Positions 1 to 64,000 of a DNA stretch of 64,000 nt are shown here, piece after piece. The translations under genes were made by a program, and so were the position numbers. A model generated the notes under the pieces. That model did not search any database and was not told the DNA's origin. It saw only the letters and a list, made by a program, of their open reading frames with translations. Source of the stretch: Marinovum algicola. GTDB taxonomy: Bacteria; Pseudomonadota; Alphaproteobacteria; Rhodobacterales; Rhodobacteraceae. Location: positions 310,001 to 374,000 of the forward strand of contig NZ_FNYY01000001.1 of assembly GCF_900109145.1 (NCBI RefSeq), given 5' to 3'. How positions within the stretch are numbered: position 1 is the stretch's first letter; the number at the start of each line of letters is the position of its first letter.

Positions 1-768
1 ATGCACCAGCCCGACGACGACCGCGAAAAGCACCGCCATCGCGCCGGCCTCGGTCGGCGTGAAATAACCCAGCCGGATGCCCAGCACGATGCCCACCGGC
101 ACCAGCAGCGCCAGGAAGGCGCCGCGAAAGGCGCGGCCGCGGCCGGCCCAGGGCAGGGGCGCCTCATACGCCGGTTGCAGGTCGAGTTGGCGGGCGCGCA
201 GGGCCACCGCGCCCATCATCGCGGCGCAGATCAGTACCCCCGGCACGATCCCGGCGAGAAACAGCCGCCCGATCGACACATCGCCCATGAAGCCATAAAG
301 GATCAGCCCGATCCCCGGCGGAATGATCACCGAGATGATCGAGGAGGACGCGGTGACGGCGGTAGAAAATGCCGGGTCATAGCCGCGCTTCGTCATCTCG
401 GGCACCAGAACCTTGGACTGCATCGCCGCATCGGCATTGGCCGAGCCCGAGACACCGCCCAACAGCGTCGAGAGCAGTACGTTGACCTGCGCCAGCCCGC
501 CTTTCCAATGGCCGGTCATCGCCTCGGCGAAGCTCATCATGCGGCTGGTGATGCCGGCGTAGTTCATCACGACGCCGGTCATGACAAACAGCGGCACCGC
601 CAGCAGCGGAAAGGAATGGGTGACGGCGACAATGCGCTGGATGAAGATCTCGGGCGGCATGGCGCCGGAAATCAGGAAGAAGGAGAGCCCCGCCATGCCG
701 ATGGCGAAGGCGACGGGAATGCCGATGGCGATGCCGAGCAGCAGGATCAGGACGGGCGCGAGGCTCAT
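1..768 (-). CDS. TRAP transporter large permease (DctM family), 3' part missing
   Basis: Large integral-membrane subunit of a tripartite ATP-independent periplasmic transporter; it carries out Na+ or H+ coupled uptake of an organic acid delivered by the binding protein. The 256 visible residues are strongly hydrophobic and contain the glycine/serine-rich GGVSGSANADAA stretch and the SSSIISVIIPPG segment typical of DctM. The reading frame is open through base 1, so roughly the last 40 percent of a family-typical 425-residue protein lies outside the window. The start at 768 overlaps the dctQ stop by four bases (ATGA), so translation is coupled. The family is certain; the substrate cannot be read from the sequence. 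Confidence 0.93.
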   Translation of the reverse strand, partial: MSLAPVLILLLGIAIGIPVAFAIGMAGLSFFLISGAMPPEIFIQRIVAVTHSFPLLAVPLFVMTGVVMNYAGITSRMMSFAEAMTGHWKGGLAQVNVLLSTLLGGVSGSANADAAMQSKVLVPEMTKRGYDPAFSTAVTASSSIISVIIPPGIGLILYGFMGDVSIGRLFLAGIVPGVLICAAMMGAVALRARQLDLQPAYEAPLPWAGRGRAFRGAFLALLVPVGIVLGIRLGYFTPTEAGAMAVLFAVVVGLVH

Positions 769-1256
769 ACCACATCCTCCAGCGCGTCGACCGGCGGCGG
801 GTCCATCAGGCCCAGCAGCCGCAGGGCCGAGGTCAGCGACATGCCGACAAAGGCGAGCAGCGTGGCGAGGTAGACCCAGGAGAACGGAATATCGAGCACC
901 GGCGAGGGCCGCGTCGCGCCCTTCTGCATCATGACAAAGCTCAGCCAGGCGGCATAGGCGAGAAAGGCCAGCACCAGCCCGTCGGCCAGCTTGCGCAGCG
1001 CGCGCCGGGCCGCAGCGGGCAGGAGATCGATCAGCAGGGTCACCCGGATGTGCCGCCCTTCCTGATGGGCGGTCATCGCGCCGATAAAGACCACCCAGGT
1101 AAAAAGGATGCCGGAGAGCTCGGTTGTCCAGACCGCCGGGCGTTCGGTGACGTAGCGCGTCAAAACACCCCAAAGCACCGAGCCGGTCAGCACCGCCAGC
1201 GCCGTGAAGGACACCAGATTCTCGGCCCGCCGGACCCATTTGGCAAGGTTCTGCAT
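765..1256 (-). CDS. TRAP transporter small permease (DctQ family)
   Basis: Small four-helix membrane subunit that pairs with DctM. The 163 residues show four hydrophobic segments and the conserved region RYVTERPAVWTTELSG followed by HQEGRHIRVTLL, both characteristic of DctQ. I chose the ATG at 1256 because a strong AGGGAGGAGAG ribosome-binding site lies just upstream; a longer frame to 1463 would run into dctP. It lies between dctP and dctM in the usual P-Q-M order and overlaps dctM by four bases. Confidence 0.93.
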   Translation of the reverse strand: MQNLAKWVRRAENLVSFTALAVLTGSVLWGVLTRYVTERPAVWTTELSGILFTWVVFIGAMTAHQEGRHIRVTLLIDLLPAAARRALRKLADGLVLAFLAYAAWLSFVMMQKGATRPSPVLDIPFSWVYLATLLAFVGMSLTSALRLLGLMDPPPVDALEDVV

Positions 1257-1275
1257 GATCTCTCCTCCCTTGGTT

Positions 1276-1301
1276 GGCCCGGGCCGCATCTGGCCCGGAC
1301 C
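1276..1301 (-). terminator. Intercistronic hairpin between dctP and dctQ
   Basis: A 10-bp stem (one G-U pair) with a 6-base loop lies in the 56-base dctP-dctQ gap: GGCCCGGGCC, gcatct, GGCCCGGACC on the plus strand. No T-run follows. It probably stabilises the dctP message or attenuates read-through so that binding protein exceeds permease. Similar hairpins occur after the other two binding-protein genes of this window. Confidence 0.6.
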
Positions 1302-1312
1302 GGGGGCCTTCC

Positions 1313-2308
1313 TCAGTTGTCGAGGATCGCGCGCACGCGGTCGTACAGGCCTTCGGACCAGTCCGGGAACTTGGTATAGACTTCGGCCGTGGCGTCCTGG
1401 AAGGCCGCGATGTCGACGTCGCGGTTGAATGTGACGCCTTCGGCCTCGAGCTTGGAAATCCACTCTTCTTCCGAGTTCAGCATAACGTCGGTCATGAAGA
1501 CACCGGCCTTGTTGGCCTCTTCGTCCAGCACGATCTGGATGTCCTCGGGCAACGAGGCGAAGAGATCGGCGTTCATCATCAGCCCGGTGAAGCCCTTGAA
1601 ATGGCCGGTGAGCGAGATGGTTTTCTTGGTCTCGTGCAGCTTGGCGCCGTGGATCGAGGGCAGGGGCGCCTCGGCGCCATCGACCACGCCGGCGGACAGC
1701 GCCGAATAGACCTCACCCCAGGCGACCTGCGTCGGGCGCGCACCCATGGCGTTGAAGGTTTCCACCCACATGATGTTGGGCGGGGTGCGGAAGGTCATGC
1801 CTTCGGTGTCCGCGGGGCTGGAGATCGCCTTGTCGGCCAGCATGTGGCGCGCGCCGAACAGCCAGTTGAGCGACAGCAGTTCGATGCCGGATTCGCTGCG
1901 CAGCCGGTCCTTCATCTCGGCATAGAGATCGCTTTCCACGATTTTGGTGAAATCGCGGGGATCATCCATCAGGTAGGGCCCGCCCAGAACGCCGAAATCG
2001 GGCACGAAATCGCTGAGATAGCCGGGGTCGGAGATCGAGATGATCGGCGCGCCTGCGCGGATCTGCTCAAAGACTTCCGGGTTCGATCCGAGCTGCGCGT
2101 TGGCAAAGATCTGGATCGCCACCGCGCCGTCGGTGCGGGTCTCCACGTTCTTTGCGAACTCTTCCATCGCCTGCTGGATCGGCTCCTTGTCCGAGGTCAC
2201 ATGGGCAAGCCGAAAGGTGTATTCCGCCGCTCCGGCCGCCAAGGGGGCCAGGGCGAGGCCGGCAATGCCGATCAGGCGGGAAGCGCGGCCAATAAGTTGA
2301 AAAGTCAT
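1313..2308 (-). CDS. TRAP transporter substrate-binding protein (DctP family)
   Basis: Periplasmic binding protein that captures the substrate for the DctQM permease. The 331 residues begin with a signal peptide (cleavage likely after AAGA-A, about residue 27). The core motif FRTPPN about residue 175, followed by MGARPTQVAWGEVYSAL and GVVDGAE, holds the conserved Arg that normally binds the substrate carboxylate. The ATG at 2308 was chosen because it starts the signal peptide and has a GGAGGAAAATTC leader; upstream in-frame codons would add a non-signal extension. It is first in the operon and divergent from the gene at 2471, sharing a 162-base control region. Confidence 0.95.
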   Translation of the reverse strand: MTFQLIGRASRLIGIAGLALAPLAAGAAEYTFRLAHVTSDKEPIQQAMEEFAKNVETRTDGAVAIQIFANAQLGSNPEVFEQIRAGAPIISISDPGYLSDFVPDFGVLGGPYLMDDPRDFTKIVESDLYAEMKDRLRSESGIELLSLNWLFGARHMLADKAISSPADTEGMTFRTPPNIMWVETFNAMGARPTQVAWGEVYSALSAGVVDGAEAPLPSIHGAKLHETKKTISLTGHFKGFTGLMMNADLFASLPEDIQIVLDEEANKAGVFMTDVMLNSEEEWISKLEAEGVTFNRDVDIAAFQDATAEVYTKFPDWSEGLYDRVRAILDN

Positions 2309-2397
2309 GAATTTTCCTCCTCCGATTCGGTGGTCGGCGGCAGTGTCTGCGCCGTTTCCGAGTCTGGGATAACACAGGAATTTCAAATTTAGAAGTA

Positions 2398-2415
2398 ATT
2401 TTGATACTTGAAAAT
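2398..2415. promoter_or_regulatory. AT-rich imperfect palindrome in the divergent dctP / 2471 control region
   Basis: ATTTTGATACTTGAAAAT is an 18-base imperfect palindrome (ATTTT-n-A, T-n-AAAAT) inside the AT-rich patch 2380-2420, the only AT-rich stretch of this 162-base intergenic region. It could be an operator for one or both divergent genes. No regulator gene lies next to it, so the binder is unknown. Confidence 0.35.
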
Positions 2416-2470
2416 AGAATCCGGATTCGGCAAGCAAGAAGGCAAGCCGCAGAATCGGGAGGGCAAGCGC

Positions 2471-3583
2471 ATGAAATTGAGGGGCATGACCTGGGATCAT
2501 CCGCGGGGCTTCGACCCGGTTGTCGCCGCGTCAGAAGTGTTTCGCGCCGAGACCGGCGTCGAGATCGTCTGGGACAAGCGGTCGCTTCAGGCCTTTGCCG
2601 ATGCGCCGATTGCCGAGATGGCGGAGCGCTACGATTTCATCGTGCTCGACCATCCGCACGTCGGCCAGATTGCCGAAACCGGCGCGCTGCTGTCGCTGCC
2701 GATGCCTCAAGATGCCTCGGCCTCGCTGGGTGGGTCGGCAGAGAGCTATTTCTGGAACGGCAAATGCTGGGCCTATGCGGTGGATGCGGCCTGCCAGATG
2801 GCGGCCTATCGCCCCGATCTGGGCCCCGATCTGCCGCGCCACTGGGAGGATTTCCTGGGCGGGGAGGCCGCGCGCTTCCGTCCGCTGACGCCGCTGCTGC
2901 CGGTCGATGCCTTCGACATGCTGATGACGCTTGTCGCCGGGCGCGGGGGTGCGGTGATGCCGGTGGGCCCGGCGCATTTCGTCTCTGACGACAATGGACT
3001 CTATGCGCTCGGGGTTCTGCGCGCGCTCTACAATCTCGGGCCGGATGAGCAGGTCGACATGAACCCGATCGGCGCGCTGGAGGTGCTCTCGACCACCGAT
3101 GATTTCGCCCTGTCGCCCTGCCTGTTCGGATACGTCAACTACGCCCGCCCCGGATTTCGCCCGCATCCCGTGGGCTATTTCGATCTGCCGCTCTGCGCCG
3201 GGCATTCCCGCGCGCGCAGCATCCTCGGGGGCGCCGGGATCGGCGTGTCCGCCAAGACGCGGCACCCCGAGGCCGCTATCGGTTTCGCGCAATGGATCAC
3301 TTCGCCCGAGGTGCAATCCGGCGTCTACCTGGACAACAATGGCCAACCCGCCAACCGCCACACCTGGCTGGCGCAGGCGGAAAACCCGGCGGTTGCAGGT
3401 TTCTTCAAGGGCGGCTTTCACACCATCGACAACGCCTGGACCAGGCCGCGCGACATCTGGTTTCTGGATTTTGTCGACGAGGTCTGTGCGATCATGCCGG
3501 ATTTCTTTCGCAGGGCGATCCCCGAGGAGCAGTTCCTCGCGCGGATCAACCAACTCTATCACCATCATCTTTGCGAGGCCTGA
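2471..3583 (+). CDS. Solute-binding-protein-fold protein without a signal peptide
   Basis: 370 residues resembling family-1 extracellular solute-binding proteins: an alternating alpha/beta layout, a DFIVLDHPHVG segment near residue 55, and a late GGAGIGVSAKTRHPEAAIGFAQWI segment typical of ABC sugar-binding proteins. The N-terminus is MKLRGMTWDHPRGFDPVVAA, which is polar and has no signal peptide or lipobox, so the product should be cytoplasmic. The start at 2471 has a GGGAGGG site 6 bases upstream; an in-frame ATG at 2408 adds only charged residues and no signal either. It heads the run SDR - MDR and lies 3 bases before the SDR. A sensor or ligand-carrier role is possible but is inference. 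Confidence 0.75.
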   Translation: MKLRGMTWDHPRGFDPVVAASEVFRAETGVEIVWDKRSLQAFADAPIAEMAERYDFIVLDHPHVGQIAETGALLSLPMPQDASASLGGSAESYFWNGKCWAYAVDAACQMAAYRPDLGPDLPRHWEDFLGGEAARFRPLTPLLPVDAFDMLMTLVAGRGGAVMPVGPAHFVSDDNGLYALGVLRALYNLGPDEQVDMNPIGALEVLSTTDDFALSPCLFGYVNYARPGFRPHPVGYFDLPLCAGHSRARSILGGAGIGVSAKTRHPEAAIGFAQWITSPEVQSGVYLDNNGQPANRHTWLAQAENPAVAGFFKGGFHTIDNAWTRPRDIWFLDFVDEVCAIMPDFFRRAIPEEQFLARINQLYHHHLCEA

Positions 3584-3586
3584 GCC

Positions 3587-4303
3587 ATGCCGATTGCCGT
3601 CATCACCGGGGGAAACAAGGGGCTGGGCCTCAGCCAGTCGCGGCGTTTCCTGCAAGCCGGGTTCGAGGTGCATGTGGTGGCCCGGAGCCGGGCCGATTTC
3701 GACACGCTGGGGCAGGGGGCGCATTTCCACGAATGCGACATTGCCGCCGATCGGGCGGCCGATTGGCTGGCTGCGATCCATGCCGGCGCCGGCCCGATCG
3801 CGGCGCTGGTTAACAACGCCGGCGTGCATTTCAAGAAGCCGATCTGGGAGGTGCCGCCGGAGGCGCTCGACCAGGTGCTCGACATCAACGTGCGCGCCAT
3901 GTTCGCGGCCTGCGGGCGCTATGTCAGCCTGCATCAGGACAGCGGCGGCGCCATCGTCAACGTCTCGTCGATGGGCGGGATCATGGCGCTGCCCTCGGCC
4001 GCGGCCTATGTGACCGCCAAGACCGCCGTTGTCGGGCTGACCCGTTCCGTCGCGGTGGATGCGGCGCAGTTTGGCATCCGCTGCAATGCCGTCAGCCCGG
4101 GTTTCATCGATACCGACATGACCCGCGCCGTGCTGGCGAAAGACCCGGCGCGCCGCGACAGGATCGAAAGCCGCATCCCGACCCACAGCTTTGGCCAGCC
4201 CGAGGATGTGGCCAATGCCATCTTTTATCTCGCCTCAGACCAGGCGGCCTATGTCAACGGCGTCAACCTGCCGGTCGACGGCGGCTATGCCATCGGATTT
4301 TGA
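3587..4303 (+). CDS. SDR family oxidoreductase
   Basis: Classical short-chain dehydrogenase/reductase, 238 residues. Cofactor motif TGGNKGLG at 7-14, NNAG at 76-79, active-site tetrad Asn101, Ser128, Tyr141 and Lys145, and the PG motif with VDGGYAIGF at the C-terminus. It probably interconverts a hydroxyl and a keto group on a sugar acid, polyol or hydroxy acid using NAD(P). Its partner downstream is an idonate-dehydrogenase-like MDR, a pairing that recalls gluconate/idonate catabolism (IdnO with IdnD), but the substrate is not determined. The start ATG at 3587 is 3 bases after the previous stop. Confidence 0.9.
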   Translation: MPIAVITGGNKGLGLSQSRRFLQAGFEVHVVARSRADFDTLGQGAHFHECDIAADRAADWLAAIHAGAGPIAALVNNAGVHFKKPIWEVPPEALDQVLDINVRAMFAACGRYVSLHQDSGGAIVNVSSMGGIMALPSAAAYVTAKTAVVGLTRSVAVDAAQFGIRCNAVSPGFIDTDMTRAVLAKDPARRDRIESRIPTHSFGQPEDVANAIFYLASDQAAYVNGVNLPVDGGYAIGF

Positions 4304-4313
4304 AGGAACCGTC

Positions 4314-5360
4314 ATGAGCTTTGTCCAGACCCGCCTGACCGCCGCCGAAAGTGTTGCCACCGGCCCCCAATCGCCGCCCGAAGAGATCGCAAACGGCCAT
4401 GTCCGCCTGCGCCTAGCGGTTGCCAGCCTCTGTGGCACCGATCTGCATTACTACGCGCATTTCGCCAATGCCGGGTTCGAGCTGCACAATCCGGTGACTC
4501 TGGGCCACGAAGCCTGTGCCTGGGTGGAGGATCCGAACGGATCGAGGCTGCGCAGGGGCCAGCTCGTTGCGCTCAACCCGATCATGAATTGCCAGAGCTG
4601 CGATCCCTGCAAGCGGGGCGAGGAAAACCTCTGCACCGCCAAGAAATTCCCCGGTTCGGCCACCACCGTTCCGCATCTGGACGGCTTTTTCCGCGATGTG
4701 ATCGACCACCCGGCGCGCTGCTGCCGCCCGGTGGCCGAAGATGTGAACCCGCGCCACCTGACCTTTGCCGAGCCGCTGGCCTGTGCGCTGCACGCGCTGA
4801 ACAAGGGCGGCGTGGCCGCGGGGGACAAGGTGCTGGTGACGGGTTGCGGGCCGATGGGGCTCCTGGCGATTGCCGGCGCGGCGGCACGGGGCGCGCAAGT
4901 CACGGCGCTCGATCTGCGGCCCGGTGCGGTCGAGGTCGCGCGCAAGGCCGGCGCCGGCGAGGGGCATTTGGCCGGCCGGATCGCGGACGCCGACATCGAG
5001 AAACGCTTTGACGTGGTGGTCGAGGCCTCGGGCGCGATCCCGGCCTTCAATACCGCGCTCAAGGCAGTGCGCCAGAAGGGCCGGGTATCGATCCTGTCGA
5101 ATATCCAGCTGCGTGAGGCCCGGGTGATGCTGCATCTGGTGATGCTCAAGGAAATCGAGCTTTGCGGCTCCTTTCAGTTCAACCGCGAATTCGAGGAAGC
5201 GGTGCAGCTGATCGAATCCGGCGCGGTGAATTTCGAGGCACTGACGGCCGCGGAATACCCGCTGGATCAGACCGGGGCCGCGCTGGCGCATATGGCGGCC
5301 GGCAAGGCCTTCGGCAAGATATTGTTGCTGGGAGCGGGCCTGACAGGCAGATCAATTTAG
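4314..5360 (+). CDS. Zinc-dependent alcohol dehydrogenase, L-idonate 5-dehydrogenase-like
   Basis: Medium-chain dehydrogenase/reductase, 348 residues. Catalytic zinc ligands Cys40, His65 and Glu66 (GHE), structural zinc cysteines 93, 96, 99 and 107 (CQSCDPCKRGEENLC), and Rossmann motif VTGCGPMGL near residue 170. Overall length and the CGTDLHYY and NPVTLGHE segments fit polyol or L-idonate 5-dehydrogenases. I start at 4314, behind GAAGGAACC; the frame extends upstream only inside the SDR gene. It is 10 bases after the SDR, so the two are co-transcribed and may act on the same sugar acid in succession. The exact substrate is inference. Confidence 0.87.
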   Translation: MSFVQTRLTAAESVATGPQSPPEEIANGHVRLRLAVASLCGTDLHYYAHFANAGFELHNPVTLGHEACAWVEDPNGSRLRRGQLVALNPIMNCQSCDPCKRGEENLCTAKKFPGSATTVPHLDGFFRDVIDHPARCCRPVAEDVNPRHLTFAEPLACALHALNKGGVAAGDKVLVTGCGPMGLLAIAGAAARGAQVTALDLRPGAVEVARKAGAGEGHLAGRIADADIEKRFDVVVEASGAIPAFNTALKAVRQKGRVSILSNIQLREARVMLHLVMLKEIELCGSFQFNREFEEAVQLIESGAVNFEALTAAEYPLDQTGAALAHMAAGKAFGKILLLGAGLTGRSI

Positions 5361-5390
5361 TCTTACAAAAAATATCGAAACCTACGGCTA

Positions 5391-5405
5391 TTGACAGAAT
5401 GTCAA
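5391..5405. promoter_or_regulatory. Perfect inverted repeat TTGACAgaaTGTCAA
   Basis: Perfect 6-bp arms with a 3-base centre in the 120-base gap before the GMC gene. The left arm is also a consensus -35 hexamer, although no clear -10 lies 16-18 bases downstream. It may be an operator overlapping a promoter. Confidence 0.4.
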
Positions 5406-5428
5406 GCGTTTGGCACAAGTTTCTCATA

Positions 5429-5445
5429 TTTTGGTAATACCAAAA
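5429..5445. promoter_or_regulatory. Perfect 17-bp palindrome, GntR/FCD-type operator candidate
   Basis: TTTTGGTAATACCAAAA is a perfect odd-centred palindrome containing the TGGTnnnACCA pattern bound by many FadR-subfamily (FCD) GntR regulators. It lies 36 bases before the GMC start, so it probably controls the downstream GMC-ABC-aldehyde dehydrogenase run. No GntR gene lies beside it; the only FCD regulator in the window is at 50086-50859. Confidence 0.6.
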
Positions 5446-5480
5446 ATGAGGGGAGGGCGACTTTCCTGGGGAGGGGGATG

Positions 5481-7094
5481 ATGGAGACTTTCGATCATAT
5501 CGTGATCGGCGGGGGATCGGCGGGCAGCGTGGCCACCGCACGGCTGGTCGAGGGGGGCGCCAAGGTGCTGCTGCTCGAAGGCGGGTATCACCATCGCCAT
5601 CCTCTGCTCGACATGCCGCCGGGGGTGTTCAAACTGCTCAAGAACGGCTCCAAGTTCTTTCGCACCCACAAATCCACCCCGCAGTCCCAGCTTGGCGGGC
5701 GCCAGACCGAGATCCCGCAGGGCAACGTGCTGGGCGGGGGCTCTACCGTGAACGGTCAGGCCTATGTGCGCGGCCGGCCGCAGGATTACGACGCCTGGCA
5801 CGAAGGGCTGCGCGGCAACAACGACGCCATCGGCTGGGGCTGGGACGCGGTTCTGCCGCATTTCAAGCGGCTTGAGGGCAACCGCAAGTTCAACGACGAT
5901 CTGCATGGCTGCGACGGGCCGCTGACGGTCTCGGACCCGGGGCATATCGACGATATGGCGCGATGGTTCGTGCAGGCGCTTCAGGCGCAGGGCGAGCCGT
6001 TCAACCCGGATTTCAACGGTAAGAGCCAGCGCGGCGCCGGGTTCTTCCAGTTCACCTATGATCGGGGCCAACGGGTTTCGGCGGCCTATGCCTTTCTTGA
6101 TCCGATCAAGAACAACCCGAAGCTGACGATCCGCCTGCGAAGCACGGTACAGCGCGTGTTGATCCAGGATGGCCGCGCGGTGGGTGTGGTCTATCGCGAC
6201 AAATCCGGCACCGAGCACACCGCGCGCTGCGCGGGGGAGGTGATCCTTTCGGCGGGGGCGCTGATCACGCCGAAGCTGCTGATGCTCTCGGGGCTGGGCC
6301 CAGCGGATCACCTGCGCGACCATGACATCGACGTGGTGCAGGACATGCCGGGCATCGGCCGGAACCTTCAGGATCACCCCGACGTTTCGATCGTCGCGCG
6401 CGCGAATGGAAACTACGGCTATTTCAAGCAGGATCGCGGCTGGAACATGCTGCGCAACGGCATGGAGTTCAAACTCTTCGGCCGGGGCCGCATCACCACC
6501 ACCGGGCTCGAGGCCGCCTGTTTCGTCAACCCAACCGATCCCGAGGCGCTGCCCACGCATGAGGCCTACTGCATCCCGGTGATGTATCTCAATGACGCGC
6601 AGGCCAGGACCATCCCCGAGGATTACGGCGTCTCGATCCAGATGGTGCTGCTCAAGCCGCGGTCGACGGGCGATGTGAAATTGGCCTCGGCCAATCCCGA
6701 AGACATGCCGCTGGTGAACCCCAACTTCCTGTCGGACGAACGCGACATGGACGAGATGGTCAAGGGGTTGCGCTATTTCCGCGAGACCATGAACCAGTCG
6801 CCGCTGGCCGACCGGATTGCCGAGGTCGTGGCGCCCACAGACTATTCCGACGCCGCGCTGCGCGACCATTGCCGCCGCGTGGTCAAGACCAATTTCCACC
6901 CCGCCGGCACCGCGAAAATGGGCGCCGATGGCGATCCGATGGCGGTGCTCGATGCGCGCATGAGGGTGCGGGGCGTCGAGGGGCTGCGCGTCTGCGACAT
7001 GTCCGCCGTGCCCGACATTCCTGCCGGCAACACCAATGCGCCCGCCATGGTGCTGGGCGACCGCTGCGCCGAGATGGTGCTGGGGCGGCTATGA
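5481..7094 (+). CDS. GMC family FAD-dependent oxidoreductase (choline-dehydrogenase-like)
   Basis: 537 residues. The FAD dinucleotide-binding motif VIGGGSAGS is at 8-16, the GMC signature IPQGNVLGGGSTVNGQAYVRG follows about residue 75, and the catalytic His-Asn pair is seen in NFHPAGTAKMG and AGNTNAPAM near the C-terminus. The enzyme should oxidise a primary or secondary alcohol and reduce FAD. I chose ATG 5481 over the adjacent 5478 because it lies 6 bases from GGGAGG. The stop overlaps a possible start of the next permease gene, so it belongs to the ABC transporter operon and may oxidise the imported alcohol. It has no signal peptide. Confidence 0.92.
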   Translation: METFDHIVIGGGSAGSVATARLVEGGAKVLLLEGGYHHRHPLLDMPPGVFKLLKNGSKFFRTHKSTPQSQLGGRQTEIPQGNVLGGGSTVNGQAYVRGRPQDYDAWHEGLRGNNDAIGWGWDAVLPHFKRLEGNRKFNDDLHGCDGPLTVSDPGHIDDMARWFVQALQAQGEPFNPDFNGKSQRGAGFFQFTYDRGQRVSAAYAFLDPIKNNPKLTIRLRSTVQRVLIQDGRAVGVVYRDKSGTEHTARCAGEVILSAGALITPKLLMLSGLGPADHLRDHDIDVVQDMPGIGRNLQDHPDVSIVARANGNYGYFKQDRGWNMLRNGMEFKLFGRGRITTTGLEAACFVNPTDPEALPTHEAYCIPVMYLNDAQARTIPEDYGVSIQMVLLKPRSTGDVKLASANPEDMPLVNPNFLSDERDMDEMVKGLRYFRETMNQSPLADRIAEVVAPTDYSDAALRDHCRRVVKTNFHPAGTAKMGADGDPMAVLDARMRVRGVEGLRVCDMSAVPDIPAGNTNAPAMVLGDRCAEMVLGRL

Positions 7095-7108
7095 GAAGGA
7101 TGACAGAT

Positions 7109-8065
7109 ATGCCCAACTTCGGACGACTGCTGCGCGAAAAGAACATCATCTTCGTGACCCTCGCGCTCTGTGTGCTGTTCTATCTGATCAGCCCGCGCTT
7201 TCTGAGCCTCGACAACATGTCGGCCATCTCGCGCCAGATCGTGCCCATCGGGCTGATCGCGCTGGGGCAGTATTTTGTCGTGGTCTCGGGCAATATCGAC
7301 CTGTCGATGGGCATGGGATCGGTGCTCTTTGCCATCGTTTTGGGCGTGTTCTTCGGCCTCACGGGCGGCGTCGCCCTCGGGATTGTCGCGGTGATCGTCT
7401 GCTCGCTGGCGCTGGGCTTCTTCAACGGGGTGCTGGTGGCCAAGCTCAAGTTACCGGCCTTCATCGTCACGCTCGCCATGCTGTTCAGCGCGCAGGGGCT
7501 TTCGGGCCTGATCATCCCGCGCGGGCAACAGATTTTCCTGATGGGCGATTTCTTCCGCTTCATTGGCGCCGGCAAGTTCATGGGGCTCTACTGGTCGTTC
7601 CTGTTCCTCGTGGCGCTCTTCGTGCTGGCCTATGTGGTCTACAACCACACCCGCTGGGGCGCCTATGTGATCGCCATCGGCAATTCCGAGGAAAACGCCC
7701 GCCTCGCCGGCATCGATGTCGACCGGGTCAAGATCGGGGTGTTCATGTTCTCGGCACTGTGCAGCGGGCTGGCGGGGATCGTCCTGTCCTCGCGCATGGG
7801 GTTCGTGCAGCCGGGGCTGGACGGCAACGGCCTGCTGCTCGACGGCATCGCCGCGATCATCATCGGCGGCACGCTGATCCTGGGCGGGCGCGGCACCATT
7901 GGCGGCGCTTTCTGGGGCCTGCTGTTCATCGGCGTCATCAACAACGCGCTCAACCTGCTCAACGTCGAGGACGTCTGGCACCAGGTGTTCAAGGGGGCGG
8001 TCATTCTGGCCGCGCTGGGGGCCAACTGGCTGCTCTGGCAGTCGCGGCAGGTCGAGGCGCATTGA
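7109..8065 (+). CDS. ABC transporter permease, ribose/xylose type (RbsC family)
   Basis: 318-residue multi-span inner-membrane protein with the family signature around FVVVSGNIDLSMGMGS and the late LDGIAAIIIGGTLILGGRGTIGG loop. The EENARLAGIDVDRVKI segment is the cytoplasmic coupling loop. In-frame ATGs at 7091, 7100 and 7109 are possible; 7109 is preferred because AAGGA lies 8 bases upstream, while 7091 overlaps the GMC stop. A second, different permease follows the binding protein, so the transporter is probably a permease heterodimer. Confidence 0.92.
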   Translation: MPNFGRLLREKNIIFVTLALCVLFYLISPRFLSLDNMSAISRQIVPIGLIALGQYFVVVSGNIDLSMGMGSVLFAIVLGVFFGLTGGVALGIVAVIVCSLALGFFNGVLVAKLKLPAFIVTLAMLFSAQGLSGLIIPRGQQIFLMGDFFRFIGAGKFMGLYWSFLFLVALFVLAYVVYNHTRWGAYVIAIGNSEENARLAGIDVDRVKIGVFMFSALCSGLAGIVLSSRMGFVQPGLDGNGLLLDGIAAIIIGGTLILGGRGTIGGAFWGLLFIGVINNALNLLNVEDVWHQVFKGAVILAALGANWLLWQSRQVEAH

Positions 8066-8109
8066 CCCGCGAAATTACCAAAGACCAATCAACAAGGAGG
8101 AGACTACAG

Positions 8110-9141
8110 ATGACTTTCAAACGGACATTCGCCAGCACGCTTGCGCTGGCCACGGGGCTGGCCGGCGGCGCGCTGGCCGACGAAGGCAAGCTCGACATCG
8201 TGTTCATCAACGATGGCCATGTCGCGCCCTATCACGTCGCCTGGCTCTCGGGGTTCGAGGACGCCATCGAAGCCTATGACGACGCCTTCGAGGACATCGA
8301 GATCACCGGCCGTTGGCTCTCGGCTGAAGGCTCGCTGGAAAAGATGATCCAGCAGACCGAAGTGACGATCAACGAAAAGCCCGATGTGATGTTCGTCAAC
8401 GCCATCAACGTCGATGCGTTCGAGCCGCTGGTGGCGAAGGCGCAGGAGGCGGGCATCACCTGGATCGCCGTGCATTCGCCGATGGAAAGCGCGGACTACA
8501 GCTTTACCCTGGGCGACGTGGCCAATGGCACCAATCAGGGCATGGCGATGTGCGCGCTGTCGGGCGGCGAGGCCTACAAGGTGGCCGTGATGCTGGGGCA
8601 GGCGGGCAACCCGTCGGGCGAGGCGCGGCGCGAAGGCATCATGAAGGGCATCGCCTCGTGCGACAATGTCGAGGTGGTGGCCGAACAGCCCGCCGACTGG
8701 GACACCGTCAAGGCGCAGTCGATTGCCGAGAACTGGATGACGCAATATCCGGACCTCGATGCCATCTCGGGCGTGACCGACGCCTATATGTACCCCTCGA
8801 TTGCCATCGCCACCAACTCGGGCAAGGACCTGGAGTTCTTTGGCTATGACGGCGACATCCCGATCCTGCAACAGATGCAGGACGGGCCGGTCAAGGCCGA
8901 TATCCTGCTGTCGGGCACCCGCGAGGGCTGGAACTTCGTGCAGATGGCCTATCGCATCCACAAGGGCGAGACGCCGGACAAGGTCTATGACTTCTTCACC
9001 CCGCTGGTGATGAGCGAAGAGAACCACAAGCTGGCACTGGCGAACGGCTTTCCCGAGGACGTGCAGGTCTATTACGTCGATCAGGCGCTCGACGTGGCCG
9101 CCAAGGGCTATCTCGAGTTCGGCCCGGATTCGGTGAAGTAA
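8110..9141 (+). CDS. ABC transporter sugar-binding protein (periplasmic binding protein type I)
   Basis: 343-residue periplasmic protein. Residues 1-23 are a signal peptide (TLALATGLAGGALA-D). The mature part starts with a beta strand KLDIVFINDGHVAPYH and has the two-lobed PBP1 layout of RbsB/XylF relatives, with GDVANGTNQG in the hinge region and DAISGVTDAYMYPSIAIA in the second lobe. A strong AAGGAGGAG site precedes the ATG. It should bind a sugar, polyol or related small molecule; the adjacent lactaldehyde/glycolaldehyde dehydrogenase suggests a deoxysugar or polyol, but this is inference. Confidence 0.9.
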   Translation: MTFKRTFASTLALATGLAGGALADEGKLDIVFINDGHVAPYHVAWLSGFEDAIEAYDDAFEDIEITGRWLSAEGSLEKMIQQTEVTINEKPDVMFVNAINVDAFEPLVAKAQEAGITWIAVHSPMESADYSFTLGDVANGTNQGMAMCALSGGEAYKVAVMLGQAGNPSGEARREGIMKGIASCDNVEVVAEQPADWDTVKAQSIAENWMTQYPDLDAISGVTDAYMYPSIAIATNSGKDLEFFGYDGDIPILQQMQDGPVKADILLSGTREGWNFVQMAYRIHKGETPDKVYDFFTPLVMSEENHKLALANGFPEDVQVYYVDQALDVAAKGYLEFGPDSVK

Positions 9142-9151
9142 CGACACGACC

Positions 9152-9179
9152 GGGGCGGCCCCCAGCCGGGGCCGTCCCC
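9152..9179 (+). terminator. Intercistronic hairpin after the binding-protein gene
   Basis: GGGGCGGCCCC, 5-base loop, GGGGCCGTCCCC: an 11-bp stem with one bulged base, 10 bases after the binding-protein stop and directly before the permease ribosome-binding site (GGGGAGGAGAG). No T-run follows, so it more likely acts as an mRNA stabiliser or partial attenuator than as a full terminator. Confidence 0.65.
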
Positions 9180-9197
9180 TTCCGGGGAGGAGAGACC

Positions 9198-10178
9198 ATG
9201 ACCACAGCCACCGCCACGACGCCGTCACGGCCGGGCTTCAAGCTCGACAGCCTGACCCAGCGCTACCTGTTCCTGATCCTGCTGATCGTCATCGCCTCGG
9301 TGGGCTTCGGCATCGCCAACGAAAATTTCTATTCGCTGGCCAATATCGGCATCCTGCTGCGCTCCATTGCGGTGCCGTTCCTGCTGTCGATGGGCATGAC
9401 CTTCATCATGCTGACCGGCGGCATCGACCTTTCGGTCGGCTCCAACGTCGCCTTTTCCGGCGGGGTGGGCGTGGTGGCGCTGACCGCCACCGGTTCGGCC
9501 CCCATCGGGTTTGCCGCCGCCGTCGCCGCCGGCATGGCGATCGGCGCGATCAACGGCGTTTTCATCGGGCGGCTGAGGCTTTCGGCCTTCATGGTGACGC
9601 TGGCGACCTACGCGCTGGCCCGGGGCATGGCGCTGGTGATCTATAATGCGGATTCGATCAATGTCTCCGACGCCGCCTTCCTCTGGCTGGGCGGGGTGAG
9701 CTGGGGCAACATGCCGGTGGTCATCCCCTTTGTCGCACTGGTTTTCGTCGCGCTCTCGGTGCTGCTCTACAAGTCCACTTTCGGCCGCGATGTCTATGCC
9801 GCCGGGTCGAATATCAACACCGCCTTCGTGCTGGGCCGCCGGCCGGAACGCACCTTGGTCTGGGTCTATGTCCTCTCGGGCGCATTGGCGGGCCTCTCGG
9901 CCATCATCACCGTCGGCCGCGTCTCCTCGGGGCAGCCCTGGGCGGGGCTCTACCTCGAATTCGACGCCATCACCGCGGTGATCCTTGGCGGCACCTCGCT
10001 CTTTGGCGGTCGCGGGCGGCTGCTCGGCACAATCCTCGGCGTCCTGCTCTACGGCATCATCATCAACGGCCTCGTACTGACCGGCACCAATCCCTATTTG
10101 CAGAGCCTGATCAAGGGGATGATCCTGCTGGGCGTGGTGCTGCTCGACACGCTGGTACAGCGGAGGAACGCGCAATGA
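9198..10178 (+). CDS. ABC transporter permease, ribose/xylose type (RbsC family), second subunit
   Basis: 326 residues, about eight to ten membrane spans. It carries LTGGIDLSVGSNVAFSGG and, late, FDAITAVILGGTSLFGGRGRLLGT, the two hallmark segments of sugar permeases of the CUT2 class. It differs clearly from the permease at 7109-8065, so the two likely form a heterodimer. The start follows GGGGAGGAGAG, and the stop overlaps the ATPase start by four bases (ATGA). Confidence 0.93.
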   Translation: MTTATATTPSRPGFKLDSLTQRYLFLILLIVIASVGFGIANENFYSLANIGILLRSIAVPFLLSMGMTFIMLTGGIDLSVGSNVAFSGGVGVVALTATGSAPIGFAAAVAAGMAIGAINGVFIGRLRLSAFMVTLATYALARGMALVIYNADSINVSDAAFLWLGGVSWGNMPVVIPFVALVFVALSVLLYKSTFGRDVYAAGSNINTAFVLGRRPERTLVWVYVLSGALAGLSAIITVGRVSSGQPWAGLYLEFDAITAVILGGTSLFGGRGRLLGTILGVLLYGIIINGLVLTGTNPYLQSLIKGMILLGVVLLDTLVQRRNAQ

Positions 10179-11677
10179 CCAAACGGCTCGACATGAAGGG
10201 CATCGGCAAGAGCTTTTTCGCCACCCGCGCCCTCGACAACGTGAATTTTACCTGCGTGGCGGGCGAGGTGCATGCGCTTGTGGGGTTGAACGGCGCCGGG
10301 AAATCGACGCTGATGAAGATCCTCGGCGGCGTCTATCAGAAAGACGAAGGCGTGATCGAGATCGACGGCGCAAAGGTCGAAATCGCCGCGCCCTCGGACG
10401 CCGGAGACCGTGGCATCGCGATGATCCACCAGGAGCTGTCGCTGATCAACGAGCTGACCGTGGCGGGCAACATCTTCCTCGGCCGCGAGCTGCGCCACGG
10501 CGCCACGCCCTTCGTCAACAAGCGTGAAATGGCGCGGCAGGTGCGCGCCCAGCTTGATCGCTTTGGGCTGACGCTCGACCCCAACCGCAAGGTGGCCGAC
10601 CTGAACTCGGGCGAAAAACAGATCGTCGAGATCATCCGCGCGCTGATGTCGGACGCCTGGCTGATCGTGATGGACGAGCCGACTTCGGCGTTGTCGGAAG
10701 AGGACAAGGAGATGCTGTTCGACTTCATCCGCAAGATGAAGGAAGAGGGCATCGCCATCATCTATATCTCGCACCACATGCCCGAGATCTTCAGCATTGC
10801 CGAACAGGTGACGGTGATGCGCGACGGGGTGATCGTGCTGTCGGAATGCACCGCCGCCTCGTCCGAGGATCATGTCATCCGGTCGATGACCGGCGCCGAG
10901 CTCGACCATTTCGTCAAACCGCACAAGGAGATCACCGGCAAGACCATCCTGACGGTGGAAAACCTCACCCATCCCGGTGCCTACGAGGACATTTCCTTCA
11001 ATGTCCATGAAGGCGAGATTGTGGTGATGACCGGGCTGCGCGGCTGCGGCGCCCCGGAACTGGCCAAGGCGATCTTTGGGCTGGACGGCAGTTACGCGGG
11101 CAAGATCTCCTATTTCGGCCAGCCATTGAAGCCCGGACGCGGCCCGGCGCAGGCGGTGGCCGACGGCATGGGGCTGGTGACGGAAAACCGCGACAAGAAC
11201 GGCATCCTGCCGCCACTCTCCGTGCGCGACAACATCGCGCTGCCCTATCTGGAGAAATCGGTGAAGGCCGGATTGATTGACGGCCGCCGGATCGACGCGC
11301 TGGTCGACAAGGCGATCCGCGACACCTCGACCAAGACCTCCTCGCCGGAACAGGAGATCCGCTTTCTCTCGGGGGGCAACAAGCAGAAAATCTGTTTTTC
11401 CCGCTGGCTCGACCCGGACCTGAAACTGCTGATCCTGCTCGAGCCGACGCGCGGCATCGACGTTCACGCCAAGGCCGACATCTACCGCATTATCGAAGAC
11501 CTCGCCGGCCGCGGCGTCGGCATCCTGATCCTGTCGTATGAAATCGACGAGGTCATCATGCTCGCCGACCGCGTGCTCACCCTCTACCAGGGTGCGACGG
11601 TCTCGGAATATGCCTATCCCGGTTTCGACAAGGACCGGATGCTGGCCGACATGGCCGGCGCGGGGCAGGGGCACTAG
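10175..11677 (+). CDS. Sugar ABC transporter ATPase, tandem-domain (RbsA/MglA type)
   Basis: 500 residues with two fused nucleotide-binding domains. The first has Walker [10 protein letters not shown] at 37-45, the signature NSGEKQ, and Walker B MDEPTSAL with Asp167-Glu168. The second has the usual degenerate Walker A ([10 protein letters not shown]), the signature SGGNKQK and Walker [12 protein letters not shown], in which the Asp normally before the catalytic Glu is Leu422. The second ATP site is therefore probably inactive or altered. The start at 10175 is translationally coupled to the upstream permease. Confidence 0.94.
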
Positions 11678-11717
11678 CCGCCCGCCCGCGCCGCACCCCA
11701 TCCAAAAGGACACCGAC

Positions 11718-13154
11718 ATGACCACCTATTATCAGGCGTTCATCGCCAATGAGTTCACCGATGCCGCCGGCGGCGACCGTCGGCCCGTGCGCAATCCGGC
11801 GACCGGCGCGGTCTGGGCCGAGGTACCCGAATGCGGCCCCGAGGATGCCCGCCGCGCGATCGACGCCGCCGAGGCCGCCCGCCGCGACTGGGCGGCGCTG
11901 CCTTCGGTCAAACGTGCCGAATACATCTATCGCATCGCCGAGGCCCTGCGCACCGAACGCGACCATTTCGCCCGGCTGCTGGTGATGGAGCAGGGCAAGC
12001 CCTTGGCCGAGGCCGGGGCCGAGGTCGACGATACCATTCGTTACATGACCTATGCCGCCGAGGCCGCGCGGCGCATCCAGGGCGAGATCCTGCCCTCTGA
12101 CCTGCCCAATGAACAGTTGTTCATCTACCGCGTCCCCTATGGCACGACGCTGGGCATCTGCGCCTACAATTATCCGCTCGCCCTGATCGGCCGCAAGCTC
12201 GGGCCGGCGCTGGTGACCGGCAATGTCATGGTGATCAAACCGCATGAGGCGACCCCGGTGACCGGCAGCGAATTCTGCCGGCTGGTGCGCGACGCCGGCC
12301 TGCCGGCGGGCGTTGTCGGGCTGGTCACCGGCGGCGGGGCCGAGCTGGGCGCCGCGCTGGTCTCCGATCCCGCGACCCGTCTGGTCAGCGTCACCGGATC
12401 GACCCGCGCCGGCCAGGCCATCGCGGCGGCGGCGGCGCAGAACCTTGCGGCGCTGTCGCTGGAACTGGGCGGCAATGCGCCGTTCATCGTGCTCAAGGAC
12501 GCCGATCTCGATGCGGCGGTCGAGGCGGCGGTGGTAGCGCGATATGCCAATGCCGGACAGGTCTGCATCTGCAACGAAAGCGTGCTGGTCGAGGACAGCG
12601 TGGCCGAGGCCTTTACCGAGAAATTGCTGGCCCGCGCCGCGCAGGTGAAGCTGGGCGACCCGATGCAGGATGCGGGCATGGGCCCGGTCTCGACCGAGGG
12701 CGCGCTGAGCCGGATCGAGGCTCTGGTGGCACAATCCGTCGATGCGGGCGCACGGGTCGCGCTGGGCGGCAAACGCGGCAGCGGCGATTTCGCCAGCGGC
12801 AATTGGTACGAGCCGACCATCCTGCTCGACGCCCAGGCCGACACGCCGGCCGTTTCCGAGGAAATATTCGGCCCCGTCATGCCGGTGGTGCGCATCGGCG
12901 GGCTGGACGACGCGCTTCGCATCACCAATGCACGCCCCGACGGGCTCTCGGCCTATCTCTGGACCCGCGACGCCGGCAGCTACATGCGCGCCATCCACGA
13001 GATGGAGACCGGCACGATCTTTCTCAACAAGGGGATCTCGGGCTATGTGCAGGGCTATCACAACGGCCACAAACGCTCTGGCCTCGGCGGCGAGGACGGC
13101 ATTCATGGCCTCGAGGGCTTTTTGCAGAAACGCACGGTCTACATGCAATATTGA
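11718..13154 (+). CDS. aldA: Aldehyde dehydrogenase, lactaldehyde/glycolaldehyde dehydrogenase (AldA)-like
   Basis: 478 residues, the length of E. coli AldA. It has the NAD-binding segment [27 protein letters not shown] near 226-232, general base Glu249 (LELGG) and catalytic Cys283 (NAGQVC). The C-terminal [20 protein letters not shown] segment is typical of the AldA branch. It should oxidise lactaldehyde, glycolaldehyde or a similar short hydroxyaldehyde to the acid with NAD+. It follows the ABC ATPase by 40 bases and probably processes the aldehyde made from the imported substrate. The symbol is by resemblance. Confidence 0.85.
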
Positions 13155-13193
13155 CGCCGGGCGGGGCGGACCCCGGCAAGCGGGGCGGGGACC

Positions 13194-15113
13194 TCAGCCT
13201 TCAAGATAGGCGCGGGCCTGTTCGGCCGTCTCGTAGATATGGGTGCGCGCCTCGGGGAAGACCTCGCCCAGCTTCATCCGCATGAAGGCCGAGCCGGAAT
13301 AGCGCGAGACCTTGGCGTAAAAGCGCGCGTGCAGATCTGCGACCATCCGCGCCCAGGGCTTTTCCAGCGCCTCGTCGATGCGGAAGCCGTCGTAGTTGAC
13401 CACCACGTCGACCTTGCGGCCGAGCGGCGCGCAGCGCTCTTCGACAAGACGGCCGACGCGGTCCACCTCGGCCTGCGACCGCAGGCGCATCTTTTCGAAA
13501 TTGAGGAAAAGCTGGCCGGAGGCGGCATCCAGCGCCACGCGATCCGGCAGGTCGAGATGCAGCAGATCGGTGCGCAGGTCCATCTCGCGAGGCCGAAAGA
13601 TGCGGGCGTCCATCATTGCCACTTCGCCGACGATCGGCCGCACCTCCATCTGGCCGAGAATATCCCGGTCGAGATCCACGCCGGGGGCGATCTCGGTCAG
13701 CCGCAGCCCCTCCGGCGTCAGCTCGAAGACGCAGCGTTCGGTCACATAGAGCACCGGCTGGCCCAGCCGCGCCGCGCGGGCGCCGGAAAAGGTGACCTGC
13801 TCCACGTCGCGCAGAAACTTGCGCGCGGCGCCTTCGCGGCGGATCTGCACCGCGCCGTCCTCCACCGCCAGCTCGAGCCCCTTGGCAGTGAACGTGCCCG
13901 CAAAAACCACCGCACGGGCGTTCTGCGAGATATTGATGAAGCCGCCGGCGCCGGCCAGCCGAGGCCCGAAGCGCGAGACGTTGACGTTGCCCAGCCGGTC
14001 GGCCTGCGCCAGCCCGAGGCAGGTCATGTCGAGCCCGCCGCCGTCGTAGAAATCGAACTGCGCATTCTGCGGGATCACCGCGTCGGTGTTGACCGCTGCG
14101 CCGAAATCGAGGCCCGAGGCCGGCTGGCCGCCGATCACCCCGGGCTCTGCCGTCAGGGTCAGATGCTCCAGCAGGCCTTCCTCGGCAGCGACAGCGGCCA
14201 CGCCTTCGGGCATGCCGATGCCCAGATTGACCACACCGTTCACCGGCAATTCGAAGGCGCAGCGTCGGGCGATCACCTTGCGCGCGTCAAGCCGCATTGG
14301 CGGCATGTCTCCGGCCGGGGTGCGCATCCGGTTGGTGAACCCCTGCGAAAACCCGGTGGCATAGGTCTGCACATGATGTTCCGGCTGCGCCACCACCACG
14401 GCATCCACCAGAATGCCGGGGATCTGCACCTCGCGCGCGGGCAGGGTGCGGGCGCGGGCCACCCGTTCGACCTGAACGATCACCACGCCGCCGGCGTTCT
14501 TCACCGCCATCGCCTGCGCCAGGTTGTCGATGGTCAGCGCCTCGCGCTCCATGGTGATATTGCCGGCCTCGTCGGCGGTGGTGCCCCGCAACAGCGCCAC
14601 CGACAGCCGCTGCGCCCGATAAAACAGCAGCTCCTCAGTGCCGATCTGCATCAGGTCCAGCTGCGGGTCGGTTGAGATATCGTTGATCGCGCCGCCCCCG
14701 TTGCGCGGATCGACAAAGGTCTCGAGCCCGACCTTCGACAGCATCCCCGGCTTGCCGGCCGCGATATCGCGGTAGAGCTGACTGATACAGCCCTGCGGCA
14801 GGTTCCAGCCCTCGATCTTGCCGGCCACCGCCAGCGCCGCCACCTTGGGGATCAGTCCCCAATGCCCGCCGACCACCCGACGCAGCAGCCCTTCATGGCC
14901 CAACCGGTTGAGGCCACGGCTTTTTCCGTCGCCCTGGCCGGCAGCAAAGACGAGGCCAAGGTCGCGCGGCTGGCCGGTTTCGAGAAACCGCGCCTCGAGC
15001 GCGGCAAGCAATTCGTCGGGCACGCCGATGCCGACAAAGCCCGAGGTGGTGAGGGTATCGCCGGTCTGGATCAGGGCGGCAGCGTCAGCGGCGGAAACGA
15101 CCTTGTTTGTCAT
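13194..15113 (-). CDS. Family I acyl-CoA:acetate/3-ketoacid CoA-transferase with C-terminal extension
   Basis: 639 residues. Residues 1 to about 520 match fused alpha-beta family I CoA-transferases (YdiF/propionate CoA-transferase type), with the catalytic Glu323 in TAEPGVIGG and the conserved NLGIGMPEGV, RLGNVNVS and AGGFINIS segments. The enzyme moves CoA from an acyl-CoA such as acetyl-CoA to a carboxylic acid. About 115 extra residues follow the usual end, including the DVVVNYDGFRIDEALEKPW segment, and form a small alpha/beta domain of unknown role. The gene is divergent from the FAD flavoprotein at 15244 and converges with aldA, leaving 39 bases between their stops. A paralogue without the extension is at 29729. 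Confidence 0.9.
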   Translation of the reverse strand: MTNKVVSAADAAALIQTGDTLTTSGFVGIGVPDELLAALEARFLETGQPRDLGLVFAAGQGDGKSRGLNRLGHEGLLRRVVGGHWGLIPKVAALAVAGKIEGWNLPQGCISQLYRDIAAGKPGMLSKVGLETFVDPRNGGGAINDISTDPQLDLMQIGTEELLFYRAQRLSVALLRGTTADEAGNITMEREALTIDNLAQAMAVKNAGGVVIVQVERVARARTLPAREVQIPGILVDAVVVAQPEHHVQTYATGFSQGFTNRMRTPAGDMPPMRLDARKVIARRCAFELPVNGVVNLGIGMPEGVAAVAAEEGLLEHLTLTAEPGVIGGQPASGLDFGAAVNTDAVIPQNAQFDFYDGGGLDMTCLGLAQADRLGNVNVSRFGPRLAGAGGFINISQNARAVVFAGTFTAKGLELAVEDGAVQIRREGAARKFLRDVEQVTFSGARAARLGQPVLYVTERCVFELTPEGLRLTEIAPGVDLDRDILGQMEVRPIVGEVAMMDARIFRPREMDLRTDLLHLDLPDRVALDAASGQLFLNFEKMRLRSQAEVDRVGRLVEERCAPLGRKVDVVVNYDGFRIDEALEKPWARMVADLHARFYAKVSRYSGSAFMRMKLGEVFPEARTHIYETAEQARAYLEG

Positions 15114-15174
15114 GGCCTCAGCCTAGGGCCGCGCCGCGACATCGTCCAGCGCCAGACACCGCCGAGGTCGCGTC

Positions 15175-15180
15175 TTGACA
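15175..15180 (+). promoter_or_regulatory. Consensus -35 element before the FAD flavoprotein
   Basis: TTGACA lies 69 bases before the ATG at 15244. The -10 at 16-18 bp spacing is weak (around TACGCC). The LacI-type operator begins 28 bases after this hexamer, near the expected transcription start, which fits repression. Confidence 0.4.
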
Positions 15181-15207
15181 GAAGCGGCGCCATTCAATAC
15201 GCCTGAG

Positions 15208-15219
15208 TGGAACGTTCCA
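15208..15219. promoter_or_regulatory. LacI-type operator TGGAACGTTCCA
   Basis: Perfect 12-bp palindrome with the central CG typical of LacI-family operators. It lies between the CoA-transferase and the FAD flavoprotein, which are divergent. The identical sequence occurs twice before the Gfo/Idh/MocA gene at 32301. The likely regulator is the LacI protein encoded just downstream at 17289-18305. Confidence 0.75.
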
Positions 15220-15243
15220 ATAGATCAGTCAGGCCGGACAGAA

Positions 15244-17319
15244 ATGACCCAGACAATCCCGCAAGACATCCTCAATGCGTTGACCGACGTCGATATGCCG
15301 CGTCTGGCGCCCGAGCCGGGTTTCGACGACAAGCTGTCGCTGGCCGGGCATGTCATTCCGGTGCATCGGGCCGGCGCCACGGTGGTGGGCAGCGGTGCGG
15401 CGGGGCTGCGCGCGGCGGTGGAACTCAAGCGGCGCGGTGGCGATGTGAGCATCGTCAGCCAGAGCGCCTGGGGCGGCACCTCGGCCTGTTCCGGCTCGGA
15501 CAAGCAGACCTTGCACACCGCCAATACCGCCGATCAGGGCGACAATTTCAAGGAGATGGCCCGCGCCATCCGCTCGGGCGGCGCGATGGACGAGGACACC
15601 GCCTATATCGAGGCGGTGGGCTCGGTCCGGGCGATGGCTTCGCTGCAATTTCTCGGTCTTCCGCTGCCGCAGGACGGGTTGGGCGGCACCCTGCGCTATC
15701 AGACCGACCATGACGAGGTCGGCCGCGCCACCAGCTGCGGGCCGCGCACCTCGCGGCTGATGGTCAAGGTGCTGGCACAGGAGGCGCTCCGCCTGGGCAT
15801 CGGCTTTTTCAACCAGACCACCGCCGTACGCATCCTGAGCGACGGCAATCGGGTCACCGGATTTCTCGCCATCCGCCCGAAGGACCGGTCAGAGCAGAAT
15901 CCGCTGGGCCTCGCGCTCTTTTGCTGCGAGGCGCTGGTGCTGGCGGCGGGGGGACCGGGCGAGCTCTATCGCGACAGTGTCTTTCCCAACGGCTGTTTCG
16001 GCTCGCTCGGGCTGGCGCTGGAGGCCGGGCTCGAGCTGGTCAACATCACCGAGAGCCAGTTCGGCATCGGCACCCGGCGCGAGGGTTTTCCCTGGAACCT
16101 GTCGGGCACCTATGTGCAGGTCATCCCGCATATCTATTCGCTCGACGACGCCGGGCAGGAGTGCCATTTCCTCGCCGACTATTACCGCAGCACGCAGGAA
16201 CTGGCCTCGAACGTCTTTCGCAAGGGCTATCAATGGCCGTTCCATGCCGCGCGGATGCTCGATTTCCGCTCCAGCCTTGTCGACCTGGCAATCTTTCGCG
16301 AGACGCAGAAGGGCCGGCGGGTGTTCATGGACTTCAATCGCAACCCTCTGCCGGTGCCCGGCGACGCACCGTTTGACCTTGACCGGCTGGATGACGACGT
16401 GCGCGGTTACCTGCGCAATGCGGGGGCCGATCAGGCGCTGCCGATCGACCGGCTGCGGCACATGAACCCGCTCGCGATCGAGCTTTACCGCCGCTACAAG
16501 GTCGATATCGCCGCCGATCCGCTGGAATTCGCGGTGAACAACCAGCACATGAACGGCGGCATCGCGGTCGATCCCTGGGGGCGGAGCAATCTCGCCGGGG
16601 TCTATGCGGTGGGCGAGGCCGCGGGCACCCATGGCGCCACGCGGCCGGGCGGGTCGGCGCTGAATGCCGGGCAGGTCTTTGGCACTCGGGTCGCCGAACA
16701 TATCGCGGCGGCCGGGCGTGCCTCGGTGCCGGCGCAGGGCCAGGCCCCGGGCGTGGCCGAGGCGGTGGCGGCCATCGACGCGCTGTTGCGGCCGGTAACC
16801 GGAGTGCCGTTGCAGGAGGTGCGCCGCGAGGTGCAGGCGCGGATGAGCGACACGGCCGGCATTCTCTGCACCGCAGAAGAGGTGCGCGCCGCCTTGCGGG
16901 ACGCCCGCGCCTTGAACGCGCGCATCCGGGCGCAGGGCATCGCCTTTGGCCGCAGCAGCGAGGCCGGCCGGGCGCTGCAATGGCAGCAGATGGCGCTGGC
17001 CTCGGAGGCGGTGCTGGCGGCGCTCGATCACTACATCTCATCCGGCGGCGGCAGCCGGGGCGCGCGGGCAATCTGCGATCCGGCCGGCACCGCTTTGCCG
17101 ATGTCGGTCCAAGGCCCGCTGGACGACGTGCGCTTCCGCCCCGAGCGCGAGGACGACAAGGCCAGCCAGATCACCCTGCGGATGGCGGGCGGCAGGATGA
17201 CGCTTGCCACGCGGCCCAATCGGGCGTTCGACGAAGGGGCCAAGGCGTTTTTCGAGCGCGACTGGCCGGCCTGGCTGACCGGGGCGATCTATGACCTGCC
17301 GTCGCCGCCGCTCGACTGA
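15244..17319 (+). CDS. FAD-binding flavoprotein, fumarate reductase/L-aspartate oxidase superfamily
   Basis: 691 residues. An N-terminal FAD motif ATVVGSGAAGLRAAVELKRRG starts near residue 45; mid-protein NNQHMNGGIAVD and GVYAVGEAAGTHGATRPGGSALNAGQVFG match the FAD-contacting C-terminal part of succinate dehydrogenase/fumarate reductase flavoproteins, with a helical tail like aspartate oxidase. No iron-sulfur or membrane partner is adjacent, so it may act alone as an oxidase or dehydrogenase. I start at 15244 because the operator lies upstream of it; the frame continues to 15175 without an ATG. Its last 31 bases overlap the convergent LacI gene. Divergent from a CoA-transferase, it may oxidise an organic acid. 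Confidence 0.82.
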   Translation: MTQTIPQDILNALTDVDMPRLAPEPGFDDKLSLAGHVIPVHRAGATVVGSGAAGLRAAVELKRRGGDVSIVSQSAWGGTSACSGSDKQTLHTANTADQGDNFKEMARAIRSGGAMDEDTAYIEAVGSVRAMASLQFLGLPLPQDGLGGTLRYQTDHDEVGRATSCGPRTSRLMVKVLAQEALRLGIGFFNQTTAVRILSDGNRVTGFLAIRPKDRSEQNPLGLALFCCEALVLAAGGPGELYRDSVFPNGCFGSLGLALEAGLELVNITESQFGIGTRREGFPWNLSGTYVQVIPHIYSLDDAGQECHFLADYYRSTQELASNVFRKGYQWPFHAARMLDFRSSLVDLAIFRETQKGRRVFMDFNRNPLPVPGDAPFDLDRLDDDVRGYLRNAGADQALPIDRLRHMNPLAIELYRRYKVDIAADPLEFAVNNQHMNGGIAVDPWGRSNLAGVYAVGEAAGTHGATRPGGSALNAGQVFGTRVAEHIAAAGRASVPAQGQAPGVAEAVAAIDALLRPVTGVPLQEVRREVQARMSDTAGILCTAEEVRAALRDARALNARIRAQGIAFGRSSEAGRALQWQQMALASEAVLAALDHYISSGGGSRGARAICDPAGTALPMSVQGPLDDVRFRPEREDDKASQITLRMAGGRMTLATRPNRAFDEGAKAFFERDWPAWLTGAIYDLPSPPLD

Positions 17320-18305
17320 CGTACCACCAGGCTCACCGGCGTCCGGGTTTCCCCCGGCGGCGGGGTGCCTTTGTCGAGCCAGTCAATCACCGTTTCCGCC
17401 GCCTGCGCGCCGATCCGGGCAATGTCGCAGCGCACCGAGGTGAGCGTGGGAAAGCATTGAGCCGCCTCGGAAATATCGTCGAATCCCACGAGGCGGAAGC
17501 CTTGCCCGACGTCGCGACCCACTTCCTGAAAGCCTGACAGCATGCCCAGCGCGACGAGATCGTTGAAACAGACGGCGGCATCGACCTGCGGATGTGTCTC
17601 GGCCAGCCGTCTTGCCGTCTCGCGGCCGAATTCGCGGGTCGACTGGCCGGTCAGCATCACCGGCGTCATGCCGGCCTCGGCCAGCGCCGACAGATAGCCG
17701 TCCTGGCGCTCTTCCGTCACCGCCCGCCCCTCGAGTCCGCCGACAAAGGCCACCTGCCGCGCGCCTCCGGCCAGCAGATGCCGAGTCGCCTCGCCGCTGC
17801 CCCGGGCGTAATCGGGCGCGGTGAGGGGGAAGAGATCGAGCCGGTCGTCGACCCGGCGCAGCATCTGCATCGCCGGAATTCCGGCGCGCGCGATGGCGTC
17901 AAAGGTCGCCCGCGTCTCGCCATAGGCCGGGCAGAGGATCAGCGCCGAAACACCATGTTCGATCATCGAGCCGACCACCTGGGCTTGCAGCCCCGGGTCT
18001 TCGTCGGTGTTGGCGATGACGGCGGAATACCCTTTGTCCGCCAGTGCCATCTGCAAGGACGTGGCGAATTCGGTAAAGAACGGGTTGCGCAGATCATTGA
18101 TCACCAGCCCGACCAGCCCGGCATTCGAAGACCGCATGTTGGCGGCCGATCGGTTGTAGACATAGCCGATCCGCGCCATCGCGGCGCGCACCTGCTTGCG
18201 GGTCTCGTCGCGCACCGAGGCGCTGTTCTGCAACACCAGGCTGACGGTCGATTTCGACACGCCCGCCTCGCGCGCGACGTCGATGATGGTCGGTCTGCGG
18301 GTCAT
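17289..18305 (-). CDS. LacI family transcriptional regulator
   Basis: 338 residues. The N-terminal helix-turn-helix TIIDVAREAGVSKSTVSLVLQ is at about 6-26, followed by the hinge helix (NRSAANMRSSNAGLVGLVI) and a periplasmic-binding-like effector domain. I start at ATG 18305, immediately before the HTH; an in-frame ATG at 18338 would add 11 residues. It is the best candidate to bind TGGAACGTTCCA at 15208 and at 32321/32342, controlling both CoA-transferase loci. The 3' end overlaps the convergent FAD gene. No copy of the operator lies before its own start. Confidence 0.92.
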   Translation of the reverse strand: MTRRPTIIDVAREAGVSKSTVSLVLQNSASVRDETRKQVRAAMARIGYVYNRSAANMRSSNAGLVGLVINDLRNPFFTEFATSLQMALADKGYSAVIANTDEDPGLQAQVVGSMIEHGVSALILCPAYGETRATFDAIARAGIPAMQMLRRVDDRLDLFPLTAPDYARGSGEATRHLLAGGARQVAFVGGLEGRAVTEERQDGYLSALAEAGMTPVMLTGQSTREFGRETARRLAETHPQVDAAVCFNDLVALGMLSGFQEVGRDVGQGFRLVGFDDISEAAQCFPTLTSVRCDIARIGAQAAETVIDWLDKGTPPPGETRTPVSLVVRQSSGGDGRS

Positions 18306-18381
18306 TTCTGTGCTCTTCCGCCGTTCTCCTCGGATCAACCTGCCATAGGCCGGTCCGAGGGCAAACGCCAGTCGTGACCGC

Positions 18382-18699
18382 TCAGGCGCCCGCGACCTCC
18401 AGGTCGAAACAGAGAATGCCGTCCTTGCCGCCCTGGGCGTGTTCGGTCAGCTTGGCGCCGGCAATCTGATGATCAGAATGGTCCTGATAGGCCTGCAACC
18501 CGTCCCAGTCGGTGAAATCGGCGATAAAGCCGTGCATGTAGCCGCGCTCCATCTTTTCCGGGCTTTCGCTCTTGCCGGCGGTGATGCCGAGGCAGGCGGG
18601 CAGCTTGTCCTCGATCTCTTTCAGTTCGGCAAACAGTGCGGCGATCTTCGCCTCGCTCACCTCCGGCTGGAACCGGATCAATACCACGTGTCGGATCAT
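18382..18699 (-). CDS. Dabb (stress-responsive A/B barrel) domain protein
   Basis: 105 residues forming one ferredoxin-like dimeric alpha/beta barrel: MIRHVVLIRFQPEVSEAKI, then HGFIADFTDWDGLQAYQDH, the two Dabb signatures. Members are small dimeric proteins, some catalytic and many of unknown function. The start overlaps the stop of the upstream GMC gene by four bases, so it is the last gene of the sugar-ABC/GMC operon. A role in handling the GMC product is possible but unproven. Confidence 0.85.
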   Translation of the reverse strand: MIRHVVLIRFQPEVSEAKIAALFAELKEIEDKLPACLGITAGKSESPEKMERGYMHGFIADFTDWDGLQAYQDHSDHQIAGAKLTEHAQGGKDGILCFDLEVAGA

Positions 18700-20288
18700 G
18701 CTTTCATCCCGTTGTCTGATTTGATCATCTCTGCCGCCTTTTCGCCGATCATGATGGCGGCGGCGTTGGTGTTCGAGGAGATCACCGTCGGCATGATCGA
18801 ATTGTCGACCACCCGCAGTCGCTCGATGCCGTTGAACCGCAGGCGGGTGTCCACCACCGCGCCGTCATCCACCCCCATCCGACAGGTGCCCGCGCAATGG
18901 TGCGAGGTCTTGGAATGGGTGCAGATGAAATCGAAATACGCCTGATCGGTCTTCACATCCGGGCCGGGCAGGCGTTCGGCCAGGATGTATTTGGCCAGCG
19001 GGGCCTGCGACAGGATCTCCTGCGTCAGCTTCAGCCCGCGGATCGACATCTCGCGATCCAGCGGGTCTTGCAGATAGTTCGGATCGATCAGCGGCGCCTT
19101 GGCCGGATCGGCGCCCTGCAATCGGACGGTGCCACGCGAGCGCGGGCGCAGGTAGCAGGAATTCAGCGTGATCCCGCCCTGCGGCATGGCGGCGACCCCA
19201 TGTTCGATGCCGGTGCCGAGGCCGAGGTGGAACTGGATGTCGGGCGAACGCGCGTCGGGATCGGCGTACCAGAAGCCGCCGGTCTCGAACAGCGACGAGG
19301 CCACCGGCCCCTTGCGGCCCATGACATATTGCAGCCCGGCCAGCGCCGCCCAATGCGGCCGGGCGTAGCGGTCATAGCTGTAGGGGCCGGACAGCTCGCT
19401 GATGCAGTAAAGGTCGAGGTGGTCTTGGAGGTTCGCACCGATCTCGGGCTGGTCGGCCACCACGTCGATGCCGAGCTGCGACAGATGGTCCGCCGGTCCG
19501 AGGCCCGAGAGCTGCAAGAGGCGTGGCGAGCCCACGGCACCGGAGCAGAGCAGCACCTCGCGATCCGCCATCAGCCGCGTGCCGTCCATCATCTCGACGC
19601 CGGTGGCGCAGCCACGCTCGACCAGCAGCCTGCGCACCTGCGCGCCAAGCTTGACCGTCAGGTTCGGGCGCCCGCGGTTCGGGGTGACATAGGCCATCGC
19701 CGCCGAGGAGCGCCGCACATTGCGCTGGGTCAGCTGGTAAAAGCAGACACCATCCTGCGTTTCGCTGTTGATGTCGGGATTGCGCGGAATGCCAAGCGCG
19801 GCGGCGGCTTCGAAATAGGCCTCGCAGATCGGCAGCGGCGCGCGCGGTTCGCTGACCCCCAGCGGCCCGCCCTTGCCATGGTAGGCGTTCTCGTAGGTCT
19901 CGTTGTCCTCGGCCTTCTTGAAATAGGGCAGCACGTCGTCATAGCCCCAGCCGGTACAGCCCATCTGTCGCCATTCGTCGTAGTCCTGGGGGTTACCGCG
20001 GGTGTAGATCTGGGCGTTGATCGCCGAGCCGCCGCCGATCACCTTGGCCTGGGTGTAACGGAACACCTTGTTCTGCATGTGTTTCTGCGGAACCGTGTCC
20101 CAGCCCCAGGAGCCGATGCCCTTGGTCATCTTGGCGAAGCCGGCGGGCAGGTGGTAGAAGGGATGGCGGTCGCTGCCCCCCGCTTCCAGCAGCAGCACCC
20201 GCGCCGAGGCGTCCTCGGACAACCGCCCGGCCAGGACCGAACCGGCCGAGCCGCCGCCGATGATGATGAAATCGTAACCTTTGGACAT
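18696..20288 (-). CDS. GMC family FAD-dependent oxidoreductase (choline-dehydrogenase-like)
   Basis: 530 residues with FAD motif IIGGGSAGSVLAGRL at about 8-22, GGGSAINAQIYTRGNPQDYD as the GMC signature, and the C-terminal active site THSKTSHHCAGTCRMG plus SSNTNAAAIMIG. It should oxidise an alcohol group on the transported substrate or its product. The start at 20288 follows AGGAAG; the gene lies 27 bases after the other GMC gene and overlaps the Dabb gene by four bases. Cytoplasmic by sequence, with no signal peptide. Confidence 0.92.
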   Translation of the reverse strand: MSKGYDFIIIGGGSAGSVLAGRLSEDASARVLLLEAGGSDRHPFYHLPAGFAKMTKGIGSWGWDTVPQKHMQNKVFRYTQAKVIGGGSAINAQIYTRGNPQDYDEWRQMGCTGWGYDDVLPYFKKAEDNETYENAYHGKGGPLGVSEPRAPLPICEAYFEAAAALGIPRNPDINSETQDGVCFYQLTQRNVRRSSAAMAYVTPNRGRPNLTVKLGAQVRRLLVERGCATGVEMMDGTRLMADREVLLCSGAVGSPRLLQLSGLGPADHLSQLGIDVVADQPEIGANLQDHLDLYCISELSGPYSYDRYARPHWAALAGLQYVMGRKGPVASSLFETGGFWYADPDARSPDIQFHLGLGTGIEHGVAAMPQGGITLNSCYLRPRSRGTVRLQGADPAKAPLIDPNYLQDPLDREMSIRGLKLTQEILSQAPLAKYILAERLPGPDVKTDQAYFDFICTHSKTSHHCAGTCRMGVDDGAVVDTRLRFNGIERLRVVDNSIMPTVISSNTNAAAIMIGEKAAEMIKSDNGMKA

Positions 20289-20315
20289 GGGGTCTTCCTG
20301 AGTTTGGGGCGGTGG

Positions 20316-21809
20316 TCAGCCCGCGAGATCGTGCTGGCGCAGATGCGTCCCGGCCCGCAACGCCAGCGCCGCCACGGTCAGCGCCGGGTTCACCGCGGCC
20401 GAGGTCGGCAGGAGCGCGGCGTCGGTGATGAAGAGGTTGGGGTGGTCGTGGCTGCGGCCAAAGCTGTCGGTGACGCTGGCACCCGGGTCATCGCCCATCC
20501 GCGCGGTGCCGCATTGATGCGACGGCGTGCGCCGATCAAAGGGTTTCGCCACAACCACCGGATAGCCTGCCTTGCGCAGCAGCCGCTTGAGCCGGCTGAC
20601 CAGCGCGGCATGGGCCTGCATGTTCGAGCGCTGCCAGTCGAGCACGATCTGCCCGTTTTTGAGCGTCACCCGGCTGGCGGGGTTGGGCAAGTCCTCGGAC
20701 ATGGCATAAAGGTCGATCGAGCGGGCGGCGATCCAGTCGGCCAGCGGCCCCGGCAGGCCGGAGCTGGCGCGCAGGATCGGACCCGAGATCTTGCCCAGCA
20801 GCTGGATATTGCCCAGCGGTTCGCCGCCGGGCCCGCCGCTGAGGTAGAAATCGTTCAGCATCAGGGTCTTCTGATAGACCGAAGGGTTCTTGCGCAGCGG
20901 GTGCAAGGCCAGAACCGCCGAGCAATTGTGGTTCATGAAATTGCGCCCGACCTGATCGGAGCGATTGGCGAGCCCGGTGGGGCAGCTCTCGTCCGCCGAG
21001 GCCAGCAGCAGCGCGGCGCTCTGCACCGCGCCGGCGGCCAGGGCGACGAGACCGGCCTCGATCACCTCGCCGCTCTCCAGTTCGACGCCGCGCAGCCGGT
21101 TGCCCGCGCCGCGCAGCAGCCGCCTGACCCGCGCCCCGGTGCGCAGTGTCACGTTGTCCTGCGCCAGCGCCTGGGTCAGCGCGGCGCTTTCGGCGTCACG
21201 TTTGCCGCCATTGGTGTCGGGAAAGGCATCCCAGGGCGTCCGGGCCCGCGACAGCCAGCGCTCCAGATCGACAGCCAGCGGCACCGATGACGGATGCAGG
21301 CCGAGCGCGGCCAGCCGGTCGCGCAGATCGGCGATGACCGGTTCATGCGGCACCGGGCCAAAGGGATAGTCGCGGGCATGCGGCGGTTCGGTCGGGTCGT
21401 CGCCGGTCTTGCCGCGCACGCTGTAGAGCAGCTCGGCCTCGCAATAGAATGGTTCGAGATCGGCATAGGAGATCGGCCAGCCCGGCGTGGTGCCGCCGAT
21501 GTGGCGCAGGGGGCGGAAATCCTCGGCGCGATAGCGGATCAGCGCGCCGCCGTAGAATTTCGAGTTGCCGCCGACATTGTAGTAGTTGCCGGGGTTGAAG
21601 GCGCGGCCGGCCCCGTCGAGCCATTGTTCGTCCGGGCGGTAATGGCCGCGCGCAAAGATCGCCTCGGGATCGCGATCATGTTCCGAAGGGCGCAGATGGT
21701 GGCCGCGTTCGAGGATGACGATGCGGCGGCCGCTCGGCGCCAGGCTGGCGGCGAGCGTTGCTCCGCCGATCCCGGAGCCGACGATCACGATATCCGCCGC
21801 CGCGCGCAT
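20316..21809 (-). CDS. GMC-type FAD oxidoreductase, divergent (sugar-dehydrogenase-like)
   Basis: 497 residues. The FAD motif IVIVGSGIGGATLAASLA is at 7-24, and GGNSKFYGGALIRYRAEDF and the C-terminal SHQCGTARMGDDP with VNPALTVAALALRAG are the pattern of the branch containing gluconate 2-dehydrogenase large subunits, glucoside 3-dehydrogenases and pyranose oxidases rather than choline dehydrogenases. It abuts the ABC ATPase gene directly (TGA followed by ATG). Its position in a sugar-uptake operon suggests oxidation of a sugar to a keto-sugar or lactone in the cytoplasm; this is inference. Confidence 0.85.
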   Translation of the reverse strand: MRAAADIVIVGSGIGGATLAASLAPSGRRIVILERGHHLRPSEHDRDPEAIFARGHYRPDEQWLDGAGRAFNPGNYYNVGGNSKFYGGALIRYRAEDFRPLRHIGGTTPGWPISYADLEPFYCEAELLYSVRGKTGDDPTEPPHARDYPFGPVPHEPVIADLRDRLAALGLHPSSVPLAVDLERWLSRARTPWDAFPDTNGGKRDAESAALTQALAQDNVTLRTGARVRRLLRGAGNRLRGVELESGEVIEAGLVALAAGAVQSAALLLASADESCPTGLANRSDQVGRNFMNHNCSAVLALHPLRKNPSVYQKTLMLNDFYLSGGPGGEPLGNIQLLGKISGPILRASSGLPGPLADWIAARSIDLYAMSEDLPNPASRVTLKNGQIVLDWQRSNMQAHAALVSRLKRLLRKAGYPVVVAKPFDRRTPSHQCGTARMGDDPGASVTDSFGRSHDHPNLFITDAALLPTSAAVNPALTVAALALRAGTHLRQHDLAG

Positions 21810-22922
21810 TCAGGAAATCCGCAGCTCGGTTTCGGGATCGAAGGCCACCGCCTTGTCCATGTTGATGGCAAAGGGGAAGCTTTGCCCGGCATGGACATCC
21901 ACATCGGCGCGGAACCGTCCGGTGACCTCCTTGCCCCCGAGCTGGGTGACGACAAAGGTGTCCGAGCCCGCCGGTTCGGTCACTTCCACATGCGCCTCGA
22001 CGATCTGCACGGAACGGCTGTTGCGGTCGGCGCCGTCGCGGTCGGTGATCGCTTCGGGGCGCAGGCCCAGCACGATCTCGCGGCCGTCGTGCGCCTCGAA
22101 CCCCTTGCCTTCGGGAAAGGGCAGGGTGGCCTCGGTGCCGTCGGCCAGCCCGGCCATGGCCACCGCGCGTCCGTTTTCCACCGCGATGCGGGCGGGGAAG
22201 AGGTTCATCGAGGGTGAGCCCATGAAGCCCGCCACGAACATGTTGGCCGGATTGTCATAGATCTCCTTGGGCGTGCCCAGCTGCTGCACATGGCCGCCGA
22301 ACATCACCGCGATCCGGGTCGAGAGCGTCAGCGCCTCGATCTGGTCATGCGTCACATAGACGATGGTGGTCTTGAGCTTCTGGTGCAGTTTCTTGATCTC
22401 GGTGCGCATGTCGACGCGCAGCTTGGCATCGAGGTTTGACAGCGGTTCGTCGAACAGGAAGACATCGGGGTCACGCACCAGCGCCCGGCCCATGGCGACC
22501 CGCTGACGCTGGCCGCCGGAGAGCTGGCCGGGTTTGCGATCGAGCAGGTGCTTGATCTGCAACAGATCCGCCACTTCGTTCATCGCCTTCTCGCGCTCGG
22601 GCTTGGGCGTGCCGTGCATCTCGAGACCAAAGACGATGTTCTGGCCGACGTTCATGTTGGGGTAGAGCGCATAGCTCTGGAACACCATGGCGATGTTGCG
22701 CTCGGCCGGCCGGACGCCGTTCATCGACCGGCCCTTGATGGCGATGTCGCCCGAGGTGACCTCTTCCAGCCCGGCGATCATGTTGAGCAGGGTGGACTTG
22801 CCGCAGCCCGAGGGGCCGACGAGCACGAGGAATTCGCCTTCCTCGACCGAAATATTGGTCTCGTGCAGCACCTTGACCGTGCCATAGGATTTGGTGGCAT
22901 TGTTGATATCGAGAAATCCCAT
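21810..22922 (-). CDS. Carbohydrate ABC transporter ATPase (UgpC/MalK/GtsD type)
   Basis: 370 residues. Walker A GPSGCGKST at 36-44, Q-loop FQSYALYP, signature LSGGQRQRVAMGRA, Walker B VFLFDEPLSNLDAKLR, switch His in YVTHDQIEA, and a C-terminal MalK-like regulatory (TOBE) domain from about 240. It energises the two permeases encoded just upstream. The gene follows the GtsC-like permease by 4 bases and is joined directly to a GMC oxidoreductase. Confidence 0.95.
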   Translation of the reverse strand: MGFLDINNATKSYGTVKVLHETNISVEEGEFLVLVGPSGCGKSTLLNMIAGLEEVTSGDIAIKGRSMNGVRPAERNIAMVFQSYALYPNMNVGQNIVFGLEMHGTPKPEREKAMNEVADLLQIKHLLDRKPGQLSGGQRQRVAMGRALVRDPDVFLFDEPLSNLDAKLRVDMRTEIKKLHQKLKTTIVYVTHDQIEALTLSTRIAVMFGGHVQQLGTPKEIYDNPANMFVAGFMGSPSMNLFPARIAVENGRAVAMAGLADGTEATLPFPEGKGFEAHDGREIVLGLRPEAITDRDGADRNSRSVQIVEAHVEVTEPAGSDTFVVTQLGGKEVTGRFRADVDVHAGQSFPFAINMDKAVAFDPETELRIS

Positions 22923-22926
22923 CGGA

Positions 22927-23808
22927 TTATCCTTTCACAGATCCGGCCATCAGCCCGCGGACGAAGTAGCGGCCGGCGACGATGTAGACGAGGAGGGTGG
23001 GCAGGGCGGCCATGATGGCGCCCGCGAAATGGACGTTGTATTCCTTCACCCCGGTCGAGCTTTGCACCAGGTTGTTGAGGGCCACGGTCATCGGCTGGCT
23101 GTCGAAATCCGAGAAGGAGGCGCCGAACAGGAAGTCGTTCCAGATGTTGGTGAACTGCCAGATCACGCAGACCACGGCGATCGGGCCTGACGAGGGCAGC
23201 ATGATGCGGCGGAAGATGGTGAAGAACCCGGCGCCGTCGATCATCGCCGCGCGCACCAGTTCGGTGGGGAACTGCTGATAGTAGTTGCGGAAATAGAGCG
23301 TCGAAAAGCCGATGCCATAGACCAGGTGTACGAACACCAGCCCCGGCACGGTGCCAGCCAGACCCGCCAGCCCCAGCATCCGCGCCATCGGAATCAGCAC
23401 CATCTGGAAGGGGATGAAGCAGCCGAAGAGCAGCAGGCCAAAGAGCACGGTGTCGCCGCGAAACCGCCATTTGGTCAGCACATAGCCATTGAGCGCGCCC
23501 AGCACGGTCGAGATCGCGACCGCCGGCACCACCATGACGATGGAGTTCCAGAAGAACGGCTTGAGACCCGTGGCCTCGACGCCGATCTGCGCCGTCGACC
23601 AGGCGCTTTTCCACGGCGCGACGGTCCATTGGTCGGGCAGGGACATCATCCCGCCGGCCTGGATTTCACTTAGCGGTTTCAGCGAGTTGACCACCATCAC
23701 GTAAAGCGGCAGCAGGTAATAGAGACAGAACAGGGTGAGCAGGGTGTAGATCACGAAGCGCGTGCCGGCCCCGGTGCGCACCACGGTTGCGGTTGCATTG
23801 CTGGACAT
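22927..23808 (-). CDS. Carbohydrate ABC transporter permease (GtsC/MalG type)
   Basis: 293 residues with six predicted membrane spans and the EAA coupling loop ELVRAAMIDGAGFFTIFRRIMLP. The YNVHFAGAIMAALPTLLVYI region is typical of glucose/mannose permeases of the Gts group. The ATG at 23808 overlaps the stop of the upstream permease by one base set (ATGA), giving tight coupling; the open frame farther upstream lies inside that other gene. Confidence 0.94.
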   Translation of the reverse strand: MSSNATATVVRTGAGTRFVIYTLLTLFCLYYLLPLYVMVVNSLKPLSEIQAGGMMSLPDQWTVAPWKSAWSTAQIGVEATGLKPFFWNSIVMVVPAVAISTVLGALNGYVLTKWRFRGDTVLFGLLLFGCFIPFQMVLIPMARMLGLAGLAGTVPGLVFVHLVYGIGFSTLYFRNYYQQFPTELVRAAMIDGAGFFTIFRRIMLPSSGPIAVVCVIWQFTNIWNDFLFGASFSDFDSQPMTVALNNLVQSSTGVKEYNVHFAGAIMAALPTLLVYIVAGRYFVRGLMAGSVKG

Positions 23809-24707
23809 CACTTCTTCTCCCTGAGTTCGGAATAGATGTAAGGCACCATGATCGCGGCGATCGCCATCAGCATGATCGTGGCCGAGGCCGCGCCGATGCC
23901 CATCTGGTTGCGGGTGAAGGTGTAGGAATACATGAAGGTCGCCGGCAGTTCGGTGGCCGTGCCAGGCCCGCCGCCGGTCAGCGCGATAACCAGGTCGTAG
24001 GATTTGATCGCCATATGCGCCAGCACCACGAAGGCCGACATGAAGGCCGGGCGCAGCTGCGGGATGACGATCCGGCGATAGAGCGCCATGTTCGACGCGC
24101 CGTCGATCTGGGCCGCTTTCAGCACCTCGTTGTCGATGCCGCGCAGGCCGGCGAGGAACATCGCCATGACAAAGCCGGAGGTCTGCCAGACCGCGGCGAT
24201 GACGATGGTATAGATCGCCATGTCGCCGTCCTTGATCCAGTCGAAGGTAAAGCTTTCCCAGCCCCAGGAGCGTACCACGGCCTGCAAGCCGATGCCGGGA
24301 TCGAGGAACCATTTCCAGGCGGTGCCGGTGACGATGAAGCTGAGCGCCATCGGGTAGAGGTAGATCGTGCGGATGAAGCCCTCGGCCCGGATTTTCTGAT
24401 CCAGCAGGATCGCCAGCGTCAGGCCCAGCGCGCAGCAGATCACGATATAAAGCGAACCGAAGATCAGAAGGTTGGTAACGGCAGTGTCCCAGGCGCGGAT
24501 GCGGAACAGTTTGGAATAATTTTCCCAGCCCACCAGATCGTAGGAGGGCAGGATACGGCTGTCGGTGAAGGAAAGGTAGAAGGTGAAGATGATGAAGCCG
24601 TAGACGAAGATCAGCACCATCGCGAGGCTCGGGCTGAGAACGATTTTCGGCAGGGCTTCGCGCAGCCAGTCAGAACCGCCTCGGCGGGGTTTGGCAACCT
24701 GTGTCAT
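23808..24707 (-). CDS. Carbohydrate ABC transporter permease (GtsB/MalF type)
   Basis: 299 residues with six hydrophobic segments and the EAA motif EVLKAAQIDGASNMALYRRIVIPQ split over the coupling loop. MALSFIVTGTAWKWFLDPG is a typical family segment. It lies 59 bases after the binding-protein gene, behind a strong hairpin, and is coupled to the next permease. Confidence 0.94.
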   Translation of the reverse strand: MTQVAKPRRGGSDWLREALPKIVLSPSLAMVLIFVYGFIIFTFYLSFTDSRILPSYDLVGWENYSKLFRIRAWDTAVTNLLIFGSLYIVICCALGLTLAILLDQKIRAEGFIRTIYLYPMALSFIVTGTAWKWFLDPGIGLQAVVRSWGWESFTFDWIKDGDMAIYTIVIAAVWQTSGFVMAMFLAGLRGIDNEVLKAAQIDGASNMALYRRIVIPQLRPAFMSAFVVLAHMAIKSYDLVIALTGGGPGTATELPATFMYSYTFTRNQMGIGAASATIMLMAIAAIMVPYIYSELREKK

Positions 24708-24729
24708 GGGAGTCTCCGGGTGGCAGGGT

Positions 24730-24754
24730 GGGAAAGCGCACGCGGCGCTTTCCC
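24730..24754 (-). terminator. Intercistronic hairpin after the sugar-binding-protein gene
   Basis: GGGAAAGCGC, 5-base loop, GCGCTTTCCC: a perfect 10-bp stem in the 59-base gap between binding protein and permease. No T-run. Same position as the hairpins at 1276 and 9152. Confidence 0.65.
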
Positions 24755-24766
24755 GAAAGGTGCCGG

Positions 24767-26014
24767 TTACTGCGAGATTTCGACCGCAGTGACCAGCTCG
24801 TCGACGGCGGTTTCGCTGTCGTACTCGCCGTTGAAATGTGCGGTGATCACGTCATACATCGCGTTCTTGACCGCGGCCGGGTTGGCGTGGCCGTGGCCCA
24901 TGGAGCCATAGAGGTTGCCGCTTGCCGCGGCCGCCTTGAAGTCTTCGTAGGCGCGTTGGCCGCAGGCATCCAGCGCGCTGGCGTCAAGGTCGGTGCGAGC
25001 CGGAACCGAGCCCTTGACCTTGTTGAAGGCGATCTGGAATTCCGGCGACATGATCGCCTTGGCCAGTGCCGCCTGTTCATCCGACACCCCGTCGCCCTGG
25101 CTGAACATGGCGAACTGGTCCGAGTTGAAGGTCACCTGATCCTGGCTGCCGGGGAAGCGGAAGCAGAGGAAATCCTCGCCCGGCACCTTGCCGGCGTTGA
25201 GGAATTCGCCCTTGGCCCAGTCACCCATCAGCTGGAATGCGGCTTCCTTGTTGATCACCATGGCGGTGGCCAGGTTCCAGTCGCGGCCCGAGAAGTTGTC
25301 ATCGACGAAGCCGCGCAGGGTGCCCATGCGGTCGAAGACCTCTTTCATCTGGTCCGAGCCCAGCGCTTCGGGATCGAGATCGATCATCGAGGCCTGGTAG
25401 AACTCGGGCCCGCCGACCGACAGCACCACCGCGTCAAAGAAGGTGGCTTCCTGCCAGGCCTGGCCGCCATGCGCAAGCGCGGTATAGCCGGCGGCTTCGG
25501 CCGCTTCCAGGGCGGCGACGAAATCGTCCCAGGACTGCGGCTCTTCGAGGCCGAGCTCGTCCATGATCGCCTTGTTGGCCCAGACCCAGTTGGTCGAGTG
25601 CACGTTGACCGGGGCCGAGACCCATTGGCCGTCATGGGTGGCGAACTTTTGCAGCGCCGCCGGGATCACTTCGTCCCAGTTGCCCTCTTCGGCGATCGGG
25701 TTGAGGTTGGCCAGTGCGCCCTCCTTGGCCCAGTCGGTGATGTCAAAGCCCAGCATCTGCACGGCGGTCGGCGCATTGCCAGAAGTCACCCGCGCCCGCA
25801 GCACGGTCATCGCCTGGGTGCCGCCGCCACCGGCGACCGGCATGTCCTGCCAGCCGATGCCCTGACCGGCCAGATCCTCCTTGAGTACGTTGAGCGCCGC
25901 GGCCTCGCCGCCGGACGTCCACCAGTGCAGTACCTCGACGTCGGCCGCCATCGCCGGAGCGGCCCCGAGGCCGACCGCCATGGCCGTCATTTTCAGTGTC
26001 TTCATCATTGTCAT
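24767..26014 (-). CDS. Carbohydrate ABC transporter substrate-binding protein, glucose/mannose (GtsA) type
   Basis: 415 residues. Signal peptide to about residue 23 (APAMA-A). The mature N-terminus [20 protein letters not shown], then [20 protein letters not shown] and [13 protein letters not shown], are close to the glucose-binding GtsA/GLTB group. It should bind glucose, mannose or a glucoside in the periplasm. It is the first gene of a minus-strand run of seven (binding protein, two permeases, ATPase, two GMC enzymes, Dabb protein), whose promoter is overlapped by a LacI-type operator. Confidence 0.93.
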
Positions 26015-26055
26015 GATCGTTCTCCCTGTTGTTGCGCCCCTCCCGGGCAGCCATA

Positions 26056-26085
26056 TTAAAACGTTACAAATCGCTTTTCCGTCAA
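26056..26085 (-). promoter_or_regulatory. Promoter of the sugar ABC operon with overlapping LacI-type operator
   Basis: On the minus strand TTGACG (26085-26080) is separated by 18 bases from TTTTAA (26061-26056). The imperfect palindrome TTnnAACGTTnnAA (26056-26069, central CG at 26062-26063) overlaps the -10. The arrangement predicts repression by the divergent LacI regulator starting at 26277. The operator differs from TGGAACGTTCCA used elsewhere in the window. Confidence 0.6.
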
Positions 26086-26276
26086 GCTTTAACTTTTCAT
26101 TGAACCTCCGTGATGCCGTGGTAGGCGAGTTAAGCCGCTGTTATTATATTAAAATCTCAAGAACATGTGTCTGTCAGAATTTTTTCCAGAAAGATTTCAG
26201 TTGAATCGTTTTAAGTTTGCCGCTTACTCTGAAACCGATTTCGTCGCCCGCTGTGGCAGTTCGTGAAGTGGATCCC

Positions 26277-27320
26277 ATGAGCCCCGACCCCCGATTCGAC
26301 CAACCCAGGCCAACGCTGCGCACGGTCGCCGAGCTGACGGGATATGCGGTGGCCACGGTGTCGCGGGCGCTGGCCGACGACCCCAAGATCGCCAAGAGCA
26401 CGCGGAAAAAGATCGCCGATGCGGCGCGAAAGGTGGGCTACGTCCCCGACCGTGCGGCGCGGCGTCTGCGCACCGGGCGCACCCAGGTGGTGACGCTGCT
26501 GCTCAACACCGATCACGAGTTCCTGGGCTTTACCCACGAGTTTCTGACCGGCATAACCCAGGGTCTGCGTGGCACAGGCTATTCGGTCACGGTGGTGCCA
26601 GACAGCCTCGGGCCCGACCGGCTGAGCCCGGTACGTACCATCCTGCGCAACCGGCTGGCTGATGGCCTGCTGTTCACCCGCACCGAAAGCTTCGATCCAC
26701 GGGTGCGGCTGTTGATGGAAGAGGGCTTTCCCTTCGTCTGTCATGGCCGGACCGAATTTGCCCAGCCGCACGCCTGGGTGGACTACGACAACGAAGCCTT
26801 TGCCCGGGTGGCCGTCGACCGGCTGATCCAGCGCGGCCGCAAGCGCATTCTGCTGATCCCGCCGGCCGAGGATTTCACCTTTGCCCAGCACATCCGCTAC
26901 GGCTTTGTCTCTGCGGCCCGCGCCGCCGGCATCGATCATGAGGTTGTCTCTTCGGTCAATATCGACAGCCCCGGCGCCGAGATCGCCGAAGCGCTGCGTG
27001 CGCGGCTGGCCCGGCCCGATCCGCCCGATGGCTATGTCTGTGTCGGTGAGGCGATCGCCCTGGCCACCATGGGGGTGCTGGCGGATGCCGGTGTGGTGCC
27101 GGGCATTGCGGCCGACGTGGTCGCCAAACGCGCCTCGCCGATCTTCGACAACATCCGGCCGCGGATCGAGACCGTCTTCGAAGACCTGCGCGCCACCGGC
27201 CAGACCATGGCCGAGATGCTTCTGCGCAACATGGATGGCGAGCCGGCGGGCGGGCTTCAGCACCTCTTTCCGCCGGGCCCGGCGAGCTGGCAGGCGTCCG
27301 ATGCCACGGTCTCGGCCTGA
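26277..27320 (+). CDS. LacI family transcriptional regulator (AglR-like)
   Basis: 347 residues. HTH segment TLRTVAELTGYAVATVSRAL at about 13-32, followed by ADDPKIAKSTRKKI and a hinge, then a sugar-binding-like effector domain. The AVATVSRALADDPKI variant resembles alpha-glucoside regulators of alphaproteobacteria. ATG 26277 is the first ATG in the frame; a TTG at 26217 would add 20 residues. It is divergent from the sugar ABC operon and most likely represses it through 26056-26069. Confidence 0.92.
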   Translation: MSPDPRFDQPRPTLRTVAELTGYAVATVSRALADDPKIAKSTRKKIADAARKVGYVPDRAARRLRTGRTQVVTLLLNTDHEFLGFTHEFLTGITQGLRGTGYSVTVVPDSLGPDRLSPVRTILRNRLADGLLFTRTESFDPRVRLLMEEGFPFVCHGRTEFAQPHAWVDYDNEAFARVAVDRLIQRGRKRILLIPPAEDFTFAQHIRYGFVSAARAAGIDHEVVSSVNIDSPGAEIAEALRARLARPDPPDGYVCVGEAIALATMGVLADAGVVPGIAADVVAKRASPIFDNIRPRIETVFEDLRATGQTMAEMLLRNMDGEPAGGLQHLFPPGPASWQASDATVSA

Positions 27321-27337
27321 GCCCGCCAGGGGCGGGC
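27321..27337. terminator. Hairpin after the LacI gene
   Basis: GCCCGCC, AGG, GGCGGGC: perfect 7-bp stem immediately after the LacI stop, between convergent genes. There is no T-run, so termination strength is uncertain. The rest of the gap to 27434 shows nothing further. Confidence 0.5.
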
Positions 27338-27434
27338 AGGGCGGACGGGCCATCGCTGTTGTCTGTTCGCTATCGCACCACATCAGGGTCTCCATCAGCT
27401 TCGGTCTTGGCCGCAGCCACGTTTCCGAAAAATG

Positions 27435-28961
27435 TCAGCCTGTCTTTACCCAAGGCGCCCGGCTGCGCCCGATGCGCATGACCAGCGATTTCACCTCGAG
27501 GAACTCCTCGAACCCGTAACGTCCGATTTCGCGACCCTGCCCGGATTCCTTCATCCCGCCAAAGGCGAGTTCGGGAAAGCCGTCCATCCAGGTATTTGTC
27601 CAGACCGTGCCGGCCTGCGCCTTGCGGCAGAAGCTCAAGCAGGTGTGGACATCCTCGCTCCAGACGCCCGCAGACAGACCGTAGGCCGAGTCATTCACCA
27701 GGGCAACAGCCTCGTCGAAATCGCGAAAGGTGAGCACCGAGAGCACCGGGCCAAAGACTTCGGCCCGCGCGATCTCCATCTCTGGCGTGACCCCGCGCAC
27801 CACCGTCGGTTGATAAAATTGCTGGCCCAGGCCCGGCACTTCCATCATCCCGCCGCCGAGCATGACCTCGGCGCCCTGGTCTCTGGCGGCCCGCACATAG
27901 CCGTCGATCTTTTGCTGGTGATCGGCGGTGACGATGGCGCCGACCTGGGTGTCGGGGTGCATCGGGTTGCCGAACACCACCTGCCGCGACAGCGCCACCA
28001 CCCGCTCGACAAAGGCATCGGCAATGTCCTCGTGCACGATGATCCGCGAGGAGGAATTGCAGCATTGGCCGACGTTGAAATAGACGCCGAAGGTCACCGC
28101 ATCGGCGGCGCTTTCGAGATCGGCATCGGGAAAGATCACCTGCGGGTTCTTGCCGCCCAGCTCCAGCGCCACTTTCTTGAGGCTGTCGCCGGCGGACTTG
28201 GTGATCAGCTTGCCCACTGCGGTGGAGCCGGTAAAGCTCACCATGTCGACATCCTTGTGGGTGGTCATCAGGCTGCCCACCGGATCGCCGTGGCCCAGCA
28301 CGATGTTGCAGACCCCGGCCGGCAGGCCGGCCTCGTTGAGCAGCTCGCCCAGCATGGCGGTGGTCGAGGGCGTCATTTCCGAGGGTTTGACCACGCAGGT
28401 ACAGCCGGCGGCCAGGGCAAAGGGCAACTTTTGGCTGAGGATCCAGAACGGGAAGTTCCAAGGCGTGATGATCGAGACCACGCCGATCGGTTCCTTCAGA
28501 ACCACGCCAAGGATGTCGGCGCCCAGGGTGTTGTGGCTGTCGCCGTGGCTGGCCCGCGCGAGGCTGGCGGCATAGCGCCAGAGATCGGCCGCGCCGCCGC
28601 ATTCGCCGCGGGCCTGGCTGATCGGCTTGCCGCTTTCCAGCGTTTCGATCACCGCCAGCCGCTCTTCGTTCGCCTCGATCAGATCGGCGACGCGGTTGAG
28701 TACGATGGCGCGCTCCTTGCCCGAAAGGTCGCTCCAGCACCCGTCGTCAAAGGCGCGGCGGGCGGCGGCGATGGCGGCTCCGGTCTCGCTGGCGGTGCCA
28801 AGCGCGGCGCGGCTGACCACAATGCCATGCGAGGGCGAGACGCGGTCGGAGGTGCGGCCATCGGCGCTGTCGTGATATTGCCCGTCGATAAAATGCCGCG
28901 CCACATAGGGCGCCTCGGGCATTGCCACGGTCTGGTCGGTCTGGATGGTGAGGTCGAGCAT
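27435..28961 (-). CDS. NAD(P)-dependent aldehyde dehydrogenase (betaine-aldehyde type)
   Basis: 508 residues. NPWNFPFWILSQKLPFALAAGC-type cofactor region from about 167, FTGSTAVG at 243-250, Glu267 (LELGG) and catalytic Cys301 (VGQCC). It should oxidise an aldehyde to the acid with NAD(P)+. It is the last gene of the minus-strand operon Gfo/Idh - CoA-transferase - enoyl-CoA hydratase - ALDH, 3 bases after the hydratase stop, and so falls under the tandem LacI operators at 32.3 kb. Substrate unknown. Confidence 0.92.
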   Translation of the reverse strand: MLDLTIQTDQTVAMPEAPYVARHFIDGQYHDSADGRTSDRVSPSHGIVVSRAALGTASETGAAIAAARRAFDDGCWSDLSGKERAIVLNRVADLIEANEERLAVIETLESGKPISQARGECGGAADLWRYAASLARASHGDSHNTLGADILGVVLKEPIGVVSIITPWNFPFWILSQKLPFALAAGCTCVVKPSEMTPSTTAMLGELLNEAGLPAGVCNIVLGHGDPVGSLMTTHKDVDMVSFTGSTAVGKLITKSAGDSLKKVALELGGKNPQVIFPDADLESAADAVTFGVYFNVGQCCNSSSRIIVHEDIADAFVERVVALSRQVVFGNPMHPDTQVGAIVTADHQQKIDGYVRAARDQGAEVMLGGGMMEVPGLGQQFYQPTVVRGVTPEMEIARAEVFGPVLSVLTFRDFDEAVALVNDSAYGLSAGVWSEDVHTCLSFCRKAQAGTVWTNTWMDGFPELAFGGMKESGQGREIGRYGFEEFLEVKSLVMRIGRSRAPWVKTG

Positions 28962-28964
28962 GAC

Positions 28965-29732
28965 TTACTTTCCCGAGAAATCTGGTGTGCGTTTGTCGCG
29001 GAAGGCGGCGACGCCCTCGGCGCGATCGTCGGTGGCAGCGATGGCGGCGCTGCCCAGCGCCTCGACCATGGCGGCCCGATCCTCACCTTGGGCGGCATGG
29101 ATCATCGTCTTGGCAACCTCGACCGCGCGCGGCGAGAGGGTGACGGCGCGCTCCAGCAGCGCCAGCGCCGCGGCGCGGGGGTCCTCGTCGACGGCGGCAA
29201 CAAAGCCACAGGCCAGCGCCCGGTCGGCCTTAATGCGGTGCCCAAAGAGCGCCATCTCCTTGACCATCGGTTCGGGCAAAAGCCGCAGGAGCCGCTGGGT
29301 GCCGGACCAGCCCGGCACGATACCGACGCCGGCCTCGGGCAGGGCCAGAGCCGCCTTGGGGGCCATCACCCGCAGGTCGCAGGCCGCCGCCAGCTCCAGC
29401 CCGCCGCCGAAGGCATGGCCGTTGAGCACGGCAAGGGTCGGTTTCGACAGCCGCGCCAGCCGGTCAAAGATGCGGTGGCCGTCGCGCACCCAATGGCGGG
29501 CGAATTCGGCCGGTGTCAGATCGCCCCAGCCGTTGATGTCGGCCCCGGTGCAGAAGGCGCGGTCGCCTTCGGCTGTGAGCATCACGGCAGCGATCGCTGG
29601 ATCGCGCTCGATCCGCTCGAGATGCGCCGAGAGCGCGCCCAGCATTTCGACAGTCAGCGCGTTCATCTTGGCCGGGTTGTCGAGCCTGAGTTCGGTGATG
29701 CGGCCCCGTTGTTCGAACCGGACGCCGCTCAT
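28965..29732 (-). CDS. Enoyl-CoA hydratase/isomerase family protein
   Basis: 255-residue crotonase-fold protein. Oxyanion-hole segments GDRAFCTGADINGWG and LNGHAFGGGLELAAACD are present, with an acidic residue in LPEAGVGIVPGWSGTQRL at the usual catalytic position. It acts on an acyl-CoA, probably by hydration or isomerisation. I start at 29732, which overlaps the CoA-transferase stop by four bases; an ATG three codons upstream (29741) is possible. The adjacent CoA-transferase would supply its CoA-thioester substrate. Confidence 0.92.
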   Translation of the reverse strand: MSGVRFEQRGRITELRLDNPAKMNALTVEMLGALSAHLERIERDPAIAAVMLTAEGDRAFCTGADINGWGDLTPAEFARHWVRDGHRIFDRLARLSKPTLAVLNGHAFGGGLELAAACDLRVMAPKAALALPEAGVGIVPGWSGTQRLLRLLPEPMVKEMALFGHRIKADRALACGFVAAVDEDPRAAALALLERAVTLSPRAVEVAKTMIHAAQGEDRAAMVEALGSAAIAATDDRAEGVAAFRDKRTPDFSGK

Positions 29733-31300
29733 TGGCCCCATCCCATCGGCGCATCCGCCAGCAGTGACAGCGGCAGGGTAACGGCATCCTCCGCCACCCG
29801 GACCCGCCCGCCGGAGGCCGCGACGATATCGCGCGCGGGGTCGATGCCGGGCATGATCTCGGTGGCCACGAGGCCCTGATCGGTCAGGCGGATCACGCAG
29901 CGTTCGGTGACATAGAGGATTTCCTGCTCTAGCTCCCGCGCGCGTTTGCCGGAAAAGGTCACATGTTCAACCGCTTCCACCATCTTGGTGAACTTGCCCG
30001 GGGCGGCGATCCGAATGCCCTGATCGGTCAGTTCGACCTTGGCGCCGGCCTCGAACCAGCCGGAGAAGACGATCTTCTTCGCCCCCGCCGTGATGTCGAC
30101 GAAGCCGCCGCAGCCGGCCGTCAGATAGGGTTTCTTGCCAAGTTTCGAAACGTTGACGTTGCCCTCGACATCGACCTCGAGGAAGGACAGAAAGGACACG
30201 TCGAAACCGCCGCCCTGGAAATAGATGAACTGTTGAGGCGAGGGCACGAAAGCATCGGCGTTGGAGGCGCAGCCAAAGGCGAAACCGGTCAGCGGCATGC
30301 CGCCCACAGCGCCCTGTTCGATGGCCCAGGTCACCGCTTCGGGCTGGCCCTCCTCGAGCAGGATGCGCGGCACCATGGCGCTGATGCCGAAGCCGAGGTT
30401 GGCCGACATGCCGGGGCGCAGCTCCATTGCCGCGCGCCGGGCGATGACCTTTTCGACACCATGTTCGGCCAGGGCAAAACTCTCCCAAGGGCGCATCACC
30501 TGGCCCGAGATCGCCGGGTCATACGGCGTCTCACAGGTCTGCTTCTGATCTTCGTCGATCACCACCAGATCGACCAGATGCCCCGGCACCCGTACGTCAT
30601 GTGGCCGCAGCGAGCCGCGCTTGGTGACGCGGCTGACCTGGGCAATCACCAGCCCGCCGTGATTGCGCACGCAGATCGCCTGTTCCAGCCCGCCCAGATA
30701 GGCGCCTTCGTGCTCATAGGTCAGGTTGCCGTGTTCATCCGCCGTGGTGGCGCGCAGGATGGCGACATCGGGCACGATATTGGGGAAATGCAGCCAGGTA
30801 TCGCCGTCGAACTCGACGCGCTTCACAATCGGCGCCGCGGCGCCCCGGTCGTTCATCGCGCAGCCTTCGCGGCGGGGATCGACAAAGGTATCCAGCCCCA
30901 CCTTAGTCAGCACGCCGGGCCGCTTCGCCGCCGCCTCGCGGGTCATGTCAAAGAGGATGCCGGAGGGCACGTTGTAGGCCGCCACGCGGTCTTCGACGAC
31001 CATCTTCCAGATCTCGGGCATCGGCTTGGACGAGGGGCCCGAGGGGTAAGAGCCGCCGAGAATCCGCGCCAGAAGCCCGTCCTTGGCAATGTGGTCGACG
31101 CCCTTGATGCCGTACATGTCGCCGGCGGCAATCGGGTGGATGGTGGTCAGGTCGCGCGGATGGCCCTCGCTGTCGAACCGCGTGCCGATGGCTTCGAGCA
31201 TGCGGTCGGGGCAGCCCAGCGCCGATGAGGACGAGACGGTGACGACAGCGCCGTCGGGAATGCGTGCCGCCGCCGTTTCGGGGGTGACGATCTTGGTCAT
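29729..31300 (-). CDS. Family I acyl-CoA:carboxylate CoA-transferase
   Basis: 523 residues, the usual fused-subunit length. Catalytic Glu328 in WAIEQGAVGGMP; NLGFGISAMVPRIL, EGNVNVSKLGKKP and GCGGFVDITAGAKK are conserved. It activates a carboxylic acid by CoA exchange. It is coupled at both ends by ATGA overlaps. It is a paralogue of 13194-15113 but lacks that protein's C-terminal extension; both lie in loci carrying the same LacI-type operator. Confidence 0.93.
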   Translation of the reverse strand: MTKIVTPETAAARIPDGAVVTVSSSSALGCPDRMLEAIGTRFDSEGHPRDLTTIHPIAAGDMYGIKGVDHIAKDGLLARILGGSYPSGPSSKPMPEIWKMVVEDRVAAYNVPSGILFDMTREAAAKRPGVLTKVGLDTFVDPRREGCAMNDRGAAAPIVKRVEFDGDTWLHFPNIVPDVAILRATTADEHGNLTYEHEGAYLGGLEQAICVRNHGGLVIAQVSRVTKRGSLRPHDVRVPGHLVDLVVIDEDQKQTCETPYDPAISGQVMRPWESFALAEHGVEKVIARRAAMELRPGMSANLGFGISAMVPRILLEEGQPEAVTWAIEQGAVGGMPLTGFAFGCASNADAFVPSPQQFIYFQGGGFDVSFLSFLEVDVEGNVNVSKLGKKPYLTAGCGGFVDITAGAKKIVFSGWFEAGAKVELTDQGIRIAAPGKFTKMVEAVEHVTFSGKRARELEQEILYVTERCVIRLTDQGLVATEIMPGIDPARDIVAASGGRVRVAEDAVTLPLSLLADAPMGWGQ

Positions 31301-32301
31301 GAGGCTACTCCGTAATCGAGGCTTTGGCGGGTGCCGCTCTGCGCGGCATCGCGCACCGCCAGCGCAATCATCAGCGATTTCAGCCCGTCGGTGCCCGAGG
31401 CGCTGGCCTCACGACCGTCACGCGCGGCCGCTTCGAACCGGCGCACGGCGGTCTCGTAAAGGCTGGTCGTGTCGAAGGGCAGGGCGCTGCGGCCCGCGGC
31501 GGTGATCAGCTCCAGCGCGCCTTTCGGATCCTGCGCCATGACATCCCGCGCGATCAGCGAGCCTTCGGTGCCATGCACCTCGAGCCCCGAGGTGGTATGC
31601 GGGTGGGTAAAACTCTCGTGGCTGAACACCATTGCGCCCGAGGGCATGCTCCAGACCGACATGGCGCTGTCTTCGACGCCCTGGCCCATGCCCGAGACGG
31701 CGGACTCGGCGATTACCGACGCCGGGTCTTCCTGCAACAGGAAGCGCACGGTATCGGCGTTGTGCACGGTGATGTCGGGGATCACCCCGCCGCCGGCCGC
31801 CGGATTGTCGAGCCGCCAGCCGCGCAGATGCTCGGGCAGGTGCACGGCATGAAAGACCCGCAGCGACAGGATACGGCCCAGCCGGCCCGAGGCGATGGCC
31901 TCGCGAATGGCACGGTGGCTGCCGGCGTGGCGCAGGTGGTGATTGACGCCGAGAGTGACACCCGCGGCGCGCGCGGCGGCGATCATTTCCGCGGCCTCAG
32001 CGACACTCAGGGCCAGCGGCTTTTCGCAGAGCACATGCTTGCCGGCCGCGATCGCCGCCATCGCCTGGGCATGGTGCTTTTCATTGGTCGAAGAGATGTA
32101 GACCGCCTCGACCGCCGGATCCTCCAGCGCGGCGGCCAGATCGGTGCCGCTGTGCGGAATGTCGTGGCTCTGCGCATAACGTCTGGCGTGATCCTCGGAA
32201 CCGCTGACCACCCAGCGGACCGTGCCACCCTCCTGCGCGCGCAGCGCGCCGATCATGTATTGGCTGGCGATCGTACTGGCGCCGGAAAGTGCCCAAATCA
32301 C
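31297..32301 (-). CDS. Gfo/Idh/MocA family oxidoreductase
   Basis: 334 residues. An N-terminal Rossmann region starts WALSGASTIASQYMIGALR (a diverged glycine motif), VYISSTNEKHH follows, and the AGKHVLCEKPLALSVAEA motif contains the catalytic Lys of EKP. The C-terminal beta-sheet domain is complete (GGGVIPDITVHNADTVRFLL). It should catalyse NAD(P)-dependent oxidation or reduction of a sugar, inositol or other cyclic substrate. It is the first gene of its operon, and two LacI operators lie 19 and 40 bases upstream of the start. Confidence 0.9.
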   Translation of the reverse strand: MIWALSGASTIASQYMIGALRAQEGGTVRWVVSGSEDHARRYAQSHDIPHSGTDLAAALEDPAVEAVYISSTNEKHHAQAMAAIAAGKHVLCEKPLALSVAEAAEMIAAARAAGVTLGVNHHLRHAGSHRAIREAIASGRLGRILSLRVFHAVHLPEHLRGWRLDNPAAGGGVIPDITVHNADTVRFLLQEDPASVIAESAVSGMGQGVEDSAMSVWSMPSGAMVFSHESFTHPHTTSGLEVHGTEGSLIARDVMAQDPKGALELITAAGRSALPFDTTSLYETAVRRFEAAARDGREASASGTDGLKSLMIALAVRDAAQSGTRQSLDYGVAS

Positions 32302-32320
32302 GCTCTGTCCTCCTGTTCGT

Positions 32321-32332
32321 TGGAACGTTCCA
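32321..32332. promoter_or_regulatory. LacI-type operator, promoter-proximal copy
   Basis: TGGAACGTTCCA, identical to the 15208 site. It lies just downstream of the -10 element on the minus strand, near the predicted transcription start. Confidence 0.8.
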
Positions 32333-32334
32333 TA

Positions 32335-32364
32335 TCATTAGTGGAACGTTCCACATCGAGTCAA
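32335..32364 (-). promoter_or_regulatory. Promoter of the Gfo/Idh-CoA-transferase operon
   Basis: On the minus strand TTGACT (32364-32359), 18-base spacer, TAATGA (32340-32335). One operator fills the spacer and the second follows the -10, so repressor bound to either should block RNA polymerase. Confidence 0.6.
32342..32353. promoter_or_regulatory. LacI-type operator, spacer copy
   Basis: Second TGGAACGTTCCA, centre 21 bp from the first (two helical turns), so both sites face the same side of the DNA. It sits between the -35 and -10. Confidence 0.8.
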
Positions 32365-32440
32365 GAGGTTTTCCGTTTTCCGGCCTTCACGGGCGCCTGT
32401 TTGTCGGCAGGGGCCAATGCTGCATTGACGCGGCACCTGC

Positions 32441-34618
32441 TCAGAACGGGGCGCGTCTTATCCGCCCGACCGAAGTGAAAAGCCGCAAGCGCGTGGCGGT
32501 TCGCGGCGCGCTTGCGATTTCCAGCCCCGCGCTCTGATCGATCCTGACCGTCGTTCCCGCCGCGACGTCCAGCGGCAGCGGGGTGATCCCGATCCGGACC
32601 GTCCCATTGACGAAAAGCCCGGTGGCATAGACGCTGATGAGCCTGCCGTCCGGCGCCGCGATATCCAGCCTGTCGCCGGCGTTGATATCGTGCCAGGGAT
32701 CGCTCAGCGCCTCGATCGGGAGCCATTGCGCGCCGGCATGCGCCGCCGCCCGCGTGCGCGTGGCAAAGACCTGACCTTCGGCAAAGACCGCTGGCCCGCC
32801 TCGGTCCGGCGGCCCGGTGCGGCGCTCGGCCGTGCCGGCAAAGACTGGTCCCTCCAGCCGCCCAAAGGCGTGGTTCTGGCTGTGGATCAGCCCGTCGTAC
32901 CGATGAATGCGCGCGGTCCAGCGGCCTTCGCCCCCGAGCGCGTAAAGCGCCTTTCGCGCGCCGGTCAGCCAGCAATCGCCCAGATCGACCCGGCCACGGA
33001 ACTGGCGCAGTCGGATTGCTTCGAGCGTGCCCTGCACCGCCGCGATGCTGTGGCCCTCGCAGGTGACGTTGAGCTCGCCATGGCGCTGCACGGCGATGTC
33101 GGTGCCGGGATAGGTTTCGAATTTCGACGTGCCGGTGCCCTTGTAGAGCACGCCATAATATTCCGTCTCCGGATCGGGCGCGATCTCGATCGCGGTCTGG
33201 TGGCCCACCCGGATCGGCGCGCGGTTCACCCGCCCGCGCTGGGCCGGATTGGCAAAGGCATCCGAGACATCGCCGACCCCGATCCAATAGGGATGGCTGA
33301 CCCCGACATGCTCTGCCCGGCCGACATGAGCCCCGGCCACGGCGGCCAGTTCCCAGCCCTTGGTAAAGCCATGTGTCGCCCGGTCGATCGGGCTGAGAAA
33401 CTCCAGCGTCACATTCTCCGGGTGCCAGGTTTCGGTCAGCGGATAGCCGGCTTTGTCGAGCGTCTCGCGCCCGGCGGGCGGCCGGTAACGGCCGCTCCAA
33501 TGGGCCAGAAACAACATGTTGCTCGGCGTGTTGGTACGGCCGAATGTGCCGACCTGAAACACCGGGCTGTCGATCCAGCCGACTGCGGCGGTCAGGATCG
33601 AGGGGTCGCTGTCGACATAACGGTCGTTCTCGTCGCCCCGCACCGAGGCCGCACGGCACACTCGCGCCCGCAGCCGGACATCGCGCCGGCGCGGCTGGGC
33701 CTCGGTGGTGTAATAGCCGGTGATCGCCCCGGCCACGACGCCATTCTGTCCGCGGTTCGCCGGTTTCGAGCCGTAGTAGCTGTACCGTCCGATGATCCGG
33801 TCACCCTCCCAGGCGGCCCCCGAGGCCGCGAGGTTCAGGCCGCATTGAAAGGTCTGGAAATCGGTCCAGAGCACGCCGCTGTGCCGCCATTCGGCGGTCA
33901 GGTCGAACTGCCGGCAGATGTCGATATACTGGCCCGCCTCCGGCCGGTAATGTAGCACGCCGCCCAGCCCGTCGGGGGACAGCTCGATCTCATAGTCGGC
34001 GGGCGACAGCTCGACATGCACCTGCTCGGCCAGCGCGGCGCGGTCCAGCCCGGGGTCATGGCGCAGCGCTGCAAAGACCTCGGCACGATAGAGCGCGACG
34101 CGGATTTGCTCGGGCCGCTCTGCAAAGAAGGGAAAGGCCCAGCGGTCCTCGCGGCCACCGGCCCGGACGCGGCTGTAGCTGCGCACCAGGTAATCGCCTT
34201 CGGCCCGGCAGCGGCCGGCGCCCTGCGCGCGGGCATAGCGATCGGCCAGCAGGAAGCCGTTGATCGCATTGCTGCCGCCCGCGCGCAGCGGCCCGTAGAC
34301 GGCGCCGTTCAGCCCGTCGAGGTCGCCCTCGCGCAGCTGTCGCCAGCGCAGGTCGGGCAGGGCGCCGAAATGCTCCGGCCGGGGGGCGCCCAGCGGCACC
34401 ACGTCGGCCATGTCGGGGATCCAGCGCGCGCCCGGTTGCCAGAGATAGCCAATGCCGCCGGCGGTAAAACGCTGGCCCGCGTCCAGCCGGCCGCCCGCCG
34501 CGCGCCAGGCCCGGGCGGCGTCTCTTGTGGCAAAATCCGGCGCATCGCCGGCGGCCCGCGCCGGGCGCAGGAACGGCGCGGTGGCGGCGGCGGTCAGAAA
34601 TCTGCGGCGGTTCAGCAT
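32441..34618 (-). CDS. Tat-exported protein of unknown function, possible beta-helix
   Basis: 725 residues that I do not recognise. The N-terminus MLNRRRFLTAAATAPFLRPARAA fits a Tat signal (RRxFL, hydrophobic stretch, ARA-A cleavage near 22), so it is exported folded. The mature protein is rich in aromatic residues, Gly and short beta-strand-like stretches; the region after about residue 500 (SIAAVQGTLEAIRLRQFRG and following) could be a right-handed parallel beta-helix, and the C-terminus looks like a beta-sandwich. An enzyme on polysaccharide or a surface protein is possible, but nothing visible settles it. No operon partner: 139 bases separate it from the Gfo operon and 107 from mipZ. Confidence 0.8.
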   Translation of the reverse strand: MLNRRRFLTAAATAPFLRPARAAGDAPDFATRDAARAWRAAGGRLDAGQRFTAGGIGYLWQPGARWIPDMADVVPLGAPRPEHFGALPDLRWRQLREGDLDGLNGAVYGPLRAGGSNAINGFLLADRYARAQGAGRCRAEGDYLVRSYSRVRAGGREDRWAFPFFAERPEQIRVALYRAEVFAALRHDPGLDRAALAEQVHVELSPADYEIELSPDGLGGVLHYRPEAGQYIDICRQFDLTAEWRHSGVLWTDFQTFQCGLNLAASGAAWEGDRIIGRYSYYGSKPANRGQNGVVAGAITGYYTTEAQPRRRDVRLRARVCRAASVRGDENDRYVDSDPSILTAAVGWIDSPVFQVGTFGRTNTPSNMLFLAHWSGRYRPPAGRETLDKAGYPLTETWHPENVTLEFLSPIDRATHGFTKGWELAAVAGAHVGRAEHVGVSHPYWIGVGDVSDAFANPAQRGRVNRAPIRVGHQTAIEIAPDPETEYYGVLYKGTGTSKFETYPGTDIAVQRHGELNVTCEGHSIAAVQGTLEAIRLRQFRGRVDLGDCWLTGARKALYALGGEGRWTARIHRYDGLIHSQNHAFGRLEGPVFAGTAERRTGPPDRGGPAVFAEGQVFATRTRAAAHAGAQWLPIEALSDPWHDINAGDRLDIAAPDGRLISVYATGLFVNGTVRIGITPLPLDVAAGTTVRIDQSAGLEIASAPRTATRLRLFTSVGRIRRAPF

Positions 34619-34725
34619 CGGCAGGCTCTTGAAGGTCTCGTCGCCCCAGCTTGCCTGCCGGAGCGGCGCGAGAGAACCCCGCCACCGGCGCGATCACCGC
34701 GACGTGAGCGCTCCGCCGCCTGTGG

Positions 34726-35511
34726 TCAGAAGTTGACCGCGACCCCGGGCAGGTTCAGCGCCTTGATCAGCTCGCGCAATTCCTGCCGCGCGGCGATATT
34801 CGACATGTTGAGCTGGCGCACCCCGGCATCCTTGAGATCGAGCAGCGTCAGCCCGCGGGGAAACAGCTCGCGAAACACCACCCGTTCGGAAAATCCGGGT
34901 GCGACGCGAAAGCCGATCCGCTTCGACAGCTTCTGCACCGCCTGTTCCATCTTCATCTTGTTGACCATCTGCTGCGCGCCCACCCGGTTGCGCAGCACCA
35001 CCCAGTCGATCGGCTTGCCCCCGGCGACGGCGCGCTCCTGGCGGGCGCGCCAGACCATCTCGGAATAGACCGATGGCCCGGTGATCTTGTCGCCTTCGGT
35101 GTCGATATGGGCCAGCAGGTCGAAATCGACGAAGCTGTCGTTCAGCGGCGTCACCAGGGTGTCGGCCAGCGAATGCGCCAGCTGGCTCAGCCGGGTGTGC
35201 GAGCCGGGGCAGTCGATCAGCACGAAGTCGCAGACCGGTTCCAAGGCCGCGAGCGCGCCGTGGATCTTGGCGTCTTCGTCGCCTTCGGTGGCCGGCACGT
35301 CGTGATATTGCGGTGTCGGCAGCGCCAGCCCGGCCTCGGCCATATGGCTCAGCCGGTTGTGCATGTAGCGGCCGAACGTCTTCTGGCGCAGGTCGAGATC
35401 GACCACGCCGACGCTGTGCCCGATCCGCGCCAATGCGGTGGCCACATGCATCGACACGGTGGATTTCCCCGCGCCGCCCTTTTCATTGCCGACAACGATC
35501 TTGTGCGCCAT
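34726..35511 (-). CDS. mipZ: Division-plane positioning ATPase MipZ
   Basis: 261-residue ParA/MinD-superfamily ATPase. Deviant Walker A GNEKGGAGKST at 8-18, VVDLDLRQKTFGRYMHNR as switch I, and FVLIDCPGSHTRLSQLAHSLADTLVTPLNDSFVDFD as Walker B and switch II, a signature set specific to MipZ. In Caulobacter MipZ forms a bipolar gradient with ParB and inhibits FtsZ away from midcell; the same role is expected here. No parB is nearby in the window. Confidence 0.93.
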   Translation of the reverse strand: MAHKIVVGNEKGGAGKSTVSMHVATALARIGHSVGVVDLDLRQKTFGRYMHNRLSHMAEAGLALPTPQYHDVPATEGDEDAKIHGALAALEPVCDFVLIDCPGSHTRLSQLAHSLADTLVTPLNDSFVDFDLLAHIDTEGDKITGPSVYSEMVWRARQERAVAGGKPIDWVVLRNRVGAQQMVNKMKMEQAVQKLSKRIGFRVAPGFSERVVFRELFPRGLTLLDLKDAGVRQLNMSNIAARQELRELIKALNLPGVAVNF

Positions 35512-35617
35512 GGGTTAGCCTCTCTGCCCTGACACCTGCTGCTCTGAGTGGCCGCTTATTCCCATCAACCCGGAGCACGTACAAGAGCCCGCGCGGGGTT
35601 TTTCGCCGATCCGGTAT

Positions 35618-35752
35618 TCTTCTGTTTGCAAATGCCGGTGGGAAGGGTTCGGGGGGCAAAGCCCCCCCGGTGTGCGAGTCGGGGCGGCCCGGGGTCCGGG
35701 GGCAAAGCCTCCCGGCCGGTCGACCCCGCAGGCGCGGCGAAACCCGGCGCTG
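35618..35752 (-). repeat. GC-rich terminator-like dispersed repeat, copy A
   Basis: Directly after the MFS stop on the minus strand. It holds two hairpin units: GGGGGGC-AAA-GCCCCCC (35652-35668) and CCGGGGGC-AAA-GCCTCCCGG (35697-35716), flanked by GCCGGTCG and GGCGCGGCGAAA as in copy B. The remaining gap to mipZ (35512-35617) shows nothing else. Probable transcription terminator of the MFS gene. Confidence 0.7.
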
Positions 35753-36961
35753 TCAGCCCCGCGGGCGGCCGCCGCGCGTCGCCAGCACGGTCGCAACCGC
35801 CAGCAGTGCACAGATCAGGATGGCCAGGATCAGCCGTTCGGGCGTGCCGTCAAAGACCAGCCCGGTCAGCCCGATCATCACACCGCCCACCACCATCTGC
35901 AACGTGCCGCCGTAGGACGAGGCGAGACCGGCGATCGGCCCGTGCGGGTCCAGCGCCAGCACCATCGAGGTCGGCACCACGAGGCCGAGGCAGGCATTGC
36001 CCAGCGCCAGCCCGAGGATCAGCCCGAACAGCGGCACCGCGCCGAGAAACGCCCAGAAACCAAGCAGCACCGCAAAGCCGGCAAAGCCGAAGGTCGCCCA
36101 GATCACCACCCGCGCCGCGCCAAAGCGGGCGCCCAGGGTGGCGGCGAATTGCGAGGCGGCGATGAAGCCCATGGCATTGACCGCAAAGGCCAGGCTGAAC
36201 TGCTGCGGGCTGAGCCCGTAGGCGCCGGTAAAGACAAAGGGCGACATCGCCAGGTAGACAAAAAAGCTCGCCATGCCGAAACCGCCGACCAAGGTCAGCC
36301 CCATGAACACCGGATCGCGCGACAGGAGCGCGATGCCGCGCCGCATCGAGCCGAGGTTGACCGGCTGGCGTGCCTCCGGCACCAGGGTCTCGGGCAGGGC
36401 GCGCAGGCTCAGCACCAGCGCCAGGCCCCCGGCGGCGGCCAGAACGCCGAAGATCATCCGCCAGCTGCCGACCCCCATGATCAGGCTGCCCGCGAGCGGA
36501 GCCAGCATCGGCGAGACCGACATCACCAGCATGATCATCGCCATCATCCGGGTCGCCGCATCGCCGGTGTGCCGGTCACGGATGATCGCGCGCGGCACCA
36601 CCATCAACACCGCCGCGCCGATCGCCTGCACCACCCGCGCCGCGATCAGCACGCCGATCGACGGCGCCAGGGCACAGGCCAGCGTGCCCAGCAGGAAGAC
36701 CCCCAGCCCGGCATAGATCGGCGGTTTGCGCCCCGCGGCATCCGACCAGGGGCCATAGATCATCTGCGCCAGGCCGAAGGCGATGAAATAGGCGGTCAGC
36801 GTCATCTGCGTCGCGGCGACCGAGGCACCGAGATCGCGGGTGATGTCGGGCATGGCCGGCAGGAACATGTCCACCGCAAAGGGGCCGGGAATGACCAGCG
36901 CGCCGAGGATCAGGCCTTCGCGCCAAAGCGAGGGCGCGCGGGAGAGGGAGAGGGTCGACAT
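35753..36961 (-). CDS. MFS multidrug efflux transporter, Bcr/CflA family
   Basis: 402 residues, about 12 membrane spans. The MFS loop-2 signature is GPWSDAAGRKP, and helix 1 has FAVDMFLPAMPDITRDLGAS, a hallmark of Bcr/CflA drug exporters. VVQAIGAAVLMVVPRAIIRD is antiporter motif C-like. Start at 36961; the frame extends to 37036 without a better start. It follows rpmE by 97 bases on the same strand. Confidence 0.92.
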   Translation of the reverse strand: MSTLSLSRAPSLWREGLILGALVIPGPFAVDMFLPAMPDITRDLGASVAATQMTLTAYFIAFGLAQMIYGPWSDAAGRKPPIYAGLGVFLLGTLACALAPSIGVLIAARVVQAIGAAVLMVVPRAIIRDRHTGDAATRMMAMIMLVMSVSPMLAPLAGSLIMGVGSWRMIFGVLAAAGGLALVLSLRALPETLVPEARQPVNLGSMRRGIALLSRDPVFMGLTLVGGFGMASFFVYLAMSPFVFTGAYGLSPQQFSLAFAVNAMGFIAASQFAATLGARFGAARVVIWATFGFAGFAVLLGFWAFLGAVPLFGLILGLALGNACLGLVVPTSMVLALDPHGPIAGLASSYGGTLQMVVGGVMIGLTGLVFDGTPERLILAILICALLAVATVLATRGGRPRG

Positions 36962-37058
36962 GGTTAAACTCGCTTTCACAAAAGAGCAGGCACAAATGAA
37001 AATGGCTGCCCGCGGAGGTTCCGGGGGCAGCCACAAAACGCGTGGAATGCACGGGTGC

Positions 37059-37280
37059 TTAGAACCCGAGGCCCTCGTATTTCTTCTTGAACTTCGACAC
37101 GCGGCCGCCCTGGTCCATCAGGCGGGTGTTGCCGCCGGTCCAGGCCGGGTGCGCGCTGGGATCGATGTCCAGCGTCATGGTGTCGCCTTCCTTGCCCCAG
37201 GTGGTGCGCATCTGGACGACGGTGCCATCGGTCATCTTGACGTCGATGACGTGGTAATCGGGATGGGTGTCTTTTTTCAT
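37059..37280 (-). CDS. rpmE: Ribosomal protein bL31
   Basis: 73 residues starting [20 protein letters not shown], with the bL31 core [11 protein letters not shown] and C-terminal VSKFKKKY. It lacks the CxxC zinc motif, so it is the zinc-independent form. It binds the 50S subunit at the central protuberance. It lies 11 bases after rplS on the same strand, with GGAGTGGCGAG upstream of the start. Confidence 0.96.
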
Positions 37281-37291
37281 CTCGCCACTCC

Positions 37292-37678
37292 TTACGCTTC
37301 GGCGCCCGAAGACTTGGGCTTGTAGTTTGCGTCCTCGGCGATGCGGGCCGATTTGCCGCGGCGCGAGCGCAGGTAGTACAGCTTGGCACGGCGGACACGG
37401 CCACGGCGCACCACGGTGATGCTGTCGATGTTGGTCGAATAGAGCGGGAACACACGTTCCACGCCTTCGCCGAAGGAAATCTTGCGGACGGTGAACGATC
37501 CGGCAATGCCTTCGCCGTTCTTGCGGCTGATGCAGACGCCTTCGTAGTTCTGCACCCGGGTGCGGGTGCCTTCGGTCACCTTGTAGCCGACGCGCACGGT
37601 GTCGCCGGCCTTGAAATCGGGAATCTCCTTCCCGAGCGAGGCGATCTGTTCCGCCTCGAGTTCTGCGATCAGATCCAT
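37292..37678 (-). CDS. rplS: Ribosomal protein bL19
   Basis: 128 residues, [30 protein letters not shown] at the N-terminus and the conserved [12 protein letters not shown] near the C-terminus. 50S subunit protein at the 30S-50S interface. I chose ATG 37678 (behind GGAGAGG); a longer frame to 37702 adds eight residues. A 525-base gap separates it from trmD upstream, which is long for this operon. Confidence 0.96.
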
Positions 37679-38203
37679 CTGATCCTCTCCTATGTCGCTC
37701 ACGGTTTTGCCCGTGAAGGTGGTCGGCCTCAGAGCTCTCGGTCTTCTCTCGGGTCCGCATGTCGCGCCCGCCAGAGATCAGGTCGGCTTTGCTGTCGTCG
37801 GTCACACGCCTTGCCAGGGTGGCATTTGCAAGCCCCGCCAGAAGCAGACGGGAATCGACAAAAACCGGCATGGCGCGGGATGCGCGCGGTAAACCAGAGA
37901 ACCGGGCAGTTTTCAAGCGAAAAGCGGCCCGACCCGGCAATCCTCCGCAGGCAAGGCCTCCGATGGCGCACGGATGGCTGCAAGGGCGGCCTCGGGGTCT
38001 CGACTCCTTGGCGCGCCATCGGCAGTCCCACCGGCACTTCGCCGGAATATCCGCGCGATCGGTCAGGAGCGCAAGGCCAGGCTGCTTCTTCTGGCCAAAA
38101 ATATCCCGGGGGTCTGGGGGCAGAGCCCCCAGCCGGTCGGCGTGCGCAGGCACGGCGAAAACAAAGGCGCGCAGATCGGGCCGGGCGCCGGCCGCCGGTG
38201 TTG
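37679..38203. other. 525-base intergenic region between trmD and rplS
   Basis: No convincing gene on either strand: the frames present lack ribosome sites, homologous motifs or sensible codon pattern. It should hold the rplS-rpmE promoter and 5' leader (minus strand) near 37680-37950, although I cannot fix a clear -35/-10 pair. Its trmD-proximal end is repeat copy B. Confidence 0.6.
38081..38160 (-). repeat. GC-rich terminator-like dispersed repeat, copy B
   Basis: 43 bases after the trmD stop on the minus strand. Perfect hairpin CTGGGGGC-AGA-GCCCCCAG (38114-38132). Read on the minus strand it is followed by ACCCCCGGGATATTTTTGG, giving a T-run, so it is a plausible intrinsic terminator of trmD. 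Shares GCCGGTCG and GGCACGGCGAAA flanks with copy A. Confidence 0.75.
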
Positions 38204-39004
38204 TCACCCTTGCTGCGCCAGCCAGGCCTCCCAGAGGTCGGGCCGGCGCGCCCGGGTGATCGCTTCCGACTGCGCCTGACGCCATTTGGCGATCTCGCCG
38301 TGATGGCCCGAGAGCAGCACGTCGGGGATCTTGTGGCCGTGCCAATCCGCCGGTTTGGTATAATGCGGATGTTCCAGCAGGCCGTTGGAAAAGCTTTCCT
38401 CTTCGGCGCTGGCTTCATTGCCCAAAACGCCCGGAAGCAGCCGCACCGTGGCGTCGATCACCGCCTGTGCCGCCAGCTCGCCGCCGGTCATGACAAAATC
38501 GCCAAGGCTGACTTCGGTGATGCCGTAATGCTCGATCACCCGCTGGTCGAGCCCCTCGAAGCGGCCGCAGATGAAGATCGCGCCGGGGGTGGTGGCCAGG
38601 CTCCGGGCCATCGCCTGATCAAAGCGCCGGCCGCGTGGGCTGAGATAGATCAGCGGGCCGGGCCCCTTGCGCAAGGCATGTTCGATGGCGCGGCCCATGA
38701 TGTCGGCGCGCAGCACCATGCCGGCGCCGCCGCCGGCGGGGGTGTCGTCGACATTGCGGTGCCGACCCTCACCGAAATCGCGCAGATGCACGGTGTCGAG
38801 CTGCCATTTGCCGTCCTTCAGCGCCCGCCCGGTGAGCGATCCGCCCAGAACGCCGGGAAACATCTCGGGAAACAGCGTGATCACGCTGGCCCGCCAGACG
38901 TCGTGCAGGTCCGGCGTGTCGGTCATCAGCGGCTGCGGAGTCAGGGTCGGGCGCACGGCCTTGCGGCCATGGGACTTGCTCGGAGGGGACTTTGGCTGTG
39001 TCAT
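38204..39004 (-). CDS. trmD: tRNA (guanine-N1)-methyltransferase
   Basis: 266-residue SPOUT methyltransferase that makes m1G37 in tRNAs. The TrmD core [34 protein letters not shown] and the knot region [10 protein letters not shown] and [14 protein letters not shown] are intact, as is the C-terminal HHGEIAKWR. About 38 residues precede the usual start; ATG 39004 is the first codon, and an internal Met27 (MTDTPDLHD) could also serve. In most relatives it directly follows rimM; here a gene on the other strand lies between them. Confidence 0.95.
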
Positions 39005-39085
39005 GCGCGCTCCTTAGCCTGCCAATCTGCGCCTGCAAAGACCCCCTGGCTTGCGCACCCGGCCAAATGCCGCATCAATGCCGCC

Positions 39086-39961
39086 ATGATCCTTGCCGAC
39101 CTGCCCCTGCGCGCCTGGGCCGCGCTGCGCCCCGAGACCCGTCCCGCCGATGTCGAGCTCCTGGGTCCCGATGTCTGGCGGGTTGGGGATGTGGTGCTCA
39201 AGCTGTTTCCGCAGGCCGATCTGCCCCGGTTTCGCCGCATCGTCCGGGCGCATCGCCAGGCCGGGCGGATCTTTCGCCGGCACCCGGGGCTGGCGGCGCA
39301 GCGGTTGCTGGGGTTCGACGAAGCCCGCCGGGCCCTGTTGCTGGAGTTCGTGCCGGGGCGGTCCGGGCGCATGGCGCTGCTGGCCGGCGTGGCGCCGGAA
39401 GAGATCCTCGCCCGGGCCGCCGCCTGGCTCGACCGGCTGCATGCCGCGCGCGAGGTCAGCGCCGGCCGTTTCGATCCCCGGGGCGCGGTCGACCGGCTGC
39501 CGCCGGCGCCCGATTGCGCCGAACCCGCCGGCTACGCGGCGGCGTTGGAGCAGCTTCGCAGCCTGGCCGACGGCTTGCGGGGCCGCGCGGTCCGGCGCGC
39601 CTGCCTGCACGGCGATCTGACCCTGGCCAACCTGCTCTTTGACGAAGGCAGGGTCACCGGCATCGATTTCGAGAACCTACGCCAGCATCCCGCCGACCGC
39701 GACATCGGCGAGCTCTGGGCCGATCTGCTGTTGCATGTCCGGCGTCTGCCGCCCGAGCTGCGGCTCATGCCGGAGCCCTGGGAACGGGCCTTTGCGGCGG
39801 AATATCCGGCGCTCTCGCCGGAGATTGCGCGATTCTACACCCGGCATCGCCTGCTCAGGGCCTGGGCGGCGATCCCGGCAGAGGCGCATCACCGCGGCCC
39901 CGGGCGCGAGCGGCAGCTGATCAACATCCGCGCCTTGATGGTGCGGGGGGCCTTTGCCTAG
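39086..39961 (+). CDS. Phosphotransferase, aminoglycoside phosphotransferase (APH) family
   Basis: 291 residues. Kinase-like catalytic motif [11 protein letters not shown] (His175, Asp177, Asn182) followed by the metal-binding IDFEN (Asp194), typical of the APH/choline kinase fold. Substrate could be a sugar, choline-like molecule or antibiotic; I cannot tell. It lies in inverted orientation between rimM and trmD. Its TAG stop and the rimM TAG stop share the palindrome CTAG (39958-39961), so the two genes converge with a 4-base overlap. Its start is only 81 bases from the divergent trmD start. Confidence 0.85.
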
Positions 39962-40473
39962 CCCTTGTCGGGAAAGAGCCCTTCGGGCGGGTCGGCGACG
40001 ATCCGACCGGCGGCCAGATCGACGGTCGGCACCGCGGCCAGCGTAAAGGGCAGAAGCACCGTGGCCTTGAGCCCCGGGCCGTGGATTTCCAGCAGATCGT
40101 CGGCGCCGTGGTTGTGCACCGCCTTGACCCGGCCCAGCGGCGCGCCGCCGGTGTCAAAGACCTCCACCCCGATCAGATCGGCGTGGTAATATTCATCATC
40201 CGGCAAGTCCGGCAGCCGGTCGCGCGGCGCAAAGAGCTGCACGCCGCGCAGGTCGTCGGCCTGTTCCTTGGTCATCACGCCCGACAGCCGCGCGGCAAAG
40301 CCGCCCTTGACCGGGCGGCCGAGATCGAGATCGAAGCTCCGCGCGCCGTCCTCGGTGGTCAGCGGCGCGTATTCGGCAATCGCGGTGGGATCGGCGGTAA
40401 AGCTCTTGAGGCGCACCTCGCCGCGCACGCCGAAGGCGCCCGCAATCGCGCCGACACAAACCAGATCGCTCAT
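39958..40473 (-). CDS. rimM: Ribosome maturation factor RimM
   Basis: 171 residues: an N-terminal beta-barrel ([19 protein letters not shown]) and a C-terminal PRC-barrel ([36 protein letters not shown]). It assists 30S head assembly and 16S processing, binding uS19. ATG 40473 overlaps the stop of the 47-residue membrane protein gene by four bases and has GGGGAGA upstream. Confidence 0.95.
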
Positions 40474-40613
40474 CGGGACATCTCCCCGCAATATCCGGCG
40501 CGCAGCCATTGCCCGCCGGCGGTTTCACAGGCCTCGCGCTGCTCCAGCCGTTCGAACAACACGCCCGAGACGAAAGCAACCATCACAAAAAGGATCAACC
40601 GGAGCAGGCGCAT
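40470..40613 (-). CDS. 47-residue single-span membrane protein between rpsP and rimM
   Basis: A short gene: [20 protein letters not shown] forms one membrane helix, followed by a polar tail with two cysteines ([21 protein letters not shown]). Its stop overlaps the rimM start as ATGA, and CGGAGCA-type purines precede the start only weakly. The coupling and a sensible membrane topology support a real gene. No function is visible. The cysteine pair and CxxxGGxW pattern recall small envelope proteins, but this is only a resemblance. Confidence 0.7.
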
Positions 40614-40633
40614 GGGCACGGAAGGCAAAGAGA

Positions 40634-40652
40634 CCCGGGCGCGACGCCCGGG
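40634..40652 (-). terminator. Hairpin after rpsP
   Basis: CCCGGGCG-CGA-CGCCCGGG, a perfect 8-bp stem in the 52-base gap after the rpsP stop. No T-run; likely attenuates transcription into the small membrane protein and rimM so that S16 is made in excess. Confidence 0.6.
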
Positions 40653-40665
40653 CCCCGGCGACCGA

Positions 40666-41031
40666 TTACTCCTCGGCCGGAGCTTCTGCCGCTTCGGCCG
40701 CCTTGGCGGCTTTCTCTTCGGCGCGTTCCTGGGCTTTCTTGCCCGGCTCGGCCTTCTTCATGTTGGCGCGCTCTTTCTTCTCGACGACGCCGGCCGCCTC
40801 GAGGAAACGCGACACGCGGTCGGTGGTCTGGGCGCCCTGGTCGAGCCAGTATTGCACGCGCTCCATGTCCATCTTCACGCGGTCTTCGCTGTCTTTCGGC
40901 AGCAGCGGGTTATAGGTGCCCAGCTTTTCGATATAGCGGCCGTCGCGCGGCATGCGGCTGTCGGCGGCGACGATGCGGTAGAAAGGGCGTTTCTTGGAAC
41001 CGCCACGTGCAAGACGAAGTTTGATGGCCAT
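40666..41031 (-). CDS. rpsP: Ribosomal protein bS16
   Basis: 121 residues, [26 protein letters not shown] and [13 protein letters not shown] at the N-terminus are diagnostic. The C-terminus carries the Ala/Glu/Lys-rich extension common in alphaproteobacteria ([20 protein letters not shown]). A 30S assembly protein. AAAGGAGAT precedes the start. Confidence 0.96.
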
Positions 41032-41077
41032 TGGTGTATCTCCTTTGAATGGCGTGTCGTGACCGGCGCAGCGCCGG

Positions 41078-41380
41078 TCAGGATTGGTGCTGCTTGTGAT
41101 GCTGAATGACTTCAGCAATGATGAAGTTGAGGAATTTCTTGGCAAATTCCGGGTCGAGATCGGCCTGGACCGCCAGGTCCTCGAGCCGCGCGATCTGGTT
41201 TGCCTCGCGGTCCGGGTCCGAGGCGGGCAGGTCGTGTTCTGCCTTGAGCTTGCCCACCGCCTGGGTGTGCTTGAACCGCTCGCCCAGGGTATAGACGAGG
41301 ATCGCATCAAGCCGGTCGATGCTTTCGCGGTGGCCTTTGAGCAGCGCGGCAGCGCGGGTGACGGCGTCAGTCAAGGGCAT
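41078..41380 (-). CDS. Chorismate mutase (AroQ class)
   Basis: 100-residue all-helical protein that converts chorismate to prephenate for Phe/Tyr synthesis. The [32 protein letters not shown] segment carries the AroQ Arg, Lys and Asp-Arg contacts. Start at 41380 with AAAGGAT; its first 14 bases overlap the end of the GNAT gene upstream. Position before rpsP in one direction is usual for this group. Confidence 0.9.
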
Positions 41381-41966
41381 ATCCTTTCGGCTGTAACAGC
41401 GGGTCGACGTCGTGGCTGATTTCCATGTCGATGCCCCGGGCCGTCTGGGGGCCGTCGCGCCCGGCGGACGCGGGCTGGCGGTAGACCAGGCAAGGGGTGT
41501 CGGGCTTGGGCTGCGCGGCGGCGATGTCCAGCACCGCGCCCAACCGTTCGGCCAGCGCGATCGACCGGGTGTTCTCCGGTGCGATGTAATGCACGATCTC
41601 GGTCCAGCCCAGCCGCGCGCGGGCATCGGCAATGGCCGCCCGCGCGGCCTTGGCCGCGATGCCACGGCCTTCGGCCGCTTCGAACAGGCACCAGCCGATT
41701 TCGGTCTCGGGGCGGCCATCGGGGCAGTACGGCCCCACCATGCCAAGGCCCGTGTCATCCGCCTTTTCGGTCACCATCCAGAGGCCGTAGCCGCGGATCT
41801 GCCAATGGCCCAGGATCGCCGCCGCATGGCCCCAGGCCCTGGCGCGCGACACGAAGCCGCCGGCATATTGCGACCGTTCCGAGACATAGAACTCGGTCAT
41901 CGCCGGCACGTCGCGCGGCGCGGGCGGGCGCAGGATCAGCCTTTGGGTTTCGAGCCGCAGGCTCAT
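41367..41966 (-). CDS. GNAT family N-acetyltransferase
   Basis: 199 residues of the RimJ/RimL-like GNAT class: [22 protein letters not shown] at the N-terminus, the acetyl-CoA-binding region [21 protein letters not shown], and the terminal [18 protein letters not shown]. Acceptor unknown; ribosomal protein or small-molecule acetylation is usual for the class. Overlaps its neighbours at both ends. Confidence 0.9.
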
Positions 41967-42526
41967 GGCCGGGCCTCCTGCGCGCCGGCATCGGCCAGCG
42001 GATAAGAAAACACCAATGCCCCGTCGAGCCTGCCGGTCTCGCTGCCGCCGAGCCGCGCCACCAGCGCCCGGCTCGCCCGGTTGTCGGGCGCCACGTAGCT
42101 CACGATCCGATCCGGGCCGAGCGATCGCAGGTGCGCCAGCGCCGCCGTCGCCGCCTCGTAGGCAAAGCCCTGCCGCTGCGCTTCGGGAGCGATGAAAAAG
42201 CCCAGCTCGATCGCCTCGTCGCCCGGTTCGACCCCGGCAAAGACAAAGCCCACCGGTGCGCTTTCGTGGCAGACGGTGAACATGCCGTCGCCGCGCAACA
42301 GCCAGCCCGCCACGTAATTGGTGAACTGCGCCCAGATCGCGTCATCGCCCGGAACCGAGTCCATGAACTTGGCCGACGGTGCCGAGAACAGCCGTCTGAA
42401 CAGGGCGAAATCCGTCACCTCCGGGGCGCGCAGCAACAGCCGCTCTGTCGCGAGCACCGGCAGGGTGGTACGCGCGGCGGCAGCGATATCGGCGCCGGGG
42501 CAGGGGAGGGTGACGGGCGAGAGCAT
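41963..42526 (-). CDS. GNAT family N-acetyltransferase
   Basis: 187 residues with TERLLLRAPEVTDFALFRRLF, GFFIAPEAQRQGFAYEAATAAL (CoA-binding loop) and VAPDNRASRALVARLGGS. Same GNAT subgroup as its neighbour and overlapping it by four bases; the two probably arose by duplication. It follows ffh by 3 bases, so it belongs to the ffh operon. Acceptor unknown. Confidence 0.9.
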   Translation of the reverse strand: MLSPVTLPCPGADIAAAARTTLPVLATERLLLRAPEVTDFALFRRLFSAPSAKFMDSVPGDDAIWAQFTNYVAGWLLRGDGMFTVCHESAPVGFVFAGVEPGDEAIELGFFIAPEAQRQGFAYEAATAALAHLRSLGPDRIVSYVAPDNRASRALVARLGGSETGRLDGALVFSYPLADAGAQEARP

Positions 42527-42529
42527 CGG

Positions 42530-44035
42530 TTACTTCTTCTTGCCGAACCCGCTGAGACCGGAGGGCAGGCCGCCGCCGCCAAGGCCGGGCAGACCGCCCC
42601 CCTTTCCGGCGCCCATCTGCTTGGCCGCGGCTTCCAGCGCCTTGGGGTCCATGCCCTGCGCCATTTCCGGGGGGAGCCCCCCCTTGCCGCCGAACATGCC
42701 GCGCATCGCCTGTTTCAGCATGCCGCCTTTGCCCATCTTGCCCATCTTCTTCATCATGTCGCCCATCTGGCGCTGCATCTTCATGAGCTTGTTGAGGTCG
42801 GAAACTTCCATGCCGGCGCCCTTGGCGATCCGCTTCTTGCGGCTGGCCTGAAGCAGTTTGGGATTGGCGCGCTCCTTCTTGGTCATCGAGTTGATCAGCG
42901 CGATCTGCTGGCGGATCACCTTGTCGTCGAATCCCGAATCCTCGACCTGTTTGGCCATCTTGCCCATGCCGGGCATCATCGACATCATGCCCTCCATGCC
43001 GCCCATCTTGAGCATCTGCTCCATCTGCATCTTGAGGTCGTTGAAGTTGAACTGGCCTTTCTGGAAGCGCTTCATCATGCGCTCGGCCTGTTCGATCTCC
43101 AGCGTTTCCTGCGCCTTCTCGACCAGCGCGACGATGTCGCCCATGCCAAGGATACGGCCGGCGATCCGCTCCGGCTCGAAGGTTTCGAGCGCGTCCATCT
43201 TCTCGCCGAGGCCGACGAACTTGATCGGCTTGCCGGTCACCGCGCGCATGCTCAGCGCCGCGCCGCCACGGCCGTCGCCGTCCATCCGCGTCAGCACCAC
43301 GCCGGAGATGCCGATCTTGCCGTCGAATTCCTCGGCCACCTCGACGGCGACCTGACCGGTCAGCCCGTCGACCACCAGGAGCGTCTCGCGCGGGCTGACG
43401 ACATCGCGGACGTCCTCGACCTCTTTCATCAGGACGTCGTCGATCTGAAGGCGGCCGGCGGTGTCGAGCATATAGACGTCATAGCCGCCCAGCATGGCCT
43501 GCTGCTTGGCGCGCTTGGCGATCTGCACCGCGTTTTCGCCCTTGACGATGGGCAGCGTGTCGACGCCGACCTGTTGGCCGAGCACCGCCAGCTGATCCAT
43601 TGCCGCCGGACGATAGATGTCGAGCGACGCCATCAGCACCTTCTTGCCTTCGCGGTCCTTGAGCCGCTTGGCCAGCTTGCCGGTGGTGGTGGTCTTGCCC
43701 GAGCCTTGCAGGCCGACCATCAGGATCGGCGCCGGGGCATTGTCGATCTTCAGCGTGCCGGGCTCGCCTTCGCCTTTCAGCACCTCGATCAATTCGTCAT
43801 GCACGATCTTGACGACTTGCTGGCCCGGTGTGACCGATTTGGTGACAGCGGCACCTGTGGCCTTTTCCTCGACCGCCTTGATGAAGCTCCGCGCCACCGG
43901 CAACGAGACGTCGGCCTCGAGCAGCGCCACGCGCACCTCGCGCAGGGCGGTCTTGACGTCATCGGCGCTCAGCGCGCCCTGTTTGGTCAGGCGGTCGAAG
44001 ACGCCGGAGAGGCGGTCTGACAGGTTCTCGAACAT
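42530..44035 (-). CDS. ffh: Signal recognition particle protein
   Basis: 501-residue SRP54 GTPase. N domain, then G domain with P-loop GLQGSGKT at 108-115, DTAGRLQIDD near 200 and LTRMDGDGRGGAAL; the C-terminal M domain from about 330 is rich in Met (MQRQMGDMMKKMGKM) and ends in a Gly-rich tail. It binds 4.5S RNA and signal sequences for co-translational membrane insertion. A structured leader of about 150 bases lies upstream. Confidence 0.97.
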   Translation of the reverse strand: MFENLSDRLSGVFDRLTKQGALSADDVKTALREVRVALLEADVSLPVARSFIKAVEEKATGAAVTKSVTPGQQVVKIVHDELIEVLKGEGEPGTLKIDNAPAPILMVGLQGSGKTTTTGKLAKRLKDREGKKVLMASLDIYRPAAMDQLAVLGQQVGVDTLPIVKGENAVQIAKRAKQQAMLGGYDVYMLDTAGRLQIDDVLMKEVEDVRDVVSPRETLLVVDGLTGQVAVEVAEEFDGKIGISGVVLTRMDGDGRGGAALSMRAVTGKPIKFVGLGEKMDALETFEPERIAGRILGMGDIVALVEKAQETLEIEQAERMMKRFQKGQFNFNDLKMQMEQMLKMGGMEGMMSMMPGMGKMAKQVEDSGFDDKVIRQQIALINSMTKKERANPKLLQASRKKRIAKGAGMEVSDLNKLMKMQRQMGDMMKKMGKMGKGGMLKQAMRGMFGGKGGLPPEMAQGMDPKALEAAAKQMGAGKGGGLPGLGGGGLPSGLSGFGKKK

Positions 44036-44134
44036 GCGGCTCTCAAGCCTCCCGATCTGGTTTCCTCGTCAACTCACATAAGAGCCGACCGCACAAAGCA
44101 CAAACGCCCCCACGGGCGCAACGCGCTGGTGGGA

Positions 44135-44190
44135 GGCGATCCCGGGCAAAGCCCAAGGGACCGGAAGGTGCAAGTCTTCCGGGTATCGCC
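44135..44190 (-). ncRNA. Three-way-junction RNA candidate in the ffh leader
   Basis: Outer stem GGCGAT/ATCGCC (44135-44140 with 44185-44190) encloses two hairpins: GGGC-aaa-GCCC (44144-44154) and CCGGAAG-8-base loop-CTTCCGG (44161-44182). A further stem, CCCAC..GTGGG with inner GCGC-aac-GCGC, lies at 44109-44133. It lies directly downstream of the ffh promoter on the minus strand. It lacks the conserved SRP RNA tetraloop sequence, so it is not the 4.5S RNA. It may be a regulatory leader. Confidence 0.45.
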
Positions 44191-44194
44191 GCGG

Positions 44195-44223
44195 GGAATA
44201 GGCAAAAGGCGGCGGCGAGTCAA
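44195..44223 (-). promoter_or_regulatory. Promoter for the ffh operon
   Basis: On the minus strand TTGACT (44223-44218), 17-base spacer, TATTCC (44200-44195). The predicted start near 44188 gives a leader of about 150 bases before ffh. Confidence 0.5.
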
Positions 44224-44253
44224 GCACCGCCGCCGCGGCCCTGCGCGATCTGG

Positions 44254-44323
44254 TCTGCTTCTGTTCGAAAACACCGTGGGGGAGGCCGCAGGCCGGGAGG
44301 CAGAGCCCCCCAGCGCCGCCGGA
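44254..44323 (-). repeat. GC-rich terminator-like dispersed repeat, copy C
   Basis: Directly after the azoreductase stop on the minus strand. CGGGAGGC-AGA-GCCCCCC hairpin with the CTTCTGTTCGAAAACACC flank that parallels CTTCTGG...AAAAATATCCC of copy B. Probable terminator. Confidence 0.65.
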
Positions 44324-44869
44324 TCAGGCCGCGAACTGCGCGGCGTCGGCCTGTTCGGTAATGATGCTCACATCGGTCAATCCGACAAAGCCCAGCACGT
44401 GGCGCAGATAGGTCGAGGCGAAATCGTAATCCGAGCCCAGTTGCACGCCGCCGGAGGCGAAGGCCACGATCACCTTCTTGCCGGTCAACAGCCCTTCGGG
44501 GCCCTCGGCGGTGTAGCGGAAGGTCACGCCGGCGCGGGCGATGAGGTCGATCCAGGCCTTGAGCGCGGCCGGTACGCCGAAGTTGTAGACCGGCAGGCCG
44601 ATCACGATGGTATCGGCCGCCTGCAATTCCGCCACCAGCGCGTCGGATTGCGCCAGGCGCGCGTTCTGGGCCTCGCTGCGGTCGGCGGCGGGGGTGAAAT
44701 TGGCAGCGACCCAGGTCTCGTCGATCTGCGGCAGCGGTGTCTCGGCCAGGTCGCGGGTGATCACCCGCTCGGGCGCCAGGGTCTCGGTCAGGCTCTCGGT
44801 CAGAACGCGGGTGGCCGAGCCGGCCTTGCGGGCGGATGCGTCGATGCGCAAAAGGGTGGTGGTGGTCAT
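44324..44869 (-). CDS. azoR: FMN-dependent NADH-azoreductase
   Basis: 181-residue flavodoxin-fold quinone/azo reductase. N-terminal LLRIDASARKAGSATRVLTE binds the FMN phosphate, and GLPVYNFGVPAALKAWIDLIARAGVTFRY is the family hallmark. It reduces quinones and azo compounds by two-electron transfer from NADH. ATG 44869 is preferred to 44875 because GGAG lies 8 bases away. It is divergent from a LysR gene, a common regulator pair for this enzyme. Confidence 0.92.
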   Translation of the reverse strand: MTTTTLLRIDASARKAGSATRVLTESLTETLAPERVITRDLAETPLPQIDETWVAANFTPAADRSEAQNARLAQSDALVAELQAADTIVIGLPVYNFGVPAALKAWIDLIARAGVTFRYTAEGPEGLLTGKKVIVAFASGGVQLGSDYDFASTYLRHVLGFVGLTDVSIITEQADAAQFAA

Positions 44870-44936
44870 TGTCATGTCTCCGGGTTTGATCTGCACCTAG
44901 AGTTGGCTCTTGCATTCATGAACTCAATTGCCGCAT

Positions 44937-44955
44937 ATCAACAGGACTTGTTGAT
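44937..44955. promoter_or_regulatory. LysR-type operator between azoR and its regulator
   Basis: ATCAACA-GGACT-TGTTGAT, perfect 7-bp arms around a 5-base centre in the 118-base divergent region. Size and symmetry fit the recognition site of a LysR protein. Confidence 0.65.
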
Positions 44956-44987
44956 TTTTGCACATAAGTATTCGGTGGAGGTATCTG

Positions 44988-45884
44988 ATGGACAATTGGG
45001 GAGAGGTGCGCACCGCGTTTCAGGTGGCCCTGCACGGCACGGTCAGCGGCGCGGCCGAGGCGCTGGGGGTGCATCATGCCACGGTGATCCGCCATATCGA
45101 CGCGCTCGAGGCGCAGCTCGGCGCCAAGTTGTTCCAGCGCCATGCCCGCGGCTATACCCCGACCGAGGCCGGCGAGGATCTGCTGCGGGTGGCGCAGGCC
45201 ACCGAGGATCAATTCAACCAGTTGCAGGGCCGGATCAAGGGCCGGGGCGAGGGCGTCTCGGGCGAGCTGGTCGTCACCTCGCTGGTCGGCATGGCGGGGA
45301 TGTTCGCCCCGGTGCTGGCCGAGTTCCAGCGCGACTATCCCAATGTGGTGCTGCGCTATCTGACCGGCGACCGCCTGTTCCGGCTGGAATACGGCGAAGC
45401 GCATGTGGCGATCCGCGCCGGATCGGCGCCGGAACAGCCCGACAACGTGGTCCAGCCCTTCTTTCGCCATCCCTTCGCGCTTTATGCCTCGAACACCTAC
45501 GTCAAGGCACATGGCAAACCCGAGCGCGACAGCGATCTGGCGCAGCACCGGATTGTCTGTCACGACGATCTCAACAGCCGCGCGCCGATGTACCGCTGGC
45601 TGCGCGATCAGGTGCCCGAAAGCGCCTGTGTCTTCCGCAGCACCGACATGCGCGCCAACACCGAAGCCGTGGTCGCCGGCGCGGGCATCGGGTTCGTGCC
45701 GGTATTCGAGGCCAGGCGGCATCCCGATCTGGTCGAGATCATGCCGGCGCGCGACGAATGGGCCTCGCAGCTCTGGTTGGTCACTCATGTCGACCTGCAC
45801 CGCGCGGCCAAGGTCCAGGCCTTTCTGAAATATCTGAAATCCCATGCCAAACAGTGGGAAAAGTGCTGCGCGCTGAATGACTGA
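44988..45884 (+). CDS. LysR family transcriptional regulator
   Basis: 298 residues. Winged HTH VALHGTVSGAAEALGVHHATVIRHIDALEAQLGAKLF in the first 60 residues, followed by a LysR substrate-binding domain. ATG 44988 sits behind GGTGGAGG. Divergent from azoR, which it probably controls through the palindrome at 44937-44955, in response to quinones or electrophiles as in related pairs. Confidence 0.93.
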   Translation: MDNWGEVRTAFQVALHGTVSGAAEALGVHHATVIRHIDALEAQLGAKLFQRHARGYTPTEAGEDLLRVAQATEDQFNQLQGRIKGRGEGVSGELVVTSLVGMAGMFAPVLAEFQRDYPNVVLRYLTGDRLFRLEYGEAHVAIRAGSAPEQPDNVVQPFFRHPFALYASNTYVKAHGKPERDSDLAQHRIVCHDDLNSRAPMYRWLRDQVPESACVFRSTDMRANTEAVVAGAGIGFVPVFEARRHPDLVEIMPARDEWASQLWLVTHVDLHRAAKVQAFLKYLKSHAKQWEKCCALND

Positions 45885-46779
45885 GGCGTCCAAGGGCCAT
45901 CTGGCCATGTTGTGTTTCTCGGCGCTGGTGGCCGGCTCCTTTTCGCTTGGCGGGCTGGTGGCGAACGAGATCGCGCCGACGGCGCTTCAGGCGGCGCGGT
46001 TCCTTTTGGCCGCGACCCTGACCGGGGCGGTGGCCATCGCCACCGGTCGGATTCGCCGGGCACATCTGGCGGCGCCCTGGCGCTATTTCGTGCTGGCGGG
46101 ATTTTTCGCCACCTATTTCGTGCTGATGTTCGAGGGGCTCAAGACGGCGGCTCCGGTGAGCGCAGCGGCGGTCTTTACCCTGACCCCGATCATCGCGGCG
46201 GGTTTCGGCTATCTGCTGATGCGCCAGCGCCTGACGCCGCGCATCGCGCTGGGGTTGGCGGTGGGGGCCGGCGGTGCACTCTGGGTGATCTTCCAAGGCA
46301 GCTGGTCAGCGCTGGTGCAATTCGAGATCGGACGCGGGGAGGCGATCTATTTTCTCGGCTGCATCTGCCATGCCATCTATCCGCCGCTGATGGCCAGGCT
46401 CAACCGTGGCGAGCCGCCGGTCGTCTTCACCACCGGTATCCTGATTGCCGGGGCGCTGCTGGTGGCGGTCTATGGCTGGGGCGATCTGCGGGCCACCGAC
46501 TGGGCCGCTCTGCCGCCGCTGGTCTGGATCACGTTGGCCTATATCGCGACCTTCGCCACCGTCGCCACCTTCATCCTGCTGCAAGTCGCCTCACTGCGGC
46601 TGCCGGCCTCCAAGGTCATGGCCTATACCTATCTCACCCCCTCGTGGGTGCTCTTGTGGGAGCTGGGGCTGGGCCATGGCGCGCCGGTGCCCTTGGTGCT
46701 GATCGGGGTGGGGCTGACGGTGCTGGCGCTGGTGCTCCTGATGCGGCCGGAGCCGCAGCGCGAGGTCACACCGGCCTGA
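45877..46779 (+). CDS. EamA (DMT superfamily) transporter
   Basis: 300 residues, ten hydrophobic segments in two EamA repeats; FSLGGLVANEIAPTALQAARFLLAA and AYTYLTPSWVLLWELGLGH are typical of each repeat. A drug/metabolite exporter of unknown substrate. It overlaps the LysR gene by 8 bases, so it is co-transcribed with it. Confidence 0.9.
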   Translation: MTEASKGHLAMLCFSALVAGSFSLGGLVANEIAPTALQAARFLLAATLTGAVAIATGRIRRAHLAAPWRYFVLAGFFATYFVLMFEGLKTAAPVSAAAVFTLTPIIAAGFGYLLMRQRLTPRIALGLAVGAGGALWVIFQGSWSALVQFEIGRGEAIYFLGCICHAIYPPLMARLNRGEPPVVFTTGILIAGALLVAVYGWGDLRATDWAALPPLVWITLAYIATFATVATFILLQVASLRLPASKVMAYTYLTPSWVLLWELGLGHGAPVPLVLIGVGLTVLALVLLMRPEPQREVTPA

Positions 46780-46783
46780 GCCG

Positions 46784-47137
46784 TCACTCTCGCTGTGGCA
46801 GCTCCGTCGCCAGAAAACGCTCGAAAGCGTCGAGGTTGACCGGTTCGAACTGGCCAAAGCCCTGCATCCAGACACTGGCGGCGCGCAGGGCGTCAGGCTC
46901 CAGCTTGCACCATTTCACCCGGCCGCGCTTTTCCTGGCTGATCAGCCCGGCGCGGGTCAGGATCATCAAGTGCTTGGAGATCGCCGCCAGCGACATGTCG
47001 AAGGGATCGGCCACATCGGTCACCGCCATGTCATCCTCGAGCAGCATCGACAGGATCGCGCGGCGTGTGGGATCGGCAAGCGCGGCGAAGACCGCGTCGA
47101 GGGAGGCTGTCGGTGTCACAGCCGCGGAGGTAGCCAC
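46784..47137 (-). CDS. ArsR family transcriptional regulator
   Basis: 117 residues if started at GTG 47137. HTH core LDAVFAALADPTRRAILSML and LAAISKHLMILTRAGLISQEKRGR are diagnostic. It has no visible metal-binding Cys pair, so it belongs to the non-metal SdpR-like branch. The start is uncertain: TTG 47155, GTG 47137 and GTG 47119 are all in frame and none has a strong ribosome site. It converges with the EamA gene. Confidence 0.88.
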   Translation of the reverse strand: MATSAAVTPTASLDAVFAALADPTRRAILSMLLEDDMAVTDVADPFDMSLAAISKHLMILTRAGLISQEKRGRVKWCKLEPDALRAASVWMQGFGQFEPVNLDAFERFLATELPQRE

Positions 47138-47174
47138 TGCGCCCGGCCCGGTCAAGTGGCGCAGCGGGCAAGAT

Positions 47175-47188
47175 CAACCGATCAGTTG
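47175..47188. promoter_or_regulatory. ArsR-type operator candidate
   Basis: CAACCGATCAGTTG, a 14-bp palindrome with one mismatched pair, 20-50 bases upstream of the possible ArsR starts. This form is common for the SdpR-like branch, so autoregulation is likely. Confidence 0.5.
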
Positions 47189-47234
47189 AATATGGCAAAG
47201 CGGCGCAATCGGCCCGCCCGCGGCCTGCGACGGT

Positions 47235-47263
47235 TTGACAGGCTTGCCGGGAGCTCCTCTAAG
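47235..47263 (+). promoter_or_regulatory. Promoter of the ATP synthase F0 operon
   Basis: TTGACA (47235-47240), 17-base spacer, TCTAAG (47258-47263), about 110 bases before atpI. A full -35 match at ideal spacing. Confidence 0.65.
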
Positions 47264-47371
47264 GTCGTGCAATATCAATAAGTTGACGGCTGGGCCAAAG
47301 GCGCTCACCGCTTATTGACTCGCCGCCGCCGCCGCCTTAGCACAGCGGCAGGAATTACCAAGGGGGACAGC

Positions 47372-47713
47372 TTGCCGGACCTTGAGCATCGCAAGCGGCT
47401 GGAAGCGCTCGACGAGCGCATCGCCAAGCTCAAGGGCGGGGAGGCCAAACCCCATCAGGAAGAGCATTATTCGCAGGCCCAGATGGGCTGGCGCATGGTG
47501 ATCGAACTGGTGGCCGGTCTGGGGATCGGCTTTGGCATCGGATTTGGGCTCGACAGCCTGTTCGGCACGCTGCCGATCTTTCTGGTGCTGTTTACATTGC
47601 TGGGTTTTGCCGCCGGGGTGCAGACCATGCTGCGCACGGCCAAGGAGTTCCAGCCCAAGGACCAATCGGCCGACACGGCCGGAGAGCACGAGAGGGACGA
47701 TAATGGCGGTTGA
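47372..47713 (+). CDS. atpI: ATP synthase assembly protein AtpI
   Basis: 113 residues if started at TTG 47372, which follows AAGGGGGA; the frame has no ATG or GTG start. A charged N-terminal helix ([16 protein letters not shown]) precedes two membrane spans, [21 protein letters not shown] and [17 protein letters not shown], as in alphaproteobacterial AtpI. It helps c-ring assembly and Mg2+ handling. It overlaps atpB by 11 bases. Confidence 0.88.
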
Positions 47714-48461
47714 AGCGCAAGGTGCCGAAGAGGGCGGGCTGGTTTTCCACCCGATGGACCAATTCATCGTCAAGCCGCTGTTTGGCGGCTCCGAGGTGGG
47801 CATGTTCACCATCACCAACGTGACGCTCTGGATGTTCCTCGCGGTGCTCGCGGTCGTGGCTCTGATGGTGCTGGGCACCTCGCGCCGTGCGATCATCCCG
47901 TCGCGCACCCAGTCGGTCGGCGAGCTGGCCTACGGCTTTGTCTACAAGATGGTCGAAGACGTGGCCGGCAAGGACGCGCTGGCGTTCTTCCCCTATATCA
48001 TGACGCTGTTCATGTTCATCGTCTTCGCCAACTTCCTCGGCCTGATCCCGATGTCCTTCACCACCACCTCGCATTTCGCCGTGACCGTGGTGCTGGCGCT
48101 GCTGGTCTTCGTCACCGTGACCGTGGTGGGCTTTGTCAAGAATGGCTCCAAGTTCCTCGGGCTGTTCTGGGTCGCTTCCGCGCCGTTGGCGCTGCGCCCG
48201 GTGCTGGCGGTGATCGAGGTGATTTCCTACTTCGTGCGCCCGGTCAGCCACTCCATTCGTCTGGCGGGCAACCTGATGGCCGGCCACGCGGTGATCAAGG
48301 TCTTCGCCGGCTTTGCCGCCATCGCCGTCGTGTCGCCGATCTCGGTCGTGGCGATCACCGCGATGTACGGTCTCGAAATCCTCGTGTCCTTCATCCAGGC
48401 CTATGTCTTCACCATCCTGACATGCGTGTACCTCAAGGACGCACTGCACCCGTCGCACTAA
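47703..48461 (+). CDS. atpB: ATP synthase F0 subunit a
   Basis: 252 residues. Signature helix [14 protein letters not shown] contains the essential Arg of the proton path; five to six membrane spans. It forms the stator half-channels beside the c-ring. Start at 47703 inside the end of atpI, giving coupled translation. Confidence 0.97.
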
Positions 48462-48464
48462 GCC

Positions 48465-48494
48465 TGCGGTGGGTTGAGAAACCCACCCTACGCA
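48465..48494. repeat. Short dispersed inverted repeat between atpB and atpE
   Basis: TGC-GGTGGGTT-GAGA-AACCCACC-CTACGCA: a perfect 8-bp stem with a GAGA tetraloop (48468-48487). The GTAGGGTGGGTT/AACCCACC pattern is a widespread proteobacterial dispersed element. It lies just after the atpB stop, where it may protect mRNA or tune atpE output. Confidence 0.65.
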
Positions 48495-48564
48495 ATATGG
48501 GCGGAGCTTCTCTCTGCCCGGAACACCCCTGAATTCCAACTTCCAATCGTAAGGAGATACACCC

Positions 48565-48789
48565 ATGGAAGGTCAACTCGCACACATCGGCGCAGGTCTC
48601 GCAGCAATCGGTTCCGGCGCCGCCGCAATCGGTGTGGGCAACGTCGCGGGCAACTACCTGGCCGGCGCGCTGCGCAACCCCTCCGCAGCTGCTTCGCAGA
48701 CCGCGACCCTCTTCATCGGCATCGCCTTCGCAGAAGCCCTGGGCATCTTCTCGTTCCTGGTTGCTCTGCTGCTGATGTTCGCCGTCTAA
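48565..48789 (+). CDS. atpE: ATP synthase F0 subunit c
   Basis: 74 residues: two hydrophobic helices joined by the polar loop ALRNPSAA, with the ion-carrying Glu57 in [11 protein letters not shown]. It forms the rotating c-ring. AAGGAGAT lies 7 bases before the start. A 103-base gap with the dispersed repeat separates it from atpB. Confidence 0.97.
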
Positions 48790-48875
48790 GCCTTACGGAA
48801 GACTGATCCTTACGCCTCGGTCGGGCGACCTGTGTCGCCCGACCGCTGGTAACCGGACTTCCCAAGGAGGACGAC

Positions 48876-49424
48876 ATGGCAACAGTAACCACAGAGGCCG
48901 CTGGCGAATACGGGGCTGACGCCGCCGCATCCGCTCCCGGCATGCCGCAGCTGAACTTCGATCACTGGGGCAACCAGATCTTCTGGCTCCTGATCACGCT
49001 GGCCGTGATCTATTTCGTCCTGTCCCGCATCGCGCTGCCGCGCATCGCGGCGGTTCTGGCGGAACGTCAGGGAACCATCACCAACGACCTCGCCAAGGCC
49101 GAAGAGCTGAAGCGTCAGGCCGGTGAGGCCGAACAGGCCTATGACAAGGCGCTGGCGGATGCCCGTGCCGAGGCCCAGAACATCATCGCCGAGGCCAAGG
49201 CGGAAATCGCAGCCGAACTGAAGGTTGCAACCGACAAAGCCGATGCCGAAATCGCCGCCCGCACGGCGGAATCGGAAAAGGCGATTTCCGAGATTCGCGC
49301 CGGTGCGCTCGACAACGTGAAAGAGGTTGCGCGGGACACCGCGGAAGCGCTCGTCACCGCGCTGGGTGGCCGTGCGGACAGCGCCGCGATTGATGCGGCC
49401 GTGGCCGAACGGACGAAAGGGTAA
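48876..49424 (+). CDS. ATP synthase F0 subunit b'
   Basis: 182 residues: N-terminal membrane span [22 protein letters not shown] followed by a long charged coiled coil. This is the b' paralogue used with b in a heterodimeric peripheral stalk, as in photosynthetic and related alphaproteobacteria. AAGGAGGA precedes the start. Confidence 0.94.
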
Positions 49425-49427
49425 GAC

Positions 49428-49997
49428 ATGCGCAAACTCATGACAGTGGCGCTGATTGCCTCTGGCTCGATCTCGGCCAGCCCGGCGCTGGCTGCCCCCG
49501 GCCCGTTCTTTTCGCTCAGCAACACCGATTTCATCGTGGTGCTGGCCTTCCTGCTGTTCATCGCGATCCTGATCTACTTCAAGGTGCCTGCGCTGCTGGC
49601 GGGGATGCTCGACAAGCGGGCCGAAGGTATCCGCAGCGAGCTGGACGAAGCCCGCGCCATCCGCGAGGAAGCGCAGACTCTGCTGGCCTCTTACGAGCGC
49701 AAGCAGCAAGAGGTGAAAGCCCAGTCGCAGCGCATCGTCGACCACGCCAAGGAAGAGGCGCGCATCGCCGGTGACGCCGCCAAGAAGGACATCGAAGCCT
49801 CGATCGCTCGCCGTCTGGCCGGCGCAGAGGACCAGATCGCTTCGGCCCGTGCCGCCGCGGTCAAGGAGGTGCGTGACCGCGCCGTCGTGGTGGCCGTCGC
49901 CGCCGCGCGCGAGGTGATCGCCAAGCAGATGACCGAAGAAGAGGCCAACCGCCTGATCGACGACTCGATCTCGACGGTGGAAGCCAAGCTGCACTGA
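49428..49997 (+). CDS. atpF: ATP synthase F0 subunit b
   Basis: 189 residues: short hydrophobic leader, membrane span FIVVLAFLLFIAILIYFKVPALL, then a coiled coil (KRAEGIRSELDEARAIREEA onward). Second peripheral-stalk subunit, 3 bases after b'. Last gene of the operon, followed by a bidirectional terminator. Confidence 0.95.
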   Translation: MRKLMTVALIASGSISASPALAAPGPFFSLSNTDFIVVLAFLLFIAILIYFKVPALLAGMLDKRAEGIRSELDEARAIREEAQTLLASYERKQQEVKAQSQRIVDHAKEEARIAGDAAKKDIEASIARRLAGAEDQIASARAAAVKEVRDRAVVVAVAAAREVIAKQMTEEEANRLIDDSISTVEAKLH

Positions 49998-50030
49998 TGC
50001 GGCGGGGGCGACCCCATCCGACCGATTGAC

Positions 50031-50063
50031 AAAACGCCCGGAGCCCCGCGCTTCGGGCGTTTT
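50031..50063. terminator. Bidirectional intrinsic terminator after atpF
   Basis: AAAACGCCCG, 13-base loop, CGGGCGTTTT. The stem has flanking A and T runs, so it should terminate both the atp operon and the convergent GntR gene (stop at 50086). Confidence 0.85.
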
Positions 50064-50085
50064 GCCGTTGCAGACGGTTGCCGTG

Positions 50086-50859
50086 TCAGACCTTACGGCT
50101 CTGTTCGTGCTCGAACCTCTGCCGGGCGATCGCCTCGTTGCGTTCGGCCCGGACATCGTCGCGCAGCGCCGCCTCCACATAATCGAGATGCGCCTCGATC
50201 GCCGCCCGCGCCGCGCCGCCGTCGCGCGCCTGGAGGGCGCTGTTGATCCGTTGGTGCTGCTCGAGCAGCATCTCGCGGGTCAGCCGCTGCTTGAACATGA
50301 TCTGGCGGTTGTAGAACACGCCTTCGCGCAACAGCTGATACATCGAACGCATCATGTGCAGCATGATGACATTGTGGCTGGCTTCGATGATCGACAGGTG
50401 GAATTCCGCATCCAGCGCCGCCTCGTCGCTGGGGTCGCGCTTGGCATGGGCGGCGACCATCTTGTCATAGACCGTCTGGATCACCTTGAGATCGGTGTCC
50501 GAGCCCAGCCGCGCCGCCCGCTCGGCCGCCAGCCCCTCCATGTCGCGCCGGAACGAGAGATAATCGAACACCGCCTCGGAATGGCTGGCAAAGAGCTGCA
50601 CCAGTGCCGGCGAAAATGCCGAGCCCAGGACATCGGCGACAAATATTCCGGCACCAGCGCGGGACGACAGCAACCCCTTGGCCTGCAATTCCGCAATCGC
50701 CTCGCGCAGCGAGGGGCGCGACACGCCCAGCCGCTCCGAAAGCTCGCGTTCCGAGGGCAGACGCTCGCCGGGACGCAGGATGCCGCGCAGGATCAGCTGT
50801 TCGATCTGCCGGGTCACGGCAGTCGAGAGCTTTTCGGGCTGGATGGGCTGGAAGGGCAT
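50086..50859 (-). CDS. GntR family regulator, FadR subfamily (FCD domain)
   Basis: 257 residues. Winged HTH with GILRPGERLPSERELSERLGVSRPSLREAIAELQAKGLL at about 25-65 and an all-helical FCD effector domain with the metal-type residues in DAEFHLSIIEASHN, EQHQRINSAL and IEAHLDYV. Such proteins sense organic acids (lactate, glycolate, pyruvate) and repress uptake or oxidation genes. It stands alone here, so its targets are unknown; an inverted repeat just upstream suggests autoregulation. Confidence 0.93.
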   Translation of the reverse strand: MPFQPIQPEKLSTAVTRQIEQLILRGILRPGERLPSERELSERLGVSRPSLREAIAELQAKGLLSSRAGAGIFVADVLGSAFSPALVQLFASHSEAVFDYLSFRRDMEGLAAERAARLGSDTDLKVIQTVYDKMVAAHAKRDPSDEAALDAEFHLSIIEASHNVIMLHMMRSMYQLLREGVFYNRQIMFKQRLTREMLLEQHQRINSALQARDGGAARAAIEAHLDYVEAALRDDVRAERNEAIARQRFEHEQSRKV

Positions 50860-50876
50860 GGCGGCTCCGGATAATT

Positions 50877-50893
50877 GGTCAAATTATATGACC
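50877..50893. promoter_or_regulatory. Inverted repeat upstream of the FCD-GntR gene
   Basis: GGTCA-AATTATA-TGACC, perfect 5-bp arms with a 7-base AT-rich centre, 17 bases before the start. A candidate autoregulatory operator, overlapping a likely promoter. Confidence 0.45.
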
Positions 50894-51007
50894 GCAGGCG
50901 GGGCGGGGCAAGCGACGGGCAAGGTTGCGAAACAATTGCACGAAATCCGCAGCAATGTTCTCCCTATGATAATCTATTGTTAACGCCTTCCGCATTACCT
51001 CTGAGGC

Positions 51008-51403
51008 ATGGATCGATTTGCGTTGTTTCCTCTGTTGATCCTGCTTTCAGGCTGTAACGGCCCGGGGCTGCGCCATCTCGGCGTGGCCCCTGTGCAGGTT
51101 GCCGAAGGGGGGATGACCTTCGATATCCGCACCCGCGCCGGCATGGCCGAGGCGATCCGCACCAATCCGATGGCCGGCGTGCGAATGGTGGACGTTGCCA
51201 CAAACGGCGGCCGCGCCATCCTGCGCGTCACCGGCTGCGAGGTGGCCTGGCTCCGGGGCGATCCTGCGGTGCTCCTGGCCGGGCTGAACTGTGGCGCAGG
51301 GCACAAGACGCCGCCGCAACCGCGCCGGCGGACGATCTGTACCGGCACCGTCTCGGCGCTTTACCGCACCGGAGAAAGCGACGTGATCTTCACCTGTGGC
51401 TGA
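51008..51403 (+). CDS. Small outer-envelope lipoprotein, unknown function
   Basis: 131 residues. Signal peptide FALFPLLILLSGC with a lipobox (LSGC, Cys16), so it is lipidated. The mature part has four further cysteines (positions about 77, 94, 110 and 130), likely two disulfides. No recognised domain. It lies upstream of smc with 152 bases between. Confidence 0.75.
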   Translation: MDRFALFPLLILLSGCNGPGLRHLGVAPVQVAEGGMTFDIRTRAGMAEAIRTNPMAGVRMVDVATNGGRAILRVTGCEVAWLRGDPAVLLAGLNCGAGHKTPPQPRRRTICTGTVSALYRTGESDVIFTCG

Positions 51404-51429
51404 CAAAAGGCTGATTTCAGCCGAAATCC

Positions 51430-51455
51430 TGTGGATAACCCCGGCCTTATCCCCA
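51430..51455. promoter_or_regulatory. Two DnaA boxes upstream of smc
   Basis: TGTGGATAA (51430-51438) is a perfect reverse-orientation DnaA box, and TTATCCCCA (51447-51455) matches eight of nine bases in the other orientation. They lie about 100 bases before the smc start and just upstream of a TTGACA at 51473. DnaA could therefore influence smc transcription. Confidence 0.5.
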
Positions 51456-51555
51456 CATCCTGTGTCAGACCGTTGACAGGCCACAACACCAAGGCTCACA
51501 CTGGCTGAAAACCGGAATCACCGGGGTGAACCCGGGCAATCGAGAGGCCAGAGCT

Positions 51556-54500
51556 TTGCGCTTTTCAAAACTGCGTCTGACAGGCTTCAAGAGCTTTGTC
51601 GACCCGACCGACCTGTTGATTCAGGACGGGCTGACCGGCGTGGTGGGGCCGAACGGCTGCGGCAAATCCAACCTGCTCGAGGCGCTGCGCTGGGTGATGG
51701 GGGAGACCCGTGCCAAGGCGATGCGCGGCGGCGGCATGGAAGACGTGATCTTCGCTGGGGCTTCGTCGCGGCCGGCGCGCAACTTTGCCGAAGTGGCACT
51801 GCTTCTCGACAATTCCGACCGGCTGGCGCCGGCCGGTTTCAACGATGCCGATGCGCTGGAGATCACCCGCCGGATCACCCGCGATGTCGGCTCTGCCTAC
51901 AAGATCAACGCCAAGGATGTGCGCGCCCGCGACGTGCAGATGCTCTTTGCCGATGCCTCGACCGGCGCACATTCGCCGGCGCTGGTGCGTCAGGGCCAGA
52001 TCAGCGAGCTGATCAATGCCAAGCCCAAGAACCGACGTCGCATCCTCGAGGAGGCGGCCGGTATTTCGGGCCTCTACCAGCGCCGCCACGAAGCCGAGCT
52101 CAAGCTCAAGAATACCGAGGCCAACCTGCTGCGCGTCGACGATGTGATCGAACAACTCGCCGCGCAATTGTCGCAACTGGCGCGTCAGGCCAAACAGGCC
52201 GCCCGCTACCGCGCCATCGGCGAAGACCTGCGCCATGCCGAAGGGTTGTTGCTCTATCGCCGCTGGCGCGAGGCCGATGAGGCCCGGCTGCGCGCCGAAG
52301 AGGTGCTGCGCGGCATGGTCACCACCGCGTCGCAGGCCGAAACCGCCGCCCGTCAGGCCGCCAGCGCGCGCGAAGAGGCCGACACCGCCCTGCCGTCCCT
52401 GCGCGAGGAAGAGGCGATTGCCACCGCCGTGCTGCAACGGCTTCAGGTGCAGCGCGACACCCTGACCGATCAGGAGGCCGCCGCCCGCGACAAGATCGCC
52501 ACGCTGGAAAACCGCATTGCCCAGCTCGGCCATGACATCGACCGCGAGGCCGGGCTGAACCGCGACGCCGGCGAGACGATCGAGCGGCTGGAATGGGAGG
52601 CCGAGGAGTTGGCCAAGGCCGGTGAGGGCCAGGACGCCGCACTCGAAGAGGCGACGGAAATGGCGCAGGAGGCCGCCGCCGTGCTGTCCGAGCGCGAGGG
52701 CGACCTGACCCGCCAGACCGAAGATGTCGCCCGGCTCGCCGCCCGCCACCAATCGGCGCAGCGCCTGCTGGAGGAGAGCCGCAAACGCCAGGCCCGCAGC
52801 GAGGCCGAGGCGCAGAAAGCCCGGGCCGCCGTCGACGAATCGAAGGCCCGGCTGGCCGGGGCCGCCGAGGACGAGGCCGCCGCCCGCGCCGCCGAAGAGG
52901 CCGCCAAGCAGATGGCGCAACGCGCCGAGGATGCGCTCACCGCCGCCGACGAGGCCCGCGCCGAGGCGCAATCGCGCGAGGCCGAGGCCCGCGCCGAACG
53001 CTCCGAGGCCGAGGGCGAGGCCAATGCCTTGCGGGCCGAGGCGCAGGCCCTGGCCAAGTTGCTGGAACGGGACACTGCCGAAGGCGGTCAGATCATGGAC
53101 CGGTTGCAGGTGCAGCAGGGCTTCGAAAAGGCGCTTGGTGCCGCGCTGGCCGACGATCTGCGCGCGCCGGAGGTGCAGGCCGACGGCCCCTCCGGCTGGG
53201 CCAGCCTGCCGGATTACATCAGCCCGCCGCCGCTGCCCGAGGGGGTGACGCCGCTGTCTCGGCATGTCTCGGTGCCCGAGGTGCTGGCCCGTCGCATGGG
53301 CCAGATCGGCCTTGTGGGGGGCGACGACGGCCCCCGTCTGCAACCGCTATTGCAACCCGGCCAGCGGCTGGTCAGCCCTGAGGGCGATCTCTGGCGCTGG
53401 GACGGATATCGCGCCTGGGCCGAGGATGCGCCCTCGGCCGCCGCCCTGCGTCTGGAACAGCTCAACCGGCTGGAAGAGCTCAAGCAGGCGCTGGAACATG
53501 CCACCACCCGGATGGACGCCGCCCGCGCCGCGCATGAGGCGTTGACCGGCCGGCTCTCTGACCTGACCCGCGCCGACAAGGAGGCCCGCGAGGCCCGCCG
53601 CGAGGCCGACCGCGCCTTCAACGATGCCAGCCGGGCGATGAACCGGGCCGAGGCCGAGAAGAACCTCGCCGAGGGCCGTCTCGAAAGCCTCGGGCTTGCC
53701 GTTCAGCGTCACGAGGAAGAGGCCCATTCCGCCGCGCTGCAACTGCGCGAGGCCGAGCGGGGCGCCTCTGACCTGCCCGATCTCGACGATGCCCGGGCGC
53801 TGGTCGAGGACGTCAAGATGACGGTCGAGGCGGCGCGGATGACGATGATGGCACGGCGTTCCGGCCTTGACGAACTGCGCCGCGAGGGCGAAGCGCGCAC
53901 CCGCCGAAGCCAGCAGGTGACCAAGGAGCTCTCGGGCTGGCGCCACCGGCTGGAGACCGCCGAAAAGCGCAGCACCGAGCTGACCGAGCGCAAATCCGCC
54001 AGCGAGGCGGATCTCGCCAAGGCCGCGCAGAAACCCGAGGAGATCGCCGAACAACGCGAGGAGCTGGCCGGCAGCATCGAGGCCGCCGAGGCCCGCCGCC
54101 GCAGCGCCGCCGATACCCTGGCCACCGCCGAGGCCGCGCTGCGCAGTGCCGAACAGGCCGAACGCGATGCCGAACGCGCCGCCTCCGAGGCGCGCGAATC
54201 CCGTGCCGCCGCCCAGGCCCGGGCCGAAGCGGCGCAGGAAACCACCCGCGCCGCCGCCGAGCGGATCGAGGATGAGCTCGAGGTCACACCGGAGCGGCTG
54301 CTGGAGAAACTGGGCACCAATCCCGAGGACATGCCCGCCTCGGAGCGGATCGAAGAGACCGTCAACCGGCTCAAGCGTCAGCGTGACGGGCTGGGCGCGG
54401 TCAACCTCCGGGCCGAGGAAGACGCCCGCGAGGTGCAGGAGGAACATGACACGCTGGTCACCGAAAAGACCGATCTGGAAGAGGCGATCCGCACCCTGCG

Positions 54501-55011
54501 CAACGGCATCGCCAGCCTCAACCGCGAGGGGCGCGAACGTCTGCTGACCGCCTTTGAGCAGGTCAATTCCAATTTCTCGATGCTCTTCACCCATCTCTTC
54601 GGCGGCGGCGAGGCCAACCTCGTACTGGTTGAAAGCGACGATCCGCTCGAGGCGGGTCTCGAGATCATGTGCCAGCCGCCGGGCAAGAAGCTCTCGACGC
54701 TCTCGCTGCTCTCGGGCGGCGAACAGACGCTGACCGCGCTGGCGCTGATCTTTGCCGTCTTCCTCGCCAACCCGGCGCCGATCTGCGTGCTCGACGAGGT
54801 CGACGCGCCGCTGGACGACGCCAATGTGACCCGCTTTTGCGACCTGCTCGACGAGATGTGCCGCCGCACCGACACGCGATTCCTGATCATCACCCACCAC
54901 GCGGTGACGATGGCGCGGATGGACCGGCTGTTCGGCGTGACCATGCAGGAGCAGGGGGTGTCGCAACTGGTGTCCGTCGATCTGAAAAAGGCCGAAAAGC
55001 TGGTCGCGTGA
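51556..55011 (+). CDS. smc: Chromosome segregation protein SMC
   Basis: 1151 residues. N-terminal head MRFSKLRLTGFKSFVDPTDL with Walker A GPNGCGKS at 31-38; long coiled coils from about 165 to 500 and 640 to 980 flanking a hinge; C-terminal signature LSGGEQ at 1052-1057 and Walker B VLDEVDAPLDD at about 1078. A DNA-loop-extruding condensin. I start at TTG 51556, behind AGAGG and matching the usual MRFxKL N-terminus; GTG 51526 would add ten residues. The ScpA/ScpB partners are not in the window. Confidence 0.96.
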   Translation: MRFSKLRLTGFKSFVDPTDLLIQDGLTGVVGPNGCGKSNLLEALRWVMGETRAKAMRGGGMEDVIFAGASSRPARNFAEVALLLDNSDRLAPAGFNDADALEITRRITRDVGSAYKINAKDVRARDVQMLFADASTGAHSPALVRQGQISELINAKPKNRRRILEEAAGISGLYQRRHEAELKLKNTEANLLRVDDVIEQLAAQLSQLARQAKQAARYRAIGEDLRHAEGLLLYRRWREADEARLRAEEVLRGMVTTASQAETAARQAASAREEADTALPSLREEEAIATAVLQRLQVQRDTLTDQEAAARDKIATLENRIAQLGHDIDREAGLNRDAGETIERLEWEAEELAKAGEGQDAALEEATEMAQEAAAVLSEREGDLTRQTEDVARLAARHQSAQRLLEESRKRQARSEAEAQKARAAVDESKARLAGAAEDEAAARAAEEAAKQMAQRAEDALTAADEARAEAQSREAEARAERSEAEGEANALRAEAQALAKLLERDTAEGGQIMDRLQVQQGFEKALGAALADDLRAPEVQADGPSGWASLPDYISPPPLPEGVTPLSRHVSVPEVLARRMGQIGLVGGDDGPRLQPLLQPGQRLVSPEGDLWRWDGYRAWAEDAPSAAALRLEQLNRLEELKQALEHATTRMDAARAAHEALTGRLSDLTRADKEAREARREADRAFNDASRAMNRAEAEKNLAEGRLESLGLAVQRHEEEAHSAALQLREAERGASDLPDLDDARALVEDVKMTVEAARMTMMARRSGLDELRREGEARTRRSQQVTKELSGWRHRLETAEKRSTELTERKSASEADLAKAAQKPEEIAEQREELAGSIEAAEARRRSAADTLATAEAALRSAEQAERDAERAASEARESRAAAQARAEAAQETTRAAAERIEDELEVTPERLLEKLGTNPEDMPASERIEETVNRLKRQRDGLGAVNLRAEEDAREVQEEHDTLVTEKTDLEEAIRTLRNGIASLNREGRERLLTAFEQVNSNFSMLFTHLFGGGEANLVLVESDDPLEAGLEIMCQPPGKKLSTLSLLSGGEQTLTALALIFAVFLANPAPICVLDEVDAPLDDANVTRFCDLLDEMCRRTDTRFLIITHHAVTMARMDRLFGVTMQEQGVSQLVSVDLKKAEKLVA

Positions 55012-55074
55012 TCGTGTGCCCCCGGCCTGCGCGGATCGGCTAGGCTGCGGGGGACAAATTCCGGGAGCCTCTTT

Positions 55075-55437
55075 ATGCTGCGTTTGCTGTTTGCCCTCTG
55101 CCTTGTCACCACATCGGTGGTGGCCGAACCCGTGATGCGGCGCGACAGCGACCGCGAGATCGGGTTGCAGGCGCTGGACAACCGGCTGCGGGGCCGGAGC
55201 ATCGCCTTTTATGACGGCGGGGTATCCGAGTTCTACGAGGATGGGCGCTACACGTATACCTATGCCGATGAGGGCGGCACCGGCTACGGCTATTACGAGG
55301 TCACCGAGGACAGCACGATCTGCATCGAATTCGTCAATGGCTTCACGCGATGCGATATCTATGTGCTGGACGATCAGGACCGGCTTGTGGTGATCACCGA
55401 GAAAGGCGACCGCTTTCCGGTGCGCTCCGAAGGCTGA
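55075..55437 (+). CDS. Small secreted protein of unknown function
   Basis: 120 residues. Signal peptide LRLLFALCLVTTSVVA-E, then an acidic, Tyr-rich beta-type domain (ALDNRLRGRSIAFYDGG, RYTYTYADEGGTGYGYYEV, CIEFVNGFTRCDIYVLD) with two cysteines that may form a disulfide. The pattern resembles small periplasmic beta-barrel proteins of Rhodobacterales but I cannot name it. It follows smc by 63 bases on the same strand. Confidence 0.75.
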   Translation: MLRLLFALCLVTTSVVAEPVMRRDSDREIGLQALDNRLRGRSIAFYDGGVSEFYEDGRYTYTYADEGGTGYGYYEVTEDSTICIEFVNGFTRCDIYVLDDQDRLVVITEKGDRFPVRSEG

Positions 55438-55452
55438 CGCCCCCGCGCGGCC

Positions 55453-56193
55453 TCAGCGCGGCCGGATCAGCGACCTGTCGCATCGCGCGTCGATCCCGGC
55501 CAGATGCAGCATGTGCCAGGCCAATGCGAGGTTGCTCGAGATCACCGGCCGGCCGATCCGCGCCTCGGCCTCGGCCAGCACGTCCAGACAGCGCAGGTTG
55601 GTACAGGCGACAAACACCGCGTCGCAGGGTGTCTGCGCCGCCACGGCCTCGACCGCGCGCAGGATCGATGCGCCGGTGATCCGCGCCACCACCCGGTCGT
55701 TGCCCTCCTCGAACGAGCCGAAGCCCGCGATTTCGATCCCCGCCAGTTCCAGCTTGAGGCGCATCAGCGACGAGACTTCGGCGACATAAGGTGTCACGAA
55801 CCCCAGCCGCCGCACCCCCAGGGCGCGGCAGGCGGCAATGGTCGCGGCCAGCGGATCGGTGACCCTGGCGCCGGGGCAGGCGCGCTGCACCGCCAGCGCC
55901 ACCCGGTCCGATCCGATCACCGTCGAGGCCGAAGTGCAGCCGAACCCGATGGCGTCGAAATGCAGCGCCGGGGGCAGCAGCCGGGCCGAGGCGGGCAGCG
56001 CCGCCTCCATGTGGATCAGCGTCTCGGGGCGGATCTCGGGCACCATGGCGATGCGCGTGTGATAAAGCGCAACCCCGGGCCGAACCACGAGACGGGGAAA
56101 TTCATGCTCGAGCGTCTCGTCGGTCTCGAGCACGATCACCCCGAGATTGGCCCGCGTGCCGATGCCACCATCGGTGTCGAAATCGAGCTTCAT
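55453..56193 (-). CDS. Asp/Glu racemase-superfamily protein (EutA/maleate-isomerase-like)
   Basis: 246 residues. Two active-site cysteines in the usual places: Cys86 (AIGFGCTSAS) and Cys197 (VFVACTNLRC). The GTRANLGVIVLETDETLEHEF start resembles the ectoine-utilisation protein EutA and arylmalonate decarboxylase/maleate isomerase relatives. It probably acts on a carboxylate by proton transfer. It is the last gene of a coupled three-gene set (M20 - M24 - this), joined to the M24 gene by an ATGA overlap. Confidence 0.83.
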   Translation of the reverse strand: MKLDFDTDGGIGTRANLGVIVLETDETLEHEFPRLVVRPGVALYHTRIAMVPEIRPETLIHMEAALPASARLLPPALHFDAIGFGCTSASTVIGSDRVALAVQRACPGARVTDPLAATIAACRALGVRRLGFVTPYVAEVSSLMRLKLELAGIEIAGFGSFEEGNDRVVARITGASILRAVEAVAAQTPCDAVFVACTNLRCLDVLAEAEARIGRPVISSNLALAWHMLHLAGIDARCDRSLIRPR

Positions 56194-57356
56194 GCGGCCG
56201 CTCCGATCACCGGAAGCTCGGGCGGCGCGCGCTCTGTCAGAAGCGCCGCCCCCTCGGCCCGCACCACGATGTTTTCCTCATGCACCATGATCCGCCCGTC
56301 GCCATAACTCAGCGAGGGCTCCAGCGTCAGCACCATGTTCTCGGAAATCACGGTTTCGTCCCAGGCGGCGAGCGAGGGGCCTTCGGTGAGCTGCATGCCC
56401 AGCCCATGCCCCAGCCGCCCGATATCACCGCCGCTCTCGCCGATCACCGCCTGCATCGCCCGAAACACCTCGCGGCAGCTGGCGCCGGGGCGGGCGGCGG
56501 CAATCCCGGCCTCGGTGGCGCGCCAGAGCCGATCATGGGCGCGGCGGGCGGCGTCGCCGGGGGGGCCGATGGCGAAGTTGCGGTCGAAATCGCAGAAATA
56601 GCCGTCCCATGTGGCGCCGGTGTCGAGCATCAGGATATCGCCGCGTGCCAGCGGCCGGCGCGTGGGCGGCGAGATCACGTCGCGGTAGCCGCCGGTCTCG
56701 GCTCCGCCAACCAGATAAGGCACATCATCGGCTCCCTGCGCCAGCGCCGCGCGGCGAAAGGCGCGGAACAAATCTTCCAGCGGCTGGCCTTCGCGGACGA
56801 TATCCGCGACGCTTGCGAAGGTGCGCGATCCGATGGCGCAGATATGCGCGATCTTGGCGATCTCGGCTTCGGATTTCACCATCCGATGCCTGCGCAAGAG
56901 CGCGGTGGCATCGGCGATCCGCATCCCCGCCAGGCCGGCCAGCAGCCTTTCGTAATCGCCAAGCGGCATCCGGAGATGCGTCTCGTGGCCTTTCATCAGG
57001 CCCAGGGCCTCGCGCCGCGCGGCAAGCGGCGCGAGAAGTTCGGTCAGCAGACTGATGCCATCGTCCCCGGGGGTGGGGGCGGGCCAACTGCGGATGTCGT
57101 CGAGCCAGGTGGCGCGCATCAGCGCGGCGCCGATTTCGGGAATGATCGCAACGGGTTTGCCCTCGACCGGCACAAAGAGAAACCAGGGCCGCGTCGGGCT
57201 TTGCCAGAAGGCGGTGTGGAAACCGCTGAAATAGCGCACCTCGGCTTCGGTCGTCAGCAGCAGGCCCGCCAGGCCGGCGCGGGCCATGGCCGCCTGCGCA
57301 CGGGCGGTGCGGGCGGCGTATTCCGCCGGAGCAAAGCCGCGCGGCGGAGCCGTCAT
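56190..57356 (-). CDS. M24 family metallohydrolase (ectoine hydrolase DoeA/EutD- or Xaa-Pro-peptidase-like)
   Basis: 388 residues: creatinase-type N-terminal domain and pita-bread catalytic domain. All five metal ligands are present: Asp245, Asp256, His317, Glu346 and Glu360. Length and the neighbours (EutA-like protein, amidohydrolase, AsnC) fit DoeA/EutD, which opens the ectoine ring, but an ordinary dipeptidase cannot be excluded. Coupled to both neighbours by ATGA overlaps. Confidence 0.85.
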   Translation of the reverse strand: MTAPPRGFAPAEYAARTARAQAAMARAGLAGLLLTTEAEVRYFSGFHTAFWQSPTRPWFLFVPVEGKPVAIIPEIGAALMRATWLDDIRSWPAPTPGDDGISLLTELLAPLAARREALGLMKGHETHLRMPLGDYERLLAGLAGMRIADATALLRRHRMVKSEAEIAKIAHICAIGSRTFASVADIVREGQPLEDLFRAFRRAALAQGADDVPYLVGGAETGGYRDVISPPTRRPLARGDILMLDTGATWDGYFCDFDRNFAIGPPGDAARRAHDRLWRATEAGIAAARPGASCREVFRAMQAVIGESGGDIGRLGHGLGMQLTEGPSLAAWDETVISENMVLTLEPSLSYGDGRIMVHEENIVVRAEGAALLTERAPPELPVIGAAA

Positions 57357-58501
57357 GCGCCCGGCTCCGGGGGCAGCCGGTTGCGCACCAGCTGGACCCA
57401 GAGATCCGCGCCGATCGGCAGAAGCGCGTCGTTGAAATCATAGTCCGAGGCATGCAGCGGCTGGCCGTGTCGTCCGCTTTCGCCATTGCCGAGCAACAGG
57501 AAGCAACCGGGCCGGGCGGCGGCGAAATGGGCGAAATCCTCGGAAAAGCTCATTGGCTCACGGTCGCGGATCAGCGCAAGCCCCGCCGCCTCGGCGGCGC
57601 GATAGACCGCTTGGGCCGGCTCGGCGGCATTGATCGTCTCGACGAATTGCGTGTCAAAGGTGACCTCGGCCCTGATATCATGTGCCGCCGCCACGCCTTC
57701 GGCGATCTGCCGCATCAGCGCCTCGACCCTGAGCCGGGTCTCCGGCGACCGGGCGCGAAAATCGCCCTTGAGCCGGGCCCGGCCGGGCAACACGTTGCGT
57801 TGCCCGTCGGTCCGGAATTCGGTGACCGAGACCACCGCGCCGCTGCCCGGCGGCAGCTTGCGCGCGACGATGGTTTGCAGGGCGAGCACGATCTCGGCCG
57901 CCACGGTCAGCGCATCGACCCCGACCTGCGGCATCGAGGCATGGCCACCCCGGCCGGTGACCGTGATCTCGAACAGGGTTTCGCTTGTGCAGATCACGCC
58001 GGCGCGGGTCGAAACCTGGCCCAGCGGGGCGCCGGGCAGGTTGTGGAGGCCATAGACCTCGTCAAAGGCTGCCCGCGCCAGCAACCCTTCATCCAGCATT
58101 GCCTGCGCGCCAAGCCCGTGTTCCTCGTTGGGCTGAAACAGGAACACCACCGTGCCGTCAAATCCCTGTTCCCGTGCCAGCCGCTCGGCGGCGCCCAAGA
58201 GCATGGCGGTATGGCCATCATGGCCGCAGGCGTGCATCACGCCGGGGGTGGCGGACACAGGGCCATGGGGCGCGGTCTCGGTGATCGGCAGCGCATCCAT
58301 GTCGGCACGCAGCGCGATGGCCCGGTTGCCACGCCCCGCGCGCAGCAGGCCGACAACGCCCGCGCCTTCCTGCACCTCGAGCCCGAGCGCGCGCAGATGC
58401 TCGGCCACCAAGGCCTTGGTGCGGGTCTCGTGAAACCCCAGCTCGGGGTTGCGGTGCAGATCCTGGCGGATCCGGGTCAGTCGGGTTTCGAAATCACTCA
58501 T
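57353..58501 (-). CDS. M20 family amidohydrolase (DoeB2/hippurate-hydrolase-like)
   Basis: 382 residues. Metal-binding residues Cys92 and His94 (HACGHDGHTAM), Glu127 (QPNEEHGLGAQAM), and His in VYGLHNLPGAPLG; dimerisation-domain segment GRGGHASMPQVGVDA. It removes an acyl group from an N-acyl amino acid. In this context N-acetyl-diaminobutyrate or N-acyl-diaminopropionate is likely. I start at ATG 58501; the frame extends upstream but only with non-homologous residues. Confidence 0.88.
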   Translation of the reverse strand: MSDFETRLTRIRQDLHRNPELGFHETRTKALVAEHLRALGLEVQEGAGVVGLLRAGRGNRAIALRADMDALPITETAPHGPVSATPGVMHACGHDGHTAMLLGAAERLAREQGFDGTVVFLFQPNEEHGLGAQAMLDEGLLARAAFDEVYGLHNLPGAPLGQVSTRAGVICTSETLFEITVTGRGGHASMPQVGVDALTVAAEIVLALQTIVARKLPPGSGAVVSVTEFRTDGQRNVLPGRARLKGDFRARSPETRLRVEALMRQIAEGVAAAHDIRAEVTFDTQFVETINAAEPAQAVYRAAEAAGLALIRDREPMSFSEDFAHFAAARPGCFLLLGNGESGRHGQPLHASDYDFNDALLPIGADLWVQLVRNRLPPEPGA

Positions 58502-58654
58502 GCTGCGGACATCCGGTGGTTTTCCCAGTGATACCGCGCAATTCTGCATCTTTGGCATCGAGTTTCGCCGGGTTTGACAGAAAAACTTGCACCAAGCGGG
58601 CCGGTTCAGATGTCTTTCGCCTGCACGACGGAGTTATCGCTCAGTACTTTGGGC

Positions 58655-59119
58655 TCAGATCGGCAGGCTCAGGCCGATTTTGGTGCGTTCCATCGCCACC
58701 GAAGTGCGGAAGCGGCGGACGTTGGAATTCTCGAAAAACAGCCGATGGGTCAGCGCCTCGAAGTCCTGCATGTCCTCGGCGGTGCAGATCAGGATGAAAT
58801 CGGCCTCGCCGGTTACGTAGTAACATTGTTGGACCTGCGGTTCGGCCTTGGCGCGTTTGCGGAACAGGTCGAGCTGTTGCAGCGACTCGCGGTCCAGCTC
58901 GACCATCACGATAAAGGTCATCTTGCAGGCGAATTTCGCCTGATCGAGCACCGCGACCTCCTTGGCGATCAGGCCCGAGGCGCGCAGCCGCTTCAGCCGC
59001 CGCTGCACCGAGGGCACCGACAGGTTGCAGGCCTGCGCCAGATGCTCGAGCCCGGCGCGGCCGTCGTTCTGAAGCTCTCTGAGGATTGTCAGGTCTGCCG
59101 CATCGAGATCGTCGTTCAT
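58655..59119 (-). CDS. Lrp/AsnC family transcriptional regulator
   Basis: 154 residues. N-terminal HTH (DAADLTILRELQNDGRAGLEHLAQACNLSVPSVQRRLKRLRASGLI) and a C-terminal RAM domain (CYYVTGEADFILICTAEDMQDFE). It probably senses an amino acid or diamino acid and controls both the downstream M20-M24-EutA-like genes and the divergent ammonia-lyase. Ectoine-degradation loci commonly carry such a regulator (DoeX). Confidence 0.93.
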   Translation of the reverse strand: MNDDLDAADLTILRELQNDGRAGLEHLAQACNLSVPSVQRRLKRLRASGLIAKEVAVLDQAKFACKMTFIVMVELDRESLQQLDLFRKRAKAEPQVQQCYYVTGEADFILICTAEDMQDFEALTHRLFFENSNVRRFRTSVAMERTKIGLSLPI

Positions 59120-59219
59120 GAAGAAACCTCTCGCTTCCTGCCGTCAACGTGAAAGAATTTCTCGAGTTTAGGCGGAAGAACGAAAATTGGAAAGCGGCGC
59201 CGCCTGCTAGAAACACCCC

Positions 59220-60281
59220 ATGACCTTGTTTGAAAGTCCCGCGATGCCCGATGCCGACCCGCTCCGCTTCGATCCCGATGTGACCCGCGCGCTGGCGTTT
59301 TTTCGGGCGCAGCCGTCTTATGCCGTCTCGCCACTGATCGAAGTGACCGGCCCCGATGGCCTGGCCGTCTTGGTCAAGGACGAGACCGGGCGCATGGGGT
59401 TGGGCGCCTTCAAGGCACTGGGCGCGCCTTATGCGGTGGCCTGCCTGCTGGCCGAAGGCTGGAAGGCCGAGACCGGCGAAGTGGTGGCGCCGGCGCGGAT
59501 GGCTGAGCCGGAGTTCCGCGCGTTCACTGCGCGCCATAGCTTTGTCTGCGCCAGCGCCGGCAATCACGGCATGGGCGTTGCGGCGGGGGCAGGCGCCATG
59601 GGCGCACAGGCGCGGATCTATCTGGCCAGGACGGTGCCGGAGAGTTTTGCCGATCGGCTGCGCGGTCTGGGGGCCGAGGTGGTGCGCGCCGGCGCGGTCT
59701 ATGAGGACAGCGTCGCCGCCGCCAGCGCTGATGCCGCCCGCAGCGGAGCGACCTTGCTGGCCGATGGCACCTGGGAGGGCTACACCGAGATCCCGAAGTG
59801 GGTGATGGAGGGGTATTGCGTCATCGCCGAAGAGCTGCGCGCCGCCTTCGCGGCCTCTGGCGATTGGCCGACGCATGTCTATCTTCAGGCCGGGGTTGGC
59901 GGGTTGGCCGCGGCGATGGCGCATATGATCCGGGCGCACTGGGAAAAACAGCCAGAATTGATCGTCGTTGAACCCGAAGCCGCCGCCTGTCTGCGGGCCA
60001 GCCATCTGGCGGGGGCGCCCCGGCGGGGCGAGGGGCCCGAGACCAACATGGGCCGGCTGGATTGCAAGGCACCGTCGATCGTGGCCTGGGCGGCGCTCGA
60101 ACGTTGTGACGTGCGCTATGCGGTGCTGAGCGATGCCGAAGCGCAGACGGCCAGCACGACTCTCTCCGCGCTGGGCCTGGCCACCACGCCCTCTGGTGCG
60201 GCGGGATATGGTGCGCTGTGCAAGCAGCCGCCGCGCACGGCGGCCCGACCGCTGGTCATCGTTTCGGAAGGGCCGGCCTGA
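59220..60281 (+). CDS. Diaminopropionate ammonia-lyase-like PLP enzyme
   Basis: 353 residues of fold type II. PLP Lys65 (GLGAFKALGAPYA), phosphate and substrate loop SAGNHGMG at 112-119, and the glycine loop AGVGGLAA. The N-terminal region and TNMGRLDCK segment match 2,3-diaminopropionate ammonia-lyase, which yields pyruvate and two ammonia; it is about 45 residues shorter than the E. coli enzyme. No ribosome site precedes ATG 59220, so translation may be leaderless or begin at ATG 59244. Divergent from the AsnC gene. Confidence 0.82.
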   Translation: MTLFESPAMPDADPLRFDPDVTRALAFFRAQPSYAVSPLIEVTGPDGLAVLVKDETGRMGLGAFKALGAPYAVACLLAEGWKAETGEVVAPARMAEPEFRAFTARHSFVCASAGNHGMGVAAGAGAMGAQARIYLARTVPESFADRLRGLGAEVVRAGAVYEDSVAAASADAARSGATLLADGTWEGYTEIPKWVMEGYCVIAEELRAAFAASGDWPTHVYLQAGVGGLAAAMAHMIRAHWEKQPELIVVEPEAAACLRASHLAGAPRRGEGPETNMGRLDCKAPSIVAWAALERCDVRYAVLSDAEAQTASTTLSALGLATTPSGAAGYGALCKQPPRTAARPLVIVSEGPA

Positions 60282-60295
60282 GCCGTTGCCGCTGA

Positions 60296-61063
60296 TCAGC
60301 TCTCGGGAAAGAGCGCGCCGCGCAGCTTGACGGCGGCGGTCTGTAGGGTCGACTTGCGGGCAATCGCCTGCGCCAGTGAAACCCGCTGGGTCGGCGCGTG
60401 AAAGGCCAGCGCCGCGACGAACCGCCCCTGGGGATCGGTGACCGGCACGGCGATCGCCACCATGCCTTCGAGAAATTCCTCGCGGTCGAGCGAATAATCC
60501 ATCGCCGCGATCTGATCGAGCTCATCCAGCAGCAGGTCGGGCTCGGTCAGCGTCGTCTCGGTCATCCGCGTCAGCGGCAGCGCGGCCACGAATTTGGCCC
60601 GTGCGTCCGGCGCCAGGCTGGCCAGAAAGCATTTGCCGCTGGCGGTGCAATGGAACGGCACATTGGTGCCGACCGGAAACTGGATGCGAAAGGCCCAATC
60701 GGTCTCGACCCGGTCGAGATAGCGCATTCCGGTGTCCGCGGGCATCACGTAGTTCACCGTCTCACGCACTTCGCGCGAGACCTCGAGCAGGATCTGATGT
60801 CGGGCGATGTGATCGCGCGAGCTGTGCATCAGCCCCGACCCCAGTTCGCGCAACCGCCGCGACACCTGATACCGCCGATCCGTGCCCAGACGGGTCAGGA
60901 ACCCGTTGTTCTCCAAGGTGGCGCAGAGCCGGTGCAGCGTCTGCTTCGGCAGGCCCAGCTCTTCGTTGATTTCCGTCGCGGTCATGGCCCGGTCGCTTTT
61001 CCCAAGGATTTCAAGGATCAGCAGCGTCCTCAGATTGGGCGGTATCCGGTCTTGGTCAGCCAT
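60296..61063 (-). CDS. IclR family transcriptional regulator
   Basis: 255 residues. HTH LLILEILGKSDRAMTATEINEELGLPKQTLHRLCATLENNGFL at about 15-58; effector domain with VPFHCTASGKCFLASL, typical of IclR proteins. ATG 61063 is the first ATG; TTG 61081 would add six residues. Divergent from the GMC gene at 61171, with a 107-base region rich in inverted repeats between them. Confidence 0.93.
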   Translation of the reverse strand: MADQDRIPPNLRTLLILEILGKSDRAMTATEINEELGLPKQTLHRLCATLENNGFLTRLGTDRRYQVSRRLRELGSGLMHSSRDHIARHQILLEVSREVRETVNYVMPADTGMRYLDRVETDWAFRIQFPVGTNVPFHCTASGKCFLASLAPDARAKFVAALPLTRMTETTLTEPDLLLDELDQIAAMDYSLDREEFLEGMVAIAVPVTDPQGRFVAALAFHAPTQRVSLAQAIARKSTLQTAAVKLRGALFPES

Positions 61064-61077
61064 CGGGTTTGTCTCGA

Positions 61078-61090
61078 ACAAATTGTTTGT
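61078..61090. promoter_or_regulatory. Inverted repeat ACAAA-TTG-TTTGT near the IclR start
   Basis: Perfect 5-bp arms around a 3-base centre, 15 bases before the IclR start. Typical size and AT content for an IclR operator; probably autoregulatory and controlling the GMC-TRAP genes. Confidence 0.5.
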
Positions 61091-61126
61091 GGATTTGTAC
61101 GCGAATCATTGTAGCGTGCATACGTG

Positions 61127-61159
61127 GTAAAAATCGAGACCCTTGGTCCCGATTTTTAC
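61127..61159. promoter_or_regulatory. Long inverted repeat directly before the GMC ribosome-binding site
   Basis: GTAAAAATCG-a-GACC-ctt-GGTC-c-CGATTTTTAC, 14 of 15 pairs, ending 11 bases before the ATG at 61171. As DNA it may be an operator; as RNA it would form a stable hairpin whose 3' side abuts GGGGGAGG. Confidence 0.6.
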
Positions 61160-61170
61160 GGGGGAGGAAT

Positions 61171-62772
61171 ATGGAATTCGATTTCGTCATTGTGGGCGCC
61201 GGGTCCGCCGGCTGTGCGCTTGCCAACCGGCTTTCCGAGGACGGGCGCTACAGCGTGGCGCTGCTCGAGGCCGGGCCGCGTGACACCAACCCCTGGATTC
61301 ATATTCCGGTCGGCTATTTTCGCACCATGGGAAATCCGCGCAGCGACTGGCGCTATCGCACCGAGGCCGATCCCGGCATTGCCGGGCGGGCGATTCCCTG
61401 GCCGCGCGGCCGGGTGCTGGGCGGGTCGAGTTCGATCAACGGTCTGCTGTATGTGCGCGGCCAGCCTCAGGACTACGACGGCTGGGCACAGGCCGGTTGC
61501 CGGGGCTGGTCCTGGGACGAGGTTCTGCCCTGTTTCAAACGGGCCGAGCACTGGGAGGGCGAGGATCCGGACGGGCTGCGCGGGCGGAACGGCCCGCTTT
61601 CGGTCCAGACCTCGCGGCTCACCCGTCGGGTGGTCGACCGCTGGATCGAGGCGGCGCAGCAGGCCGGGTATCCGGCGGCGCGCGATTACAATGGCGCCGA
61701 TCAGGAAGGCGTGGGCTATTTCCAACTGACCATGAAGGGCGGCCGGCGCTGCTCTTCGGCGGTGGCCTACCTCAAGCCCGCGCGCCGGCGTCACAATCTC
61801 ACCGTCATCACCGACGCGCAGACCGAAAAGGTGCTGCTGGAGGCGGGCAGGGCGCACGGCGTACGGGTCCGCATCCGCGACACCTTTCACGAGATCCGCG
61901 CCCGCTCCGAGGTGATCCTGAGTGCCGGCGCCATCGGTTCGCCGCAGATCCTCATGCTCTCGGGCATCGGCGACGGCGACGAATTGCAGCGGCTGGGCAT
62001 CGGCGTGCAGGCCGATCTCAAGGGGGTCGGGCGCAATCTTCAGGATCACCTTCAGGCCCGCCCGGTGTTCAAGACCGATCTGAGCACGATCAACATCGAA
62101 ACCAGCAACCTGTTCAAACAGACGCGCATCGCCTTGCAATACGCGCTCACCCAGCGCGGACCGATGACCATGGCCGCCAGCCTGGGCACCGGCTTTCTCA
62201 AGACCGAGCCGCATCTGGAAACCCCGGATATCCAGTTCCACATTCAGCCGTTCAGCGCCGACAGCCCGGCCGAAGGTCCGCACCGGTTTTCGGCCTTTAC
62301 CGCCTCGGTGCTGCAACTGCGGCCCGAAAGCGCCGGTCATTTGCGCCTGCGCTCGGCCGATATGGACGATCACCCGGCGATCCATCCGAATTACCTGGCC
62401 ACCCCGACCGATCAGAAGACAATCGTCAAAGGTATTCAGATCGCGCGCAAGATTGCCGGTACGGATCCGCTCAAATCGCATATCATGGACGAACATGCGC
62501 CCGGCCCGGGCGTGGCCTTTGACGATGAGGCGGCCACGCTCGACTGGGCGCGGCGCACCGCGGTCACGATCTATCACCCGACGGGCACCTGCAAGATGGG
62601 GATCGATCCGATGGCGGTTGTGGACCCGAGGTTGCGGGTGCGGGGAATTGACGGGCTGCGTGTCGCTGACGCCTCGATCATGCCGCAAATCGTCAGCGGC
62701 AACACCAATGCCCCGGCGATCATGATCGGCGAGCGGGCCAGCGACCTGATACTGGAGGACACCGCAGGCTAG
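61171..62772 (+). CDS. GMC family FAD-dependent oxidoreductase (choline-dehydrogenase-like)
   Basis: 533 residues. FAD motif VGAGSAGCALANRL at 8-21, GMC signature WPRGRVLGGSSSINGLLYVRGQPQDYD, and C-terminal active site AVTIYHPTGTCKMG with SGNTNAPAIMIG. ATG 61171 follows GGGGGAGGAAT. It lies between an IclR regulator and a TRAP binding protein, so it probably oxidises the imported alcohol. No signal peptide. Confidence 0.93.
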   Translation: MEFDFVIVGAGSAGCALANRLSEDGRYSVALLEAGPRDTNPWIHIPVGYFRTMGNPRSDWRYRTEADPGIAGRAIPWPRGRVLGGSSSINGLLYVRGQPQDYDGWAQAGCRGWSWDEVLPCFKRAEHWEGEDPDGLRGRNGPLSVQTSRLTRRVVDRWIEAAQQAGYPAARDYNGADQEGVGYFQLTMKGGRRCSSAVAYLKPARRRHNLTVITDAQTEKVLLEAGRAHGVRVRIRDTFHEIRARSEVILSAGAIGSPQILMLSGIGDGDELQRLGIGVQADLKGVGRNLQDHLQARPVFKTDLSTINIETSNLFKQTRIALQYALTQRGPMTMAASLGTGFLKTEPHLETPDIQFHIQPFSADSPAEGPHRFSAFTASVLQLRPESAGHLRLRSADMDDHPAIHPNYLATPTDQKTIVKGIQIARKIAGTDPLKSHIMDEHAPGPGVAFDDEAATLDWARRTAVTIYHPTGTCKMGIDPMAVVDPRLRVRGIDGLRVADASIMPQIVSGNTNAPAIMIGERASDLILEDTAG

Positions 62773-62846
62773 CAACAGGAGACACCAGCCATTCCGGCGG
62801 CCTGGCCCGAAAGGGGCGGTCGTCGGGATACGACGACAGAGCAAGA

Positions 62847-62878
62847 CGGGCGGCGCTTTCAGGGAGGAAAGCCGCCCG
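62847..62878 (+). terminator. Hairpin between the GMC gene and the TRAP binding protein
   Basis: CGGGCGGC, 16-base loop, GCCGCCCG in the 190-base gap. No T-run. It may partly terminate or protect the upstream message. The rest of the gap shows nothing clear. Confidence 0.5.
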
Positions 62879-62962
62879 GTGACGACACGGCCGATCCAGC
62901 GCCTTCATCTTCGGCCCGGATAATAATAAGCGGAAGGCAAACGCATCATGGGAGGAAAATTG

Positions 62963-64000
62963 ATGTTCAGTCTCAAGACTTTGACCGTAGGGGCCGCGGC
63001 CCTTGCCATGACGGCCACGGCCGCTTTCGCCGAAACCGTGATCCGGGTGCAATCGGTGATCCCGGCGCAGGCCGACGAAGTGACCATGCTCAATGAATTC
63101 GCCGCCGATGTGGCGGCCCTGACCGGCGGATCACTCAAGATCGAGGTCTTGCCTGCCGGCGCCGTCGTCGGCGTGCGCGAAACGCTCGATGCGGTCGACA
63201 GCGGGCTGATCGAGGGCGGCTTTGCCTGGACGCACTATTGGTCGGGCAAGCACCCGGCGGCCATGCTCTTCGGCTCGCCCGTGGCAGGCGCCGGTGTCGG
63301 CATCGACAATATCGCCTTTGTGTCCTGGTTCCAGTACGGCGGCGGCAAGGAGCTCTATGACCAGCTCTGGGACGAGATGGGCGTCAACGTCAAGGGCTTC
63401 ATGCTGCAACCGGTGGGGCCGGAGGCGCTCGGCTGGTTCAAGGAGCCGATCGCCAGCATGGACGATTTCCGCAAGTACCGATTCCGCACGCCGCCGGGCA
63501 TCCCCGGCCAGACCTACAAGGATATCGGCGTCGCCTCGGTCGCCATGGGCGGCGGTGACATTCTGCCGGCGCTCGAGAAAGGCACCATCGACGCCGCCGA
63601 ATGGTGCTGCCCCAAGCCTGACAGCGTCTTCGGCTTCCAGAAGGTGCTGAAGCATTACTACCTGCAAGGTCTGCACCAGGTGGTGGTGAACGCCGATCTC
63701 TACATCAACGGCGATGTCTATGACGGGCTGACCGACCTCGAGAAAAAGGCGCTGGAAGTGGCCGCCAATGCCTCGCTGTCGAAAGCCATGTCGTATCGCA
63801 TCTACGAAAACGGCAAGGCGCTGAAGGATCTGACCGAGAACCACGGCGTCATCCTGCATGACACCCCCGAGGATTACTTCTCGGAGTACATGACCGCCGC
63901 CAAGGCCGCGCTGGAGACCAATGCCGCCGAAAACGAATTCTTTGCGGAAGTCTGGCAGAGCCAGAAGGATTTCGCCGAGATCGCGGTGCCGTTCTGGGCC
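62963..64000 (+). CDS. TRAP transporter substrate-binding protein (DctP/TakP type), 3' end missing
   Basis: 346 residues visible, open at the window edge. Signal peptide LKTLTVGAAALAMTATAAFA-E; mature part ETVIRVQSVIPAQADEVTML, then FRTPPGIPGQTYKDIGVASVAM with the carboxylate-binding Arg and LEKGTIDAAEWCCPKPD, close to the 2-oxoacid-binding TakP group. ATG 62963 is preferred because GGGAGG lies 8 bases upstream; ATG 62948 is in frame. Its permeases should follow beyond the window. Confidence 0.92.
   Translation, partial: MFSLKTLTVGAAALAMTATAAFAETVIRVQSVIPAQADEVTMLNEFAADVAALTGGSLKIEVLPAGAVVGVRETLDAVDSGLIEGGFAWTHYWSGKHPAAMLFGSPVAGAGVGIDNIAFVSWFQYGGGKELYDQLWDEMGVNVKGFMLQPVGPEALGWFKEPIASMDDFRKYRFRTPPGIPGQTYKDIGVASVAMGGGDILPALEKGTIDAAEWCCPKPDSVFGFQKVLKHYYLQGLHQVVVNADLYINGDVYDGLTDLEKKALEVAANASLSKAMSYRIYENGKALKDLTENHGVILHDTPEDYFSEYMTAAKAALETNAAENEFFAEVWQSQKDFAEIAVPFWA

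Follow-up and report, generated by a model that had tools for sequence, protein, structure and literature searches.

The window, i.e. the whole stretch of 64,000 nucleotides analysed here, carries on its minus strand ffh, encoding the GTPase of the signal recognition particle (SRP). Behind the leader, the gene order is ffh, two genes for GNAT acetyltransferases, one for chorismate mutase, and then rpsP, rimM, trmD and rplS.

42530–44035, minus strand: ffh, SRP GTPase (PF00448, PF02978 and PF02881)
40666–41022, minus strand: rpsP, ribosomal protein S16, fifth gene after the leader (PF00886, 100.7 bits)
39958–40509, minus strand: rimM (PF01782 and PF24986)
38204–39004, minus strand: open reading frame which, by recognition, we take to be trmD; used as a query, it finds matches behind rimM at other loci
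37292–37702, minus strand: open reading frame likewise taken to be rplS (L19) and used as a query

In this arrangement rpsP lies about 3 kb and four genes downstream and, as rpsP is the fifth gene, its co-transcription with the leader in the window is presumed. An open reading frame on the opposite (plus) strand, about 39093–39961 and kinase-like by eye, is found between rimM and trmD. Because it separates the two genes, trmD and rplS probably have a promoter of their own in the window.

Upstream of ffh, an Rfam search returned a match to RF01793 (“ffh”) at 44099–44150 of the minus strand, with 62.5 bits compared to a gathering threshold of 35. RF01793 is the sole Rfam family above threshold in the whole 64-kb window, and ffh starts 64 nt 3′ of the match. 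Aligned to the model, the window copy forms a single bulged hairpin with a C–G first pair and two bulge cytosines, in agreement with the predicted fold. That the leader is a real, already known element and a member of RF01793 is virtually certain. An earlier note on this DNA had described a structured leader of about 150 nt before ffh, distinct from the SRP RNA. Both parts of the description hold: ffh starts at 44035 and the distal promoter ends at 44195, a covariance-model search with RF00169 (SRP RNA) gave no match in the window, and the 4.5S RNA of the source genome is located on another contig.

According to the parts of the literature available to us, the ffh motif was introduced by Meyer et al. 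in 2009 as one bulged hairpin upstream of ffh that is common in Rhodobacterales, Sphingomonadales and Rhizobiales. Regulation of ffh was the subject of speculation, and the motif was described as unlike the Ffh-bound part of 4.5S RNA (PMC2704228). The same excerpts cite small transcripts or predictions in metatranscriptomes. Further excerpts mention an “ffH leader RNA” in Bartonella bacilliformis (PMC7717549) and the small RNA sm5 of Sinorhizobium meliloti, located between dapF and ffh, with a σ70 promoter, a predicted length of about 120 nt and its detection given as “not done” (PMC2573895); the Mesorhizobium huakuii counterpart is MH_s5 (PMC5596092).

The conserved RNA is very likely about twice as long as the Rfam model and would comprise three successive hairpins, P1, P2 and P3, followed by a UUUG(G) tail 10–14 nt after P3. 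From 5′ to 3′ on the minus strand, the following features were assigned:

44195–44223, minus strand: distal promoter; TTGACT (44223–44218), 17-base spacer, TATTCC (44200–44195)
44161–44182, minus strand: hairpin P1, CCGGAAG/CTTCCGG, from folding; absent from the Rfam model, covarying in both alignments
44140–44160, minus strand: hairpin P2, TCCC..GGGA; covariation in both alignments
44105–44138, minus strand: hairpin P3 with internal loop CA/CC; core of RF01793
44094–44097, minus strand: UUUG tail element at a fixed distance after P3, from position counts
44075–44103, minus strand: candidate proximal promoter, TTGTGC, 17 bases, TATGTG; its −35 element overlaps the Rfam 3′ end; weak in the window
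44048–44053, minus strand: likely Shine–Dalgarno sequence GGGAGG, from the sequence

The segment 44099–44183 has a predicted folding energy of −44.9 kcal/mol (z = −3.31; matched by 2 of 200 shuffles), and the longer stretch 44036–44190 gives z = −2.69. In a set of 61 genomes (relatives plus the source genome), RF01793 was detected at E ≤ 0.001 in 40, with 38 over the cut-off. Thirty loci, 27 of the window's family and three others, were fetched for a first alignment, which revealed two extra hairpins 5′ of the Rfam core. Aligned with MAFFT, these loci show 92.8% of cells paired compared to 83.5% in shuffles, 13 of 25 pairs changed on both sides compared to 9.7, and 69 doubly changed cells compared to 21.6; the alignment is poor in helix 3 (inner P2; 56.5%), and P1 is shifted by one in a few rows. 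RNAalifold adds pairs 69–101 and 70–100 to P3 as well as 34–68 and 35–67 to P2, which can be extended to CGGTCC/GGATCG (44163–44137). The Rfam model contains only the 3′ side of P2, unpaired.

A covariance model (R1) built from the 30-locus MAFFT alignment matches 133 of 385 genomes of the class. At the level of the phylum, 67 of 398 genomes match, and all 67 belong to the same class, Alphaproteobacteria. The class-wide alignment of 94 matches (93 distinct rows) draws on sources chosen for holding a match and was fitted to R1, so that it is biased towards the structure of that model; 24 of its 25 pairs are doubly changed, with 404 doubly changed cells compared to 119 in shuffles and a covariation score of 0.478 compared to 0.158. 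P3 cells are paired to 99.4% in the 30-locus and 99.7% in the 93-row alignment. Covariation among relatives, suggested in the earlier note as a check, is strong, with P1 and P2 covarying across the class. The long stem proposed there for 44109–44133 is real as well and represents the core of P3 within the RF01793 match. Counted from P3 in the 94 loci, T is present at position 10 in 82, at position 11 in 91 and at position 12 in 71 loci, and G at position 13 in 78. Conversely, the start codon lies at a variable distance of 17 to 121 nt from P3, and once at 292 nt.

Other pairings suggested by the window sequence are not conserved. A three-way junction had been postulated for 44135–44190, which requires GGCGAT (44190–44185) to pair with ATCGCC (44140–44135). 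ATCGCC is conserved, but the partner closing this stem is present in one of 31 family loci, the window itself, and the conserved form consists of separate P1 and P2 followed by P3. In the full window leader (44036–44190), the preferred fold pairs GCCUCCC of the P3 5′ strand with the GGGAGG ribosome site. As a general design, such hiding of the ribosome site was rejected, the pairing being likely in only five of 31 family loci and one of 60 others. Single folds of loci L131 and L258 pair the tail with sequence 5′ of P3. P1 and the extended P2 might conceivably exchange with each other and so act as a switch.

The proposed TTGACT-17-TATTCC promoter on the minus strand is confirmed by the sequence and conserved upstream of the motif. 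TTGACN-N16-18-TA is found at this position in 28 of 31 family loci including the window (shuffle mean 0.14, maximum 2) and in 48 of 63 other loci (shuffle mean 0.55); by this comparison, the distal promoter is conserved beyond chance. Transcription would be expected to start near 44187. A consensus scan requires a T in the final position of the −10 element, a base that many alphaproteobacterial promoters lack, and therefore missed the promoter. A strong terminator-like hairpin at 44209–44236 (minus strand; ten pairs, then CTTTT) encloses the −35 element, so that the transcript end of the flavodoxin-like upstream gene overlaps the new start. An upstream terminator laid over the promoter was rejected as a general design, similar overlap being found in just five of 90 loci.

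The candidate proximal promoter of the window, TTGTGC-17-TATGTG, does not match the strict pattern TTGN3-N16-18-TAN3T. Between P3 and ffh, this pattern occurs in 11 of the 26 family loci with room for it (shuffle mean 0.6, maximum 3), and a second pair with a spacer of exactly 17 bases in 10 of the 26 (shuffle mean 0.21); no strict pair was found in the 16 loci from other families with room. The candidate second −10 element is mostly located 29–44 nt before the ATG, and in several loci the second −35 element is the TTGTG with which the Rfam model ends. In L001, L005, L010 and L014, the second pair is found further downstream and TTGTG has decayed, as judged by eye. Because TTGTG serves as a −35 element and decays where the pair lies elsewhere, the conservation of the Rfam 3′ end in the window's family may in part be that of a promoter. 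A start downstream of the structure, named in the earlier note as an outcome that would speak against a regulatory leader, is thus half borne out: strict pairs in part of the family point to it, whereas the weak copy in the window and the other families do not.

These promoter data bear on a different reading, in which the distal promoter would give rise to a free small RNA that ends at or after P3 and acts in trans, with ffh transcribed from its own promoter. The second promoter-like pairs in the window's family are in line with this, as are the Rfam type of RF01793 (“Gene; sRNA”) and the small transcripts or predictions reported for S. meliloti, B. bacilliformis and metatranscriptomes in the excerpts cited above. 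Among loci from other families, 22 of 60 have a U run of at least four no further than 10 nt from P3; in the first group (31 family loci and three others), only two of 34 do. A G+C-rich stem followed immediately by a U run, as in an intrinsic terminator, was not found at the window's tail, which has three U followed by GUGC; a simple terminator scan listed a short stem at 44119–44104. Moreover, the motif never moved away from the operon in the loci examined, the families without a strict second pair would provide no separate promoter for ffh, and in the OCS116/PS1 bacteria discussed below the motif directly adjoins rpsP. We therefore regard a free small RNA as unlikely.

By tblastn, ffh is located behind the motif in 92 of 94 loci; of the remaining two, L113 ends in the contig and L120 has rpsP instead. 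In L119, motif and ffh are separated by a CrcB-like open reading frame (by eye; 4969–5484), a point in favour of control at the level of the operon rather than of ffh specifically. A wider survey covered 140 loci, 60 diverse and 80 named, the latter not all being strong motif matches (47 rows at E ≤ 0.001, 71 at E ≤ 0.1). The motif precedes rpsP, as would be expected for the leader of an operon with a ribosomal protein gene: rpsP was found in 138 of the 140 loci, and the remaining two are contig ends. In 132 of the 138, tblastn also detected ffh. The six exceptions comprise four OCS116/PS1 loci (L120, L170, L171 and L172), L188, where the contig starts just upstream, and L189, where the start of ffh is visible by eye.

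The complete order ffh-rpsP-rimM-trmD-rplS is observed in 95 of the 140 loci and in two more close to the end of a contig. L185 (uncultured Kordiimonas; RF01793 score 42.0 bits) and L222 (a metagenome-assembled genome; 35.7 bits) show motif-ffh-rpsP, but a search of about 3.9 kb behind rpsP detected no rimM, trmD or rplS, even with an E value of 10. In three loci, two of them Pelagibacter-like, no rimM was seen. Control by L19, TrmD or RimM would fit with the presence of their genes behind rpsP in most loci, but the motif is retained in L185 and L222 with none of the three in the vicinity, and the loci without rimM likewise speak against it; we consider such control distinctly improbable.

Starting from locus L120, a family of 18 small, AT-rich genomes was identified. 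R1 matches 11 of the 18, in all 11 directly before rpsP. The rpsP gene was found in 14 of the 18, and the motif directly precedes it in each of the 14, including three without an R1 match (G085, G210 and G427) in which it was first read by eye. RF01793, which was built without data of the present analysis and serves as an independent check, scored over the cut-off in all 11 submitted loci of the 14 and in L170 (37.9–52.4 bits). A scan of named genomes with the S16 of the 18-genome family as query identified bacteria of the OCS116 cluster and PS1 clade (L170–L172; 84–86% identity) with the same arrangement. In L158 (genome G431), the open reading frames start in the same way as in L170, linking the 18-genome family to the OCS116/PS1 clade. 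In these bacteria, the motif lies about 35–45 nt before rpsP, with a dapF-like divergent open reading frame upstream (by eye); dapF diverges from ffh in S. meliloti (PMC2573895) and Pelagibacter (PMC2704228), according to the available parts of these papers.

Within the clade, P3 is paired in 132 of 132 cells over 12 distinct sequences, and two pairs are doubly changed. The number of doubly changed pairs is not beyond that in shuffles (205 of 500), whereas the number of doubly changed cells is (0 of 500). The P2 extension CGGTCC/GGATCG is replaced by CAGTCC/GGATTG and CAATCC/GGATTG, changes that are compensatory by eye.

None of 16 OCS116/PS1 genomes reached the cut-off for PF00448, which covers Ffh and FtsY, with one sub-threshold hit (G423, 20.5 compared to 22.7 bits); matches were obtained for the source genome, for a Pelagibacter-like genome and for all 14 named controls. 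4.5S RNA was detected in none of the 16, while both comparison genomes give a match at E ≤ 0.001, of which one falls short of the curated cut-off. The window's ffh, used as a protein query in a search that had no internal control, found no match in OCS116/PS1. Across the class, PF02978 is present in 346 of 385 genomes, and the four family members in this sample are all outside the matched set. Six genomes of the OCS116/PS1 family are 93–97% complete. Judged from the PF00448 and 4.5S RNA searches, OCS116/PS1 bacteria appear to have lost the whole SRP. The apparently SRP-less lineage of small-genome bacteria includes G306, G085, G210, G383, G421–G427 and others, with L170–L172 as relatives. Well-assembled alphaproteobacteria such as G146, G104, G119 and G166 likewise give no match to PF02978, the M domain of Ffh. 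The SRP of the PS1/OCS116 clade is unmentioned in the literature searched, including the accessible portions of PMC3264578, PMC8321541 and PMC8299109.

These observations are difficult to reconcile with control of ffh by Ffh, or by the ratio of Ffh to 4.5S RNA, through the leader, as put forward in the earlier note and also raised by Meyer et al. In favour of the proposal, almost every lineage has ffh behind the motif, and Ffh is an RNA-binding protein. P1 can furthermore show 8-nt complementarity (CCUUCCGG) to the apical loop of 4.5S RNA. This complementarity is not kept, because P1 changes (e.g. in L011, L028 and L030) while the 4.5S loop reads GGAA in those SRP loci (21 of 30) that matched the pattern, and antisense pairing between P1 and 4.5S RNA was rejected. 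The motif is, furthermore, retained and covaries directly before rpsP in a clade in which no Ffh, FtsY or 4.5S RNA was detected in 16 genomes. Feedback on the SRP protein is therefore disfavoured, and we assign it a very low probability.

With OCS116/PS1 having no detected ffh, and L185 and L222 no nearby rimM, trmD or rplS, rpsP is the only gene common to all arrangements. Gene order thus makes it likely that the leader acts in cis with rpsP as its constant client, and ffh is more likely an additional passenger in most lineages. As a whole, we favour a cis-acting RF01793 leader of the (ffh-)rpsP operon that is plausibly autoregulated by S16, with a rough probability of 0.55. In such a mechanism, the conserved TTGAC-17-TA promoter would give rise to a 5′ leader transcript, which would fold into P1, P2 and P3 with the UUUG(G) tail and act in cis on the operon behind it, always including rpsP. 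An operon product, with S16 as best candidate, would bind the leader whenever its amount exceeds that of 16S rRNA, thereby lowering expression of the operon, a feedback of the ribosomal-protein type. Control could take place at transcription elongation, by pausing or attenuation at P3 and the tail. Direct masking of a single ribosome site appears less likely, because P3 stands at a variable distance from the start codon while the tail keeps a fixed spacing from P3.

Autogenous control by S16 is suggested as the likeliest job of the leader by analogy with other ribosomal-protein operons, and S16 is proposed only tentatively as the ligand. A search for 16S mimicry, with R1 applied to two loci holding the 16S genes of the source genome, gave a best E of 1.1, outside the 16S gene. 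It is conceivable, if somewhat doubtful, that RF01793 is misnamed and represents the autogenous S16 (rpsP) operon leader of Alphaproteobacteria, in which S16 at P2–P3 would stop elongation at the UUUGG tail, and that OCS116/PS1 bacteria keep the leader for this reason.

An alternative role would be that of a constitutive expression or stability leader, whose hairpins protect the 5′ end of the mRNA and preserve a strong promoter, with no ligand involved. Conservation of the promoter along with the RNA and the variable distance to the start codon are compatible with this role, but the near-invariant positions of the P3 internal loop, the fixed tail and the class-wide covariation of P1, P2 and P3 exceed the needs of a generic shield, which renders it rather improbable. 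Several points also count against the S16-regulated rpsP leader. In the window, four genes and about 3 kb separate rpsP from the leader, and the search of the source genome's 16S region revealed no resemblance. Except in one clade, almost all genomes have ffh behind the motif, so that ffh may also be a client. The second promoter in part of the family would bypass the leader, and P3 with its tail could be the weak terminator of a free small RNA. The argument for rpsP rests on one clade and the two loci L185 and L222.

Described in 2009, the motif has since stood without an assigned function, and its name suggests SRP feedback. Apparently SRP-less lineages that keep it before rpsP shift attention to the rpsP-rimM-trmD-rplS operon, about whose regulation, according to a 2024 review, no information exists (PMC10931766). 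A link between the motif and S16 was not found in the literature searched, as far as the sources are accessible. If true, ours would be the first autogenous leader proposed for the rpsP operon, as far as this literature shows. Beyond the Rfam entry, the present analysis adds the longer structure, the conserved promoter, with a second pair in part of the family, and the association with rpsP where no ffh was found.

Compared to known systems, the leader shares with the SRP RNA (RF00169) the short string CCGGAAG and the link to ffh, but the window holds no RF00169 match and the 4.5S RNA lies elsewhere in the genome. It resembles autogenous ribosomal-protein leaders, of which S15 leaders are an example, in being the structured 5′ leader of an operon that holds a ribosomal protein gene; it differs in that its protein ligand is a candidate and that no mimicry of 16S rRNA was found. 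To our knowledge, no S16 leader is known. The closest relative is the RF01793 motif of Rfam and Meyer et al., with the same core hairpin, the same conserved bulge cytosines and the same site before ffh. Still, the 52-nt Rfam model comprises neither P1 nor the P2 pairing, its 3′ end overlaps a promoter −35 element in part of the window's family, and the link to ffh implied by its name is contradicted by the OCS116/PS1 bacteria, where the motif stands before rpsP.

Follow-up and report, generated by a model that had tools for sequence, protein, structure and literature searches.

Canonical clusters for ectoine and 5-hydroxyectoine catabolism have been described (PMC13188858, PMC8739950). R. pomeroyi needs EutABC for growth on 5-hydroxyectoine, and the precise activities of EutABC are not known (PMC8739950). 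The enzymology of 5-hydroxyectoine is an open problem, and a variant pathway with an EutA relative, a swapped PLP enzyme and a different M24 protein would help to fix the step performed by EutA. A five-gene cluster of Marinovum algicola is best read, tentatively and at somewhat below even confidence, as such a variant module for catabolism of an ectoine-type cyclic diamino acid, with 5-hydroxyectoine or one of its products as the likeliest substrate.

The cluster lies in a 64,000-nucleotide stretch of DNA that was analysed as a whole, the window. All five open reading frames of the initial annotation, with dpaL divergent, were found at their positions (Table 1), and the domain assignments of the five proteins were confirmed by Pfam and NCBIfam. 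As read from the window sequence, M20 and M24 overlap by 4 bases (ATGA), as do M24 and EutA'. M20 lies 153 bp from AsnC, and 100 bp separate the divergent AsnC and DpaL genes.

Table 1. Features of the M. algicola cluster, in window coordinates.
Feature	Coordinates	Strand	Description
EutA'	55453..56193	(-)	Asp/Glu-racemase-fold protein, sister of EutA
M24	56190..57356	(-)	pita-bread hydrolase, distinct subfamily
M20	57353..58501	(-)	amidohydrolase/deacylase
AsnC/Lrp	58655..59119	(-)	AsnC/Lrp-type regulator; Pfam AsnC_trans_reg + HTH_AsnC-type
asnC-dpaL divergent intergenic region	59120..59219	.	100 bp, read directly; expected promoter/operator region (predicted)
DpaL	59220..60281	(+)	fold-type II PLP enzyme, diaminopropionate ammonia-lyase superfamily, short type

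None of the five window proteins passed the cut-off of a curated ectoine-family profile. EutB/EutC, a transaminase and an ectoine transporter are indeed missing locally from the window cluster, as had been claimed for it. A genome-wide profile search found no EutA, EutB or EutC over cut-off anywhere in the window's genome, the best scores being 206 bits for EutB (cut-off 413) and 158 bits for EutC (cut-off 472). Nor is there an eutD, an eutE or an assignable transporter in the window neighbourhood, which, like the sub-cut-off scores of the five proteins, counts against the best reading. The IclR, GMC and DctP genes that follow (60296-64000) do not recur in relatives and are not favoured as members of the system; the window DctP protein, at 24% identity, is not TeaA-like.

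EutA' scored 173 bits against the EutA profile TIGR02990, below a cut-off of 318 that is itself not clean, as EutA of the canonical L105 cluster scores just 250. Both catalytic-type cysteines of the two-cysteine Asp/Glu-racemase superfamily, C86 and C197, are invariant in an alignment of 78 homologues. In a tree EutA' forms a clade separate from EutA of canonical ectoine clusters.

The M24 protein had been taken for DoeA/EutD. This was ruled out by its score of 53 bits against the EutD/DoeA profile (cut-off 613) and by its different active-site residues: the EutD motifs FFEI and PHLTW are absent, and the metal ligands D245, D256, H317, E346 and E360, assigned by alignment and family knowledge, are all kept and invariant. 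A plain prolidase is not favoured either. The prolidase catalytic histidine pair is lost, with T324 replacing the HExP histidine in all members and the PH histidine absent, and the members of the subfamily share a new invariant GY-D-ISP stretch. The AF2 model of the M24 protein (pLDDT 90.9) matches EutD (Z 40.3) and Xaa-Pro dipeptidase (Z 40.2) equally well, the two being inseparable by VIA-align (Z within 1).

Among curated equivalogs, DoeB2 (NF038260) comes nearest to the M20 protein, but the earlier assignment to DoeB2 is not supported by its score of 327 bits, under the cut-off of 550. M20 did pass the broad amidohydrolase profile TIGR01891 (294 bits, cut-off 153.75), and the EutE profile gave no match to it. 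The AsnC/Lrp gene occupies the same place and is 72-84% identical in window-type loci; an AsnC/DoeX-type regulator is a shared feature with canonical ectoine clusters, a weak one since AsnC is a common family.

DpaL scored 265.1 bits against the diaminopropionate (DAP) ammonia-lyase profile PRK08206, just under the cut-off of 276. Alignment to 4d9g (K77, D189) identified K65 as the PLP lysine and D182 as the Asp189 equivalent, and placed A113 at the position of E. coli Asp120. The best structural match of the AF2 model (pLDDT 92.2) is DAP ammonia-lyase (Z 42.0). In a motif survey, the window DpaL, the solitary cassettes described below and all short-type homologues had ASAGNH rather than TDGNH. 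The ASAGNH motif resembles that of threonine/serine dehydratases. Canonical-length DAP ammonia-lyases with TDGNH occur in sister clusters (loci L018, 475.8 bits, and L191, 477.1; cut-off 276). The known substrate of the canonical enzyme is 2,3-diaminopropionate, and its presence in sister clusters counts against the best reading. Short- and long-type DpaL replace each other within the same gene context, pointing to a reaction type common to both.

The window alone is insufficient to establish a link to ectoine; the support comes from relatives. Their genes were called with a codon-bias caller that missed or shifted some ORFs, and the linkage counts therefore rest on tblastn. Two loci, L047 and L148, appear to be one contig (both 179459 bp) and were counted once. 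Of 77 loci, 67 have M24 directly beside EutA' and 55 have DpaL as well, more than chance would give. DpaL-M24-EutA' is a conserved three-gene cassette, to which the window version adds M20 and AsnC. The module is widespread and apparently undescribed so far. No paper naming both hydroxyectoine and diaminopropionate was found in the collection of papers searched, and neither diaminopropionate nor an importer of the polyamine type appears in a 2026 survey of ectoine clusters.

The gene context in these relatives is the decisive evidence for the ectoine link. In L191, nine genes run on one strand with gaps of at most 204 bp in the order M20-DpaL-M24-EutA'-PotA-SBP-PotB-PotC-EutD, and the EutD scores 650 bits, over the cut-off of 613. 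L047 has DpaL-M24-EutA'-EutD-EutE, with EutD (746 bits) and EutE (558 bits, cut-off 402.7) both over cut-off. The run in L136 consists of EutB (427 bits, cut-off 413), an EutC-like protein (448, cut-off 408), an aminotransferase, DpaL, M24, EutA' and a Pot importer, with a divergent EutD-like gene. L121 and L187-L190 are similar, and EutB and EutC adjoin the cassette in L136, L189 and L190. In six loci (L011 and five others) the window-type cluster stands beside a TRAP binding protein with 37-40% identity to UehA/TeaA. The initial annotation's link to ectoine-type catabolism is supported by this contiguity. The cassette is solitary in most Rhodobacteraceae, which counts against the best reading.

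Cassette-type EutA' was present in 121 of the 248 sampled Rhodobacteraceae genomes. EutD-like proteins were found in 94 of these 121 genomes versus 54 of the 127 without it (odds ratio 4.7), a co-occurrence whose P value is optimistic because genomes share ancestry. Seven pairs of cassette-type EutA' and EutD-like genes lie within 15 kb of each other, versus ~0.7 expected. The remaining 27 of the 121 genomes have the cassette and no listed EutD-like protein, again a point against the best reading. If that reading is right, the frequency of EutA' means that a common marine route of nitrogen and carbon recycling has been overlooked.

In the window's own genome, another contig, C29, carries an EutD-like gene (562 bits, cut-off 613) paired with an ArgE-like deacetylase gene, beside a Pot-type ABC importer of the same family as in the relatives. 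A close copy of the TeaA-like binding protein was not found in this genome, the best having 31% identity. The binding protein of the Pot-type importer is nearest to 8jv1 (243 bits), deposited as spermidine/putrescine-binding, followed by GABA-sensor, agropine and mannopine binding proteins. An identification of 8jv1 as the DMSP-binding protein DmpX was dropped, since another PDB code is given in the DmpX paper. Beside EutD-like genes, the Pot-type ABC importer would be a further candidate class of ectoine transporter. In the TeaA-like binding proteins the aligned residues E9, R144, W167 and N184 are kept, and F66 and F187 are changed to H and Y.

The analysis established gene content, conserved linkage, adjacency to bona fide eutD, eutE, eutB and eutC in relatives, and active-site residues. 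On the best reading the cluster would replace EutABC in the hydroxyectoine branch, with a putative substrate and chemistry as follows. A TeaA-like TRAP or Pot-type ABC importer, neither of which adjoins the window copy, would import the solute. The hydroxylated compound may be hydrolysed by the M24 protein at a ring amidine or amide, a step for which we know of no precedent and which counts against the scheme. M20 would then take off the acyl group to give a β-substituted diamino acid such as hydroxy-2,4-diaminobutyrate, EutA' would invert a stereocentre, as proposed for EutA, and DpaL, judged from its family, would carry out a PLP-dependent β-elimination to a 2-oxo acid and ammonia. The cassette may take the place of EutABC or of EutBC and work together with an EutD-type hydrolase encoded elsewhere in the genome. 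A bolder proposal, which is doubtful at present, is that, in about half of the Rhodobacteraceae genera, DpaL-M24-EutA' forms a second and so far unrecognised way through the hydroxylated branch: a metal-dependent M24 and a dehydratase-like DAP-family enzyme would replace EutB and EutC, and hydroxyectoine carbon would reach a 2-oxo acid and ammonia, not via diaminobutyrate and aspartate.

The strongest of the alternatives, though itself unlikely, starts from a cyclic or N-acylated 2,3-diaminopropionate; M24 would open it, M20 deacylate it, EutA' epimerise it and DpaL cleave it to pyruvate and two ammonia. An N-acyl-diaminopropionate, the example given in the initial annotation, is a possible substrate, less favoured than ectoine or hydroxyectoine. 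The long-type TDGNH enzymes of L018 and L191, their interchange with the short type, and the closeness of the DpaL fold to DAP ammonia-lyases argue for it. However, even the long-type L191 cluster runs into EutD, ectoine or hydroxyectoine is indicated by the neighbouring EutD, EutE, EutB, EutC and TeaA-like proteins, the window DpaL and solitary cassettes have ASAGNH, and we know of no environmental supply of such a compound. It is improbable that the cluster serves generic salvage of dipeptides or N-acyl amino acids, with an M24 peptidase, a hippurase-type M20, a racemase, a Ser/Thr dehydratase-like enzyme and incidental ectoine neighbours. The broad TIGR01891 match, the M24 model's likeness to Xaa-Pro dipeptidase and the solitary state of most cassettes are consistent with this, but both prolidase histidines are gone in every M24 member, GY-D-ISP is new, and the cassette is repeatedly and independently associated with eutD/eutE/eutB/eutC and UehA/TeaA-like binding proteins. 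Nor was the plain dipeptidase/hippurase assignment without co-regulation, which the first annotation had set against its own proposal, what was found: the M24 protein lacks those histidines, and conservation extends to the cluster as a whole. Least likely is another ectoine-like solute using the same transporters, such as an N-acetylated diamino acid osmolyte or an opine-like compound, which the H and Y substitutions (implying a ligand other than plain ectoine) and the relatives of the Pot-type binding protein would suit, but EutD, EutE and EutB exceed curated ectoine cut-offs in linked loci.

Compared with the canonical ectoine/5-hydroxyectoine clusters (PMC13188858, PMC8739950), the window cluster likewise has an EutA-family protein, an M24-fold hydrolase, an amide deacylase, an AsnC regulator and a fold-type II PLP enzyme (EutB there, DpaL here), and its relatives add UehA/TeaA-like TRAP proteins, EutD, EutE, EutB, EutC and an aminotransferase. 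It differs in having no recognised EutB, EutC, EutD, EutE, enuR-type regulator or transporter; DpaL and an extra M24 bearing metal ligands are new, and M20 takes the place of EutE. At 33-40% identity to the EutA proteins of canonical clusters, EutA' belongs to the same family and retains both cysteines, but it stands in its own clade and under the TIGR02990 cut-off. M24 shares its fold with EutD/DoeA ectoine hydrolase (PDB 6twk, Z 40.1-40.3) and creatinase (1chm, Z 37.4), whereas EutD-type proteins have FFEI and PHLTW but no metal ligands, the opposite of the window protein. M20 has DoeB2 N-acetyl-diaminobutyrate deacetylase as its nearest equivalog, but at a sub-cut-off score. DpaL shares fold, PLP lysine and Asp189 equivalent with E. 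coli YgeX/DpaL (PDB 4d9i), from which it differs by Ala in place of Asp120, a length ~45 residues shorter and a score under the family cut-off.

Genes for an AsnC regulator, an M20 deacylase, an M24 hydrolase, a EutA-like racemase-fold protein (EutA') and a PLP enzyme resembling diaminopropionate (DAP) ammonia-lyase (DpaL) lie together in the window. ATGA overlaps were read from the sequence at both the M20/M24 and M24/EutA' junctions, so these three genes are probably translationally coupled. The upstream AsnC gene is separated by 153 bp from M20 and by 100 bp from the divergent DpaL gene. None of the five proteins reached an ectoine or DAP-lyase cut-off with NCBIfam profiles: EutA' scored 173 against EutA (cut-off 318), M24 53 against EutD (613), M20 327 against DoeB2 (550) and DpaL 265 against DAP-lyase (276).

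Genes of the module in the window, and a further M24-family protein (M24c) at other loci
Feature	Coordinates	Strand	Pfam
EutA'	55453-56193	-	Amdase
M24	56190-57356	-	Peptidase_M24 + Creatinase_N
M20	57353-58501	-	Peptidase_M20
AsnC	58655-59119	-	AsnC
DpaL	59220-60281	+	PALP
M24c	L136:2-1162, L121:9677-10912, L109:11979-13001, L191:5041-6258		

Beside the module (60296-64000, continued in L097, G000:C22:373501-386000 of the same genome) are an IclR regulator, a TRAP DctP and a GMC oxidoreductase scoring 599 bits for choline dehydrogenase PRK02106 (cut-off 605). With the L097 ORFs beyond the window (by eye, a histidinol-dehydrogenase-like protein, a universal stress protein and a LacI regulator) these may make up a catabolic cluster of their own, with a sulfonated diol as a possible substrate.

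Searching EutA' against 84,980 species genomes retrieved 77 loci, mostly from Rhodobacterales. M24 adjoins EutA' in 67 and DpaL is near it in 59, all three occurring jointly in 55; M20 is present in 29 and AsnC in 36. The locus takes two forms. The larger has M20 and usually AsnC; its DpaL is either short and divergent, as in the window (65-70% identity), or has the canonical length of DAP ammonia-lyases (e.g. L018, 475.8 bits). The second form is the DpaL-M24-EutA' cassette alone (40-58% identity). Cassette-type EutA' is found, among the matches listed, in 121 of 248 Rhodobacteraceae genomes (about one per genus), and the window M24 subfamily in 40 of 289 genomes sampled across the class. The EutA of canonical ectoine clusters (those adjoining UehA, EutB, EutC, EutD and EutE) is only 33-40% identical to EutA'. 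A tree of EutA places the nine canonical sequences inside a 14-member clade (support 1.0) and groups 110 sequences of cassette and M20 type in a separate one (0.96); the smallest clade with just the canonical nine is weakly supported (0.56). Cassette-type EutA' is solitary, without M24 or DpaL, at L076, L101, L128 and L129. In the Shimia group (L064, L066, L069, L072, L074 and relatives) a 4HBT thioesterase and a 3-hydroxyisobutyrate-dehydrogenase-family gene flank the cassette.

M24 residues D245, D256, H317, E346 and E360, invariant among 65 aligned homologues, align with the pita-bread metal-ligand positions. All 65 have T324 where prolidases have the HExP histidine, and in place of the PH histidine they share an invariant GY-x-D-x-ISP stretch. 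EutD-type proteins differ from the window M24 in carrying the FFEI and PHLTW motifs and no metal ligands. The M24 AF2 model (pLDDT 90.9) matches EutD (Z 40.3) and Xaa-Pro dipeptidase (Z 40.2) equally well. C86 and C197 of EutA' are kept in 78/78 sequences. For DpaL, the AF2 model (pLDDT 92.2) gave its best structural matches to DAP ammonia-lyases (Z 42.0), with threonine deaminases next (Z 39.2). K65 and D182 of DpaL align with K77 and D189 of the E. coli DAP ammonia-lyase, but A113 occupies the position of its Asp120, which we take to be catalytically meaningful; the motif is ASAGNH in the short type and ATDGNH in the long type.

Several loci join the cassette to ectoine genes. L191 (genome G036) encodes on a single strand M20, long DpaL, M24, EutA', PotA, a binding protein (SBP), PotB, PotC and EutD (score 650, cut-off 613), with no gap above 204 bp. 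L047, from an alphaproteobacterium MAG, has DpaL-M24-EutA'-EutD (746, cut-off 613), one further gene, then EutE (558, cut-off 402.7); the cluster begins in the same way in its congener L149. EutB, EutC, aminotransferase, DpaL, M24, EutA', a Pot-type importer and a divergent EutD-like gene occur together in L136, L189 and L190. In L136 EutB scores 427 (cut-off 413) and the EutC-like protein 448 against 408 (NF006141) and 412 against 472 (TIGR02992). L187, L188 and L121 resemble this layout without EutB/EutC. M24c, for which no NCBIfam match was found at 1e-20, recurs near the Pot-type importer and cassette.

The window's own genome carries, on another contig (G000:C29), a EutD-like protein with intact active-site motifs (562 bits, cut-off 613), an ArgE-type M20 and an importer of the Pot-type family seen in L136 (PotA 86%, SBP 77%). 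At this locus (L096, G000:C29:188000-207000) the M20 and importer replace EutE and UehABC/EhuABCD; a close relative of its EutD-like protein is present in 90/248 Rhodobacteraceae genomes. Among the matches listed, outside which lie nine EutD-positive genomes and a few with EutA', a EutD-like protein is present in 94/121 genomes with cassette-type EutA' and 54/127 without (odds ratio 4.7), and a member of the closer EutD-like group in 64/121 and 26/127 (odds ratio 4.4); the P values are too small because genomes share ancestry. Seven pairs of the two genes, among the matches listed, lie within 15 kb, against about 0.7 expected from random placement.

A TRAP transporter adjoins the window-type cluster in L011, L013, L029, L034, L039 and L085, with binding proteins that share 37-40% identity with UehA and TeaA; for L085, where the gene call is partial, the best fragment matches UehA at 37%. 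Among what we take to be the ligand residues of TeaA/UehA (mature TeaA numbering), E9, R144, W167 and N184 are conserved in the five full proteins, and F66 and F187 become H and Y, more polar side chains that would suit a hydroxylated ligand. At 1313-2500 (minus strand) the window also encodes a TRAP binding protein with 30% identity to TeaA that lacks the ligand-contacting Glu and Asn of TeaA.

The literature search, which covered sources other than subscription journals and supplements, found no paper with both hydroxyectoine and diaminopropionate, and the text of a 2026 survey of ectoine clusters mentions neither diaminopropionate nor polyamine-type importers; the cassette may thus be undescribed. 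An N-acyl-diaminopropionate pathway is a less favoured rival reading, supported by the canonical-length ammonia-lyases of sister clusters. The reading of DpaL-M24-EutA' as a substitute for EutABC or EutBC fits, since the cassette links a EutA relative with a PLP enzyme of fold type II and an M24 hydrolase, and adjoins EutD-EutE, where eutABC usually sits. With an M20 of its own, the window version could form a self-contained branch, which might proceed by ring or amide hydrolysis, deacylation, epimerisation and beta-elimination, both the reactions and their order being putative. In the known pathway EutD and EutE convert 5-hydroxyectoine to hydroxy-ADABA and probably hydroxy-DABA, and growth on 5-hydroxyectoine requires EutABC, whose chemistry is unknown (PMC8739950; PMC13188858).
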